A stretch of 48,734 nucleotides of DNA, from assembly GCA_015489465.1 (NCBI GenBank), contig WFZS01000045.1, positions 1 to 48,734 of the forward strand, given 5' to 3'. Below are positions 1 through 48,734 of the stretch, piece after piece. The position numbers and the translations under genes are program-made. Within the stretch, counting starts at the first letter, position 1, and every line of letters begins with the position of its first letter. The notes beneath the pieces were generated by a model. It was not told the DNA's origin. It ran no database searches and was given only the letters and a program-made list of their open reading frames with translations. This DNA is from Bacteroidales bacterium (lineage in GTDB: Bacteria > Bacteroidota > Bacteroidia > Bacteroidales > F082).

Positions 1-1883
1 CATTGGACATGGGTGCCTTGATAGCAGGTGCCAAATATAAAGGTGAGTTTGAAGAAAGGTTGAAAGCAGTTGTTAAAGAGGTGGTTGAATCCGACGGTGA
101 AATAATTCTTTTCATCGATGAAATCCACACTCTTGTCGGTGCAGGAAAATCTGAAGGCGCAATGGATGCCGCTAACATTTTGAAACCGGCATTGGCAAGA
201 GGGGAATTAAGAGCTATCGGTGCTACTACATTGAAAGAGTACCAAAAATATTTTGAAAAAGATAAAGCTCTTGAACGCCGTTTCCAAATAGTAATGGTAA
301 ACGAACCGGACACATTAACGGCAATTTCAATTCTCCGTGGATTGAAAGAGAGATATGAAAACCACCATAAGGTAAGAATTAAAGACGAAGCTATAATTGC
401 AGCTGTTGAACTGTCGCAAAGATATATAACCGACAGGTTTTTACCTGACAAAGCCATTGACTTGATTGATGAAGCGGCAGCCAAATTACGTTTGGAAATA
501 AACTCTGTTCCCGAAGAACTAGAGGTTATAGAAAGACGCATTAGACAGCTTGAAATTGAAAAAGAGGCTATTAAACGTGAAAACGATCAAGCAAAATTGG
601 CTAAAATTGAAGAAGAACTTGCAAACCTTAACGATCAAAGGAATCAGTTAAGGGCTAAATGGCAGGCAGAAAAGGAACTTGTTGACAAAATACAACAGCT
701 CAAAAAACAAATTGAAGATTACAAACTAGAAGCCGAAAGAGCTGAACGTGACGGGGATTTCGGTAAAGTTGCCGAAATACGTTACGGAAAAATCCAGGAA
801 GCCGAAAGACAAATTAAAGAACTTGAAGCCAAACTTATTGAAATACAAGGCGACAAACCTTTAATTAACGAAGAAGTAACCGCCGAAGAAGTTGCGGAAG
901 TTGTTTCGAGATGGACGGGAATACCAGTAAGCAAAATGCTTCAAAGCGAACGCGAAAAACTTTTGAAACTAGAAGAAGAACTTCATAAACGTGTAGTTGG
1001 TCAGGATGATGCCATTACGGCTATTGCCGATGCCATCCGTCGTAGCAGGGCAGGCTTGCAAGATGCCAAACGACCCATAGGTTCGTTTATATTCCTGGGT
1101 ACTACGGGTGTCGGTAAAACGGAACTTGCAAAAGCTTTGGCAGAATTCCTGTTCAACAATGAAAATGCGATAGTACGTATCGACATGTCCGAATATCAGG
1201 AACGTCATTCGGTGTCCAGACTTATAGGAGCGCCTCCCGGATATGTAGGATACGATGAAAGCGGACAGTTGACCGAAGCAGTGCGTCGTAAACCTTATTC
1301 GGTGGTATTGCTTGACGAAATTGAGAAAGCTCACCCCGACGTGTTCAACATCTTGCTGCAAGTATTGGATGACGGACGTTTGACCGATAACAAAGGTCGT
1401 GTTGTTGACTTTAAAAATACAATTATCATCATGACCTCCAACATCGGATCGCACATCATCCAAGAAAGATTCAGCCAGATGAATGAAGAAAACGAGGAAG
1501 AGATTATTGAAAAGACACGTCAAGAAGTTTTCGAACTGTTGAAGAAAACCATACGTCCGGAGTTTCTGAACAGGGTTGACGAAATTATAATGTTCAAACC
1601 TCTGTCTAAAGCTGAAATCAAGGACATTGTAAAATTGCAGTTCGAAATAGTAAGAAAGATGCTTGAAAAGAACGGTGTACACCTTGAAATCACCGAAAGG
1701 GCTATCGAGAAACTTGCCAAAATAGGTTACGATCCGCAATTCGGCGCACGTCCTTTGAAAAGGGTAATGCAACGAAAAGTATTGAACGAGTTGTCAAAGA
1801 TGATTTTGGCAGGAAAAGTTCAAAAAGATCAAAAAATAGTTATTGACGTTGAAAACGACGAATTTGTATTCAAAAATGCATAA
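1..1883 (+). CDS. clpB: ATP-dependent disaggregase ClpB (5' partial)
   Basis: AAA+ chaperone that, with the DnaK system, extracts polypeptides from aggregates in the cytoplasm. The reading frame is open at the left window edge, so the N domain and the first Walker A are outside; about 626 of a usual ~860 residues are present. In fragment numbering the pore loop [10 protein letters not shown] lies near 8-17, Walker B of NBD1 (LFIDEIH) near 36-42, and a charged coiled-coil middle domain near 165-285. NBD2 Walker A (GTTGVGKT) is near 365 and Walker B (LLDEIEKAH) near 435. The long middle domain separates ClpB from ClpA and ClpC. The C-terminus ([14 protein letters not shown]) is the family's sensor-2 region. 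A strong terminator follows directly. No true start codon is in the window. Confidence 0.97.
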
Positions 1884-1896
1884 TGACAGATAATCT

Positions 1897-1937
1897 AAAA
1901 AAAAAGCCGGTGGAAGATTTTCTACCGGTTTTTTTTG
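1897..1937 (+). terminator. Rho-independent terminator after clpB
   Basis: A 9-bp stem (CCGGTGGAA at 1907-1915 with TTCTACCGG at 1920-1928, one G:T pair) and a 4-nt loop are followed by eight T. A run of A precedes the stem, so it could also act on the minus strand. Confidence 0.85.
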
Positions 1938-2021
1938 TTTTCCTAAAGTAACTTTTTACGATGTAACGTTTGGACGTTAGGCGTCCGGGATTCAGAGTTT
2001 GGAAAACGAAAGCGAAAGCCA

Positions 2022-2168
2022 GTCACGGCGAGCTTGTCGAACCGTGCGTGCGGTGGCTTCCACTGCCATGGTTCGACCAGCCTGCCCGTCCGGCAGGCGG
2101 GCTCACCATGACTGCCTCTCCCGCCTTGATACAACGTCATTTAACAATTATTGAAACTTTATTTTCTT
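2022..2168. repeat. Palindromic extragenic repeat, copy 1
   Basis: Two inverted half-units (2022-2046 reading GTCACGGCGAGC..GTCGAACCGTG, and the complement of 2066-2112) form a long imperfect hairpin. The right arm contains an extra nested hairpin, CCTGCC/GGCAGG. A tail at 2135-2168 starting CGTCATTTA is also found after copy 2 at 30057-30090. The element lies between the convergent clpB and T9SS genes. Half-units of this GAGC..GTCGAACC type recur in Bacteroidota genomes as short non-coding repeats (recalled, not checked here). The rest of 1938-2214 holds no recognisable gene. Confidence 0.7.
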
Positions 2169-2214
2169 CCTTCTCACCAATACGGCCTTCCCTACTTTTC
2201 AGGTTTTTCCGGGC

Positions 2215-5115
2215 CTACTCCAAAACAAGCCTTTTAACCTCTTGACGATCAGAAGAAGATAATTTAACAAAATAGACTCCCCTACTCCATTTTCCGGTAT
2301 TAATCTTAACACCGGTCGATTTATGTCCTATATGATTTTCATATAATTTTTTTCCGGTAACATCGTAAACTTCAACAATATTAAAACCTTCCTTTTCGTC
2401 AAAATTAACCGTAACTTCACCTTTTGCGGGATTAGGATAAATAATTATCCCGTTAATATTCCTTTTTTCGTTTTTAACGCCGGTATATTGTTCAACGGTT
2501 ACGTTATCAATGTAAAGTGCATTACCGAAAAAGTTAAACGACTCAAAGGCTATCATCACATTACTTTTTCCTATCCACGGCGACAGGTCAACAATTTTAC
2601 ATTCGCTCCCGTAACCTTTGCCACACCAGTCATCCAAAGTTTTCGGCACCCAAAACTTTGTGGTATCTGTCTGCATGCTGGTTGCAAAACTTCCGTTACC
2701 GTCGTCGCCGTAAGCGGCAATACGTGTCCATGTTGTTCCGCAATCATCCGAAATTAAAACTATCAACGAGTCTGTAGCATCATCAAACCGTTTTGCATAC
2801 GCATGTTTAAATTCCAAAACGGCATTCGACATATTTTCCAGATTAAAAGGAGGGGTTATAAGCCTGTCACGGTGCCCCCAATAAACATAATCGGTAAATC
2901 TAATTCTTGCCGAATGATTGCTGTTATAACCCACATCGGCCATTTCCCATGATCTTCCGTATTCCTCTTCTGGTTCCACATCTTCTATCTTCCATAAATC
3001 ATTCTCAATACCATTTTCGAAATTTTCATGATAATACGGCATAAAACCGCCGGCAGATACAAAGTCGAATTTGGTAGTGCTGGAAGAACCGTTAATATTT
3101 GATGCGGTTAATTTTACCGAATAATTACCGGGTTGATCAAATGAAACCACGGGATTTTGCGAATACATATCGGTTCCCTCTTCAAAAGTAACCGTTGAAG
3201 GAATAAATTCCCACTCCCAGCTTACAGGCATATAAGCGGTGGAATCGGTAAACTGCACCTTTTCACCCACACAAACGGCATTTTTATCCACATAAAAGTC
3301 AACATCGGGTAATACCGACGAACTTACCGTTATATAGTCCTCTTTCACAATAGTGTCGGAGCCCAATTCATTGGTAACTATTAATGTCACATCAAAAGTG
3401 CCATCGGTATTATATTGAATATTTTCCGGATTTTGATCCGATGATGTTTGAGGTTCGCCACCTTCGAATATCCATTGCCACTGATTGGGAATACCTTTTG
3501 ATAAATCGGTAAAAGATATTTTTTCGCCTTTTGGTACAACAGTGTTACCGGCTTCAAAGTCGGCAACGGGTTTATAAGCCACTTTAACGTATGCCCACCA
3601 AGTACTCCAAGTGTTTGCAGGAGTTTCGGCGTATTCTTGTATAACCCAAAAGTCGGCTTGATCAACAGGGTCCAAACATGTTGCGGAATAGTCTCCCCAA
3701 CGGTTTCTTGCTCCTCCGTAGGTTTTATTATATGTATCCAGTCCGTCTTTATATTGAAAATATGTTCTTACCGTACCTGCAGGGTCGGTATGATTCCGGT
3801 ATGAGTAGCCTGCACTGGCATAAATACCCGGTGAAAAGACACCGTGACCTATCATTACATCTTCATATTTATTAACGGCAATAGCCGGAAAAGCAAAATG
3901 AAAAGTATTTGTGGGATCTTCTATCCTGCCCCTGTCAATAATAACTCCTGTTGTATCCAAAACCCACCATTGAACAGCCGTGCGTTTCGGATTATTGGCA
4001 GGAAGAAAAATATGATGAACCGCCCATATTTTACCGTTTCTGTAAACAGCATTAACAAACCGTGTATCAACGGCGTTTATTTTTGCTTCTGTTCCCAATT
4101 GAGGTAAAAAATTACCGGCTTCGCCCGCCCAGTTTGACCACGGATCGGGCACTTGAATTTTACCTTGGTAAATAAATTGGGGATTATCAACATCACCTTT
4201 GATAATAAATTTTTTGATAGTCCCGGCACCGTTATCATTACCGTTGTCCGCCGCCAATAAATAAATATCGTTCAATGTCGTATCATAAGTAAATGTCGGC
4301 ACCAAAGTAAAACCGTCATTTGTTGCAAATCTGGTATAAGGCAAATCTTCGACACCGTTATAAGCAGCCTGTTTGTCATAAACAAATACGGTACGGTAAA
4401 AGTCACCTCCGAACATATTTCCGCATACTACAATCCATTTTTTATTAAAACCGATTGTAGGAAAGTCGAACCATGTAACGTCGGAAGGGTCGGTATTTAA
4501 CCAATACAAATCCCATTCTCCCAAAGGATCCGATGTTTTACTTACTCCCAAATATAATTTTGACAATTCATTATCGGGATGGCTCGGAGTAACAAAAATC
4601 CACCTTTCCGCATAAGGATCATATGTTATTTTAGGATCGAAAGTTCTGGTATGTCCGGGCATGTCTTTCCAAAAAAGTCCGAGTGACGTTGTAAATAAAT
4701 TATTTCCTTCCCTGTCGTGAACTCTTACTTGCGTATTCAATGTTGTCATAACATTATCGGGACCCACACCGCCCATAACGTCAGGAGGAATGGAATTTTG
4801 AGTATCTAGCAAACCGAGAAATGTTCTTTCCGGAGCCGGACTTTGCGATTTAACCCTGTTCGGTTTGTTAACAACGGCTTTTCTATCATCTTTAAAAATT
4901 ACTTTTCCTTCGTTTTTAAATTTATGGTGCTCGAAATCTTGTTCCGGAACTTTATAAATAACGGTATCTTTAAATTCCGATATATTTTTCAAATCTTTAT
5001 AAACGTTTATAGTTGCAGCTTTTTTAGCGTAACCGTTTGTTTTGTTTTTTGATTGCGGAACCGCAGCCACGGAGATTAAAAACAATACACCGAGGAAAAG
5101 TAATTTATATTTCAT
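2215..5115 (-). CDS. T9SS-secreted PKD-domain exoprotein
   Basis: 966-residue secreted or cell-surface protein. It has an N-terminal signal peptide (MKYKLLFLGVLFLISVAAV) and a ~450-residue region with repeated Trp/Asp-rich strands that looks like a beta-propeller, of family I do not recognise. Two PKD domains start near residues 517 and 602, a jellyroll-like choice-of-anchor J module (starting YYHENFENG) near 690, and the T9SS type A sorting domain near 888 (YPNPAKGEV, GVYFVKL, RLVLE end). The sorting domain implies export by PorSS and attachment or release at the surface. It is the second gene of an operon, 5 bp after the upstream T9SS gene, and shares the PKD-PKD-anchorJ-CTD layout with it. 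The role of the N-terminal part is unknown; adhesion or polymer binding is only inference. Confidence 0.88.
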   Translation of the reverse strand: MKYKLLFLGVLFLISVAAVPQSKNKTNGYAKKAATINVYKDLKNISEFKDTVIYKVPEQDFEHHKFKNEGKVIFKDDRKAVVNKPNRVKSQSPAPERTFLGLLDTQNSIPPDVMGGVGPDNVMTTLNTQVRVHDREGNNLFTTSLGLFWKDMPGHTRTFDPKITYDPYAERWIFVTPSHPDNELSKLYLGVSKTSDPLGEWDLYWLNTDPSDVTWFDFPTIGFNKKWIVVCGNMFGGDFYRTVFVYDKQAAYNGVEDLPYTRFATNDGFTLVPTFTYDTTLNDIYLLAADNGNDNGAGTIKKFIIKGDVDNPQFIYQGKIQVPDPWSNWAGEAGNFLPQLGTEAKINAVDTRFVNAVYRNGKIWAVHHIFLPANNPKRTAVQWWVLDTTGVIIDRGRIEDPTNTFHFAFPAIAVNKYEDVMIGHGVFSPGIYASAGYSYRNHTDPAGTVRTYFQYKDGLDTYNKTYGGARNRWGDYSATCLDPVDQADFWVIQEYAETPANTWSTWWAYVKVAYKPVADFEAGNTVVPKGEKISFTDLSKGIPNQWQWIFEGGEPQTSSDQNPENIQYNTDGTFDVTLIVTNELGSDTIVKEDYITVSSSVLPDVDFYVDKNAVCVGEKVQFTDSTAYMPVSWEWEFIPSTVTFEEGTDMYSQNPVVSFDQPGNYSVKLTASNINGSSSTTKFDFVSAGGFMPYYHENFENGIENDLWKIEDVEPEEEYGRSWEMADVGYNSNHSARIRFTDYVYWGHRDRLITPPFNLENMSNAVLEFKHAYAKRFDDATDSLIVLISDDCGTTWTRIAAYGDDGNGSFATSMQTDTTKFWVPKTLDDWCGKGYGSECKIVDLSPWIGKSNVMIAFESFNFFGNALYIDNVTVEQYTGVKNEKRNINGIIIYPNPAKGEVTVNFDEKEGFNIVEVYDVTGKKLYENHIGHKSTGVKINTGKWSRGVYFVKLSSSDRQEVKRLVLE

Positions 5116-5120
5116 GTTAT

Positions 5121-8100
5121 CTATTTATCAATTAATAATTTACCTGTAAAAATATTTTTATCATTTTTTATTTTAACAATATACAACCCGTTTTGTAATG
5201 ATGCGACATTAATATTGTTTAATCCTTTGTCAAGATTTTTTCTCAAAACCGTTTTACCCGAAACATCGCTGATTTCAAGTAAATTATCATTACCAACAAC
5301 ATTTTTTATAAAGAGTGTGCCCGATGCCGGATTCGGGAAATAGAAATAACCGTCCGGATTTTCTGAATTTTCGCTTATCCCGACAGCGTTACCAACTTCA
5401 ATATTGTCGAGATATAAATTATTCCCGAAACCGCAATAAGCTTCGAACATTATTTTAACATTACTGTTTCCCGCCCATTCCGTAAGATCCAAAACAGGAG
5501 AATCCTCACCGTAATCACCTCTTCCGCTCCAATCCGTTATTACAGTGGGTTCAAAATATGTTGACATGGGTTCGCGTGTTACGAATTTTTCGGTCATATC
5601 CGGACCGTTTGCATAAACACGTGTCCATGTTTGACCGCAATCCGCCGAGACTTTAACAATTAACGAATCCACTTGAGCATACTTTTGAGCATATGCATAA
5701 TCAAATGTCAAAAATACGTTCTCCATTCCCTCAAAATTTAATGCGGGCGAAATAAGTTGGTCTCTTGCTCCTGTATAATAATATTTAAATAGTTTCATAA
5801 AAGGTGCGGATGTCAACTGTCCGTCCGTTCCGACCACTTGTGACATTTTCCAGGTAATCTTACCGTCGGGGTTAACAACACTCCACCCTCTATCCGAAAA
5901 ATCTTCCATATTTTCAAAATCTTCAAAATAAGGTAAAGCGGCACCTCCTGAAAACACATAGTCTTCTTTTAACAATGTCGTATCTCCGGCAACATTACCC
6001 ACAGTTAAAGCAACATCATAAACTCCGGGTTCATTAAACTTAACTACGGGATTTTGTGAATTGGCATTAGTACCTTCAACAAATGAAACCGTTGAGGGTG
6101 AAAAACTCCATGTCCAGGAATTGGGACAGCCTGAAGATTTATCTTCAAAGGAAACCGTATTGCCGGAACATATATAAGTATTAGATGAAACAAAATCAAC
6201 TTCGGGTTTGACGGATTGGCCTACAGTAATATATCCTTCTTTTGTTTTAACGGCTTCTCCTTCGGGATTTGAAACTGTTAATGTCACTTTAAAAACCCCT
6301 TCACTGTTATAAACTATTCCTTCAGGATTTTTGTCAAATGATTCGGAAGGTTCACCTCCTTCAAATTCCCAATGCCATGTATGGGGCACTCCCAAGGTTT
6401 TATCTTTAAAAGAAAGTTCGCAGCCCAAAGGGATAAGTGTATCGTTAGCCTCAAAATCCGGTTGCAGCTCACCGTACCATGTATGCGACGACCACAAACC
6501 TCTTCCGTAAGTGGAGGCTCTTACCAAATCATTAGCCGGTGATCCGGCATCGTAAAACACTTCAATATCCGTTACGTTAGCCGATAGCGGAAAACCGTTG
6601 GAAAACAATATCCAGTTATCCATTGAAGCATTTTTATAATAAATTCCGGCATCGGTTCCCACATAAAGACCTTCGATATCATTTTTATAATATTCTATTG
6701 TGTTTACTCTGGCTTCGGGAAGGTTATAAGTAATGTCTTCCCAGGTATATCCCTTGTCATCCGATTTAAAAACCTTATTATCTAAAGTAATGTAAACAAC
6801 ATTCTCGTCAAACGGATTTGTTTCTATATCCGTAATATTACCGGAAACCGGAAGAAAAGATTTGATGTTTTCCCAGCTCACCATCAAACTTTTAAGGTTA
6901 TCAGTTCTGAAAAATCCTTTATTATTATATCTGGCAAAATAGAGGATGTTGTGATTCGCTTCACTTTGCTCAATCGCCGATATATTTTCATTACCATCGG
7001 TAGTTATATTTTCCCAAGTAACATTAGAAGCTTTTGCATTGTAAGTACGCCAAACATTTTTCATTCCCACATACATGATGTTTGTATTATCAACATCCAA
7101 AATAAAAGGAGTTATCCAACCCCCGGTTTCATTAATATTAGAAGTTACTCCTCCGTTATAATTGTTATTTTTCAACCTGTGAATGCTTCCGAAATATATT
7201 TCACCGTAAGAATAAGCAGTATCCTGACTGTCAAAAACACAATCCATACCGTCGCCGCCCAACACCGTAATAAACGGTTGTGACTGTCCAACATAAGTTG
7301 CGGTACCGTTATCCTGATAACCGTTTATAACACGATCCTCGTCAAGAGTGCTTTGTCCGATACGATAAACCTGACTTATTGCCAATCCGTTAGATATTTC
7401 GGGCCAGGTATTTCCTCCGTCCGGAGTATAGTATAAACCTCCGTCGTTACCGGCATAAAGATAATGGTTCAGAGGGTTAAACTCCAAAACATGGCAATCG
7501 GCATGAACGGCAGGCACACCGCAATTACCAACCCAGTGAGAACTTATATTCCACGAAACTCCCCCGTTTGTAGATTTAAAAACATTAACACCTGCCACGT
7601 AAACAATATTTTCGTTTAAAGGGTCCACGGCAACATCCAAATCATACCAACCTTGACCACCATCTCCACCGTTACACTCGTATCCCAAAATATTGGGTGA
7701 ATCCGACATTAATGACCATGTCAGCCCGGCGTTATCGGAACGGTAAGTACCTCCGTATTTACTGTTATCGGAAGCAACAAAATAAACAACGTTAGGATTT
7801 GCAGGTGAAACACCGACAACTGCACGTTCATGATTTCCGGGTCCCGAATTAAAATTCCAAGTTTCACCGAAATCAACCGACCTGTAGAACCTACCGGAAG
7901 CCGTAGCGTAAATAATATTTTTATTACCCGGGTTAAAAACTATCTCTCTAAAATTTCCGTTCTTTTTAAGTTCCCATGTTTGAGCTCCGTCATTAGTTTT
8001 AAAAATACCGCCTGATGTTGCCGCTAAGATAATATCGGGATCATCAGGGTCCATTATCAACCTGCCCACATCGGCATTTTCCATTCCGCCATTAGCGGGA

Positions 8101-8756
8101 ACAAAAGTTTCACCACCATCCACACTTTTAAAAACACCCATACCGGCGGCATCGGCAGCATCCCTGTCACCGGTACCTATATAGATAATATCAGGATTTG
8201 CAGGACTTATAACTATGGATGAGACACCCAAGGTAGGAAGGTTATCAGTGTAGGAACTCCACGATGCACCTCCGTCAACAGACTTCCACAATCCTCCGGC
8301 AGGTGCCCCGACATAAATAATATCGGGATTATAAGGGTCAAAAGCAACGGCATTTACACGCCCGTTTCCATTCGGTTGCCCCGTATGATTTTCAGGTTTT
8401 TGTATTGGTCCTAAATTTATGAAATCACCTTCAAAGCCTTTGGATTTGTAATTTTTCAGAAATTTCTCAACGGCTTTGTAAACTTTAAAACCGGATATCC
8501 TTGTCCCGTCCGGATTGAGCCTTGTACTCCAATAATATTCCCATCTTTTAAACGGCTTATACCCCGAACTTCTTGTAACCGGTCTGTCTTTCCAATACTT
8601 GTTAAAAGCTTCAACCGTTTTGTAATAATTGGCCGACGGGTCATGCATCATATCAATCCAATAAGAATAATCTGCTGTATCCTTTGCATTGTTTTGCGAA
8701 AACACTGTTTGAAAAAACAGGGAAAACAATACACTTAAAGCGTAATATTTACTCAT
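5121..8756 (-). CDS. T9SS-secreted sortilin/BNR-propeller and PKD exoprotein
   Basis: 1211-residue exoprotein. After a signal peptide (ending FFQTVFSQ) it carries a long run of BNR/VPS10-like repeats, recognisable by recurrent S-D-G-G-x-T-W units such as SVDGGASW, SVDGGETF and STNGGVSW, together with P-x-x-x-x-I-I-Y strands. These predict a large beta-propeller over residues ~110-750. PKD domains begin near 765 and 849, an anchor-J-like jellyroll near 940, and a T9SS type A sorting domain near 1135 (FYFPNPASG to GKLLIDK). BNR propellers bind or cleave glycans in sialidases and bind peptides in sortilins; no catalytic set is evident, so binding is the safer inference. It is the first gene of a two-gene operon; a -7 box lies 19 bp upstream, divergent from trkH. 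Confidence 0.9.
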   Translation of the reverse strand: MSKYYALSVLFSLFFQTVFSQNNAKDTADYSYWIDMMHDPSANYYKTVEAFNKYWKDRPVTRSSGYKPFKRWEYYWSTRLNPDGTRISGFKVYKAVEKFLKNYKSKGFEGDFINLGPIQKPENHTGQPNGNGRVNAVAFDPYNPDIIYVGAPAGGLWKSVDGGASWSSYTDNLPTLGVSSIVISPANPDIIYIGTGDRDAADAAGMGVFKSVDGGETFVPANGGMENADVGRLIMDPDDPDIILAATSGGIFKTNDGAQTWELKKNGNFREIVFNPGNKNIIYATASGRFYRSVDFGETWNFNSGPGNHERAVVGVSPANPNVVYFVASDNSKYGGTYRSDNAGLTWSLMSDSPNILGYECNGGDGGQGWYDLDVAVDPLNENIVYVAGVNVFKSTNGGVSWNISSHWVGNCGVPAVHADCHVLEFNPLNHYLYAGNDGGLYYTPDGGNTWPEISNGLAISQVYRIGQSTLDEDRVINGYQDNGTATYVGQSQPFITVLGGDGMDCVFDSQDTAYSYGEIYFGSIHRLKNNNYNGGVTSNINETGGWITPFILDVDNTNIMYVGMKNVWRTYNAKASNVTWENITTDGNENISAIEQSEANHNILYFARYNNKGFFRTDNLKSLMVSWENIKSFLPVSGNITDIETNPFDENVVYITLDNKVFKSDDKGYTWEDITYNLPEARVNTIEYYKNDIEGLYVGTDAGIYYKNASMDNWILFSNGFPLSANVTDIEVFYDAGSPANDLVRASTYGRGLWSSHTWYGELQPDFEANDTLIPLGCELSFKDKTLGVPHTWHWEFEGGEPSESFDKNPEGIVYNSEGVFKVTLTVSNPEGEAVKTKEGYITVGQSVKPEVDFVSSNTYICSGNTVSFEDKSSGCPNSWTWSFSPSTVSFVEGTNANSQNPVVKFNEPGVYDVALTVGNVAGDTTLLKEDYVFSGGAALPYFEDFENMEDFSDRGWSVVNPDGKITWKMSQVVGTDGQLTSAPFMKLFKYYYTGARDQLISPALNFEGMENVFLTFDYAYAQKYAQVDSLIVKVSADCGQTWTRVYANGPDMTEKFVTREPMSTYFEPTVITDWSGRGDYGEDSPVLDLTEWAGNSNVKIMFEAYCGFGNNLYLDNIEVGNAVGISENSENPDGYFYFPNPASGTLFIKNVVGNDNLLEISDVSGKTVLRKNLDKGLNNINVASLQNGLYIVKIKNDKNIFTGKLLIDK

Positions 8757-8775
8757 AGAAAAATAATTTGAACGA

Positions 8776-8783
8776 CAAAGGTA
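8776..8783 (-). promoter_or_regulatory. -7 element for the T9SS operon
   Basis: Minus strand reads TACCTTTG, an exact match to the Bacteroidota -7 consensus TAnnTTTG, 19 bp before the start codon at 8756. No clear -33 TTTG is visible. It is back to back with the trkH promoter. Confidence 0.6.
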
Positions 8784-8805
8784 ATTATATGTTTATAATT
8801 AAATA

Positions 8806-8833
8806 TTGTTTGTAAAAATTAATTCTAATTTTG
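8806..8833 (+). promoter_or_regulatory. Promoter for trkH
   Basis: TAATTTTG at 8826-8833 matches TAnnTTTG; TTG at 8806-8808 is 17 nt upstream and could be the -33 element. The start codon is 19 bp further on. Confidence 0.6.
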
Positions 8834-8852
8834 CAGTTGAATTCTTAAAAAA

Positions 8853-10298
8853 ATGCAAACAAAAGCAATAAGTAAACAGCTGGGGAAAATATTACTTTTC
8901 AATTCGTTTTTCCTATTTATTTCTTTCCTAATATCGTTATATTACGACGAATCTTCCGATATGGATTTACTTATAACCGGTATAGTAGCTTTTATTTTAG
9001 GTATTATTCCCGTTTTAACCTACCCAAAGGTCAGGGACATGAAATTTTCGGACGGGATGTTGACCGTTGTTTTGGGATGGATTTCAACATGTTTAGTGGG
9101 AATGATGCCTTACGTAATGTGGGGGCATGAATTTTCTATTGCAAATGCCTGGTTTGAAAGCGTTTCCGGATTTACAACGACAGGTTCCACAATTCTTAAC
9201 GATATTGAGAGTCTTCCCAAAGGGCTATTGTTTTGGAGGTCTTCCACACACTGGTTGGGAGGTATAGGTATTGTACTTTTTACCATTCTTGTATTGCCCC
9301 AATCATCAACGGAACGTATAGTTTTGCTAAATACCGAAATAAACGAACTTGCCAAAAGAAATTTTCAATACAGAACAAAAAAGATTTTATCAATACTGGT
9401 AACTGTTTACGTCGGTCTTACGGCTTTGGAAACTGTATCCCTGTATGTTGCCGGGATGTCTTTTTTTGACGCTATTAACCACTCTTTTTCAACTATTGCC
9501 ACAGGAGGCTTTTCCACAAAAAATTCAAGTATCGCATATTATCACAGTGCAACGATTGATATTATCATAATGGCTTTTATGGTTGTGTCAGGACTTCATT
9601 TCGGACTGATTTACAATACTATAAAAGGTAAGCCGATGAATATTTTCACTTCCGAAATTGCACGTACTTTCTTAATAGTCTTAGGCATAGGTGTAATTTT
9701 TGCCTCATTGAAATTATATTTTTCAGGCACTTATGATAATTTGGGGGACGCTTTCAGATATGGTGCTTTTCAGGTTATTTCAGTAGGTTCTACAACGGGT
9801 TTTGCCAATGCCGATTCTAAAAACTGGCCTGCTTTTACTCAACTTATAATAATGTATTTTACCATACAATGCGCCATGATAGGTTCCACTTCGGGAGGTT
9901 TGAAATTCGACAGGGTTTATCTTTTTGTAAAATCGTTAAAAAAACAGTTTAAACTGATGAGGCATCCTAAAGCCGTTATCTTGATGAAAGTTGACAATTC
10001 GGTTGTAACGGAAGGTATGGAAATAAGATTCAAAACATTTATTGTTACATATTTGTTCATAATACTTTTGGTAACCCTTGGGCTAACGGCAATGAATATC
10101 GATTTGATGACGGCATTTTCAGCTTCCATTGCAACGATAGGAAACGTGGGTCCGGGTTTCGGGGAGGTCAGTTCTTTGGGAAATTACGGCGGATTACCCG
10201 ATTTGGGGAAGTATCTCCTCTCGTTGAATATGTTACTGGGAAGGTGGGAAATTTACAGTTTTATATCACTTTTCACTTTTAATTTTTGGAAATCATAA
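8853..10298 (+). CDS. trkH: TrkH-type potassium uptake channel subunit
   Basis: Inner-membrane K+ translocating subunit of the Trk/Ktr superfamily, 481 residues as expected. The four selectivity-filter P-loops can be seen in order: SGFTTTGST, TIATGGFST, SVGSTTGFA and TIGNVGPGFG, between hydrophobic helix pairs. The C-terminus, GRWEIYSFISLFTFNFWK, is the family signature ending. The regulatory NAD-binding subunit TrkA is not adjacent. Instead the next gene, 24 bp downstream on the same strand, is a transporter with two TrkA-C domains, which may be co-transcribed. Well-formed -7 element upstream; the ATG start is preceded by an A-rich stretch. Confidence 0.95.
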   Translation: MQTKAISKQLGKILLFNSFFLFISFLISLYYDESSDMDLLITGIVAFILGIIPVLTYPKVRDMKFSDGMLTVVLGWISTCLVGMMPYVMWGHEFSIANAWFESVSGFTTTGSTILNDIESLPKGLLFWRSSTHWLGGIGIVLFTILVLPQSSTERIVLLNTEINELAKRNFQYRTKKILSILVTVYVGLTALETVSLYVAGMSFFDAINHSFSTIATGGFSTKNSSIAYYHSATIDIIIMAFMVVSGLHFGLIYNTIKGKPMNIFTSEIARTFLIVLGIGVIFASLKLYFSGTYDNLGDAFRYGAFQVISVGSTTGFANADSKNWPAFTQLIIMYFTIQCAMIGSTSGGLKFDRVYLFVKSLKKQFKLMRHPKAVILMKVDNSVVTEGMEIRFKTFIVTYLFIILLVTLGLTAMNIDLMTAFSASIATIGNVGPGFGEVSSLGNYGGLPDLGKYLLSLNMLLGRWEIYSFISLFTFNFWKS

Positions 10299-10322
10299 TC
10301 CATTTAACATTCATGTTTTGTT

Positions 10323-11912
10323 ATGTTTCAAGAACTTTTCCACAATCTGTATTTTTCACTTTTTCTTATTATCGCTTTGGGATTACTGCTTGGCAGGATT
10401 AAAGTTGCCGGAATCTCTTTAGATGTTTCGGCAATAATTTTCGTAGCATTAATTTTCGGACATTACGGAGTTTTAATGCCCCCGTTATTTCAAAAAACAG
10501 GACTAATATTTTTCATATACTCGGTTGGTATTCAAGCAGGACCCGGTTTTTTTGAATCTTTTAAAAAAGACGGTTTAAAACTTGTATCCATAGCTTTTAT
10601 AACGTTGAGTTCCGCAGCCGTTGTAACTTTAATAATAGCTTGGTATTTCAATTTCGATATCAAACTTGCCATAGGATTATTTACCGGAGCTCTAACAAGT
10701 ACACCCGGTTTAGCGGCAGCCATAGAAAGTACAAAATCATCGCTTGCATCGATAGGATACGGAATAGCTTATCCTTTCGGGGTTTTAGGTGTGATCATAT
10801 TCGTTAAAATTGCTCCTAAAATTTTCAGAATATCCATAAAAGAAGAGGAAGAAAAATATTTTAAAAAAGTAATATCGGAACATTCAAAACTGACAAATAA
10901 AAATTTTATTGTCGAGAATAAAAACGTTTTCGGGAAATCGTTGAGCGACCTTAAAATAAGAACAATGACCCACACCAACATTTCAAGGGTTTTACACGAA
11001 AATAAAGCTTTTACTCCTACAGCCGATACCGTTTTGCATGAAAATGATGTTATAAAAGCCGTGGGAACGGAAGAAGATCTGAAAAAAGTTGAATTGCTTA
11101 TAGGAAAAGAAACCGATACAAAAATACCGTTAAGTAAAAATTACATTATAAAAACTTTCCTTGTAACCAATAAAGATATCATTAATAAACCTCTTTCGGA
11201 GATAGGACTTTTTGAACGTTATAATGCTACGGCAACATCCATTAGACGTGCGGGTATTGACATTATTCCCGATGCCACCACCAAGCTTAAGTTCGGTGAT
11301 AAAGTAACAATAGCCTGTTCGGAACAAAATCTTCCTGCAGTAAAAAAACTTTTTGGTGACAACAGAAAAATACTATCGGACCTCGATTTCCTTCCGGTTT
11401 CTTTGGGAATATTAATAGGGATTTTGATTGGAAAAATAAGCATTCCTTTGTTCGGATTCGATTTGTCGCTCGGTTTAACGGGAGGTGTGTTGCTCGCCGC
11501 TATTATTTTAAGCCGTATAGGCAAAACAGGTAATATATTGTGGAATGTTTCCGGAAGTTCAAATCAATTATTAAGAAAAATCGGACTAATATTTTTTCTT
11601 GTAACCGTTGGTACAGAGGCTGGGAGCCATTTGGTAGAAATACTTAAATCGGGAGGTTTTGAATTACTGCTTGCAGGTGCGATAATTACTATTATTTCAA
11701 TGATAACAACCATGCTGGCGGGTCATTTTATTTTGAAACTTAACTTTTTAACATTACTTGGTGCTTTAACGGGCTCGATGACCTCAACACCGGCTCTAAG
11801 TGCTTTGGAACCCGTAACGGATTCAAATGCTCCTAAAGTTGCATATGCAGCCACATATCCGGTAGCTTTGGTTTTAGTAATTATTTTTACTCAAATTTTA
11901 TCCCTGTTCTAA
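10323..11912 (+). CDS. AspT/YidE-type transporter with two TrkA-C domains
   Basis: 529-residue inner-membrane protein of the aspartate-alanine exchanger (AAEx) superfamily, which includes AspT and YidE/YbjL. It has two homologous membrane halves (residues ~5-170 and ~365-529), each with a G-x-L-T/L-T-G-S/A-x-T-S-T-P motif: [12 protein letters not shown] near 120 and [15 protein letters not shown] near 480. Between them are two soluble RCK_C/TrkA_C domains (~190-270 and ~280-350; for example NKPLSEIGL). Substrate cannot be read from sequence; acidic amino acids or other small anions are known for relatives. It lies 24 bp after trkH, and its 3' end overlaps the convergent macro-domain gene by 15 bp. 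Confidence 0.9.
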
Positions 11913-12413
11913 AATACGTTTGTAAATCCTGTAGTTTTCTTCGTCAAAACAAACAAAAAACACTTTTTCCGGAATGTCGTTTTTGGAAAGAAATTCCATA
12001 ACGGCGTTTATAGCAATTTCAGCCGCCCTTTCTTTCGGAAACCTGTAAACACCCGTTGAAATATTTGGGAAAGCTATGGTTTTACATCCGTGTTTTTTTG
12101 CTATTTGCAAACTTTCGGAATAACAATTTCTTAAAAGCTTATCTTCATTGTAATTACCTCCGTGCCATACCGGCCCCACGGCGTGAATTACATATTTTGC
12201 CGGCAAATTATATCCCCTTGTAATTTTGGCATGACCCGTTTCGCAACCTCCCAAAGTTTTGCACTCTTCCAACAAAGCCGGTCCGGCAGCACGGTGTATG
12301 GCTCCGTCAACACCTCCGCCTCCCAAAAGTGTTCTGTTTGCAGCATTAACAATACAATCAACATCAAGCTTTGTTATGTCGGCTTTTACCAACTCTATTC
12401 TCGAATTATCCAT
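11898..12413 (-). CDS. Macro-domain O-acetyl-ADP-ribose deacetylase (YmdB-like)
   Basis: 171-residue cytoplasmic macro domain that binds ADP-ribose and probably hydrolyses O-acetyl-ADP-ribose or mono-ADP-ribosyl esters. Family landmarks are visible: [18 protein letters not shown] at the N-terminus, [16 protein letters not shown] (ligand loop with the Asn and Asp used in catalysis), [22 protein letters not shown], and [13 protein letters not shown] (second phosphate loop). Length fits stand-alone MacroD/YmdB enzymes. Monocistronic on the minus strand with a canonical -33/-7 promoter; its last 15 bp overlap the end of the convergent transporter gene. No ADP-ribosyltransferase partner is nearby, so a housekeeping role is more likely than an antitoxin role. 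Confidence 0.93.
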
Positions 12414-12430
12414 GGTTTATTATTTTTTAC

Positions 12431-12461
12431 CAAAATTACAAAATGCAACAATGTTTTCAAA
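12431..12461 (-). promoter_or_regulatory. Canonical Bacteroidota promoter of the macro-domain gene
   Basis: Minus strand TTTG (12458-12461), 19-nt spacer, TAATTTTG (12431-12438). This is the best -33/-7 match in the window, 17 bp before the start codon. Confidence 0.75.
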
Positions 12462-12478
12462 TTTTTAAATTAATGTAA

Positions 12479-12486
12479 TACTTTTG
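12479..12486 (+). promoter_or_regulatory. -7 element for the 12504 gene
   Basis: TACTTTTG matches TAnnTTTG, 17 bp before the ATG at 12504. Divergent from the macro-domain promoter within the same 90-bp gap. Confidence 0.55.
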
Positions 12487-12503
12487 AAAATAAATAACTC
12501 CTC

Positions 12504-13436
12504 ATGTCCGACAGTAAATTAGTTTTATATCTTGTAAACCTGTTCGATAAAATTCATAAATCATGGGAAAGCCCCCGGTTTATGAAAAAACTGGGCAACA
12601 TAACGGTTTTTTTCTACCTGTTGGCTTTGGTTTTGATAGAACTTAAAAGGTTAGGAATTTTTGGTGATAGTTTTAATTTCATCCCCACCGACCATTTCAA
12701 AGCCATCCATCTAGGGTTTACTTTATTACTTTTTTACGAAGTAATATCCATGGTTCTCTCATTGGAAAAATCCGTTTCAAAATCAATGAATATTCAGCTC
12801 GAAATACTTTCGTTAATACTTTTAAGAAGCGGATTCAAACTTCTGGGTGATTTTCCGGAAGTAATAACATGGGACGTCATCAAATTAAATGTTTTATATG
12901 TTTTTTCAGACGCATTCGGAGCACTTTTGATTTTTATCGGAATTCTTTACATAAAAAAATTCGAAAAACATCTTTCAATATGTAAATCCAAAACAAGCCT
13001 GAACAACTTTGTGAAAGTAAAAAAGCTTTTAGCTTTACTTTTATTATTAATTTTCGGCATTTTCATATCAATAGACATAATAAACTTTTTCCGCGGAAAA
13101 GAGGTTTTCAATGTTTTCCATGCTATTTATACAACTTTAATATTTTCCGATGTTTTACTGGTATTCATTTCATTAAGGTATTCGGAATCTTATTTGGTTA
13201 TGTTCAGAAATTCCGGATTTGCTTTGGGAACAGTGATAATACGCATTGCTTTGAACTCCAAACCGCCTTATAATGCACTTTTAGGAGTTATTGCAACATT
13301 GTTCATTTTGATATTAGTATATTTTTATAATAAAGCATATAGTCATGAACTTCAACGTAACAATTTTAAAAGAAAAGTTAAAATTCCAAACAGCACTACA
13401 GTTAATAAAGAAACAGGAAAAAAGTTTAAATATTAA
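12504..13436 (+). CDS. Conserved multi-pass membrane protein, unknown function
   Basis: 310 residues with about seven to eight predicted membrane helices, for example ITVFFYLLALVLIEL near 30, LGFTLLLFYEVISMV near 70, LLALLLLLIFGIFISIDII near 175-195, and LLGVIATLFILILVYFY near 265. I recognise no catalytic or transport motif. The soluble tail (~280-310) is Lys/Arg-rich, consistent with a cytoplasmic C-terminus. The gene stops at 13436 and nhaC starts with GTG at the very next base. It is therefore almost certainly translated with the antiporter, and it could be an accessory or ion-linked membrane protein (inference only). Confidence 0.85.
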   Translation: MSDSKLVLYLVNLFDKIHKSWESPRFMKKLGNITVFFYLLALVLIELKRLGIFGDSFNFIPTDHFKAIHLGFTLLLFYEVISMVLSLEKSVSKSMNIQLEILSLILLRSGFKLLGDFPEVITWDVIKLNVLYVFSDAFGALLIFIGILYIKKFEKHLSICKSKTSLNNFVKVKKLLALLLLLIFGIFISIDIINFFRGKEVFNVFHAIYTTLIFSDVLLVFISLRYSESYLVMFRNSGFALGTVIIRIALNSKPPYNALLGVIATLFILILVYFYNKAYSHELQRNNFKRKVKIPNSTTVNKETGKKFKY

Positions 13437-14909
13437 GTGAAAAAAGAAAAACAAATAACAAGTAGCGGACCCAGTTTGTTGGAATCGTTTATTCCAATAA
13501 TATTTCTGATAATATTATTGACGGCTAACGTATCGTTTTGGGATGACACGTTAGCAGGTTCCAACCAGATAGCTCTTTTGAGTGCCGCTGCACTATCGGG
13601 AATATTAAGTATAAAATACGGCTTTAAGTGGAGTAAACTGCGTGAAAAAATTGTTGACACCATAGGCACTTCCATGCCTGCAATATTGATACTTCTGTTA
13701 ATAGGAGCATTATCGGGGACATGGCTTATCAGCGGAGTAGTACCGGTTATGATTTATTACGGACTTGATATTGTAAACCCTACGGTTTTTTTATTTGCTG
13801 CAGTAATAACAAGCGGCATTGTATCTTTGGCAACGGGAAGTTCGTGGTCAACCATAGCAACTATAGGAGTGGCGCTGTTGGGAATAGGAAAAGCATTGGG
13901 GTTTAACGACGCAATGGTTGCCGGAGCTATCATTTCGGGTGCGTATTTCGGTGATAAAATGTCGCCTCTTTCCGACACTACAAACCTTGCACCGGCAGTT
14001 TCGGGAACCGATATTTTCACCCACATAAAATATATGCTTTACACCACGGTTCCAACAATGACAATTACTCTTTTAATCTTTCTTATAATAGGATTTAATT
14101 TTAACATAGCTGATGCAGATGTACATCCGGGTGCTGTTCAGAACGCCATTAAAAGTACATTCAATATAACTCCGTGGCTGTTTTTGGTTCCCGCAATACT
14201 TTTTGCCGTTATTATGTTAAAAGTACCGCCTTTACCGGCTCTTGCCATCGGAGTACTTTTGGGAGGAATTGCCGCTGTGATTTTTCAACCTCATATTATA
14301 AAGGAACTTTCAAATGTAGATTCAAATTACTTCAAAGCTTCTTACATATCGGTAATGCAAGCCGCATACGGCGAAACGGCTATAAAAACTCCCAACCCCG
14401 CCATGAACCGTTTGTTTACATCGGGAGGTATGGCGGGAATGCTCCCAACCATTTGGTTAATATTGTCGGCAATGGTTTTCGGCGGAATGATGGAAGCAAC
14501 GGGAATGCTCAAAAAAATCACCCGTTCATTATTATCACTGGTAAAGTCCGATTCTTCGCTGATAACTTCAACGGCGGCAACATGTATTTTCTTTAATTTA
14601 ACGGCATCCGACCAGTATTTGGCAATTGTTGTTCCGGGGGAAATGTACCATGACGCTTTCAAAGACAGGGGTCTTAAACCCGAAGTGTTAAGCAGAACTC
14701 TCGAAGATTCGGGAACCGTAACATCGGTACTTGTTCCGTGGAACACCGGAGGGGCAACACAAGCAAGAGTTTTGGGAGTTCCCACTCTCGATTATCTCCC
14801 GTTTGCTTTTTTCAATATATTAAGTCCGGTGATGACCGTTATTTTTGCATATTTTAATATCAAAATCAGAAGATATAATAACAGGAAAACAACAGAAGCC
14901 GATGAGTAA
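13437..14909 (+). CDS. nhaC: NhaC-family Na+/H+ antiporter
   Basis: 490-residue inner-membrane antiporter exchanging Na+ for H+ (some family members exchange malate/lactate). Conserved NhaC features: SSWSTIATIGVALLGIG near 138 and GAIISGAYFGDKMSPLSDTT near 163-182, whose Asp/Ser/Thr residues are the family's signature. A second inverted half shows FFNLTASDQYLAIVVPGEMY near 385 and SRTLEDSGTVTSVLVPWNTG near 420. Start is GTG directly abutting the previous stop codon (zero spacing), suggesting translational coupling. The 3' end overlaps the flavin reductase start (ATGAGTAA). The operon is membrane protein, nhaC, flavin reductase. Confidence 0.94.
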   Translation: MKKEKQITSSGPSLLESFIPIIFLIILLTANVSFWDDTLAGSNQIALLSAAALSGILSIKYGFKWSKLREKIVDTIGTSMPAILILLLIGALSGTWLISGVVPVMIYYGLDIVNPTVFLFAAVITSGIVSLATGSSWSTIATIGVALLGIGKALGFNDAMVAGAIISGAYFGDKMSPLSDTTNLAPAVSGTDIFTHIKYMLYTTVPTMTITLLIFLIIGFNFNIADADVHPGAVQNAIKSTFNITPWLFLVPAILFAVIMLKVPPLPALAIGVLLGGIAAVIFQPHIIKELSNVDSNYFKASYISVMQAAYGETAIKTPNPAMNRLFTSGGMAGMLPTIWLILSAMVFGGMMEATGMLKKITRSLLSLVKSDSSLITSTAATCIFFNLTASDQYLAIVVPGEMYHDAFKDRGLKPEVLSRTLEDSGTVTSVLVPWNTGGATQARVLGVPTLDYLPFAFFNILSPVMTVIFAYFNIKIRRYNNRKTTEADE

Positions 14910-15507
14910 AAAAATTGAGTGGAAACCCGGAAACATGCTTTATCCGTTACCCGTTGCAATGGTAACATGCGGCACTAAACCCGGAGATTACAATATCATT
15001 ACTATTGCCTGGACGGGAACAATAAACACTAATCCTCCAATGCTTTCCATTTCCGTCAGGGAGTCGAGACATTCGTACAAATTGATAAAAGAAAGCGGAG
15101 AGTTTGTTGTTAACCTGACAACGGAAAATCTTGTTAAGGCGGCTGACTGGTGCGGCGTACGGTCGGGAAGAGATTATAACAAATTCAAAGAGATGAAACT
15201 TACACCCGGCAAAGCTTCCAAACTTGACACACCTTTAATTGAAGAGTCTCCGGTAAATATAGAATGTAAAGTTAAACAAGAGATTAAGCTGGGAAGCCAC
15301 TCGATGTTTATTGCCGAAGTTGTTGCCGTTACCGTTGACGAGCGCTATCTGGATAAAACAACAAATAAATTCGACCTCCGTCAAACAAACCCGGTTTCAT
15401 ACCTGCACGGCAGCTATTACAACATGGGCGAAAATCTGGGAAAATTCGGATTTTCAGTGAGAAAGAAAAAAGGTAGAAAGAAAAACATGGAAAACAATGA
15501 AATTTAA
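14902..15507 (+). CDS. Flavin reductase-like FMN-binding split-barrel protein
   Basis: 201 residues from the ATG at 14902, which overlaps the nhaC stop by 8 bp. An in-frame upstream ATG at 14845 exists, but it lies inside nhaC and adds residues unlike the family. The split-barrel flavin-reductase fold is indicated by PLPVAMVTCGT (N-terminal strand binding FMN), NIITIAWTGTINTNPPMLSI, SGEFVVNLTT, and the C-terminal PVSYLHGSYYNMGE. Family members use FMN or other flavins with NAD(P)H; specificity cannot be read. The tail RKKKGRKKN is strongly basic. It may support redox chemistry unrelated to Na+ transport; co-transcription with nhaC is the only link. Confidence 0.88.
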   Translation: MSKKIEWKPGNMLYPLPVAMVTCGTKPGDYNIITIAWTGTINTNPPMLSISVRESRHSYKLIKESGEFVVNLTTENLVKAADWCGVRSGRDYNKFKEMKLTPGKASKLDTPLIEESPVNIECKVKQEIKLGSHSMFIAEVVAVTVDERYLDKTTNKFDLRQTNPVSYLHGSYYNMGENLGKFGFSVRKKKGRKKNMENNEI

Positions 15508-15510
15508 AGA

Positions 15511-16866
15511 TTAAACAAGTTCTCCTGCTAATTCATCCGGGTTTATTCCCCCGAAATTTCCCGAACTCATTAACAGGAATACAGTATTAACTCCTTTTTT
15601 ATCAAGCAGCCATTTTTTTACATCTCCGGTACTGTTAACAACTTCCAAATTTTCATTACCGAATGCTTTTTTAACAGTATCCGGGTCAAGCATCGGCAAG
15701 CGTTTCATTTCAAGGGCATGAGGATTGTAATATACACACGCTTCGTCGGCAAGATCCATTGTTCCTGCATATTGATCTAAAAACTTCTCGTTTAAACTGC
15801 TGAAAGTATGTAGTTCCAAGCATGCGACTATCTTTTTGTCAGGATAACGGTTTTTTACGGCTTTTACAGTAGCCTTAACTTTTGAAGGAGCATGAGCAAA
15901 ATCCTTATAAACTAATGAGTTTCCCGATTTTGCTATCAATTCAAGACGTTTTGCAGCACCTTCAAAATCTTTTATCGCATCAAAAAATGTTTCGTTATCA
16001 ATCCCCAATTCGTTACATACCAAACGTGCACCGTTAAGATTTTGAAAATTGTGCTCACCGAATATTTTAACGGGATATTTTTCACCTTCGAAAATTACAA
16101 AAACATCATTTACTTCAATTTCATAACTCAAACTGTCATAACCTTTCTTTTTTATGTTTTTATCCACCTTTTCCACTATTTCTTTAAGATTTTTATCCCC
16201 TTCGAAAAATATCAAAGTGCCGTCATCCTCAATAAGATTGATAAACTTTTCAAACTGGCTTTTGTAGTCATCAAATGTAGGGAAAACGTTTATATGGTCC
16301 CATGCAATACCTGTCAACAACGCGATGTGAGGTCTGTACCAATGAAATTTAGGTCTCCTGTCAATGGGAGAGCTTAAATATTCATCTCCTTCGAAAATCA
16401 TTATTTCCGCACTCTCCGAAAGACGAACCATCACTTCAAAATCTTTAAGTTTCGACCCGACGAGGTAGTCGAAATCCTTACCCAAACGCGACAGAACATG
16501 CATAACCATTGCCGTTACAGTGGTTTTACCGTGACTGCCTCCTATAACCACCCTTTTTTTATTCTCCGAATGTTTAAATAAAAATTCGGGATATGAATAT
16601 ATTTTCAATCCCAGGTTTTTTGCCTTTAACAATTCGGGATTATCGGGTCGTGCATGCATTCCCAAAATAATAAAATCAATATCTTTTGTAATATTTTTCG
16701 GGTGCCACCCTTCCTCTTCGGGAAGTAATCCGTATTTCTTCAGCCTGCTTTTTGAAGGTTCGAAAATCTCGTCATCGGAGCCGGAAACTTCATAACCGTT
16801 TTTTAACATGGCAATAGCCAGATTATGCATGGCACTGCCCCCTATCGCTATAAAATGTACTCTCAC
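15511..16866 (-). CDS. mpl: UDP-MurNAc:L-Ala-gamma-D-Glu-meso-DAP ligase (peptidoglycan recycling)
   Basis: 451-residue cytoplasmic Mur ligase of the Mpl type, which reattaches recovered murein tripeptide to UDP-MurNAc. N-terminal Rossmann domain begins VHFIAIGGSAMHNLAIAML. The ATP P-loop is GGSHGKTTVTAMVMH near 108-122. The central-domain motif FEGDEYLSS near 158 carries the Mg-binding acid, followed by HINVFPTFDDY. The C-terminal domain includes FAHAPSKVKATVKAV, where MurC would have DYAHHPTE. Length and the GMHARPDNPEL segment favour Mpl over MurC. A -7 box TATTTTTG lies 16 bp upstream. It is divergent from the M23 peptidase gene, another peptidoglycan enzyme. Confidence 0.92.
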   Translation of the reverse strand: MRVHFIAIGGSAMHNLAIAMLKNGYEVSGSDDEIFEPSKSRLKKYGLLPEEEGWHPKNITKDIDFIILGMHARPDNPELLKAKNLGLKIYSYPEFLFKHSENKKRVVIGGSHGKTTVTAMVMHVLSRLGKDFDYLVGSKLKDFEVMVRLSESAEIMIFEGDEYLSSPIDRRPKFHWYRPHIALLTGIAWDHINVFPTFDDYKSQFEKFINLIEDDGTLIFFEGDKNLKEIVEKVDKNIKKKGYDSLSYEIEVNDVFVIFEGEKYPVKIFGEHNFQNLNGARLVCNELGIDNETFFDAIKDFEGAAKRLELIAKSGNSLVYKDFAHAPSKVKATVKAVKNRYPDKKIVACLELHTFSSLNEKFLDQYAGTMDLADEACVYYNPHALEMKRLPMLDPDTVKKAFGNENLEVVNSTGDVKKWLLDKKGVNTVFLLMSSGNFGGINPDELAGELV

Positions 16867-16882
16867 TGTCTTGTTTTTTGTT

Positions 16883-16890
16883 CAAAAATA
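16883..16890 (-). promoter_or_regulatory. -7 element for mpl
   Basis: Minus strand TATTTTTG matches TAnnTTTG, 16 bp before the mpl ATG. No good -33 element seen. Confidence 0.5.
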
Positions 16891-17017
16891 ACCAAAATGG
16901 TGTATTTCCGTTGAATTTCGACATTACAGATATTTTTATTTTCTTTCCCGCCATTCATGGCGCATTGCATATTTCCCAGTTTATCCAAACAAATTTTATT
17001 TTATGACGATATAAATT

Positions 17018-17025
17018 TAATTTTG
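17018..17025 (+). promoter_or_regulatory. -7 element for the M23 peptidase gene
   Basis: TAATTTTG matches TAnnTTTG, 20 bp before the ATG at 17046. Confidence 0.55.
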
Positions 17026-17045
17026 CAAGCTGCAATCCTGAAAAT

Positions 17046-18800
17046 ATGATAAAGAGATTTTTCAAACATTCATTTATAATTTTAAATATTTTACTTACAA
17101 CCCAAATTATAACCGGTCAAAATCTTAAAACCGATACCGTTTTCAGGTCGCCTGTTGACTTTCCCATTTATCTTTCCGGAACATTTGGAGAACTCAGACC
17201 CAATCACTTCCATGCAGGTATTGACATAAAAACCGGAGGAGTTCAGGGTAAAAAAGTTCATGCCGTTATGGACGGGTATGTGTCCCGTATAAAAATATCA
17301 TTGGGAGGTTACGGTAAAGCGCTTTACATTACACACCCCAACGGTTATGTTTCCGTTTACGGTCATCTGAAACAGTTTAACGACAAAATTTCGGAATACG
17401 TTAAAAAAGAGCAATACCGCCGTAAAACTTATACTTTAAACATATTTCCTAAAAAGGGTGAACTTCCCGTAAAAAAAGGAGAAGTTATAGCGCTTTCAGG
17501 CAACACGGGAGGTTCAATGGGACCTCATCTTCATTTTGAAATACGAAAAGCAAAAAACGAACATCCCGTTAATCCGTTACTTTTCAAAAACATTAAAATA
17601 AAAGACATTACACGGCCGCGCATTAAAGCTTTGGCAATATATCCTCAAAACGACAGCAGTGTTATCAATGACATATGTGATACATTGTTTCTTGAAGTCA
17701 ACGGTTGGGGTGTTAAACATTATCTAAAAGGTAATCCCAAAATAAAACTTCACGGAGACTTCTCTTTCGGGCTGAGAGCATACGATTTAATGGACGGAAC
17801 CAACAACAAAAACGGCATCTACAAAGAAAAACTTTACATAGATTCTTCTCTTGTTTTCTCAATAGAATTAAAAGAACTTTCATTTGCCACAACACGTTAC
17901 GTTAACAGTTTGATAGATTACAAACATTACATTCTGGAAAAAGAGCGAATGGTTGAAACCAAACTCGATACAAACAACAAGTTGGACATTTATACCCTTG
18001 TAAAAAATAACGGAATTTACTCATTTACCGATACTCTGAATCATAAAATAAAATATGTTGTTGAAGATGTTTACGGTAATATGGGAATGCTTTCGTTCCC
18101 GGTAAAAGGATACATTCCCGATACGATAATCAAAAAAGATTATAAACGTAATAATTTAGATCCTAACAGTATATTTGTCCGCTTTAACAAAGGATGTAAG
18201 ATAAACGATAACGGTGCCGATTTAAACATTCCCGCAAACGCTCTATACTGTTCGTGTTGTGTAAATATTAAAGCCGATAGCGAAAAAGTAGAAAACTCGT
18301 TTTCAAAAACTTATAATGTGGGCGACAAAACAATTCCATTACAAAAACTCGTAACATTAACCGTTAAACCCGACACCGTTTTACCCGATTCTTTAAATAA
18401 AAAACTTTATTTGGCTATTGTTGATGACAAAGGCAAAACATATTATGCAGGAGGTGAATTTAAAGATGGTGTTATCAGTTTAAAAACCAGGGATTTCGGT
18501 AAATATACCGTTATGATTGACACCGTGAAACCGGTAATTAAACCTTTAAATATCCCTTCAAGTGGAAATGTATCACGTAACACAACGATTAAAATCAAAA
18601 TAAAAGATTCCGTATCGGGAATAAAAAGTTACAACGGATACCTTAACGGTAAATGGATATTGATGGAATACGAACCTAAACAATCGTTATTGACCTATTC
18701 CATCGATACCCTGATGAAAAAAGGAGAAAATGATTTTAAACTGGTTATTGAAGACAATAGAGGTAATACCGCCGTTTACAAAAAAGTATTAATATATTAA
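17046..18800 (+). CDS. M23 (LytM) family metallopeptidase, envelope-located
   Basis: 584 residues with a signal peptide (IILNILLTTQIITGQ). Zinc-peptidase landmarks of the LytM/lysostaphin family: NHFHAGIDIKTGG near 53-65 (His and Asp ligands), VYGHLKQF near 105, and GPHLHFEIRKA near 160 (His-x-His). A ~400-residue C-terminal part of predicted beta-sandwich character follows, including a Gly-rich FGKYTVMIDTVKPV stretch near 490, often seen in Bacteroidota M23 proteins. All expected zinc ligands are present, so it is probably active in cutting peptidoglycan cross-links rather than a degenerate EnvC/NlpD-type activator; this is inference. Divergent from mpl. Confidence 0.92.
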   Translation: MIKRFFKHSFIILNILLTTQIITGQNLKTDTVFRSPVDFPIYLSGTFGELRPNHFHAGIDIKTGGVQGKKVHAVMDGYVSRIKISLGGYGKALYITHPNGYVSVYGHLKQFNDKISEYVKKEQYRRKTYTLNIFPKKGELPVKKGEVIALSGNTGGSMGPHLHFEIRKAKNEHPVNPLLFKNIKIKDITRPRIKALAIYPQNDSSVINDICDTLFLEVNGWGVKHYLKGNPKIKLHGDFSFGLRAYDLMDGTNNKNGIYKEKLYIDSSLVFSIELKELSFATTRYVNSLIDYKHYILEKERMVETKLDTNNKLDIYTLVKNNGIYSFTDTLNHKIKYVVEDVYGNMGMLSFPVKGYIPDTIIKKDYKRNNLDPNSIFVRFNKGCKINDNGADLNIPANALYCSCCVNIKADSEKVENSFSKTYNVGDKTIPLQKLVTLTVKPDTVLPDSLNKKLYLAIVDDKGKTYYAGGEFKDGVISLKTRDFGKYTVMIDTVKPVIKPLNIPSSGNVSRNTTIKIKIKDSVSGIKSYNGYLNGKWILMEYEPKQSLLTYSIDTLMKKGENDFKLVIEDNRGNTAVYKKVLIY

Positions 18801-18876
18801 ACCTCTTCCGGTGTAAATCCGGATTGATGTCAATTATAAAAAGCCTTAATTAATTCGACAACTCGGGTTAATACAT

Positions 18877-18884
18877 TATTTTTG
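18877..18884 (+). promoter_or_regulatory. -7 element for the GNAT-engB-HAD operon
   Basis: TATTTTTG matches TAnnTTTG. It ends 14 bp before the ATG at 18899 and 23 bp before the ATG at 18908. Confidence 0.55.
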
Positions 18885-18898
18885 CATAAAATTCATTT

Positions 18899-19843
18899 AT
18901 GGTAAGTATGGAAACGATAATTCCTCCTGTTGACAGAGAAATATTGGTTCAAGAACTGACAAAGGATAAATTATTAAGAAAAACAAATAACGCCGGTAAC
19001 GAAATATATATTGTTACCGCTGAAGATTCACCGCACGTGATGCGTGAAATAGGACGTTTACGCGAAATTACTTTCCGTGATGCCGGCGGCGGTACCGGTA
19101 AAGAGGTGGATATCGACGAATATGACAAGGGACCTCACGGATTTAAACAAATGATAGTTTGGGACCCTGAAGAACAGGAAATTGTTGGCGGTTACAGGTA
19201 TCTGGATTGTAAAAACGTTGAGATTGACGAAAACGGTGAGGTAAAATCACCAACGGCAAGGCTTTTTAAATATTCTCAAAAATTTATCGACGAATATTTA
19301 GACTACACGATTGAACTGGGAAGATCTTTTGTTCAGCCTATGTACCAACCCACTTTTGACATCAGAAGAGGAATGTATGCCCTTGATAATCTTTGGGACG
19401 GACTGGGTGCTTTGATTGTTGAGCATCCCGATGTTAAATATCTTTTCGGTAAAGTGACAATGTATCCCGATTTCGATTCATATGCCCGGGACCTCATCCT
19501 CTATTTTATGCACAAATATTTTCCCGACCCGGATAATTTGATTTATCCAAAAAAACCATTGCAACTTACCACCTCCGCGAAAATCCTTGAATCTATATTT
19601 ACCGGTTATAACTACAAAGAAGACTATAAGATACTGGTTCAAAAAGTAAGAAAACTGGGTGAAAACATTCCTCCGCTTTTCAATGCTTATATGAACTTGT
19701 CATCAACCATGAAAACTTTCGGAACCGCCGTTAATGATCATTTCGGAAACGTCGAAGAAACAGGCATCTTGGTAACTATCCAGGATATCCATAAAGGCAA
19801 AAAGGACAGACATCTTTCTTCTTATTTAAACACTAACGTATGA
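18899..19843 (+). CDS. GNAT-fold acyltransferase (Acetyltransf_5-like)
   Basis: 314 residues from the first ATG; a second ATG at 18908 gives [13 protein letters not shown] and is equally plausible given the very short leader to the first. The conserved core [18 protein letters not shown] near 44-61, followed by [20 protein letters not shown], resembles Bacteroidota GNAT proteins once labelled hemolysin-like. These are related to acyl-ACP-dependent N-acyltransferases such as OlsB and the GlsB enzyme of glycine-lipid synthesis. [11 protein letters not shown] near 138 is the family's second motif. A lipid N-acyltransferase role is inference. It overlaps engB by 4 bp (ATGA), so translation is probably coupled. 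Confidence 0.82.
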
Positions 19844-20457
19844 AAATAAAATACGCCGACTTTGTAACCAGCTCGGCAAAATGGCAACAATGTCCCGAGC
19901 CGGACAAACCCGAATACGCAATGATTGGCAGGTCCAATGTGGGCAAATCGTCATTGATAAACATGCTTACAGGACGGAAAAAACTTGCTAAAACTTCCTC
20001 GTCGCCGGGAAAAACAATAACAATAAATCACTTTCTTATTAACGGTGAATGGTATCTTGTGGATTTGCCCGGTTACGGTTATGCCAAAAGAAGCAAAACG
20101 GAAAGATTGAAATGGGAAAAAATGATACGCGGTTACCTCCTTAACCGTGAAAATATGATATCGGTTTTCGTACTTGTTGATTCGAGGCACGAACCTCAAA
20201 AAAACGACCTTGAGTTTTTTGAATGGCTGGGAATATCACAAATACCTTTTGTAATCACCTTTACCAAAGCCGACAAATTAAGTAAAAACAAACTTGAGCA
20301 GAACATCGCCGCTTATAAAAAAACGTTACTGAAAGAGTGGGAAGAGTTACCACCGATGATTGTTACATCTTCTGAAACGGGAATGGGTAAAGATGAAATT
20401 TTAAATTATATAGAAGAAAACAACAAACTGTTTTTCGAAAGTCGTAAAAACCTGTAA
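19840..20457 (+). CDS. engB: Ribosome biogenesis GTPase EngB/YsxC
   Basis: 205-residue essential GTPase acting in large-subunit assembly in the cytoplasm. G motifs in order: [12 protein letters not shown] near 30 (G1), [10 protein letters not shown] near 52 (G2, TrmE-type), [11 protein letters not shown] near 75 (G3), FTKADKLSK near 145 (G4), and [12 protein letters not shown] near 178 (G5). The [14 protein letters not shown] segment is diagnostic for EngB. Length matches the family. The start overlaps the upstream GNAT stop by 4 bp; the HAD gene follows after 2 bp. Confidence 0.95.
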
Positions 20458-20459
20458 AC

Positions 20460-21110
20460 GTGCTTAATTATAAGGATAAAAAATTGTTGATTTGGGATTG
20501 GAACGGCACATTGCTTGATGATGCGGATTATTGTGTTGAAAATATTAACGTATTGCTTAAAAAACGTAATTTACCGTTAATAGACAAAAAACGGTATCGA
20601 GAAGTTTTTACATTTCCGGTTATCAATTACTACAAAGCCGTCGGTTTCGACCTCGAAAAGGAGGGTTTTGAAAAGCCTGCACACGAGTATATAAAACTAT
20701 ATTTCGGTAATTTTCATAAAACAAAACTTTTTCCTTGTGCTGCAGAAGTTTTGGAAACACTGTCAAACGCAGGATATCAACAAGTGGTATTATCGGCAAT
20801 GGAACATCAAAGTCTGGAAAAAACCCTCGAAGAAAAAGGCATCCTTAAATATTTCAACCGTATTGCCGGCATCGGCGACCATTACGGAGGAAGTAAAACC
20901 GAAACGGGAAAACAGTTGATTAAGGAACTCGATATAAATCCGAAAGAAGCCGTTATGATAGGTGACACATTACACGACAAAGAAACGGCAGACGTAATTG
21001 GCGTAGATACCATTCTTGTTTCGCAAGGTCACTATTCAAAAGAAAGATTACTCACCGCCGGGGTTCCCGTTTTTGAAAACCTGAAGGATGTATTGGGATT
21101 ATTTGTATAA
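20460..21110 (+). CDS. HAD-superfamily hydrolase with DWNGT motif
   Basis: 216-residue cytoplasmic HAD protein (phosphoglycolate phosphatase-like, C1 cap between residues ~20 and 90), starting with GTG two bases after engB. Motif I reads WDWNGTLLDD: the nucleophile Asp is present, but the usual acid/base Asp two residues later is Asn. Motif II is VVLSAMEHQS near 103, the motif III Lys is in GGSKTETGKQ near 142, and motif IV is MIGDTLHDKETA near 165. Bacteroidota have a recurrent subgroup with this Asn variant (recalled, not checked). Substrate unknown; a phosphatase of small sugar phosphates is the default guess. Third gene of the GNAT-engB operon. Confidence 0.85.
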   Translation: MLNYKDKKLLIWDWNGTLLDDADYCVENINVLLKKRNLPLIDKKRYREVFTFPVINYYKAVGFDLEKEGFEKPAHEYIKLYFGNFHKTKLFPCAAEVLETLSNAGYQQVVLSAMEHQSLEKTLEEKGILKYFNRIAGIGDHYGGSKTETGKQLIKELDINPKEAVMIGDTLHDKETADVIGVDTILVSQGHYSKERLLTAGVPVFENLKDVLGLFV

Positions 21111-21134
21111 CTTCCTTATCTTTTCCTACTTTTG
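21102..21134 (+). promoter_or_regulatory. Promoter of cca (possible leaderless start)
   Basis: TTTG at 21102-21105, 21-nt spacer, TACTTTTG at 21127-21134; both elements fit the Bacteroidota consensus. The ATG is only 6 bp beyond the -7 box, so the transcript would begin at or almost at the start codon. The promoter overlaps the stop codon of the HAD gene. Confidence 0.65.
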
Positions 21135-21140
21135 CAGCAT

Positions 21141-22565
21141 ATGAATCTTTCAAATAAAATAAACCGTAAAATTTTTAAAGTTGTTGCTGCCGCAGGCGAT
21201 GAACTCGGTGTTCCTGTTTTTGTCATAGGTGGTTATGTGCGTGATGCAATATTGGGTAGAAATTCAAAAGATGTGGATTTTGTTGTATTGGGCAGCGGTA
21301 TCGAACTTGCACAAAAAGTTGCCGGAAAACTGGGAAATAACACCGAAGCCAAGTATTTTAAAAATTTCGGTACGGCAATGGTGCGGTATAAAAACTGGGT
21401 TTTGGAATTCGTCGGTGCCAGAAAAGAGTCGTACCGGAAAAATTCCAGAAAACCGATAGTGGAAAACGGGACGCTGGAAGACGACCAAAACCGAAGAGAT
21501 TTCACCATAAACGCGATGTCTGTAAGTCTGCAAAAAGAAAATTACGGTGAATTATATGACCCTTTTAACGGTTTGAAAGACATCAAAAACAAAATAATAA
21601 GGACACCGCTGGACCCGGACATAACATTTTCCGATGACCCTTTAAGAATGATGAGGGCTATTCGCTTTGCAACGCAACTTGGATTTAAAATAGAACCGGA
21701 AACACTAGAAGCCATAAAAAAGAATAAAAATAGAATCTCGATTGTATCGAAGGAAAGGATAACCGACGAATTGAACAAGATAATTCTTGCCGACAGACCT
21801 TCAACAGGCTTTAAATTACTTGACAAAACAGGACTTCTAAAGATAATTTTCCCTCAAATGGCAGCATTAAAAGGCGTGGAAATTATTGATAATAAGGGTC
21901 ATAAAGACAACTTTTATCATACTTTGGAAGTTTTGGATAATGTTGCCGCTAAAAGTGATGATTTATGGTTACGTTGGGCTGCAATCCTTCACGACATTGC
22001 AAAACCGGTAACGAAAAAGTTTGATAAAAAAGCTGGATGGACTTTTCACGGTCATGAATTTGTAGGCGCCAAGATGGTTCCCAAAATATTCAAACAGTTG
22101 AAATTACCTCAAAATGAAAAGATGAAGTACGTTCAAAAGCTTGTTCAACTGCATCTTCGCCCGATAGTCCTTTCACAGGAAATAGTTACCGATTCTGCTG
22201 TAAGAAGGTTGCTTTTTGATGCCGGAGACGACATTGACGACCTGATGCTTTTGTGTGAAGCCGATATAACTTCCAAAAACGAAGAAAAGGTAAAACGCTA
22301 TCTCAACAACTTCAAATTGGTTCGTCAAAAACTTGTTGAAGTTGAGGAAAAAGACAGGATAAGAAACTGGCAACCACCCGTTAGCGGAGAAATTATCATG
22401 AAAACTTTCGGTCTTAAGCCTTCCCGTGAAGTGGGTGAAATTAAAAATGCCATACGCGAAGCCATTCTTGACGGGAAAATACCTAACGAGTTTGATGCCG
22501 CCTATAATTTTATGCTCGAAGAAGGCAAAAAACTAGGTCTTACTCCCGTGGAAACAAAACGGTAA
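21141..22565 (+). CDS. cca: CCA tRNA nucleotidyltransferase with HD domain
   Basis: 474 residues from the ATG at 21141; an in-frame TTG at 21132 lies within the -7 box and is rejected. Class II nucleotidyltransferase head: [20 protein letters not shown] near 24-43 with the DxD metal site, then [11 protein letters not shown] near 117 and [17 protein letters not shown] near 162, the template region. A C-terminal HD domain follows ([11 protein letters not shown] near 278; [10 protein letters not shown]). It adds or repairs the 3' CCA of tRNAs; poly(A) polymerases are related, but no PAP-specific features are evident. miaA starts 15 bp downstream, forming a tRNA-maturation pair. Confidence 0.94.
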
Positions 22566-22580
22566 CCCTAAGATTACGAA

Positions 22581-23498
22581 ATGTTAGCGGAGAATAAAAA
22601 ACCCACCTTGTTAGTAATTGCAGGACCTACGGCATCCGGGAAAACCGATATTGCAATAAAACTTGCCAAACATTTCAACACCGAGATAATTTCAGCCGAT
22701 TCAAGACAGTTTTACAAAGAGATTCCCCTAGGAACAGCTGCCCCCACACAATCCCAGCTTGACGAAGTAAAACATCACTTTGTGGGTAACCTCTCCATCT
22801 TTGACGATTACAACGTTTCGCAATACGAAAAAGATGTCTTGAAATTGCTTGACGACCTTTTCAAAAAACATAATATTGTTATTATGGCAGGAGGTTCGGG
22901 TTTATATATCGATGCCGTTTGTAAAGGAATTGACGAACTTCCCGACCCCGATCCTTTACTTAGAAAAGAGCTTAACGAAAGATTTGAAAACGAAGGAATA
23001 ATTTCACTACAAAAGGAACTTGAAACACTTGACCCCGAATATTTTGAAGTTGTCGATAAAAAAAACCCGAAACGCTTGATGCGTGCCATTGAAGTTTGCA
23101 GACAAACCGGCAAAAAGTATTCCGAACTGAGAAAAAACAAACCCGCACCAAGAAATTTCAACATTATAAAAACAGCTATTGATATCGATAGAAAAATCCT
23201 TTTTGAAAGAATAGAAAAGAGAACGGATATAATGCTTGAAAACGGATGGCTTGAGGAAGCCGAAGCGGTTTATCCTTACCGGCATTTAAACTCATTGAAC
23301 ACTGTGGGTTTCAAAGAACTTTTCAAATACATCTCTGGTGAATGGACGTTGGAACTTGCCACGGAAAAAATAAAAACCAACACTCGCCGTTACGCCAAAC
23401 GACAGATTACATGGTTTAAAAAAGACCGGGACATCATTTGGGTTGAAAACGGAAATATCAATAACATCATAAAATTAACCGAAGATTTATTGAAATAA
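22581..23498 (+). CDS. miaA: tRNA dimethylallyltransferase MiaA
   Basis: 305-residue enzyme transferring the dimethylallyl group to A37 of tRNAs that read UNN codons. P-loop AGPTASGKTDIAIKLA near 14-29, then EIISADSRQFYKEIPLGTA near 36-54 (catalytic Asp and tRNA contacts), HHFVGNLSIFDDYNVSQYEK near 70, MAGGSGLYIDA near 100, KRLMRAIEV near 155, and the C-terminal RRYAKRQITWFKKD near 270. All are family signatures and the length is normal. Follows cca after 15 bp. A 20-bp perfect palindrome lies immediately downstream before convergent msrB. Confidence 0.97.
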   Translation: MLAENKKPTLLVIAGPTASGKTDIAIKLAKHFNTEIISADSRQFYKEIPLGTAAPTQSQLDEVKHHFVGNLSIFDDYNVSQYEKDVLKLLDDLFKKHNIVIMAGGSGLYIDAVCKGIDELPDPDPLLRKELNERFENEGIISLQKELETLDPEYFEVVDKKNPKRLMRAIEVCRQTGKKYSELRKNKPAPRNFNIIKTAIDIDRKILFERIEKRTDIMLENGWLEEAEAVYPYRHLNSLNTVGFKELFKYISGEWTLELATEKIKTNTRRYAKRQITWFKKDRDIIWVENGNINNIIKLTEDLLK

Positions 23499-23499
23499 C

Positions 23500-23519
23500 T
23501 TTATACCGGCCGGTATAAA
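23500..23519. other. Perfect 20-bp palindrome between miaA and msrB
   Basis: TTTATACCGGCCGGTATAAA is fully self-complementary and sits in the 32-bp gap between two convergent genes. It lacks a 3' U-run on either strand, so it is not a canonical intrinsic terminator. It could be a stem that blocks read-through or decay, or a dyad binding site. Confidence 0.55.
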
Positions 23520-23530
23520 AAAATTCAACA

Positions 23531-23989
23531 TCATTTTTGTATATTCGTTAACGGTTCAAACCTCAACGAAACCGAATTAACACAAAACCTCAGCCCGGAA
23601 GGCTCAGGTCCATCGGGAAATACATGACCCAAATGGCTTCCGCATACATTACATGAAATCTCAACCCTTACCATTCCGTGTGAAGTGTCTTTTTCATATT
23701 TGATTTTGTTGCCGGCAACAGGTTGTGTATAACTCGGCCAACCGCTACCGGAATCAAACTCGGCATATTTGTCAAACAACGGCTCGCCACAACATACACA
23801 CTTATAAACACCCGATTTTAATTCATTTTTCAAATATGAAAAAGGAGGTTCCGTACCTTTCTTTCTTGTTATTTTATATTGAACAGGTGAAAGCACTTTT
23901 TTCCAATCCTCATCGGTTTTATAAACTTTCCTCGGAGGTTCGGGATTACCGTGATTAACAAACTTTACAACATCCCTCCACTTAATCAT
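23531..23989 (-). CDS. msrB: Peptide methionine-(R)-S-oxide reductase MsrB
   Basis: 152-residue cytoplasmic enzyme reducing methionine-R-sulfoxide. Zinc-binding cysteine pairs CVCCGEPLF near 64 and CNVCGSHLGHVF near 112 are present. The substrate site is FDSGSGWPSYTQPV near 78, and the catalytic cysteine is in GLRFCVNSVSL near 135 (Cys, not selenocysteine). No signal peptide. It lies 11 bp after the nucleoside kinase gene on the same strand, and is probably co-transcribed with it. Confidence 0.96.
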   Translation of the reverse strand: MIKWRDVVKFVNHGNPEPPRKVYKTDEDWKKVLSPVQYKITRKKGTEPPFSYLKNELKSGVYKCVCCGEPLFDKYAEFDSGSGWPSYTQPVAGNKIKYEKDTSHGMVRVEISCNVCGSHLGHVFPDGPEPSGLRFCVNSVSLRFEPLTNIQK

Positions 23990-24000
23990 TTGACGTTAAT

Positions 24001-25674
24001 TTAATAATGGAAACTACTGCCATCCAAAAATTCCCTGATTATAGAGGTAGGCGGTATCTCTTTATCTTCCAAAGATCTGAAATACGACAAAAATTTAAGT
24101 AACCTCTTTGCCTCGGCAAGCTCCGGAACATTTGGCGGAACTTCACGCAAAAGATGTAAAACATGATGTTTTAAAACACTTAATTCGTAAGGCAACGCGG
24201 TATTAAACATAATATCGGCATTTTCCTGAAACGGAAAAATATGCTTCTCCTCTCCCGCCCTAACACTTGGCCAACGGTCTATCGTTTCCAAAGCCGAAAT
24301 GCCACGGTACCGGGCATCCCTTACAATTCTTCTGATAAGCCTGTTATCGGTTGTGGGAATACGGTTTGTGGAATCAATATTCAAAGGTGTAAGTGCAGAA
24401 ACATAAATTTTAAATTTCCTCTCTTCAGGAATCATGGATGAAATCTTGGGATTAAGCCCGTGAATCCCTTCAACTATTATTATACCGTTTTCACGGAGTT
24501 TCATGGTAGTACCGTCGTAATACCGTTTTCCCTGCTCAAATGAAAATTTAGGAACCTTTATCTCCTTTCCGTTGATTAAGTCCATCACATTTTCATTAAA
24601 AAGTTTTATATCAATGGCATCAGGACTTTCAAAATCGTAATTTCCGTTTTCATCACGTGGTGTTAATTCCCTGTCAACAAAATAGTTATCCATTGATATA
24701 ACGGCAGGTTTAAAACCCAGAACCGCAAGTTGAACCCCTAAACGTTTGGCAAAAGTCGTTTTTCCCGATGACGAAGGTCCTGAGATAAATACCACCTTGG
24801 CGGTTTCCTTTTGTTTTATGTTTTCGGCTACACAAGCAATATTTTTTTCTTGCAATGCTTCGGAAACCTTAATAACGTCGCCTCCGCGCTTTTCCAAAAT
24901 AAGCTCATTCAGTCTTCCTACATAAGGCACCCCGATAATGTCAACCCAATCTTTAAATCTTTGGAAAACATCAAACAGTTTTTCATGAACCACTATATCT
25001 TCCAATTCGTCCGGATTACTACTTTTCGGGAGAACCAAAAGCATCCCGTTAAAGTATTTAACAAGGTCAAACTTTTTAAGATACCCCGTTGAAGGAACCA
25101 GAAAGCCGTAAAAATAATTTTCAACTCCATCCAATTTATAAACCGAGCTGTACAACTGTCTTCTCGTTTTCAACAATAAGGCTTTATCGTCAAGTCCGTA
25201 TTTCTCGAATCTTTTTATAGCCTCTTCGGTCCTCACCTCTTTTCTTTCAAAAGGCATATCCGTTTTAATGATTTCCAGCATTCTCGATTTAAGTTCGGGA
25301 ATAATATCCGCCTCTTTTTCGCCTTCTTCAAGGCCTTCTATTTCACAATAAAGCCCACCCGACACCGAATGCTCGATTTTTAATTTATAAGAGTGATTAA
25401 TATCGTAAAGCGCTTTAAAAAGAACCATGGTAAGCGACCTCTCGTACATCCGTCTGCCGTTAGGATGAGAATAACCGATAAATCTGACACGCTTCGGTTT
25501 GTAAATCATATAATCAAGCTCTTTAAGCTCATAATTTACCAACGCACCTAATATATCTTCACCTATATCTATTTTCTGATCTTCAATTATTTCCGATAAT
25601 GTTGTACCGAATTCATACTCTTTTTCAACTCCCGTATTTTCGCACAAAACGGCGTATTTTTTCAATTCTTTCAT
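24001..25674 (-). CDS. Nucleoside (uridine-type) kinase with TGS/ThrRS-like N-terminus
   Basis: 557 residues, far longer than the ~210-residue classical Udk. The N-terminal third contains a TGS-like ubiquitin fold (TLSEIIEDQKI near 25) and a threonyl-tRNA synthetase second-additional-domain-like segment (YSHPNGRRMYERSLTMVLF near 69-88). The C-terminal kinase domain has the P-loop FISGPSSSGKTTFAKRLG near 295-312, the Asp acceptor site ISMDNYFVDRE near 326, VEGIHGLNP near 398, and DARYRGISALETIDRWPSVR near 450. This architecture is common in Bacteroidota and Firmicutes, annotated as nucleoside kinase; the exact nucleoside and the role of the tRNA-synthetase-like part are unknown. First gene of the operon with msrB. 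Confidence 0.9.
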   Translation of the reverse strand: MKELKKYAVLCENTGVEKEYEFGTTLSEIIEDQKIDIGEDILGALVNYELKELDYMIYKPKRVRFIGYSHPNGRRMYERSLTMVLFKALYDINHSYKLKIEHSVSGGLYCEIEGLEEGEKEADIIPELKSRMLEIIKTDMPFERKEVRTEEAIKRFEKYGLDDKALLLKTRRQLYSSVYKLDGVENYFYGFLVPSTGYLKKFDLVKYFNGMLLVLPKSSNPDELEDIVVHEKLFDVFQRFKDWVDIIGVPYVGRLNELILEKRGGDVIKVSEALQEKNIACVAENIKQKETAKVVFISGPSSSGKTTFAKRLGVQLAVLGFKPAVISMDNYFVDRELTPRDENGNYDFESPDAIDIKLFNENVMDLINGKEIKVPKFSFEQGKRYYDGTTMKLRENGIIIVEGIHGLNPKISSMIPEERKFKIYVSALTPLNIDSTNRIPTTDNRLIRRIVRDARYRGISALETIDRWPSVRAGEEKHIFPFQENADIMFNTALPYELSVLKHHVLHLLREVPPNVPELAEAKRLLKFLSYFRSLEDKEIPPTSIIREFLDGSSFHY

Positions 25675-25700
25675 AAAATCCGATTTTTATGTTTGAAATC

Positions 25701-25708
25701 CAAAAGTA
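25701..25708 (-). promoter_or_regulatory. -7 element for the nucleoside kinase-msrB operon
   Basis: Minus strand TACTTTTG matches TAnnTTTG, 26 bp before the start codon. Confidence 0.55.
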
Positions 25709-25821
25709 GTATTTATTTAACGGAGTAATTAAAGTTAAAAGTCAAAATATGTTAAACGACTTACTCCAAAAACAACACTTAACGGTAATTAAATCCGAAA
25801 ATACAGATAATGTACTTTTAC

Positions 25822-26433
25822 TTATTTTTCAAATATTATCAATTCTTCAGATAAATCTTCCGGGTTAATAATAACAGCATCGAATTTTTTTACTTTGCCG
25901 TTTTTCTCTTTTTTAATAGTACGGTTCAACATACTGTTAATTTTATCGATAAGAAGATTCCGTGCGGCATACAAAGAATAATCGGCTTCAAGTTCGGCAA
26001 CAACCTCGTATTTTTTTACAGGTTTAGAGAAAAAATAAACGGGAACTCCTTCATATTTCGTCACCACGGCTTTAGTATTATCTCCAGGATTTTTAAATTT
26101 AACGGCAATAGCTTTCTCATTATCGAGATCTATCACCAATGCATCAAAATTTGATAATTTACCTTTCTTTTTTCTTCTTTTTGCAGCTTCCACAACACTT
26201 TTAAATTTATCGTAAACCCCAACAACTTTATTAACACCTAACTTCACCATTTGCCCCGCACTTACAGCCTTTCCAACCTCTTCGTATTCCGCCACGGGTT
26301 TTGCCAAAACAAAAACAGGCACACCGTCTATTTTATCCACTACGGCCATCGAAACCTTACGTTCGTTTTGGGCTTTTAATATCAAAGAAGAAAAGATAAT
26401 GACAAGTACAAAAATATTTCTTAAAAATCTCAT
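25822..26433 (-). CDS. Secreted protein with two tandem repeats, unknown function
   Basis: 203 residues: a signal peptide (NIFVLVIIFSSLILKAQ) followed by two homologous halves of about 80 residues. Half 1 (~34-112) begins KIDGVPVFVLAKPVAEYEEV and ends FDALVIDLDNEKAIAVKF; half 2 (~127-201) begins KYEGVPVYFFSKPVKKYEVV and ends FDAVIINPEDLSEELIIF. Each half has a V-P-V-(F/Y) strand, a K-P-V-x-x-Y-E motif, a basic helix (AAKRRKKKGKL and KKEKNGKV) and a closing F-D-A strand. I recognise no family. Likely periplasmic or cell-surface; it has no lipobox and no T9SS tail. Monocistronic, divergent from the DUF1858 gene. Confidence 0.82.
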   Translation of the reverse strand: MRFLRNIFVLVIIFSSLILKAQNERKVSMAVVDKIDGVPVFVLAKPVAEYEEVGKAVSAGQMVKLGVNKVVGVYDKFKSVVEAAKRRKKKGKLSNFDALVIDLDNEKAIAVKFKNPGDNTKAVVTKYEGVPVYFFSKPVKKYEVVAELEADYSLYAARNLLIDKINSMLNRTIKKEKNGKVKKFDAVIINPEDLSEELIIFEK

Positions 26434-26581
26434 AACTCAATGTATGTTTTTAAATTTTGAATAAAAGTACAATTTTCGGCTGAAACACATTTACACCTGC
26501 AAACAATCAACAATACCGAAAATAATTTTACATTTAAGATTGACATTATTTAATTTATAACGAATTAAAAACACAATTTTT

Positions 26582-26589
26582 TACCTTTG
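26582..26589 (+). promoter_or_regulatory. -7 element for the DUF1858 gene
   Basis: TACCTTTG matches TAnnTTTG, 19 bp before the ATG at 26609. Confidence 0.55.
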
Positions 26590-26608
26590 CATACCAAATT
26601 TTAAAGTC

Positions 26609-26884
26609 ATGGCGAAACCCGGAATAACCAAAGACATCCTCATTGAGGAACTTGTTGAGAATTACCCGTTTTCCGTTAGGTATTTAATGGAAAAAGGCAT
26701 CAGATGTATAATGTGCGGCGAACCCATTTGGGGGACGCTTGAAGAGGCCGCAAAAGAAAAAGGATTTGACGATGAAACCATACAAGGTTTTGTTGACGAG
26801 ATGAACAAAATGGCTAACGAACCTCAAGAAGAACAGAAAAATCAAAACGGCGATACCGACGAGGTTGAAGTTGAAGAGATTTAA
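26609..26884 (+). CDS. DUF1858 (hybrid-cluster-associated redox disulfide) protein
   Basis: 91 residues. The first ~65 form a DUF1858 domain: ITKDILIEELVENYPFSVRYL, then the CxxC pair in GIRCIMCGEPIWGTLEEAA, and a helical KGFDDETIQGFVDEMN segment. DUF1858 domains occur alone or fused to hybrid-cluster and other redox proteins, and the cysteine pair is presumed redox-active or metal-binding. The C-terminal ~25 residues are acidic and disordered. Own promoter; followed after ~95 bp by the aconitase gene, whose Fe-S cluster makes a redox connection tempting but unproven. Confidence 0.88.
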   Translation: MAKPGITKDILIEELVENYPFSVRYLMEKGIRCIMCGEPIWGTLEEAAKEKGFDDETIQGFVDEMNKMANEPQEEQKNQNGDTDEVEVEEI

Positions 26885-26925
26885 GCAAATTAAAAATTTG
26901 AAAACTAACAAATTGCAATATTGGT

Positions 26926-26933
26926 TACATTTG
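26926..26933 (+). promoter_or_regulatory. -7 element for the aconitase gene
   Basis: TACATTTG matches TAnnTTTG, 45 bp before the ATG. A TTTG at 26897-26900 is 25 nt upstream, slightly too far for a standard -33. Confidence 0.5.
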
Positions 26934-26978
26934 CATTTATCGAAATAAACACAATTATTAATTAAAAAATACAAAGAA

Positions 26979-29246
26979 ATGGCTTTTGATATTGAAATGA
27001 TAAAGGGGTTGTATTCACGTATCCCCGGACGTGTTGAGGCAGCTAAAAAAATACTTGGTCGTCCGATGACCAATGCCGAAAAAATTCTTTATTCCCACCT
27101 TGACGCAGGCGAACCGAAAGAAGCATATGAAAGAGGAAAATCCTATGTTGATTTTCGTCCCGACCGTGTAGCAATGCAGGATGCCACCGCACAGATGGCT
27201 CTTTTACAATTTATGCAAGCAGGTAAGAAAAAGGTAGCTGTGCCTTCAACAGTTCATTGCGACCACCTTATAGTTGCCCGTGAAGGTGCGGAAAAAGACC
27301 TGGAAGAAGCTAAATATACCAACCAGGAAGTTTACGATTTCCTTGCATCCGCATCAAACAAATACGGTATCGGATTCTGGAAACCCGGTGCAGGTATAAT
27401 ACATCAGGTGGTTTTGGAAAATTATGCTTTTCCGGGTGGAATGATGATTGGTACCGACTCGCACACTCCCAACGCAGGAGGTCTGGGTATGGTTGCAATA
27501 GGTGTAGGTGGTGCCGATGCTGTTGACGTGATGGCAGACATGCCTTGGGAACTTAAATTTCCCAAACTTATTGGTATAAAACTCACCGGAAAATTAAGCG
27601 GTTGGCTTGCTCCTAAAGATGTTATTCTTAAAGTGGCTGACATCCTTACGGTAAAAGGTGGAACAGGTGCTATTATAGAATACTTCGGTGAAGGTGCACG
27701 AGCATTGTCGGCAACAGGTCGTGCTACAATCTGTAACATGGGTGCCGAAGTGGGAGCAACAACTTCGTTGTTCGGTTTTGATGAAAACACCGCTGAATAC
27801 TTGCGTCAGACAAACCGTGCCGATGTTGCCGAACTGGCCGAAGGTATTAAAGAATATTTAACGGGAGACCCAGAAGTTTACGAAAATCCCGAAAAATATT
27901 TCGACCAGGTTATTGAAATTAACCTTTCGGAACTTGAACCTGCTCTTAACGGTCCTTTTACTCCAGACCTCAGAACACCGGTTTCAAAAATGGGAGAAAC
28001 GGCTAAGAAAAACGACTGGCCTTTAAACATGGAAGCAGGTCTTATCGGTTCTTGTACAAACTCTTCTTACGAAGATATTACAAGAGCGGCTTCGATAGCC
28101 CGCCAGGCTTTGGAAAAAGGTCTTAAAATAAAAGGAGAACTTTATATAACTCCCGGTTCCGAGCAAGTTCGTTATACCATAGAACGTGACGGACTTATAG
28201 ATTTATTCGAAAAAGTAGGTGCCACGGTTCTTGCAAATGCCTGCGGACAGTGTATCGGGCAATGGGACAGAGAGAGTGTAAAAGACGGTCACCGCAACTC
28301 AATAGTTACTTCTTTCAACCGTAACTTCGCAAAACGTAACGACGGTAACCCAAACACTTACGCTTTTGTAACTTCTCCCGAAATGGTTATGGCTTATTCC
28401 ATAGCAGGAACATTGGATTTCAATCCGTTGACAGATGAATTGACAAACGAAAAAGGCGAAAAGGTAAAACTCGACGAACCCGAAGGTATGGTATTTCCTC
28501 CCAAAGGTTTTGAAGTTGACGACCCCGGTTACATACCTCCGGCAGAAGACGGAAGCAATGTTGAAGTTATCATTAAACCCGATTCCGAACGTTTGCAACT
28601 TCTTAAACCTTTCCCGGAATGGGACGGCAAAGATTTTGAAAAACTCCACCTGCTTATCAAAGCTATAGGTAAATGTACTACCGATCACATTTCTATGGCA
28701 GGTCCGTGGTTACGCTATCGCGGACACCTTGAAAACATTTCACAAAACTTGTTAATAGGTGCCGTTAATGCTTTCAACGGAAAAACCAACTCCGTTAAAA
28801 ACCAACTGACCGGCGAATATGTTCCGGTACCGGAAGCTGCAAAAGCATACAGAGACCAAAGCGTAGGTTCTATAATAGTCGGCGATGAAAACTACGGTGA
28901 AGGTTCTTCACGTGAGCATGCTGCCATGGAACCCAGATTTATGGGTGTAAAAGCCGTTTTGGTACGTTCTTTTGCACGTATCCACGAAACAAACCTTAAA
29001 AAACAAGGTGTTTTGGCTCTTACCTTTGTCGACAAAGCCGATTACGACAAAGTACAGGAAGACGACAGAATTTCCGTATTGGGTCTTGCAGACTTTGCTC
29101 CGGGCAGACCTTTTAAAGTGGTATTGCACCATATTGACGGCACAACGGATGAGTTTGAAGCGAACCACAGCTACAACTGGAATCAAATAGAATGGTTTAA
29201 AGCCGGTAGCGCTCTTAACCTCATCAGAAAATTAAGCGAACAATAA
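26979..29246 (+). CDS. acn: Aconitate hydratase (mitochondrial-type)
   Basis: 755-residue cytoplasmic [4Fe-4S] enzyme interconverting citrate and isocitrate in the TCA cycle. Cluster cysteines are in [11 protein letters not shown] near 350-360 and CGQCIGQW near 417-424. Substrate-site segments: [12 protein letters not shown] near 89, [26 protein letters not shown] near 158, and in domain 4 [22 protein letters not shown] near 635. Length and domain spacing fit the mitochondrial-like aconitase of Bacteroidota rather than the ~900-residue AcnA/IRP type or AcnB. No other TCA gene is adjacent. A strong terminator follows. Confidence 0.97.
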
Positions 29247-29265
29247 ATAATATTGTTACTCATTT

Positions 29266-29302
29266 GAAAAAACACCGGCTGAAAAAGTCGGTGTTTTTTT
29301 TT
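29266..29302 (+). terminator. Rho-independent terminator after acn
   Basis: ACACCGGCT (29272-29280) pairs with AGTCGGTGT (29286-29294) with one G:T pair and a 5-nt A-rich loop, then a run of eight T. Confidence 0.88.
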
Positions 29303-29336
29303 ATAAATATTTTATACTTAAACAGCCTTATTATTT

Positions 29337-29375
29337 TCACTATGTCAAAGATACAAATTGAAAGCAATTCACAAC
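29337..29375 (-). repeat. CRISPR-repeat-like sequence, copy 1 (orphan)
   Basis: Minus strand reads GTTGTGAATTGCTTTCAATT followed by TGTATCTTTGACATAGTGA. From memory this resembles the 46-48 nt repeats of Bacteroidota type II-C CRISPR arrays (GTTGTG..GCTTTCAA..GTATCTTTGA). The 3' end is degenerate, lacking the closing ACAAC. A second copy in the same orientation is at 30093-30130. There is no regular spacing and no cas gene in the window, so I do not call an array. Confidence 0.5.
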
Positions 29376-29376
29376 G

Positions 29377-29721
29377 TGCCGAAATGATAACCTGATTATT
29401 GCTGTAGCTTTTCATGTGAATACTTTTGAACAATTGGCTGCTTTTAACCAATATGGCTCTGCCTTTGCTTTGTCTTCGCTGTTTAGGGCTGTATTTTTCG
29501 GGATGTAAATCAACAGCCCGCTTTTGCCATTTTTTGGCAAATTTGTCTATCCATGCCTGGGCACGGAACCGGCTGCGGAAAAAGTTAACGGCGGTTTGAC
29601 CCAGTACCAGCATTAAAGCAGCCTTATTTTTGCGCCAATGCGCCTCAATGGTGGCAAAGGTATAAGGTCTTCCTTTATGTGTAAATGCAGGTTTCATTTG
29701 ACTTTTGTTGTATATTTGCAT
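29377..29721 (-). pseudogene. Truncated phage virion-morphogenesis (neck/tail-completion) gene
   Basis: The open frame here (stop at 29260, possible ATGs at 29778, 29721 and 29697) encodes a segment resembling the Mu gpG / HK97 gp10-like virion morphogenesis family. It shows NFFRSRFRAQAWIDKFAKKW, then a basic linker, then KGRAILVKSSQLFKSIHMKS and NNQVIIS. In relatives the pattern GRAILV-x-TGRL-x-x-SI is followed by V-x-IG-x-D-x-PYA-x-x-HN-x-G. Here the similarity stops right after VIIS, where the CRISPR-repeat-like sequence begins; the remaining ~35 codons are unrelated. No other phage gene is present, so this is a remnant. Confidence 0.6.
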
Positions 29722-29782
29722 TATTAAATAACCGGTTGTCAATGGGTATGACCTCGAAAGAGCGCTATTCCCTAACAATCGG

Positions 29783-29842
29783 AAAAAAAGCCGGCTGAGT
29801 GAAAGGGTAGGTTACGAACCCCCTGTTTCCTGCCGGTTTTTT
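29783..29842. other. Nested hairpin with U-tracts on both strands
   Basis: GCCGG (29790-29794) pairs with CCGGT-side bases at 29832-29837. Inside are AGGG/CCCT and GGTT/AACC stems around ACG, so the whole segment folds as one long interrupted hairpin. Runs of A on the left and T on the right would give U-tracts in either direction. It may be a bidirectional terminator belonging to the phage remnant, or a small structured RNA. The remaining bases between 29843 and 30157 hold repeat copy 2 and the second CRISPR-like repeat; no gene is seen. Confidence 0.45.
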
Positions 29843-29946
29843 CATTTTTTATGAATTAATATCCCGTTTCTAAATCCATCGCTGTGTTACCAATGACGTT
29901 GATTCAAAATACCTGTGTATTAATTTGATAAAAGAGTGGAAGGATT

Positions 29947-30090
29947 GTCACGGTGAGCAGCCTGCCGAATGGCAGGTAAGTCGAACCGTGTGTGCGTTGG
30001 CTTCCCCTGCCACCTTTCGACGCGGCTCAATGTGACATCCCACTTACCACGTATGGCGTCATTTACAAATTGTTGAAAATTTTACTTCCC
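29947..30090. repeat. Palindromic extragenic repeat, copy 2
   Basis: Related to copy 1 at 2022-2168. The left arm starts GTCACGGTGAGC, then a nested CCTGCC/GGCAGG hairpin, then GTCGAACCGTG. The right arm is the complement GTCACATTGAGC..GTCGAAAG at 30014-30036. The tail CGTCATTTA.. at 30057-30090 matches the tail of copy 1. AATGACGTTG at 29892-29901 and the inverted AATGACG at 30057-30063 could be terminal inverted repeats. The nested hairpin is in the opposite arm from copy 1. Confidence 0.65.
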
Positions 30091-30092
30091 CC

Positions 30093-30130
30093 TCACTATG
30101 TCAAAGATACTAATTGAAAGAAGCTACAAC
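30093..30130 (-). repeat. CRISPR-repeat-like sequence, copy 2 (orphan)
   Basis: Minus strand GTTGTAGCTTCTTTCAATTA then GTATCTTTGACATAGTGA. The last 28 nt match copy 1 at 27 of 28 positions; the 5' part is diverged with one gap. Same orientation, with about 720 bp between the copies. Confidence 0.5.
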
Positions 30131-30157
30131 GAATAGTTTACCAAAATGTATTACATA

Positions 30158-30598
30158 TCAACGATCGGTAACCGGAGGATCAATAACAGGCTTTTCGTTG
30201 TTTTCATAACACCATTCTAAATAGTCTTCATATTGTTTTTCTAACTGTTCGTATCCCTTTTTAAAGGAGGCCCAGAGTTCTTCCGCTTGTTTATGCCCTT
30301 CAAATAACCTGTGGTGTTTGGCAATATAAATATTATCCGTTTTTTTATCACCAACATGGTTATCTCCGGATTTCCGGTGTATTATCGTAGAATTTTTTAT
30401 AACCCTATCCAATTCATTAACAAATTCTTCCGCCTTAGTCCAAAATTGATATTCAGGATTGTTTTTCAATGCTTCGGCATCTCTCTTTTCCGCCTTTTTA
30501 ATTAACGGATTCATTATTGAATTAACCAATAAAATCCAGCCTTTAATTAATACCCAAACAAAAAAGACAAACAATAATATGCCTAAAAATATTTCCAT
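30158..30598 (-). CDS. Small membrane-anchored protein, tandem paralogue A
   Basis: 146 residues from the ATG at 30598. The frame extends to 30679, but the -7 box at 30604-30611 and the shared start context with paralogue B favour 30598. One N-terminal helix (IFLGILLFVFFVWVLIKGWI) anchors a charged, helical cytoplasmic region with NIYIAKHHRLFEGHKQAEEL near 88 and GYEQLEKQYEDYLEWCYENN near 113, ending in DPPVTDR. No known family recognised. The downstream partner B (30758-31084) shares TM, NIYIAKHH, KGYE and DPPVT motifs, so the two are a tandem duplication. It lies next to the phage/repeat patch, and function is unknown. Confidence 0.7.
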   Translation of the reverse strand: MEIFLGILLFVFFVWVLIKGWILLVNSIMNPLIKKAEKRDAEALKNNPEYQFWTKAEEFVNELDRVIKNSTIIHRKSGDNHVGDKKTDNIYIAKHHRLFEGHKQAEELWASFKKGYEQLEKQYEDYLEWCYENNEKPVIDPPVTDR

Positions 30599-30603
30599 TA
30601 CTC

Positions 30604-30611
30604 CAAATATA
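30604..30611 (-). promoter_or_regulatory. -7 element of paralogue A
   Basis: Minus strand TATATTTG matches TAnnTTTG and ends only 5 bp before the ATG at 30598. It is part of a 22-bp segment (30600-30621) duplicated exactly at 31085-31106. Confidence 0.5.
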
Positions 30612-30757
30612 CAAAATTTACAGCAAGCCGGAATTAACAGTTTATCACTGATATAATTTCGAATACGGCAAAATGACAAACTTTTTTAAGCTGAAAAAAA
30701 TCCTATTGAAATTGTATTAAACAAATTTCCATTAAAAGTGGAAATTACAAAAAGTAT

Positions 30758-31084
30758 CTAATCAAGATTATATCCTTTAAGACGATTGGTAACAGGTGGA
30801 TCCACTAAAGGCTTACGGTTATTTTCGAAGCACCATTTTAAATAGCCTTCATGTTGTTTTCCTTAATGCTCATAACCTTTACGAAAAGATTCCCTTAGTT
30901 CCTCCGCTTTTTTATGTTCTTCGATTTTTCTGTGGTGTTTAGCAATATAAATATTGGCTTGAGGTTCTTTATTTTCATAATACTCGATAACAGGATCAAA
31001 AATCATATTTATTAAACGGATCCACCATTTTGCAAACACTTTGAGAATTAACAAGCCTAATATTATAAATATCAATAATAACAT
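30758..31084 (-). pseudogene. Tandem paralogue B, interrupted by an in-frame TAA
   Basis: Translation from the ATG at 31084 gives a TM segment (LLLIFIILGLLILKVFAKWW), then PQANIYIAKHHRKIEEHKKA and RESFRKGYEH, followed by TAA at 30863-30865. The frame continues beyond with GKQHEGYLKWCFENNRKPLV and DPPVTNRLKGYNLD to a TAG at 30758-30760, matching the C-terminus of paralogue A. At the stop position A has TTA (Leu), so a single T-to-A change explains the interruption. An in-frame ATG at 31099 adds five residues but lies upstream of the -7 box. B also lacks ~25 residues of A in the middle. The 5' part could still make a 73-residue membrane peptide. Confidence 0.75.
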
Positions 31085-31088
31085 ACTC

Positions 31089-31119
31089 CAAATATACAAA
31101 ATTTACGAACAAAAAGCAA
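31089..31119 (-). promoter_or_regulatory. Promoter of paralogue B
   Basis: Minus strand TTG (31117-31119), 20-nt spacer, TATATTTG (31089-31096), ending 4 bp before the ATG at 31084; the transcript would be leaderless or nearly so. Confidence 0.5.
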
Positions 31120-31291
31120 CACCAACATTTTGATTATTAAGGCAATTATCTAAAATCAGAATTTGATTATCCGTGGTATTTTTAAATTTTTTCAAACAGT
31201 TTATCAAACAGAATTTTAAAATTAACAACGTAGTTTTTTATTTGCATTCAAAAATGTTTTCTTTAAAAAAAATTTTTAGTGTTAATTTAAC

Positions 31292-31313
31292 CGGCTGAAA
31301 ATACATTTAGCCG
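31292..31313. promoter_or_regulatory. Imperfect dyad upstream of the GT39 gene
   Basis: CGGCT..AGCCG arms with partly complementary A/T cores form a 22-bp imperfect palindrome 22 bp before the ATG at 31335. Could be an operator or a small leader hairpin; no good -7 box is seen nearby. The rest of 31107-31334 shows nothing recognisable. Confidence 0.3.
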
Positions 31314-31334
31314 AAATTATCACGTGCTATCAAA

Positions 31335-33047
31335 ATGAAGATAAACGCACAACATAAAGAGAATAAAATTTTTCTAATCCTTATAATCCTATGGCTGGCG
31401 GTAAATCTTTTACAGGCTGCTTTTACGGGTTTAATAAACGATGAAGCGTATTATTGGTTTTATTCGCGCGATCTTGCATGGGGTTATTACGACCACCCTC
31501 CTATGATAGCAGTCTTGATAAAATTGGGAACAATAATCTTTCAGGGTTATTTGGGAGTCAGGATATTTATTGTTTTGCTGTCAACTTTGGTAATTATTTT
31601 CTTAAAAAAATTAGTCAACCCCGGAAACATAACACTTTTTTTCCTGTTTCTTTCTTCGATATTTATTTTTCATGCGGAAGGATTTATTGCCGTACCCGAC
31701 ACGGTTTTCATTTTTTTCACGGCAATGTTCTTTTATTATTACAAAAAATATCTTGAATACGACAACTTACGAAACTCCGCCTTACTCATCGTTTCAATAG
31801 CGGGGATGTTTTACAGTAAATATTTTGCTCTACCGGTAATATTATTTACAGTGCTTTCAAACCCGGAACTACTGAAAAGAAAATCCTTTTGGTTGATTTT
31901 TTCAGCCGTAACAGTATCATTGATACCCCATTTGGTATGGCAGATAAACCATAATTTCGTAACCTTTTACTTTCATTTTATAGAAAGAAATGTAAAAGAC
32001 AGATTTTCCTTTTTATCTCCTTTGGAATTTACCGGCGGTCAACTGCTTTTATTAAATCCGGTTACTGCATTTTTAATGTTTAAATATTTTTTAAAAAACA
32101 AAAGCAGCGATTTATTTTCAAAGGCTTTACGTTATATTGTCACGGGCATTTTCGGGTTGGCGTTTATATTTTCTTTTTTCAAACATGTTGAAGCAAACTG
32201 GACTGCCGGCGCAATAATACCTTTGGTAACACTTTCTTACCCCGTGTTCGAAAAGAAAATCAAAAATCACAAACCTTTTATTAAAACAGCCGTTATAACA
32301 TTAGCATTAATACTTTTTATCAGAATAGATCTTTCAACAAATTTTATAAATATTAAATCTCTCAAGGTCGTAAACCAGTTTTTCGGGTGGCCCGAAAGAG
32401 CGGACAAAATGAAAAAAACAGCCGACGGCATACCGGTTATATTCACCTGTTCGTATCAGGATGCCTCACAATACATGTTTCACACAGGCAAATCATCATT
32501 CAGCTTCAACAGTCTTTTTTACAGAAAAAACCAATTCGACCTCGAAGGTATGGAACCGGGACTCTTAGGTAAAAAAGTTATTCTTTTCAAAAGCAAAAAA
32601 GCCATAGACGACAGGTATGAAACACCTTTTGTAATTCCCGGTCCCGACAGTTCGTTTTTATATAATTCCTTTTGGTATTACAAGGTAATCGAACATTATT
32701 ATTCATACAATTTCATAAAAATAGATTTATCGGATGTTCCGCGGAAATTTAAAACGTCCGAACGCATAAAGCTGCCAATTACCATAATCAATCCTTTGGA
32801 TTCGGCAATAACTGTTTCTCCTTACGGAAAAAGTTACCTTACGGTCTGTTTTGCAAAAAAAGATTTCCCTTATAAATTTGAAAAGATCCGTGAAATCACC
32901 GGGTTAAAGTTGGGGAAAACATACAAAACCAGCATCACCGTTGAAACACCCGCTAAACCGGGGAAATATTATCTTTGGGTATCAATACAATCGGGGTGGT
33001 TGGCACCGGCAATAAACCACAGGGTGTTTAAGGTTGATGTTTATTGA
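31335..33047 (+). CDS. GT39-type polyprenyl-phosphate glycosyltransferase (ArnT-like)
   Basis: 570-residue inner-membrane protein with around ten or more predicted helices. Hallmarks of the PMT/ArnT superfamily (PF13231 type): the first periplasmic loop carries the catalytic acid in INDEAYYWFYSRDLAWGYYD followed by HPPMIAVL, near 35-62. Further helices follow (for example IIFLKKLVNPGNITLFFLFL and FIAVPDTVFIFFTAMFFYY). A hydrophilic C-terminal region (~450-570) looks beta-rich and soluble. It transfers a sugar from a polyprenyl phosphate donor to an envelope acceptor such as lipid A, glycan or protein; the actual donor and acceptor cannot be told. Its last 20 bp overlap convergent aroK. Confidence 0.9.
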   Translation: MKINAQHKENKIFLILIILWLAVNLLQAAFTGLINDEAYYWFYSRDLAWGYYDHPPMIAVLIKLGTIIFQGYLGVRIFIVLLSTLVIIFLKKLVNPGNITLFFLFLSSIFIFHAEGFIAVPDTVFIFFTAMFFYYYKKYLEYDNLRNSALLIVSIAGMFYSKYFALPVILFTVLSNPELLKRKSFWLIFSAVTVSLIPHLVWQINHNFVTFYFHFIERNVKDRFSFLSPLEFTGGQLLLLNPVTAFLMFKYFLKNKSSDLFSKALRYIVTGIFGLAFIFSFFKHVEANWTAGAIIPLVTLSYPVFEKKIKNHKPFIKTAVITLALILFIRIDLSTNFINIKSLKVVNQFFGWPERADKMKKTADGIPVIFTCSYQDASQYMFHTGKSSFSFNSLFYRKNQFDLEGMEPGLLGKKVILFKSKKAIDDRYETPFVIPGPDSSFLYNSFWYYKVIEHYYSYNFIKIDLSDVPRKFKTSERIKLPITIINPLDSAITVSPYGKSYLTVCFAKKDFPYKFEKIREITGLKLGKTYKTSITVETPAKPGKYYLWVSIQSGWLAPAINHRVFKVDVY

Positions 33048-33576
33048 TTTTATTTAAACTGTTGATAACCGACACAATGGAACCGGCACTTAATGAGATA
33101 CCGGAAATAATAATATCGGCTTTTCTGTAAAAAGGTTCTCTTTCTTTCAACTTTTCATTTATGTAAGCCAACAATTCATCCTCGTTTTTTTCCGCAACCA
33201 AAGGTCTTTTCTTTTTAGCATTTACAAGTCTGTCGTACAACACCTTGGGAGGTAATTTTATGTATATGCTCGTACCGTTTTCGTTAATCCAATCCATACT
33301 GTCAAAAAAACAAGGCGTTCCGCCACCCGTGGAAATCACCGCATTTTCAAGACTTCCGGTGGAGAGCAAAAGTTTATATTCCAATTCACGGAAAAGTTTT
33401 TCTCCGTATTTTTTAAAAAACAGGTCAACTGTCGTTTTATATTTTTTTTCAAACTCCTTATCAAGATCATAAAATTTGTAATCCAACCCGGAAGCCAGAG
33501 TTTTTCCCAAAGTGGTTTTTCCGGCTCCCATAAAACCAATCAAGTAGATTTTGCTTCTTTTATTACTTCCTTTCAT
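33028..33576 (-). CDS. aroK: Shikimate kinase
   Basis: 182-residue cytoplasmic kinase making shikimate 3-phosphate in the aromatic pathway. P-loop GFMGAGKTTLGKTLA near 15-29, shikimate-site Asp in YDLDKEFEKK near 36, FRELEYKLL near 62 (Arg), STGGGTPCF near 82, the lid KKKRPLV near 117 and the C-terminal REPFYRKAD near 142. Normal length. Its start overlaps the end of the thioredoxin-like gene by 14 bp (same strand, translational coupling likely). Its 3' end overlaps the GT39 gene by 20 bp (convergent). aroC, another gene of the pathway, is at 40168. Confidence 0.95.
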   Translation of the reverse strand: MKGSNKRSKIYLIGFMGAGKTTLGKTLASGLDYKFYDLDKEFEKKYKTTVDLFFKKYGEKLFRELEYKLLLSTGSLENAVISTGGGTPCFFDSMDWINENGTSIYIKLPPKVLYDRLVNAKKKRPLVAEKNEDELLAYINEKLKEREPFYRKADIIISGISLSAGSIVSVINSLNKINKHQP

Positions 33577-34966
33577 TCATCTTGATTTTAAAAATTATTC
33601 TCCTCAGGTCTTTTTCCAAATCTTCATCTGCAAGCGGAGCCGGAGCTTCGGCAATAGTACCGTCAGGGTTAATAATTATGTAAGTAGGAAAAACTCTTAC
33701 GCCGTAAGCATCCAAAACATCAAACTTTTTACCAATGAACAAAACGGGCCAATCGATGTTTTTCTTTCTAAGCAATAACGAAACTTTTGATGCATCTTTG
33801 CCGTATACTAAAATCACTATATCCACATTTGCACCCAGCCGGCTCTGCATATCGTTCAAAAAATCCAATTGAGATAAACAGTAACCGCAATCCGCTTTGA
33901 TAAAATCAAGTACTACAATTTTACCTTTAAGCCGTGAAATATCTAGCTTTTTGCCGTTTTCAAGAGGCAACGAAAAAGCCGGAGCCGGTGTACCCGGCAA
34001 GAGGTTTCCCAATTTTTTATAATAATTTCCGGCAATAACCCTGTGCTTTTCATAAACGGCAGAGCGAGAAAGATACTCAAGTAATTTTAAAACTCCTTGT
34101 TTCGAAAAATTTCTGTCGTGAAAAAGTATGTCCAGACTGTTAATTATAACAAGTTCCCTCAACCGGGGATGACTTTTGAAATTAACATCTTTTTTAAAAA
34201 GAGAATCTATCGAACCGTAATCCGCTTTGCTGACGGCATCAATAAAGTTATAATAATATCTGCCGTACAAATAACGTTTAAAATATTCTTTGAAAAACTC
34301 TTTGAAAAATACCGCATACTGAATATTACCGTAAACAACAGGTTTCCCCGTAAAGTAATACTTCATTATCGTTCCGGACCCTTTGACTTTTCCATACCAT
34401 TCAAGTTGCCCTAGAGTATATTTCACATAATTTTTAAAATACTCGTCATTAAAACCGCTAAAAACATTTTTCACGGAATCTTCAAATGAAAGTATCAACT
34501 CTTTACTGTTTAACGGAAAACCGTTACTGAAATTTTTTTCCATAAAACCGTTGTAAACTTCATTGAATTCCGAAATTTTATCGTTAAGACCTCCGTCGGA
34601 TGCTTTTAAATCGAAAGCAAGAGGAGGAATGTCAAATACCGATACACCTTTTAAAGAGTCAGGAAATATTGTAAAATCATATTCGGCTCCCGGTTTAAGA
34701 TAAAATCCACCTTCGCTTAATTCGAGTGCAACTATTGCATATTGTGTTTGTCCGGCATTAATTTTCATTGAAAATTTGCCGTTTTCATCGGTAAACACAG
34801 AAGCTACAGGCGTTCGCAACGATGAAAAATTATCGGCATAAGTTATTATTCTTACAACCTCAAAAGGTCTGCCTTTAACCTCGCCCTTTATCAAAACAGA
34901 CTGTCCTACAGACAGGTTCGATAAAAAAACAATTGCAATAACAAGATTGACAAATCTTTTAAACAT
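33563..34966 (-). CDS. TlpA/ResA-like thioredoxin-fold envelope protein
   Basis: 467 residues from the ATG at 34966; in-frame ATGs at 34996 (inside the -7 box) and 34978 are less likely. Signal peptide FKRFVNLVIAIVFLSNLSVG, then a beta-sandwich like DUF4369/carboxypeptidase-regulatory domains (VLIKGEVKGRPFEVVRI), a long helical middle (~130-320) and a C-terminal thioredoxin domain starting APAFSLPLENGKKLDISRLK near 325. The redox motif is CGYC, in FIKADCGYCLSQL, and cis-Pro is in RVFPTYIIINPDG. Members act as periplasmic disulfide reductases in cytochrome c maturation or oxidative repair; the partner here is unknown. First gene of the operon with aroK. Confidence 0.88.
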   Translation of the reverse strand: MFKRFVNLVIAIVFLSNLSVGQSVLIKGEVKGRPFEVVRIITYADNFSSLRTPVASVFTDENGKFSMKINAGQTQYAIVALELSEGGFYLKPGAEYDFTIFPDSLKGVSVFDIPPLAFDLKASDGGLNDKISEFNEVYNGFMEKNFSNGFPLNSKELILSFEDSVKNVFSGFNDEYFKNYVKYTLGQLEWYGKVKGSGTIMKYYFTGKPVVYGNIQYAVFFKEFFKEYFKRYLYGRYYYNFIDAVSKADYGSIDSLFKKDVNFKSHPRLRELVIINSLDILFHDRNFSKQGVLKLLEYLSRSAVYEKHRVIAGNYYKKLGNLLPGTPAPAFSLPLENGKKLDISRLKGKIVVLDFIKADCGYCLSQLDFLNDMQSRLGANVDIVILVYGKDASKVSLLLRKKNIDWPVLFIGKKFDVLDAYGVRVFPTYIIINPDGTIAEAPAPLADEDLEKDLRRIIFKIKMNERK

Positions 34967-34993
34967 AATATTTACCATTAACTTAACTATTTG

Positions 34994-35001
34994 CAAATTT
35001 A
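34994..35001 (-). promoter_or_regulatory. -7 element for the thioredoxin-like gene-aroK operon
   Basis: Minus strand TAAATTTG matches TAnnTTTG, 27 bp before the chosen ATG at 34966. It overlaps the upstream in-frame ATG at 34996, which is why that start is rejected. Confidence 0.55.
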
Positions 35002-35064
35002 GTCATATTACTTTCCCGTTATTTTCCGAAACCCCTATTTTATTAAACCTATTTAAACTTTCGT

Positions 35065-35072
35065 TACTTTTG
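35065..35072 (+). promoter_or_regulatory. -7 element for the porin gene
   Basis: TACTTTTG matches TAnnTTTG, 29 bp before the ATG at 35102; divergent from the thioredoxin-like operon. Confidence 0.55.
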
Positions 35073-35101
35073 ATTTACGTAAAAATAAAATATCCTTTCA
35101 A

Positions 35102-36307
35102 ATGAAAAAATTTACCGTTTCCATTTTGGCAATTTTGATTTCATTAACAACCTTAGCCCAGGATCATGAAAAAAAATCCGACATTATCAAACAAACGGAT
35201 CATTTCGGTTTTACGGCTATGGGATATTACAATTATGCGAACTGGACAAACAGCAAGAATAAGGGAAGTTTAAAATTTGACAGTTTCAGGATTTGGGCTC
35301 AAACGGATTTGGGCAATAAATTATTCGCCAAAATACAATACAGGTTTTATGAAGGATGGAGAACACCTGCATATTTTCTGCTCGGATGGCATATAAACTC
35401 AAGAAATACAATTAGAATAGGACAAACATGGGTTCCTTTCGGCTTCAGGTTCCAACCGTTTGACGACTGGGGAAACATAACCTATTATGCAGGTTTGCAA
35501 GACGATTACGATATGGGAATAACATGGGAAGGAAACTACGGAATATTTATATTTAATGCGGGTTTTTTCAAAAATCAACAACTTTCGCCGACAAATCCGG
35601 GAAGGTATGATACCGACATTTTTCCGGGAGATGCAAGTCCGGATTATCTTTTTACAACGACAAAACGTAACAGGGAGTTGAACCAGTTTAACGGAAGGAT
35701 CCAAATAAACCCGAAAGGTGATAATTGGAGTATCATCGGAGGTGTTTCGGGGATGTTCGGGCAGTTATACAATGAAGACAGCGACGATTACGGAACACGT
35801 TTTGCAGCTGCCGTTAACTTTGCCGTTTCCGTTTCAAATTTCAGCATAAACTTTCAAAACACTTGGTATAACTATAAACAAAAACTGCCGGGTGCGGATA
35901 CTACACCGGATTTAAATAATTTCTTAAATGTTGCCAGTTGGAATTTTGCTTACGAAATACCTTCATCTGCAAATATTTTCACAACTTCCGCCGCTTACGA
36001 CATTATCGGGGAAAAACTATCCGTTTATACCAATTACAGTCTTTTATCGGGAGGAACCAGCGAAGCAAAATCACAATTACTTACCGTAGGTGCCAGCACG
36101 GTTTGGGACTTATTTCAAGTGTACGGTGAATTACACTACGGTGTTAACGACCCTCAACTTAGCGGTAATGCCACGGGATACGGAAGAAATGCCGGCTCCC
36201 GTGATTTGGGTTTTCAGATAAGGTGTTATTATACCATGTCGATATTAAACGAAAAGACCATTGAAAAAATCAGAAAAAAACTGTCAAAAGAAAGCGAAGA
36301 AAAATAA
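35102..36307 (+). CDS. Outer-membrane porin (phosphate-selective porin-like)
   Basis: 401 residues with a signal peptide (FTVSILAILISLTTLAQ) and alternating amphipathic beta-strands throughout, typical of a 16-stranded general porin. Recognisable pieces: FDSFRIWAQTDLGNKLFAKI near 59, GWHINSRNTIRIGQTWVPFG near 96, NQFNGRIQINPKGDNWSIIG near 195, and a C-terminal strand ending CYYTMS. The ~20-residue tail is highly charged (KKLSKESEEK), unlike porins ending in aromatic residues. A Gly/aromatic-rich pattern and the FGFRF segment fit the OprO/OprP-like Bacteroidota family. Substrate unknown. Confidence 0.82.
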   Translation: MKKFTVSILAILISLTTLAQDHEKKSDIIKQTDHFGFTAMGYYNYANWTNSKNKGSLKFDSFRIWAQTDLGNKLFAKIQYRFYEGWRTPAYFLLGWHINSRNTIRIGQTWVPFGFRFQPFDDWGNITYYAGLQDDYDMGITWEGNYGIFIFNAGFFKNQQLSPTNPGRYDTDIFPGDASPDYLFTTTKRNRELNQFNGRIQINPKGDNWSIIGGVSGMFGQLYNEDSDDYGTRFAAAVNFAVSVSNFSINFQNTWYNYKQKLPGADTTPDLNNFLNVASWNFAYEIPSSANIFTTSAAYDIIGEKLSVYTNYSLLSGGTSEAKSQLLTVGASTVWDLFQVYGELHYGVNDPQLSGNATGYGRNAGSRDLGFQIRCYYTMSILNEKTIEKIRKKLSKESEEK

Positions 36308-36318
36308 CATTGAAAAAA

Positions 36319-36355
36319 GTCCCCACTTCCAATTTTAAAAATGGGGACCTAAAAT
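36319..36355. terminator. Bidirectional terminator between porin and kinase genes
   Basis: GTCCCCA (36319-36325) pairs with TGGGGAC (36342-36348) around a 16-nt loop. A-run before and AAAATTTTAT after. Serves convergent genes; the U-tract is only moderate. Confidence 0.6.
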
Positions 36356-36356
36356 T

Positions 36357-36992
36357 TTATTTCAGCCTTACTTTGTAATTTTTGTCAATATAGATATCGG
36401 CTTTTTCTTTAAGAGATTGAACGGCTTTATGTTCCTGTTCAAGAACCCTCATACGGTATTCGTTTTGAGGCTCTTTCCCTCTTGACGATTGCGCTTTTTT
36501 GGTTTCGTGGTACGTTAACTCGATAAAGATTTTGAGGTCGGCTTCATCACAGTTAATTGCGTACAGTCCGTCAATTACAATCATATCTATACCGTTAAAA
36601 TCGGTAGTCAGTTTATCCACTTGTTCTGTAACCAAGTCAACACAAGGCATTGTATTTTCACGTGAATTTTTAAAATCGTCAACGGTTTTGCGTACTCCTT
36701 CCCAATCTATCTCGTTAATGCCGACTACTTTTTCAATACCGTTTTTAATACGCCATTCCGTTCTTTCGAGGGGTAAAACTTTGTAAAAATTATCTACATG
36801 TACAGGCTTTGCAAAAATTCCGTGCTTACGCAGGTTTTTTGCAATAACATGAGTAAGCTCCGATTTTCCCGAACCCGACTCACCGGAAATGGCAATAATA
36901 AATTTGTCTTTTTTCCTTTTTAATATCTCTTTTTCTATCTCAGCGGCAGCCTCTCTGTGCTTGTCCGTTATCAACAAAACATCTTCCAACAT
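36357..36992 (-). CDS. Uridine kinase-like P-loop kinase
   Basis: 211-residue cytoplasmic kinase of the phosphoribulokinase/uridine kinase superfamily. P-loop IAISGESGSGKSELTHVIAK near 33-52, an Asp in VHVDNFYKVLPLERTEWR near 69 at the position of the Udk catalytic base, VIDGLYAIN near 139 (Walker B-like), and a helical RMRVLEQEHKAVQSLKEKAD tail. It is shorter than, and divergent from, the 557-residue nucleoside kinase at 24001. It follows the HAD-GH65 fusion gene by 40 bp on the same strand. That context suggests it phosphorylates a product of disaccharide phosphorolysis or a nucleoside, but the substrate cannot be deduced. Confidence 0.8.
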   Translation of the reverse strand: MLEDVLLITDKHREAAAEIEKEILKRKKDKFIIAISGESGSGKSELTHVIAKNLRKHGIFAKPVHVDNFYKVLPLERTEWRIKNGIEKVVGINEIDWEGVRKTVDDFKNSRENTMPCVDLVTEQVDKLTTDFNGIDMIVIDGLYAINCDEADLKIFIELTYHETKKAQSSRGKEPQNEYRMRVLEQEHKAVQSLKEKADIYIDKNYKVRLK

Positions 36993-37032
36993 AATTTTTA
37001 TTTTTTTAACTATTTATATCTTCAAAATTCAT

Positions 37033-40000
37033 TTACTCAGGCAAAAATTCCATTTTCTCACCGTAAACAACACCTTCGGTTTCTTTGTCAACCATTATCT
37101 CAACGTTTTCATTATCAACTTTAATATCCCAGTTAACGGTTTTAAATTTCAAACGGGAATGCAGTGATTTCCAACGTTGAGGTAATTTCGGGTTTATCGT
37201 TAAAACCTCTTCCCTGATATCAATTCCTGCAAAATTCGTCAAGGCAATCATTATTGTTCCCGCCATTACTCCGGCATGTATTCCTTCGCCTGTTGTCCCG
37301 CCCTGAATATCGTTAAAGTCGCTTTCGAGAGCCTCGTAATAAAGCTGCCAGCTCAACTCCTCGTCACCTATCATATTTGCCAGTTGAGCGTGAACAACCC
37401 TGCTTAACGTAGAACCGTGAGAGGTACGTGCCAAATAATACCTGAGATTTTTTTCAAGGTAATCGTCCGGCATTTCGTATCCCATCTCTTTAAGTAAATT
37501 GTCAACCTCTTCTTTTTTAAGATTATAAAAAATCATCAAAGTATCGGCTTGTTTTGCCACTTTATACTCGTCGGCTGATTTTCCTTCAGCCTTCAACAAA
37601 CGGTCCATGCGGTAGATATTTCCGTATTTTTTGCGGTAATAATCCCAATCAAGCTCTTTAAGTTCGAAATATCCGTCAAATTGAGCGATAATTCCGTCAT
37701 CATTGATTACCAAACGTAATTTCCGTTTAATCTCTTGCCACCGTTCAATCTCCTTTTCATCGATATTTATCTTTTCAAAAAGCTCTTTTAAGGCCCTTTT
37801 ATCCATTTTCCCCGTCAACTCTTTCGCTTTACCGAACAGCCAAGCCACCATAACGTTTGTATAGGCATTGTCTTTTAAGCCGCCCTCTTCGGCACCGGGA
37901 TACATCTCGTGAAATTCGTCGGGTCCCATAACGCCGGCAATGGAATACCGGCCGGTTTTTTCATCATATTCAGCTTTGTCTGCCCAAAATCTTGCTATTT
38001 CAAAAATCATTTCGGCACCGTAACGGTTAATAAAATCAATATCTTCGGTGATATGATAATATTGATAAACATTAAAAGCTATTGCCAACGAAACATGACG
38101 CTGCAATGAACTATGGTCGGGTCCCCATTCGCCCGATACAGGATTAAGATGGAGAACCTGCGTCTCTTCCCTGCCGTCACTCCCGCTTTGCCACGGAAAC
38201 ATGGCACCTTTATATCCGTGTTGTTTTGCATATTCGCGGGCTTTATCCAACCTGCGATAACGGTACATCAGCAAAGCTCTTGAAACTTCCGGAAAATGAA
38301 TATCGTAAAAAGGCAAGATAAAAAGCTCGTCCCAAAAGATATGTCCGCGGTAAGCCTCGCCGTGAAGTCCACGTGCCGTTACCGACGCATCAAGTTTTAC
38401 ATTATGAGGCGATGCAGAAACCATCAAATGATAAATATGCATCCTGAGTAACCTCTGAGATGCCCTGTCACCTTCCAATGCAATATCGGTTTCAAACCAA
38501 ATCTTCGACCATTCGGCTGAACTTTCTGTTAAAGCCTCATCGAAATCAACACTGTCTTTAACTTTTTTAACAACAAAATCTTTAACATCACCTTGCGTTT
38601 CAAGAGTGGTTGCTATTGCCACCATCTTTTCCAACGAAACCGTCTGTTCTTTTTTAACGTCAACCTCAACTTCAGACGAAACAATGCCGTTATCTACAGA
38701 ACCTTTAATATTTTTTACCGGCAACAAACCTTTTTTAACCTTAACGCGGGATGCTTCTGCAATTTCTATTTTAGATTGATTTGTCTTTACCGACACGGAA
38801 GACAATTCCCCGCCGGATTGCAAATCAACAACCTCCAGATGTTTATGATTCAACGATTTATACCTCTCAACCCCGAGATTTTCAACCGTAGCATCAATTT
38901 TGCTTATCAAAGTTATCTTTCCCGAGTAGTTCAGAGGTGTAACGTTATATCTAATTCCCGCCAAGTGCATATCTTTCATGCTGGCAAAACGCCACGATTC
39001 TACCAAGGTTTCCCTACCGAAACCGTCTCTTATTTTCATTTTACGGAAAAGCAAACCCGTTTTAAAATTCAACTCTCTTGAAATTTCAAGAATCTCGCTT
39101 TTATTGGGGTCGAACCATTCACCGTCATCTATTTTAAAAGTGACCGGCAGCCAATTGGGAGCATTAACAAAATCCTCGTTTTCAACATCACGACCCGCCA
39201 CTTTGGTAATCAAACGGTTATAAAGGCCTGCAATGTAAGTTCCGGGATAGTTAACATCATTTGCGGAAGTCTCTTCCATTGCTCCTCTTGTTCCGAAAAA
39301 GCCGTTACCTACGGTTAACAACGCTTCGCGGGAACGTTCTTTGGCCGGGTCATAATCGAAATAAGCCAATTTTGAGGTAGCTTTTTCCAACTCTTCCTCA
39401 AACCATTTGTCAATATCTTTTAATGAGAAATTTTTAAAATCATTTATAACGATGTCGGCACCGTTTTGCAAAAGTCCTTGCTCGTTATCCTCGCGAGCCA
39501 CACCCAAAACCAAACCGAAATTTCCTTTTCTTCCGGCAGCAACTCCCGAAACGGCATCTTCAACTACAACGGAATAAGCGGGATCGACACCCAGATTTTT
39601 AGCTGCCGTCAAAAAAATATCGGGTTCGGGTTTTCCTTTCAAACCTGTTTCAGCCGACACAATACCGTCAACACGTGTTTTAAAAAAATGGGAAAGACCC
39701 GCAACATCAAGAATATTCTTGCAATTTTTACTTGAAGAAGCCACTCCTATTTTAATTCCTTCGTCTTCCAGCTCTTTCAGAAATTTAACAATGGGCTGAT
39801 ACACCTCCACACCTTCTCTTTTCAGCACTTCATTAAAATCTTCATTTTTTTTGTTGCCCAACCCGCAAACCGTTTCTTTTCCAGGCTCGTCGTCAGGAGA
39901 TCCGTAAGGTATTTCTATTCCCCGCGACTCCAAAAAAGATTTTACACCATCGTATCTCGGCTTGCCGTCAACGTATTTTAAATAATCGTCACGTGTAAAC

Positions 40001-40146
40001 TCTTTAAAAGGTTCGCCGTATTTTTCCTCACGGTATTTCAAATAATCGTCAAACATTTTTTTCCACGCCCTGCTGTGAACCAATGCTGTTTTGGTTATCA
40101 CACCGTCAAGGTCGAAAATTACCGATTGTACTTTATGTTTTGCCAT
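37033..40146 (-). CDS. Fused beta-phosphoglucomutase (HAD) and GH65 disaccharide phosphorylase
   Basis: 1037 residues. Residues ~1-245 are a HAD beta-phosphoglucomutase-like unit: FDLDGVITKTALVHSRAWKK near 11, VASSSKNCKNIL near 134, GKPEPDIFLTAAKNLGV near 170, VVEDAVSGVAAGRKG near 193. Residues ~255-1030 are GH65: YDPAKERSREALLTVGNGFF near 260, HGEAYRGHIFWDELFILPFY near 595, and the catalytic acid in GVMGPDEFHEMYPG near 741. GH65 phosphorolyses maltose, trehalose, kojibiose or similar to beta-glucose 1-phosphate plus a sugar, and the HAD part would convert that to glucose 6-phosphate in one polypeptide. It follows aroC by 21 bp and precedes the kinase gene by 40 bp. The individual disaccharide is not determinable; trehalose or kojibiose are guesses. 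Confidence 0.9.
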   Translation of the reverse strand: MAKHKVQSVIFDLDGVITKTALVHSRAWKKMFDDYLKYREEKYGEPFKEFTRDDYLKYVDGKPRYDGVKSFLESRGIEIPYGSPDDEPGKETVCGLGNKKNEDFNEVLKREGVEVYQPIVKFLKELEDEGIKIGVASSSKNCKNILDVAGLSHFFKTRVDGIVSAETGLKGKPEPDIFLTAAKNLGVDPAYSVVVEDAVSGVAAGRKGNFGLVLGVAREDNEQGLLQNGADIVINDFKNFSLKDIDKWFEEELEKATSKLAYFDYDPAKERSREALLTVGNGFFGTRGAMEETSANDVNYPGTYIAGLYNRLITKVAGRDVENEDFVNAPNWLPVTFKIDDGEWFDPNKSEILEISRELNFKTGLLFRKMKIRDGFGRETLVESWRFASMKDMHLAGIRYNVTPLNYSGKITLISKIDATVENLGVERYKSLNHKHLEVVDLQSGGELSSVSVKTNQSKIEIAEASRVKVKKGLLPVKNIKGSVDNGIVSSEVEVDVKKEQTVSLEKMVAIATTLETQGDVKDFVVKKVKDSVDFDEALTESSAEWSKIWFETDIALEGDRASQRLLRMHIYHLMVSASPHNVKLDASVTARGLHGEAYRGHIFWDELFILPFYDIHFPEVSRALLMYRYRRLDKAREYAKQHGYKGAMFPWQSGSDGREETQVLHLNPVSGEWGPDHSSLQRHVSLAIAFNVYQYYHITEDIDFINRYGAEMIFEIARFWADKAEYDEKTGRYSIAGVMGPDEFHEMYPGAEEGGLKDNAYTNVMVAWLFGKAKELTGKMDKRALKELFEKINIDEKEIERWQEIKRKLRLVINDDGIIAQFDGYFELKELDWDYYRKKYGNIYRMDRLLKAEGKSADEYKVAKQADTLMIFYNLKKEEVDNLLKEMGYEMPDDYLEKNLRYYLARTSHGSTLSRVVHAQLANMIGDEELSWQLYYEALESDFNDIQGGTTGEGIHAGVMAGTIMIALTNFAGIDIREEVLTINPKLPQRWKSLHSRLKFKTVNWDIKVDNENVEIMVDKETEGVVYGEKMEFLPE

Positions 40147-40167
40147 TAATTTTCTTTTTTTGATTTG

Positions 40168-41142
40168 TTATCTCGCATTATTAAGAAGTAAAAGGTCTGC
40201 CAATACTATTGCCGTAACCGCCTCCAAAACGGGAGGCACCCTCAATGCTATACATGCGTCATGACGGCCTTTTACTTGTAACTCCTCGCGTTTTCCGGTT
40301 TCGAAATTAAATGTGTTTTGCGGTTTTGAAATACTTGAAGTAGGTTTAACGGCAATACGGAAAACTATTTCATTACCGTTGGTAATACCTCCGTTTATTC
40401 CGGCAGCATAGTTTGTTTCCGTCTCTCCGTTTTCATTGATGAAATCATCGTTATGTTCGCTACCTCTCATCTTTGCAGCCTGAAATCCGGAGCCGAACTC
40501 AATAGCTTTTATGGCAGGTATTGAAAAAACGGCATGGCTTAACAATGCTTCCACCGAGTCGAAAAACGGCTCTCCCAAGCCCACGGGAAGACCTTTAACC
40601 CTGCATTCCAAAAGACCTCCAACGGAATCACCCGATTTAAGTGCCTCTTCAATAGTTTTTTCAATATCTTTAGAACCGCCTACTTCCAAAATCCGGGCGT
40701 TAATTTCCACGTCACCCAAAATTTTTTTGGCAATAACTCCCGCAGCCACCAGATTTACCGTTAAACGTCCCGAAAAATGTCCGCCGCCGCGAGGGTCTTC
40801 AAAACCCTTGAATTTACGATGTGCAACAAAATCGGCATGACCCGGACGCGGTTTATTGACAAAATCGTAATCGCGCGACCGCGTGTTATTATTTTCAAAA
40901 ATTATTGCAATGGGACTTCCCGTAGTATAACCGTTATAAATTCCGCTTAAAATAACAGGTTTATCGGCTTCTTTACGTGGTGTTGTACCTTTTGCACCGC
41001 TACGTCTTCTGGATAAATCTTTTTCAAAATCATCTTCCGATATACGTATTCCGGGAGGACAACCGTCAATAACGATACCTACACCCTTGCCGTGCGACTC
41101 CCCGAATAATGAAACTTTAAATAACCTTCCGAAACTATTCAT
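40168..41142 (-). CDS. aroC: Chorismate synthase (short form)
   Basis: 324-residue FMN-dependent enzyme making chorismate from EPSP, last step of the shikimate pathway. N-terminus FGRLFKVSLFGESHGKGVGI, then LSRRRSGAKGTTPRKEAD near 44, GSPIAIIFENNNTRSRDY near 75, RPGHADFVAHRKF near 97, and C-terminal GRHDACIALRVPPVLEAVTA near 293-312. At ~350-390 residues, typical enzymes have a GGRSSARETA segment; here it is DPRGGGHFSGRLTVNLVAAG, as in other short Bacteroidota and clostridial forms. FMN and EPSP basic residues are retained. First gene of a probable operon with the GH65 fusion; aroK is 7 kb away. Confidence 0.95.
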   Translation of the reverse strand: MNSFGRLFKVSLFGESHGKGVGIVIDGCPPGIRISEDDFEKDLSRRRSGAKGTTPRKEADKPVILSGIYNGYTTGSPIAIIFENNNTRSRDYDFVNKPRPGHADFVAHRKFKGFEDPRGGGHFSGRLTVNLVAAGVIAKKILGDVEINARILEVGGSKDIEKTIEEALKSGDSVGGLLECRVKGLPVGLGEPFFDSVEALLSHAVFSIPAIKAIEFGSGFQAAKMRGSEHNDDFINENGETETNYAAGINGGITNGNEIVFRIAVKPTSSISKPQNTFNFETGKREELQVKGRHDACIALRVPPVLEAVTAIVLADLLLLNNAR

Positions 41143-41162
41143 ATGGTAATTTTTTAATGTGT

Positions 41163-41170
41163 CAAAAATA
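41163..41170 (-). promoter_or_regulatory. -7 element for the aroC operon
   Basis: Minus strand TATTTTTG matches TAnnTTTG, 20 bp before the aroC ATG. Confidence 0.55.
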
Positions 41171-41331
41171 GTTCAATAATGAGTTTAAATTCATTTTTGC
41201 GGTAAAAACATTATTGCTCAACATCTTACTTTAACAACTGTTAACTATTATCACCTAAAAAAGTTATGTAAAACGTTTGCGTAATTAAAAAATAACGCGA
41301 TTAGGCTATTTTTTATCTGTTTAAATGTACA

Positions 41332-41339
41332 TAGTTTTG
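41332..41339 (+). promoter_or_regulatory. -7 element for the lipoprotein gene
   Basis: TAGTTTTG matches TAnnTTTG. It lies downstream of an in-frame ATG at 41325 and 39 bp upstream of the ATG at 41379, deciding the start in favour of 41379. The remainder of 41171-41331 shows no gene. Confidence 0.55.
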
Positions 41340-41378
41340 TTTTTAGTTGTTATTAATCAAAATTTAAAACTTTTTATT

Positions 41379-42062
41379 ATGAAACTATTGTCAACTCTAA
41401 ACAAACTAATGTTATCCTCATTAATCTTTTCTACTTTTTTATTTAGTTCATGTTCAAAAGAAACTGCTACTAAAAACGAGCTCGGAGGAGAAACCGACAT
41501 CCCGTTAGCTGAAGTGGGAAATACTTTCAGTGGCGGTATTGAATACAACGGAGAATTTATAAATGCTCCGGCTTATTCCGTTGAAATTATCGATAAACAA
41601 GATGGCATTGAATACATTAATATAGTTTATGATTTAAGCGCAGTACCACAATTTCAAACTATAAACAGTTTGATACCAGATGAATATAAAGATTCGGAAG
41701 GCAGACTGGTTTATACAAGCAAAATCAAAATAAGTACCGAAGGAATAATGGACTATAATAATGAAGACGGAGCCCCTTTCCTTTGTGTTAAATACGATGC
41801 TAAAGTAGGTGACACTTATAAACTAAAATTAAAAAACGGTAAAACATTAAAAAGAAAAGTTACCCAAAGATCACAAACCGATGATTTCGACTGGATTTAT
41901 TTTAAAATTAAAACAATAACCGTAGAACAAGACTTCTCTCCTATTCCCGGAATAAGTAAAATAGTCTATAAATTCAATCATAAATTCGGGCTTGTATTTG
42001 CCGAAGCAACGGATGAAAACGGTTCGAAATATATAATCTGGGTTAACCCTAGTAATTACTAA
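41379..42062 (+). CDS. Lipoprotein, unknown function
   Basis: 227 residues from the ATG at 41379. N-terminal lipoprotein signal MKLLSTLNKLMLSSLIFSTF followed by the lipobox LFSSC; residues after Cys are SKETATK. The mature ~200 residues look beta-rich, with repeated Y/F-I/V strand patterns such as GIEYNGEFINAPAYSVEI and DAKVGDTYKLKLKNGKTLKR. I recognise no domain. The small membrane protein gene follows after 6 bp, so the two are probably co-transcribed. Anchoring at the inner or outer membrane cannot be told from the sorting residues alone. Confidence 0.8.
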   Translation: MKLLSTLNKLMLSSLIFSTFLFSSCSKETATKNELGGETDIPLAEVGNTFSGGIEYNGEFINAPAYSVEIIDKQDGIEYINIVYDLSAVPQFQTINSLIPDEYKDSEGRLVYTSKIKISTEGIMDYNNEDGAPFLCVKYDAKVGDTYKLKLKNGKTLKRKVTQRSQTDDFDWIYFKIKTITVEQDFSPIPGISKIVYKFNHKFGLVFAEATDENGSKYIIWVNPSNY

Positions 42063-42068
42063 ATTTTT

Positions 42069-42530
42069 ATGCCCAAACCTTGCGAAAAATACCTTTTGCC
42101 CCATAAATGGCAATATTTTGGATGGATTTTGTTTGTAACAGGTGTTATAATGCTTATCGCAAGATTTAAGTTCGATATAAAACCCGATTGGTTAAATATT
42201 AAGACATTTGCCGTTTACAGTTCATTATTTGATGTAAAAAAATTTACAATTATAGGTAACAATATAAGCGAAGAAATAAGTATCCTATTCACCGGAACCG
42301 GATTGTTTTTTATTACGCTTTCAAAAGAAAAAAACGAAACGAATATTCCGGAATATTTGAGAGGAAAAGCTTTTATCATAAGCCTTTATATAAGTTTTGT
42401 GGTATTTCTTTTTAATGTCTTTTTCGTTTACGGTTTAGGGTTTGTTACATATTTGGGGCTAAATCTTTTTTTATTGCCTTTTATATATATTATTACCCTG
42501 AAGTATATGATTTTAAAAATCAAGAAGTAA
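42069..42530 (+). CDS. Small four-TM membrane protein, unknown function
   Basis: 153 residues with hydrophobic segments near 17-32 (YFGWILFVTGVIMLIA), 70-85 (ISILFTGTGLFFITL), 102-122 (FIISLYISFVVFLFNVFFVY) and 125-145 (FVTYLGLNLFLLPFIYIITL). The N-terminus PKPCEKYLLPHKW and a soluble loop DIKPDWLNIKTFAVYSSLF are the only polar parts. No family recognised. It is 6 bp after the lipoprotein gene and lower in G+C than the core genes, and may belong to a lineage-specific pair. Confidence 0.7.
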   Translation: MPKPCEKYLLPHKWQYFGWILFVTGVIMLIARFKFDIKPDWLNIKTFAVYSSLFDVKKFTIIGNNISEEISILFTGTGLFFITLSKEKNETNIPEYLRGKAFIISLYISFVVFLFNVFFVYGLGFVTYLGLNLFLLPFIYIITLKYMILKIKK

Positions 42531-42843
42531 TTATTTCATAACACTACTCAGCTAAAATTACCAACACTACAATTTTTTACCGGATAATTACTTCTTTTTT
42601 TATTACAAATAAGGAAAACATTTTAACTATTCCTGATTTGCATTTTCCCTTGTATTTAAACTTTTAATAGTAAAAAAGTAGTAACATCTAACGTTTAAAA
42701 AGACTTAAATCGTATTTATTTTATTGTATTACAATGTCTTAACCTCTTTAGTAGCACAATACGTTCTCCGTTCCAACATTGTTAAAAAATCATAAATTTA
42801 CATATTTAAATATCACTCCGAAATCCTTATTTAAAATTATTCT
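42531..42843. other. Intergenic region without recognisable gene
   Basis: Very AT-rich stretch between the small membrane protein and the peroxiredoxin gene. I see no open frame, hairpin terminator with a clear U-tract, tRNA or repeat copy in it; its right end carries the peroxiredoxin promoter. Confidence 0.6.
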
Positions 42844-42851
42844 TAATTTTG
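42844..42851 (+). promoter_or_regulatory. -7 element for the peroxiredoxin gene
   Basis: TAATTTTG matches TAnnTTTG. An in-frame ATG at 42849 depends on bases inside this box, so the ATG at 42888 is the start. Confidence 0.6.
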
Positions 42852-42887
42852 TTTCAAACTAATTTAATAACAAAAACAATAAATATT

Positions 42888-43520
42888 ATGTCAGTATTAG
42901 TAGGAAAAAAAGCTCCTTTATTTGAAGCCGATGCCGTAATTAACGGCGGTGAATTCGTAGAAAAATTTTCTTTGGAACAGTATATAGGTAAAAAACACGT
43001 GGTATTCTTTTTCTACCCGTTGGACTTTACCTTTGTTTGCCCCACCGAAATTATTGCTTTCCAGGAAAAATTGGATGAGTTCGAAAAAAGAAACGTTGCA
43101 GTGGTAGGATGTTCCGTTGACTCAAATTTTTCACACTGGGCATGGCTTCAAACTCCCAGAGAAAAAGGCGGTATCAAAGGCGTAACATATCCTTTGGTAT
43201 CGGACCTTTCAAAAACAATCTCTGAAAATTACGATGTCCTTGCAGGAGAATATGATTACGATGAAGACGGAAATGCCATTTTTATAGGTAATCCCGTAGC
43301 ATATCGCGGTCTGTTTTTAATTGACAAACAAGGCATTGTTCGTCACCAGGTTGTAAACGATTTGCCACTCGGCAGAAGTATTGAAGAAGCTCTTCGCGTT
43401 GTTGATGCTCTTCAATTTTATGAAGAAAACGGTGAAGTTTGTCCCGCCGATTGGCATCCGGGCGAAGAAGCCGTTAAACCTTCACTTGACGGTATTGCCG
43501 AATATCTTTCAAAACATTAA
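42888..43520 (+). CDS. Typical 2-Cys peroxiredoxin (AhpC/TSA)
   Basis: 210-residue cytoplasmic thiol peroxidase reducing H2O2 and organic peroxides. Peroxidatic Cys in FFYPLDFTFVCPTEIIAFQE near 49; resolving Cys in GEVCPADWHPGEEAV near 184. The Arg of the active site is in GIVRHQVVNDLPLGRS near 145-160. Length and the two-Cys layout match the Prx1/AhpC group, though the ~20-residue extension after the resolving Cys is a Bacteroidota variant. No AhpF-like reductase is adjacent. Own promoter and terminator, so monocistronic. Confidence 0.95.
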   Translation: MSVLVGKKAPLFEADAVINGGEFVEKFSLEQYIGKKHVVFFFYPLDFTFVCPTEIIAFQEKLDEFEKRNVAVVGCSVDSNFSHWAWLQTPREKGGIKGVTYPLVSDLSKTISENYDVLAGEYDYDEDGNAIFIGNPVAYRGLFLIDKQGIVRHQVVNDLPLGRSIEEALRVVDALQFYEENGEVCPADWHPGEEAVKPSLDGIAEYLSKH

Positions 43521-43543
43521 CAAGATTTGATAAATTTTCTTTT

Positions 43544-43575
43544 CACAGCCCCATGCTTTTGTGTGGGGCTTTTTA
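43544..43575 (+). terminator. Terminator after the peroxiredoxin gene
   Basis: AGCCCCA (43547-43553) pairs with TGGGGCT (43564-43570), 10-nt loop, then TTTTT. The next gene's -7 box starts at 43574, within the U-tract. Confidence 0.8.
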
Positions 43576-43581
43576 AATTTG
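43574..43581 (+). promoter_or_regulatory. -7 element for DUF2027-Smr gene, overlapping the terminator
   Basis: TAAATTTG matches TAnnTTTG, 25 bp before the ATG at 43607; it begins at the last T of the preceding terminator. Confidence 0.5.
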
Positions 43582-43606
43582 CATAAATTTTTAACAAAAT
43601 AAAATT

Positions 43607-44686
43607 ATGAAATTCAAGGTTGGAGATAAGGTAAACTTCCTTAACGAAAGCGGTGGCGGTGTTATTACCAAAATAATAGATTCACGAATGGTTAACGTTG
43701 AAGTGGAAGGCGGTTTCGAAATGCCTGTTTTAACATCCGAGCTTATTCTTGATTACAGGGCCAAAGAGATTGAAGATATTGAAAAGGAGTATTCATTAGA
43801 CCGTCCTGCTAAAGCCATATCTTCTACGGAAAATATAGAGGAAAACGAACCGGAAAGGATTACCGAAATAAACCCTTATTTTCAAGTAAAAGAAGAAAAG
43901 GGAATTTATCTTGTTTACGAACCTTTAGACCAACAATGGATATTAACCGGTGATATTGATATTTACATTGTAAACAATACCGGATACGATATTTTGTACA
44001 GTCTTTTTTTTGAGGAAAACGGCACTTTAAAAGGTATTGATTACGGCTCCGTACCTCCCGATTCCAAAATAAACATCGACACAATAGACCGCGATGATTT
44101 GGAAAACCGTACTAAAGGTTATCTGCAAATACTCTTTCATACCGATGAACCCGAAAAACTGTTTATGCCATTGCACAGCAGGATAAATGTCAAAACGGGA
44201 AGGTTTTACAAAGAAGGCAGCTACGTTTCCAACACTCTTACGGGTGGAAAAGCCATAATAGTAAACATCTCTCCGGAATCGGCTTTGGAAACGGTTGACG
44301 ATAACATTTTAAAAGAAAAATTCGGAAACAGAGCGGCTAAAGCCAAAGCCGAAACAATTAGAGAAATACCTGTAATTGAAAAACACAAGATATCTGACAG
44401 GGAAGCCGTGGTTGACCTTCACATCGGTGAACTTATAGATAACATAACGGGATTGTCGGGAAAAGATATGCTCGAAATACAAATGAACTATTTCAAGAAA
44501 GCACTTGAAAGCGCAATTTTGAACGATTATGAAAAAGTTACTTTCATACACGGTGTAGGTAACGGAGTTCTTAAAAATGCCATTATTAAAGAAATTGATG
44601 ATTATGAGGGTCTGGAAGGAAGAATGGCATCCATAACAAAATTCGGTGTCGGAGCTATCGACATCTACATTAAACCTAAAGAATAA
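43607..44686 (+). CDS. DUF2027 and Smr-domain protein
   Basis: 359 residues. The N-terminal ~70 form a small SH3/KOW-like barrel (KFKVGDKVNFLNESGGGVIT), then the DUF2027 beta-rich domain (~90-240, GDIDIYIVNNTGYDILYSLF). A C-terminal Smr domain starts near 270 with VVDLHIGELIDN and contains FIHGVGNGVLKNAI near 308, the two motifs defining Smr nuclease/RNA-binding modules of MutS2 and related proteins. There is no MutS ATPase part, so it is not MutS2. Cytoplasmic; possibly ribosome- or RNA-related. The CcsBA gene follows after 1 bp. Confidence 0.92.
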   Translation: MKFKVGDKVNFLNESGGGVITKIIDSRMVNVEVEGGFEMPVLTSELILDYRAKEIEDIEKEYSLDRPAKAISSTENIEENEPERITEINPYFQVKEEKGIYLVYEPLDQQWILTGDIDIYIVNNTGYDILYSLFFEENGTLKGIDYGSVPPDSKINIDTIDRDDLENRTKGYLQILFHTDEPEKLFMPLHSRINVKTGRFYKEGSYVSNTLTGGKAIIVNISPESALETVDDNILKEKFGNRAAKAKAETIREIPVIEKHKISDREAVVDLHIGELIDNITGLSGKDMLEIQMNYFKKALESAILNDYEKVTFIHGVGNGVLKNAIIKEIDDYEGLEGRMASITKFGVGAIDIYIKPKE

Positions 44687-44687
44687 C

Positions 44688-47600
44688 ATGAAAAAAATTC
44701 TTAATATTTTATTCTCAATGCAAACAATGGGTATCCTTACCCTGATATTTGCAGCATCACTCGGTGTCGCCACGTTCATAGAAAACGATTTCGGTACCGT
44801 ATCGGCAAAAGCATTGGTGTACAACGCCACATGGTTCAATATTTTACTGGCTCTGTTAGCTCTGAATTTAATAGGCAACATTTTCAGATACAAAATGTAC
44901 AAAAAGAAAAAACTCACGCTTTTTCTTTTTCATTTTGCTTTTTTGATCATTCTTACGGGTGCCGCCATAACAAGATTTGTCAGCTTTGAGGGAACAATGC
45001 ATATTCGCGAAGGCGAAACGTCAAATCAAATTCTTTCCGACGGCACTTATATCGTTGTAAACGCCGAATACAATAACAAAACGAAAAACATTAAAGATAA
45101 AGTGCTTTTTTCTCCCGTTACAAAAAACAAATATTCGACAACTATTAAAATAGACGATAAAAAAATAAACATCGAATTAAAAGAGTTTATTCCCAACGCT
45201 ACCGAAGTTATTACAGACGCAACCGGCGGAGTTCCTTTTGCCGTTGTCGTTGCCTCCGACGGTAGCGGAAGACAAACTTATTATTTAAAAAAAGGTGAAA
45301 ATCAAATAATCGGAGGTTATTTGATAAGCTGGGATTTTTCTTCGGACGCTCCCATAATTTTAAAATACGAAGATAACAGGCTGCAAATAAAAGCCGCCGA
45401 TACCATTTCGCAAATGCCTATGTCGGGAGGTGAAACGGAATATTTCATCCCCGATGTATGGCATAATCTTAATAAAAGAAACCTTTACAGAATAGGTAAT
45501 CTGAGTTTTGTCCTAACCGATTTTTACCCTTCCGGTAAGATAACGTTCAAGCCCTATGACCCTAAAAAAGCTTCGTTGCAAGATGCTTTGATAATGCAAA
45601 TTTCTTCAAATGACGGTGAAAAAAAATTAGTAACGTTAAGAGGCGGTAAAGGATATGCTCCCCAACCTCAAAAAGTAAAAATTTCAGGTGTTAATTTAGA
45701 GTTATCTTACGGTTCGCAAATAATAAAACTGCCGTTTGCCTTGAAGTTATTGGATTTTCAACTGGAAACATATCCCGGGTCAAAAAGTCCGTCGTCGTAT
45801 GCCAGTGAAGTTGTTTTAATAGACAAGGAAAAAGGTATTGAAAAACCTTACAGAATATATATGAATCACGTGTTAAATTACAGAGGATACAGATTTTTCC
45901 AATCGTCATACGACCGCGATTTGAAAGGAACGATTTTATCCGTAAATCATGATAATGTAGGTACGGCAGTAACCTACACCGGTTATTTTTTGATGGCTTT
46001 GGGAATGTTTCTTTCACTTTTCAACAAATACTCCAGATTCGGATATTTGGGAAAAGCTCTTAAAAACGGAGTAAAAAAATATAAAAACACCCTGTACCTT
46101 TTAATTATTCCGTTGCTTTTAGCTTCACAAAGTGTAAAAGCTCAACACGACAAACATCTCCACGTAAAAGATTTACCTGCCGTTGACAAACACGAAGCCG
46201 AAGAATTCGGAAAACTCCTGGTGCAATCAAAAGGAGGCAGAATAAAACCCGTAAACACTTTATCAAGTGAAATTTTAAGAAAGGTTTACAAAAAGAATAA
46301 TTTCGAAGGACTGACATCCGATCAGGTTTTACTCGGTATGGTTTCAAATCCGCTTTATTGGCAACAGGTTCCGATAATAAAAATACGGTTCGGCATTGCC
46401 AAAAACAAAGAACTTCAAAAAATACTCGGCGTTGAAGGCGATTACGCTTCGTACCTCGATTTTATAGACATGAAAACGGGTAGTTATAAACTCGGGAAAT
46501 ATGTTGATGAGGCTTATCAAAAGAAAGCTGCACAACGCAGTCTTTTTGACAAAGATATAATGAAAGCGGATGAAAAAATAAACATCTGTTACATGGTTTA
46601 CACCGGAGAATTGTTACGGCTCCTTCCCAACCCCGCAGGGCCTTACAAACCATGGATAGCTTTAAACGGCGAAATAACAGGTGTACGGGGACAAGATTCG
46701 GCCATGATTGCAAAAATACTACCGGCTTATTTCGATGCCGTCAAAAACGGTAAATGGGAAGATGCCAAAGAGCTGCGTGAAGGGATTAAATTGTTTCAAC
46801 AAAAATTCGGAAAAGAAATTATTCCGCCGCAAAGCAAGATTAAAGCCGAGATACTTTACAACAAACTGATGATTTTTGACAATATGAGTAAAATTTACGG
46901 TCTGCTCGGTGTTATCATGTTGATACTAATTTTCATAAACATTTTCAAAAATTCCAAAGCACTTTCAAAAACCGTAAATATTTTAATTTTTATTGCCGCA
47001 CTCGGATTTTTGGTTCAAACCGCGGGATTGGCTTTGAGGTGGTACATATCGGGACATGCACCGTGGAGTGACGGCTACGAATCGATGATTTATATAGGAT
47101 GGATAACAATGCTGGCGGGACTGTTATTTGCAAAACAATCGCCCATGACGGTGGCTGCAACAACGGTGCTTACTTCCATTATCCTTATGGTTGCACACCT
47201 CACATGGATGGAACCCGAAATAACAAACCTTGTGCCTGTTCTTAAATCATACTGGCTTACAATTCATGTTTCCGTAATTACAGCGAGCTACGGATTTTTG
47301 GCACTGTCAATGCTTTTGGGATTCATCAACATGATTTTGATGGTTCTGCAAAACGATAAAAACCGCGAATTTTTATCTGAAAAAATAATAGAACTTACGG
47401 CAATCAATGAAAGGGCAATGACCGTAGGACTTTACATGCTTACCGTCGGTACTTTTCTCGGAGGCGTTTGGGCTAACGAAAGCTGGGGAAGATATTGGGG
47501 ATGGGACCCGAAAGAAACATGGGCTTTGGTTTCGGTATTGGTTTATACTTTCGTGTTGCACATGAGATTTATCCCCGGATTAAAAGGAGTGTTTTCTTTT

Positions 47601-47807
47601 AATCTGGCATCAGTGATTAGTTATTTTTCAATATTAATGACATATTTCGGAGTTAACTTTTACCTGTCGGGATTACATTCCTATGCCAAAGGCGATCCTG
47701 TACCGATACCGGGGTTTGTATATTATTCGATAGGAGTGATAATTGTAATTTCTCTTTGGGCTTACTATAAAAATCAAAAGTTTGTAAATGCAAACGGTAA
47801 AAAATAA
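44688..47807 (+). CDS. ccsBA: Fused ResB-CcsA cytochrome c maturation protein (CcsBA)
   Basis: 1039 residues from the ATG at 44688, one base after the previous stop; an in-frame ATG at 44646 lies inside that gene. Residues ~1-455 are ResB/Ccs1-like: TM pair (MQTMGILTLIFAASLGVATF), a large periplasmic domain with MHIREGETSNQ and YMNHVLNYRGYRFFQSSYDR, and a TM near 440. A periplasmic linker (~480-730) follows, then the CcsA half with heme-handling motifs HAPWSDGYESMIYIGW near 790, TIHVSVITASYGFLAL near 860, and the WWD-like WGRYWGWDPKETWALVSVLV near 935. System II synthase exporting heme and attaching it to CXXCH of c-type cytochromes. Likely co-transcribed with DUF2027-Smr and the methyltransferase 13 bp downstream. 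Confidence 0.95.
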   Translation: MKKILNILFSMQTMGILTLIFAASLGVATFIENDFGTVSAKALVYNATWFNILLALLALNLIGNIFRYKMYKKKKLTLFLFHFAFLIILTGAAITRFVSFEGTMHIREGETSNQILSDGTYIVVNAEYNNKTKNIKDKVLFSPVTKNKYSTTIKIDDKKINIELKEFIPNATEVITDATGGVPFAVVVASDGSGRQTYYLKKGENQIIGGYLISWDFSSDAPIILKYEDNRLQIKAADTISQMPMSGGETEYFIPDVWHNLNKRNLYRIGNLSFVLTDFYPSGKITFKPYDPKKASLQDALIMQISSNDGEKKLVTLRGGKGYAPQPQKVKISGVNLELSYGSQIIKLPFALKLLDFQLETYPGSKSPSSYASEVVLIDKEKGIEKPYRIYMNHVLNYRGYRFFQSSYDRDLKGTILSVNHDNVGTAVTYTGYFLMALGMFLSLFNKYSRFGYLGKALKNGVKKYKNTLYLLIIPLLLASQSVKAQHDKHLHVKDLPAVDKHEAEEFGKLLVQSKGGRIKPVNTLSSEILRKVYKKNNFEGLTSDQVLLGMVSNPLYWQQVPIIKIRFGIAKNKELQKILGVEGDYASYLDFIDMKTGSYKLGKYVDEAYQKKAAQRSLFDKDIMKADEKINICYMVYTGELLRLLPNPAGPYKPWIALNGEITGVRGQDSAMIAKILPAYFDAVKNGKWEDAKELREGIKLFQQKFGKEIIPPQSKIKAEILYNKLMIFDNMSKIYGLLGVIMLILIFINIFKNSKALSKTVNILIFIAALGFLVQTAGLALRWYISGHAPWSDGYESMIYIGWITMLAGLLFAKQSPMTVAATTVLTSIILMVAHLTWMEPEITNLVPVLKSYWLTIHVSVITASYGFLALSMLLGFINMILMVLQNDKNREFLSEKIIELTAINERAMTVGLYMLTVGTFLGGVWANESWGRYWGWDPKETWALVSVLVYTFVLHMRFIPGLKGVFSFNLASVISYFSILMTYFGVNFYLSGLHSYAKGDPVPIPGFVYYSIGVIIVISLWAYYKNQKFVNANGKK

Positions 47808-47820
47808 AAGTTAAATCCTG

Positions 47821-48549
47821 ATGTCTAAATCGGCAGACACACGTCCTTTCAGGTTTAAGCAATTCAGTTTATACCACCACAGGTCAACGATGAAGGTGGG
47901 GACGGATGCCGTTTTGCTTTCCGCATGGATTGACATTACGAATGTGAACAAAGCACTTGATGTGGGAACGGGTTCGGGTATAATAGCCATGATGCTCGCC
48001 GCAAGAGGAGTTAAACATGTTGATGCCGTTGAACTTGACGAAAATTCTTTTATCGAAGCCTCGGAAAATTTTAAAAATTCTAAACTCGATTCTTTGCTAA
48101 CGGCTTTCAACACGGATTTTGCAATTTACGCTAACGAAACAAATGAAAAATACGACCTGGTAATAAGCAACCCGCCGTTTTTCACTAATGACATGCTTCC
48201 CGGCAACAAAAAAAGATTACAAGCCAGACACACCGAAACATTAACGTTTACGGAACTTATAAACGGTGCGGTTAAGTTACTTAAACCGGTCGGAAAACTT
48301 GCCGTTGTTCTACCCTATTACCAAAGCCCGAATTTCATTGAAGAAGCCCGGAAGAATAATTTTTTTGTATCAAGAAAACTTTTAATTTTCCCCAAACCTT
48401 GTAAAGAACCCAACAGGATTAATTTGGAGTTTTCACAAGTTGAAAATGAAACTGTTACGGAAAAATTTATCATTAGAGAAGAAAACGGTAACTTTACGAG
48501 TCAATACAGGAGTTTGTTAGGGAAATATTATTTGAATATTTCGGAATAG
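47821..48549 (+). CDS. trmN6: TrmN6-like tRNA1(Val) adenine-N6 methyltransferase
   Basis: 242-residue cytoplasmic SAM-dependent methyltransferase. SAM-binding motif I ALDVGTGSGIIAMMLAARG near 42-60, acidic residue after the next strand in DAVELDENSF near 66, and the N6-adenine signature VISNPPFF near 114. These fit the TrmN6/YfiC family, which modifies A37 of tRNA1(Val). The N-terminus FRFKQFSLYHHRSTMKVGTD is also characteristic (family usually FxFKQFxVxHDRCAMKVGTD). It starts 13 bp after ccsBA on the same strand. A different N6-adenine target cannot be excluded. Confidence 0.93.
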   Translation: MSKSADTRPFRFKQFSLYHHRSTMKVGTDAVLLSAWIDITNVNKALDVGTGSGIIAMMLAARGVKHVDAVELDENSFIEASENFKNSKLDSLLTAFNTDFAIYANETNEKYDLVISNPPFFTNDMLPGNKKRLQARHTETLTFTELINGAVKLLKPVGKLAVVLPYYQSPNFIEEARKNNFFVSRKLLIFPKPCKEPNRINLEFSQVENETVTEKFIIREENGNFTSQYRSLLGKYYLNISE

Positions 48550-48734
48550 CGACTTATAGTTATTCATAAAATGATTAACACCTTTTAACTGAAAAAATAA
48601 AAAAACTCAAAATATGACAAGCCGGGTATCGTTGTATTAAAATATGCTGCTTATTTTTGAGAATTCTTTATTATACTTAATAGAGAAATAAATGCAATGG
48701 AGGAATTATACTTACATATATAGCATGCCAAAAG
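48550..48734. other. Right-edge non-coding region
   Basis: AT-rich stretch with stop codons in all frames at short intervals; I see no gene, hairpin terminator or repeat copy before the window ends. Confidence 0.5.

Follow-up and report, generated by a model that had tools for sequence, protein, structure and literature searches.

Two degenerate type II-C CRISPR repeats flanking a composite interval in a Bacteroidales genome: probable remains of a decayed array

The type II-C CRISPR arrays of Bacteroidota (Rfam RF01362; Riemerella CRISPR1; those of F. columnare and F. psychrophilum) are built from 46-nt repeats that start with GTTGTG and hold an internal TTG + TAnnTTTG promoter motif. In Flavobacterium their transcription has been ascribed to promoters within the individual repeats, TTG standing at −33 (PMC8092290; PMC10309648); the authors of the Riemerella study applied a general promoter tool to the repeats and found none (PMC5006608). 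An IS inside a II-C array has been reported in F. psychrophilum (PMC10309648). Repeats without matching cas genes are found in orphan or degenerate arrays (Riemerella CRISPR2 and Enterococcus faecalis CRISPR2), and solitary repeat units are known in phages (PMC10651486). The locus described here has the repeat length, the GTTGTG start and the promoter motif of the first group, with both copies on the minus strand, but it consists of two damaged copies 717 bp apart with no normal-length spacers, in a genome without detected cas9, type II cas1–cas2 or tracrRNA. It resembles the orphan arrays in having repeats without matching cas genes and differs from them in that they keep regular spacers, whereas here the array structure is gone.

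The window (the whole stretch analysed, positions 1–48 734 of contig WFZS01000045.1) is part of a 209-contig draft genome of 2.74 Mb (G000; 98.3% complete, 3.3% contamination); as the genome is a draft of this kind, it may possess a contig with an undetected cas9. Each end of the contig is more than 18 kb away from both repeat copies, which are therefore not contig-edge artefacts. A repeat profile was built from one consensus repeat per relative, and 100 first-order Markov windows served as the null. Arrays were sought in 100 relatives with a core pattern, and weaker repeat remnants elsewhere in the own genome were sought by pattern alone. The features of the locus are given in Table 1.

Table 1. 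Features at and around the two repeat copies (window coordinates)
Feature	Position	Strand	Basis
Terminator-like hairpin behind aconitase	29267..29299	.	14-nt arms, 93% complementary, 5-nt loop
CRISPR repeat copy 1, type II-C, full 46 nt	29330..29375	-	Profile match, identity to G039, RF01362
Phage virion-morphogenesis (Phage_tail_S-like) gene, 5' part	29376..29698	-	52% identity to a G043:C40 gene
Structured-RNA-like element	29699..29848	+	Best-conserved part 29723-29842; identity in G001 and G003; fold
Multi-copy interspersed palindromic repeat	29888..~30104	.	62 matching rows in own genome
CRISPR repeat copy 2, damaged	30093..30130	-	27/28 with copy 1; exact core; interspersed-repeat junction

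The first-pass annotation had described two same-orientation direct repeats about 720 bp apart and identical at 27 of 28 positions, and a repeat finder confirmed them (29337–29364 and 30093–30120). The copies are separated by 756 bp from start to start, with ∼717 bp between the segments, and in both the CRISPR-repeat reading is on the minus strand. Copy 1 exceeds the bounds first given for it and spans the full 46 nt of the relatives' repeats. It scored 60.8 bits against the repeat profile (best of the 100 random windows, 10.9) and is identical at 41 of 46 positions to the consensus of a live array in G039 (consensus GTTGTGAATTGCTTTCAATTTGTATCTTTGAAATATTGAACACAAC; copy 1 GTTGTGAATTGCTTTCAATTTGTATCTTTGACATAGTGAAAATAAT). 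Rfam model RF01362 (CRISPR-DR49) aligned to it end to end over model positions 1–47 at 28.4 bits, below the gathering cut-off of 41, which the live G039 repeats exceed (44.3). The Bacteroidota type II-C identity that the annotation had suggested was thus borne out by the relatives' live arrays, by RF01362 and by the profile, and the lack of CRISPR-repeat similarity that it had named as a refutation was not observed. On these alignments copy 1 is a type II-C repeat, decayed mainly at its 3' end. Copy 2 matches such a repeat in the core alone: its 5' part is altered and has lost one base, and its 3' end has been replaced by the interspersed repeat. Its ungapped profile score is only 0.8 because of the deletion and the replaced 3' end, and the RF01362 search did not report it.

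The core CTTTCAATTNGTATCTTTG occurs exactly at the two copies and nowhere else in the window. A pattern search of the whole genome (2.74 Mb) allowing up to three mismatches returned these two copies and no others, and the 5' half of the repeat, at the same tolerance, has no copy in the genome beyond copy 1. The repeats are therefore not a generic interspersed element, and the genome-wide scatter that would have spoken against a CRISPR origin is absent. Two copies 717 bp apart do not make an array in the usual sense of at least three regular repeats with ∼30-nt spacers. The only bases at which both copies differ alike from the relatives are CATAGTG; as these overlap the interspersed-repeat end in copy 2, they do not prove cleanly that both copies descend from a single array.

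Promoter-like motifs persist in both copies: TTG-N18-TATCTTTG in copy 1 and TTG-N17-TATCTTTG in copy 2. Chance alone would yield the pattern 1.6 times per window, so that by itself the motif is weak evidence; its weight comes from its place in the consensus of live repeats. Transcription from a repeat-embedded promoter is accordingly possible in the window copies. A transcript from copy 1 would meet, within ∼70 nt, the hairpin behind aconitase, which lies downstream of copy 1 on the minus strand too and is accompanied by T runs on either strand.

True arrays of this repeat were found in six relatives (G006, G036, G039, G083, G092 and G098), with a period of 75–76 nt made up of the 46-nt repeat and a spacer of ∼30 nt, and all six have an HNH_4 (Cas9) match and Cas1. 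Disrupted or degenerate array-end repeats are seen in G006 and G088. The tracrRNA with GCAAYTCACAATAAGGATTATTCC was read in G003, G006, G021, G083 and G088, and by pattern also in G004; in the relatives it consists of an anti-repeat lacking one base, followed by AATAAGGATTATTCCG. The full-genome search for a II-C array and cas9 that the first-pass annotation had proposed found neither in the own genome, where no protein matched TIGR01865 or PF13395. The tracrRNA pattern, present in G003, G004, G006, G021 and G088, is absent there, and type II cas1–cas2 was not detected. No cas gene relics were found in the window, the tblastn matches being to translated array repeats. The single cas1 detected in the genome lies on contig C104 beside Cmr6 and a CRISPR-associated primase–polymerase, and this locus is type III-B (a fragment). 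The end of contig C104 translates as QMCIRDS and looks like a sequencing-adapter artefact. In G004, a sister species, the exact tracrRNA match (C245, 4053–4076) stands in a genome with no HNH_4 Cas9 match and no repeat found, and reflects either an assembly gap or an orphan tracrRNA.

The interval between the copies is composite and not one phage piece: it comprises part of a phage gene, an RNA-like element and a host repeat of an interspersed family. The truncated phage virion gene noticed at first reading was confirmed. Its fragment extends from the start codon to within 8 nt of copy 1, the alignment ending near 29383 while the homologues run on. The best homologue (52% identical) is set among phage-like genes in G043; nine more distant relatives were found in IMG/VR, and the PF05069 match is weak and below the cut-off. 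The suggestion that phage DNA had recombined or integrated at repeat-like sites describes this one junction and leaves out the RNA-like element and the interspersed repeat. The palindromic repeat of the first-pass annotation is likewise partly upheld: the multi-copy interspersed repeat is real (62 matching rows in the own genome, this locus included), but an unrelated single-copy element at 29723–29842 had been lumped in with it. Several other copies of the interspersed family end in CTTCCCCCTCAC(T/C)ATG or similar. The window copy ends in CTTCCCCCTCACTATG and continues without a gap into the CRISPR repeat, which itself reads TCACTATGTCAAAGATAC, so that the eight bases TCACTATG are common to the interspersed-repeat end and the 3' end of copy 2. 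As they belong to both repeats, joining at a microhomology is suggested. Members of the palindromic family are often arranged in tandem and often lie at contig ends, their right ends vary (CTCAC(T/C)ATG(AC)), and the family is possibly a substrate for recombination.

The RNA-like element consists of a GNRA-capped hairpin module followed by a terminator-like hairpin with a T run, with a −7-like TATATTTG just on its 5' side. Among 173 family genomes it was found at 87–90% identity in G001 and G003, of the same genus (L086, 206–416; L101, about 4112–4290 on the minus strand), and its terminator-like half alone in G205; an exact pattern retrieved only three other GTDB records. In G001 and G003 the module is in tandem, a solo CRISPR repeat lies just upstream on the opposite strand, and an isochorismate synthase gene is oriented convergently with the element. 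Fourfold-degenerate sites in aconitase differ by 59–63% between the window species and G001/G003, so the identity of the element implies constraint or recent transfer. Its predicted fold is ∼4 standard deviations more stable than shuffled sequences, and across five modules 97.5% of 16 pairs are kept, with three pairs changed on both sides; as the sequences are few and related, this covariation is suggestive only. A known or widespread RNA was rejected as its identity: no match was obtained in Rfam, in IMG/VR or, with a covariance model and stricter filters, elsewhere in 393 genomes of the order. Nor is the element a tracrRNA, since its pairing with the repeat is no better than that of shuffles (97/300), whereas a real tracrRNA pairs better (0/300). 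It might be a small RNA gene that stood beside the leader-distal end of the ancestral array, or one that moves horizontally.

Among the options first offered for this locus, that of a relic left by array decay has the strongest support. The two copies are probably surviving, degenerate repeats of a type II-C array, the Cas9, tracrRNA and spacers having been lost from the lineage. In the working array each repeat would have paired with the tracrRNA in the crRNA and would also have acted as the promoter of the spacer that follows it (−33 TTG, −7 TATCTTTG). Once the system was lost, recombination and insertion would have fragmented its remains: an interspersed host repeat with TCACTATG at its end may have been joined to copy 2 through the same eight bases, and the phage gene fragment would have come to abut the 5' edge of copy 1. 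The pair should confer no Cas9 immunity now. That an array stood at this very position is something we infer, because the aconitase neighbourhood is not common to the relatives: it differs among the ten loci compared, which have no downstream locus in common, and the empty site that was to be looked for in related strains, like an intact array at the same locus, was not found. Such a relic is most likely an ordinary outcome of CRISPR–Cas loss and a known kind of thing. That a solo repeat adjoins the RNA-like element in G001 and G003 too tells against decay, as simple random debris does not predict it.

This pairing of repeat and RNA element across three species is the only part of the locus that could be more than debris. 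A solo repeat might have been kept for its embedded promoter or its sequence, facing away from the RNA element and forming with it a regulatory or RNA-producing unit in this genus; we consider this unlikely. Repeat and element have the same relative orientation in G000, G001 and G003, the element is far more alike than the aconitase fourfold sites would suggest and shows covariation, and the promoter motif is retained in both window copies. Yet the G003 repeat has an altered −7 box (TATCTTTC) and an altered 5' end, ∼320 nt of phage DNA lie between repeat and element in the window, where no promoter box can be recognised upstream of the element, and the outer flanks differ between loci. The conservation of the element may also be due to horizontal transfer, given the half element in G205, and a repeat common to G001 and G003 is weak evidence of selection because their fourfold divergence from each other is low (12–19%). 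Distinctly unlikely is the stronger form of this idea, in which the repeat and an undescribed structured small RNA make up a conserved divergent unit of the genus, a non-immune exaptation after the loss of Cas9. Were the pair functional, a CRISPR repeat would have been recruited as a promoter or regulatory site.

The remaining alternatives concern the phage junction and the strand on which the copies are read. One over-long acquired spacer was rejected, as phage, RNA-like and host-repeat DNA make up a mosaic between the copies, which is hence not one acquired piece. The same mosaic makes aberrant acquisition very unlikely, whether Cas1–Cas2 inserted a long piece or whether a 30-nt spacer of phage origin next to copy 1 recombined with phage DNA and so extended the homology; the fragment does stop within 8 nt of the repeat–spacer boundary, where integration acts, but the original spacer is not visible and other mechanisms yield the same junction. 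It is scarcely credible that repeat and phage gene entered together in a prophage bearing a Racr-like mimic against Cas9. As with the solitary repeat units of phages, an isolated repeat directly adjoins phage-derived DNA here, but one truncated phage gene is present rather than a viral genome or an intact prophage, no separate upstream promoter was identified, and the homologous phage gene in G043 runs past the cut. There are, moreover, two copies in a host chromosomal context with a host interspersed repeat in the interval, and the G001 and G003 repeats stand beside the element without the phage gene. The core has no exact match in 2.9 million IMG/VR contigs, and the phage and plasmid collections searched gave none, so that the repeat mimic or anti-CRISPR unit of the first-pass annotation finds no support in them. 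Its tracr-like RNA fares no better, and the reading of one or both copies as tracrRNA genes on the plus strand can be virtually discounted. Although the Riemerella anti-repeat TGAAAGCAATTCACAA (PMC5006608) is part of the complement of copy 1, both copies carry the uninterrupted core in place of a missing-base anti-repeat with AAGGATTATTCC continuation, both have similarity to the 3' half of the repeat, unlike anti-repeats, and the AATAAGGATTATTCCG continuation of the relatives is absent from the own genome. A tracrRNA comprises anti-repeat, nexus and terminator, and no AATAAGGATTATTCC follows either repeat.

Array decay therefore remains the preferred explanation, and the locus would then be a readable case of a II-C array falling apart, with the immune genes kept in a sister species and other relatives and the last repeats persisting beside interspersed repeats and phage debris. 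Spaced II-C repeats also occur in G088 (C14, 1–1310), at distances of 254 and 839 bp, where they bracket small toxin–antitoxin-like ORFs and a flank of ∼190 bp is duplicated. The solo repeats of G088 that lie ∼4 kb from aconitase were set aside as a parallel to the window; they stand at a contig start, are probably an array end and were judged coincidental. Beyond copy 2 in the window, two small ORFs lie next to each other on the minus strand (30158–30679 and 30863–31099); they are paralogous, a stretch of 174 nt being 76% identical, have a hydrophobic segment at the N terminus and match no family convincingly.
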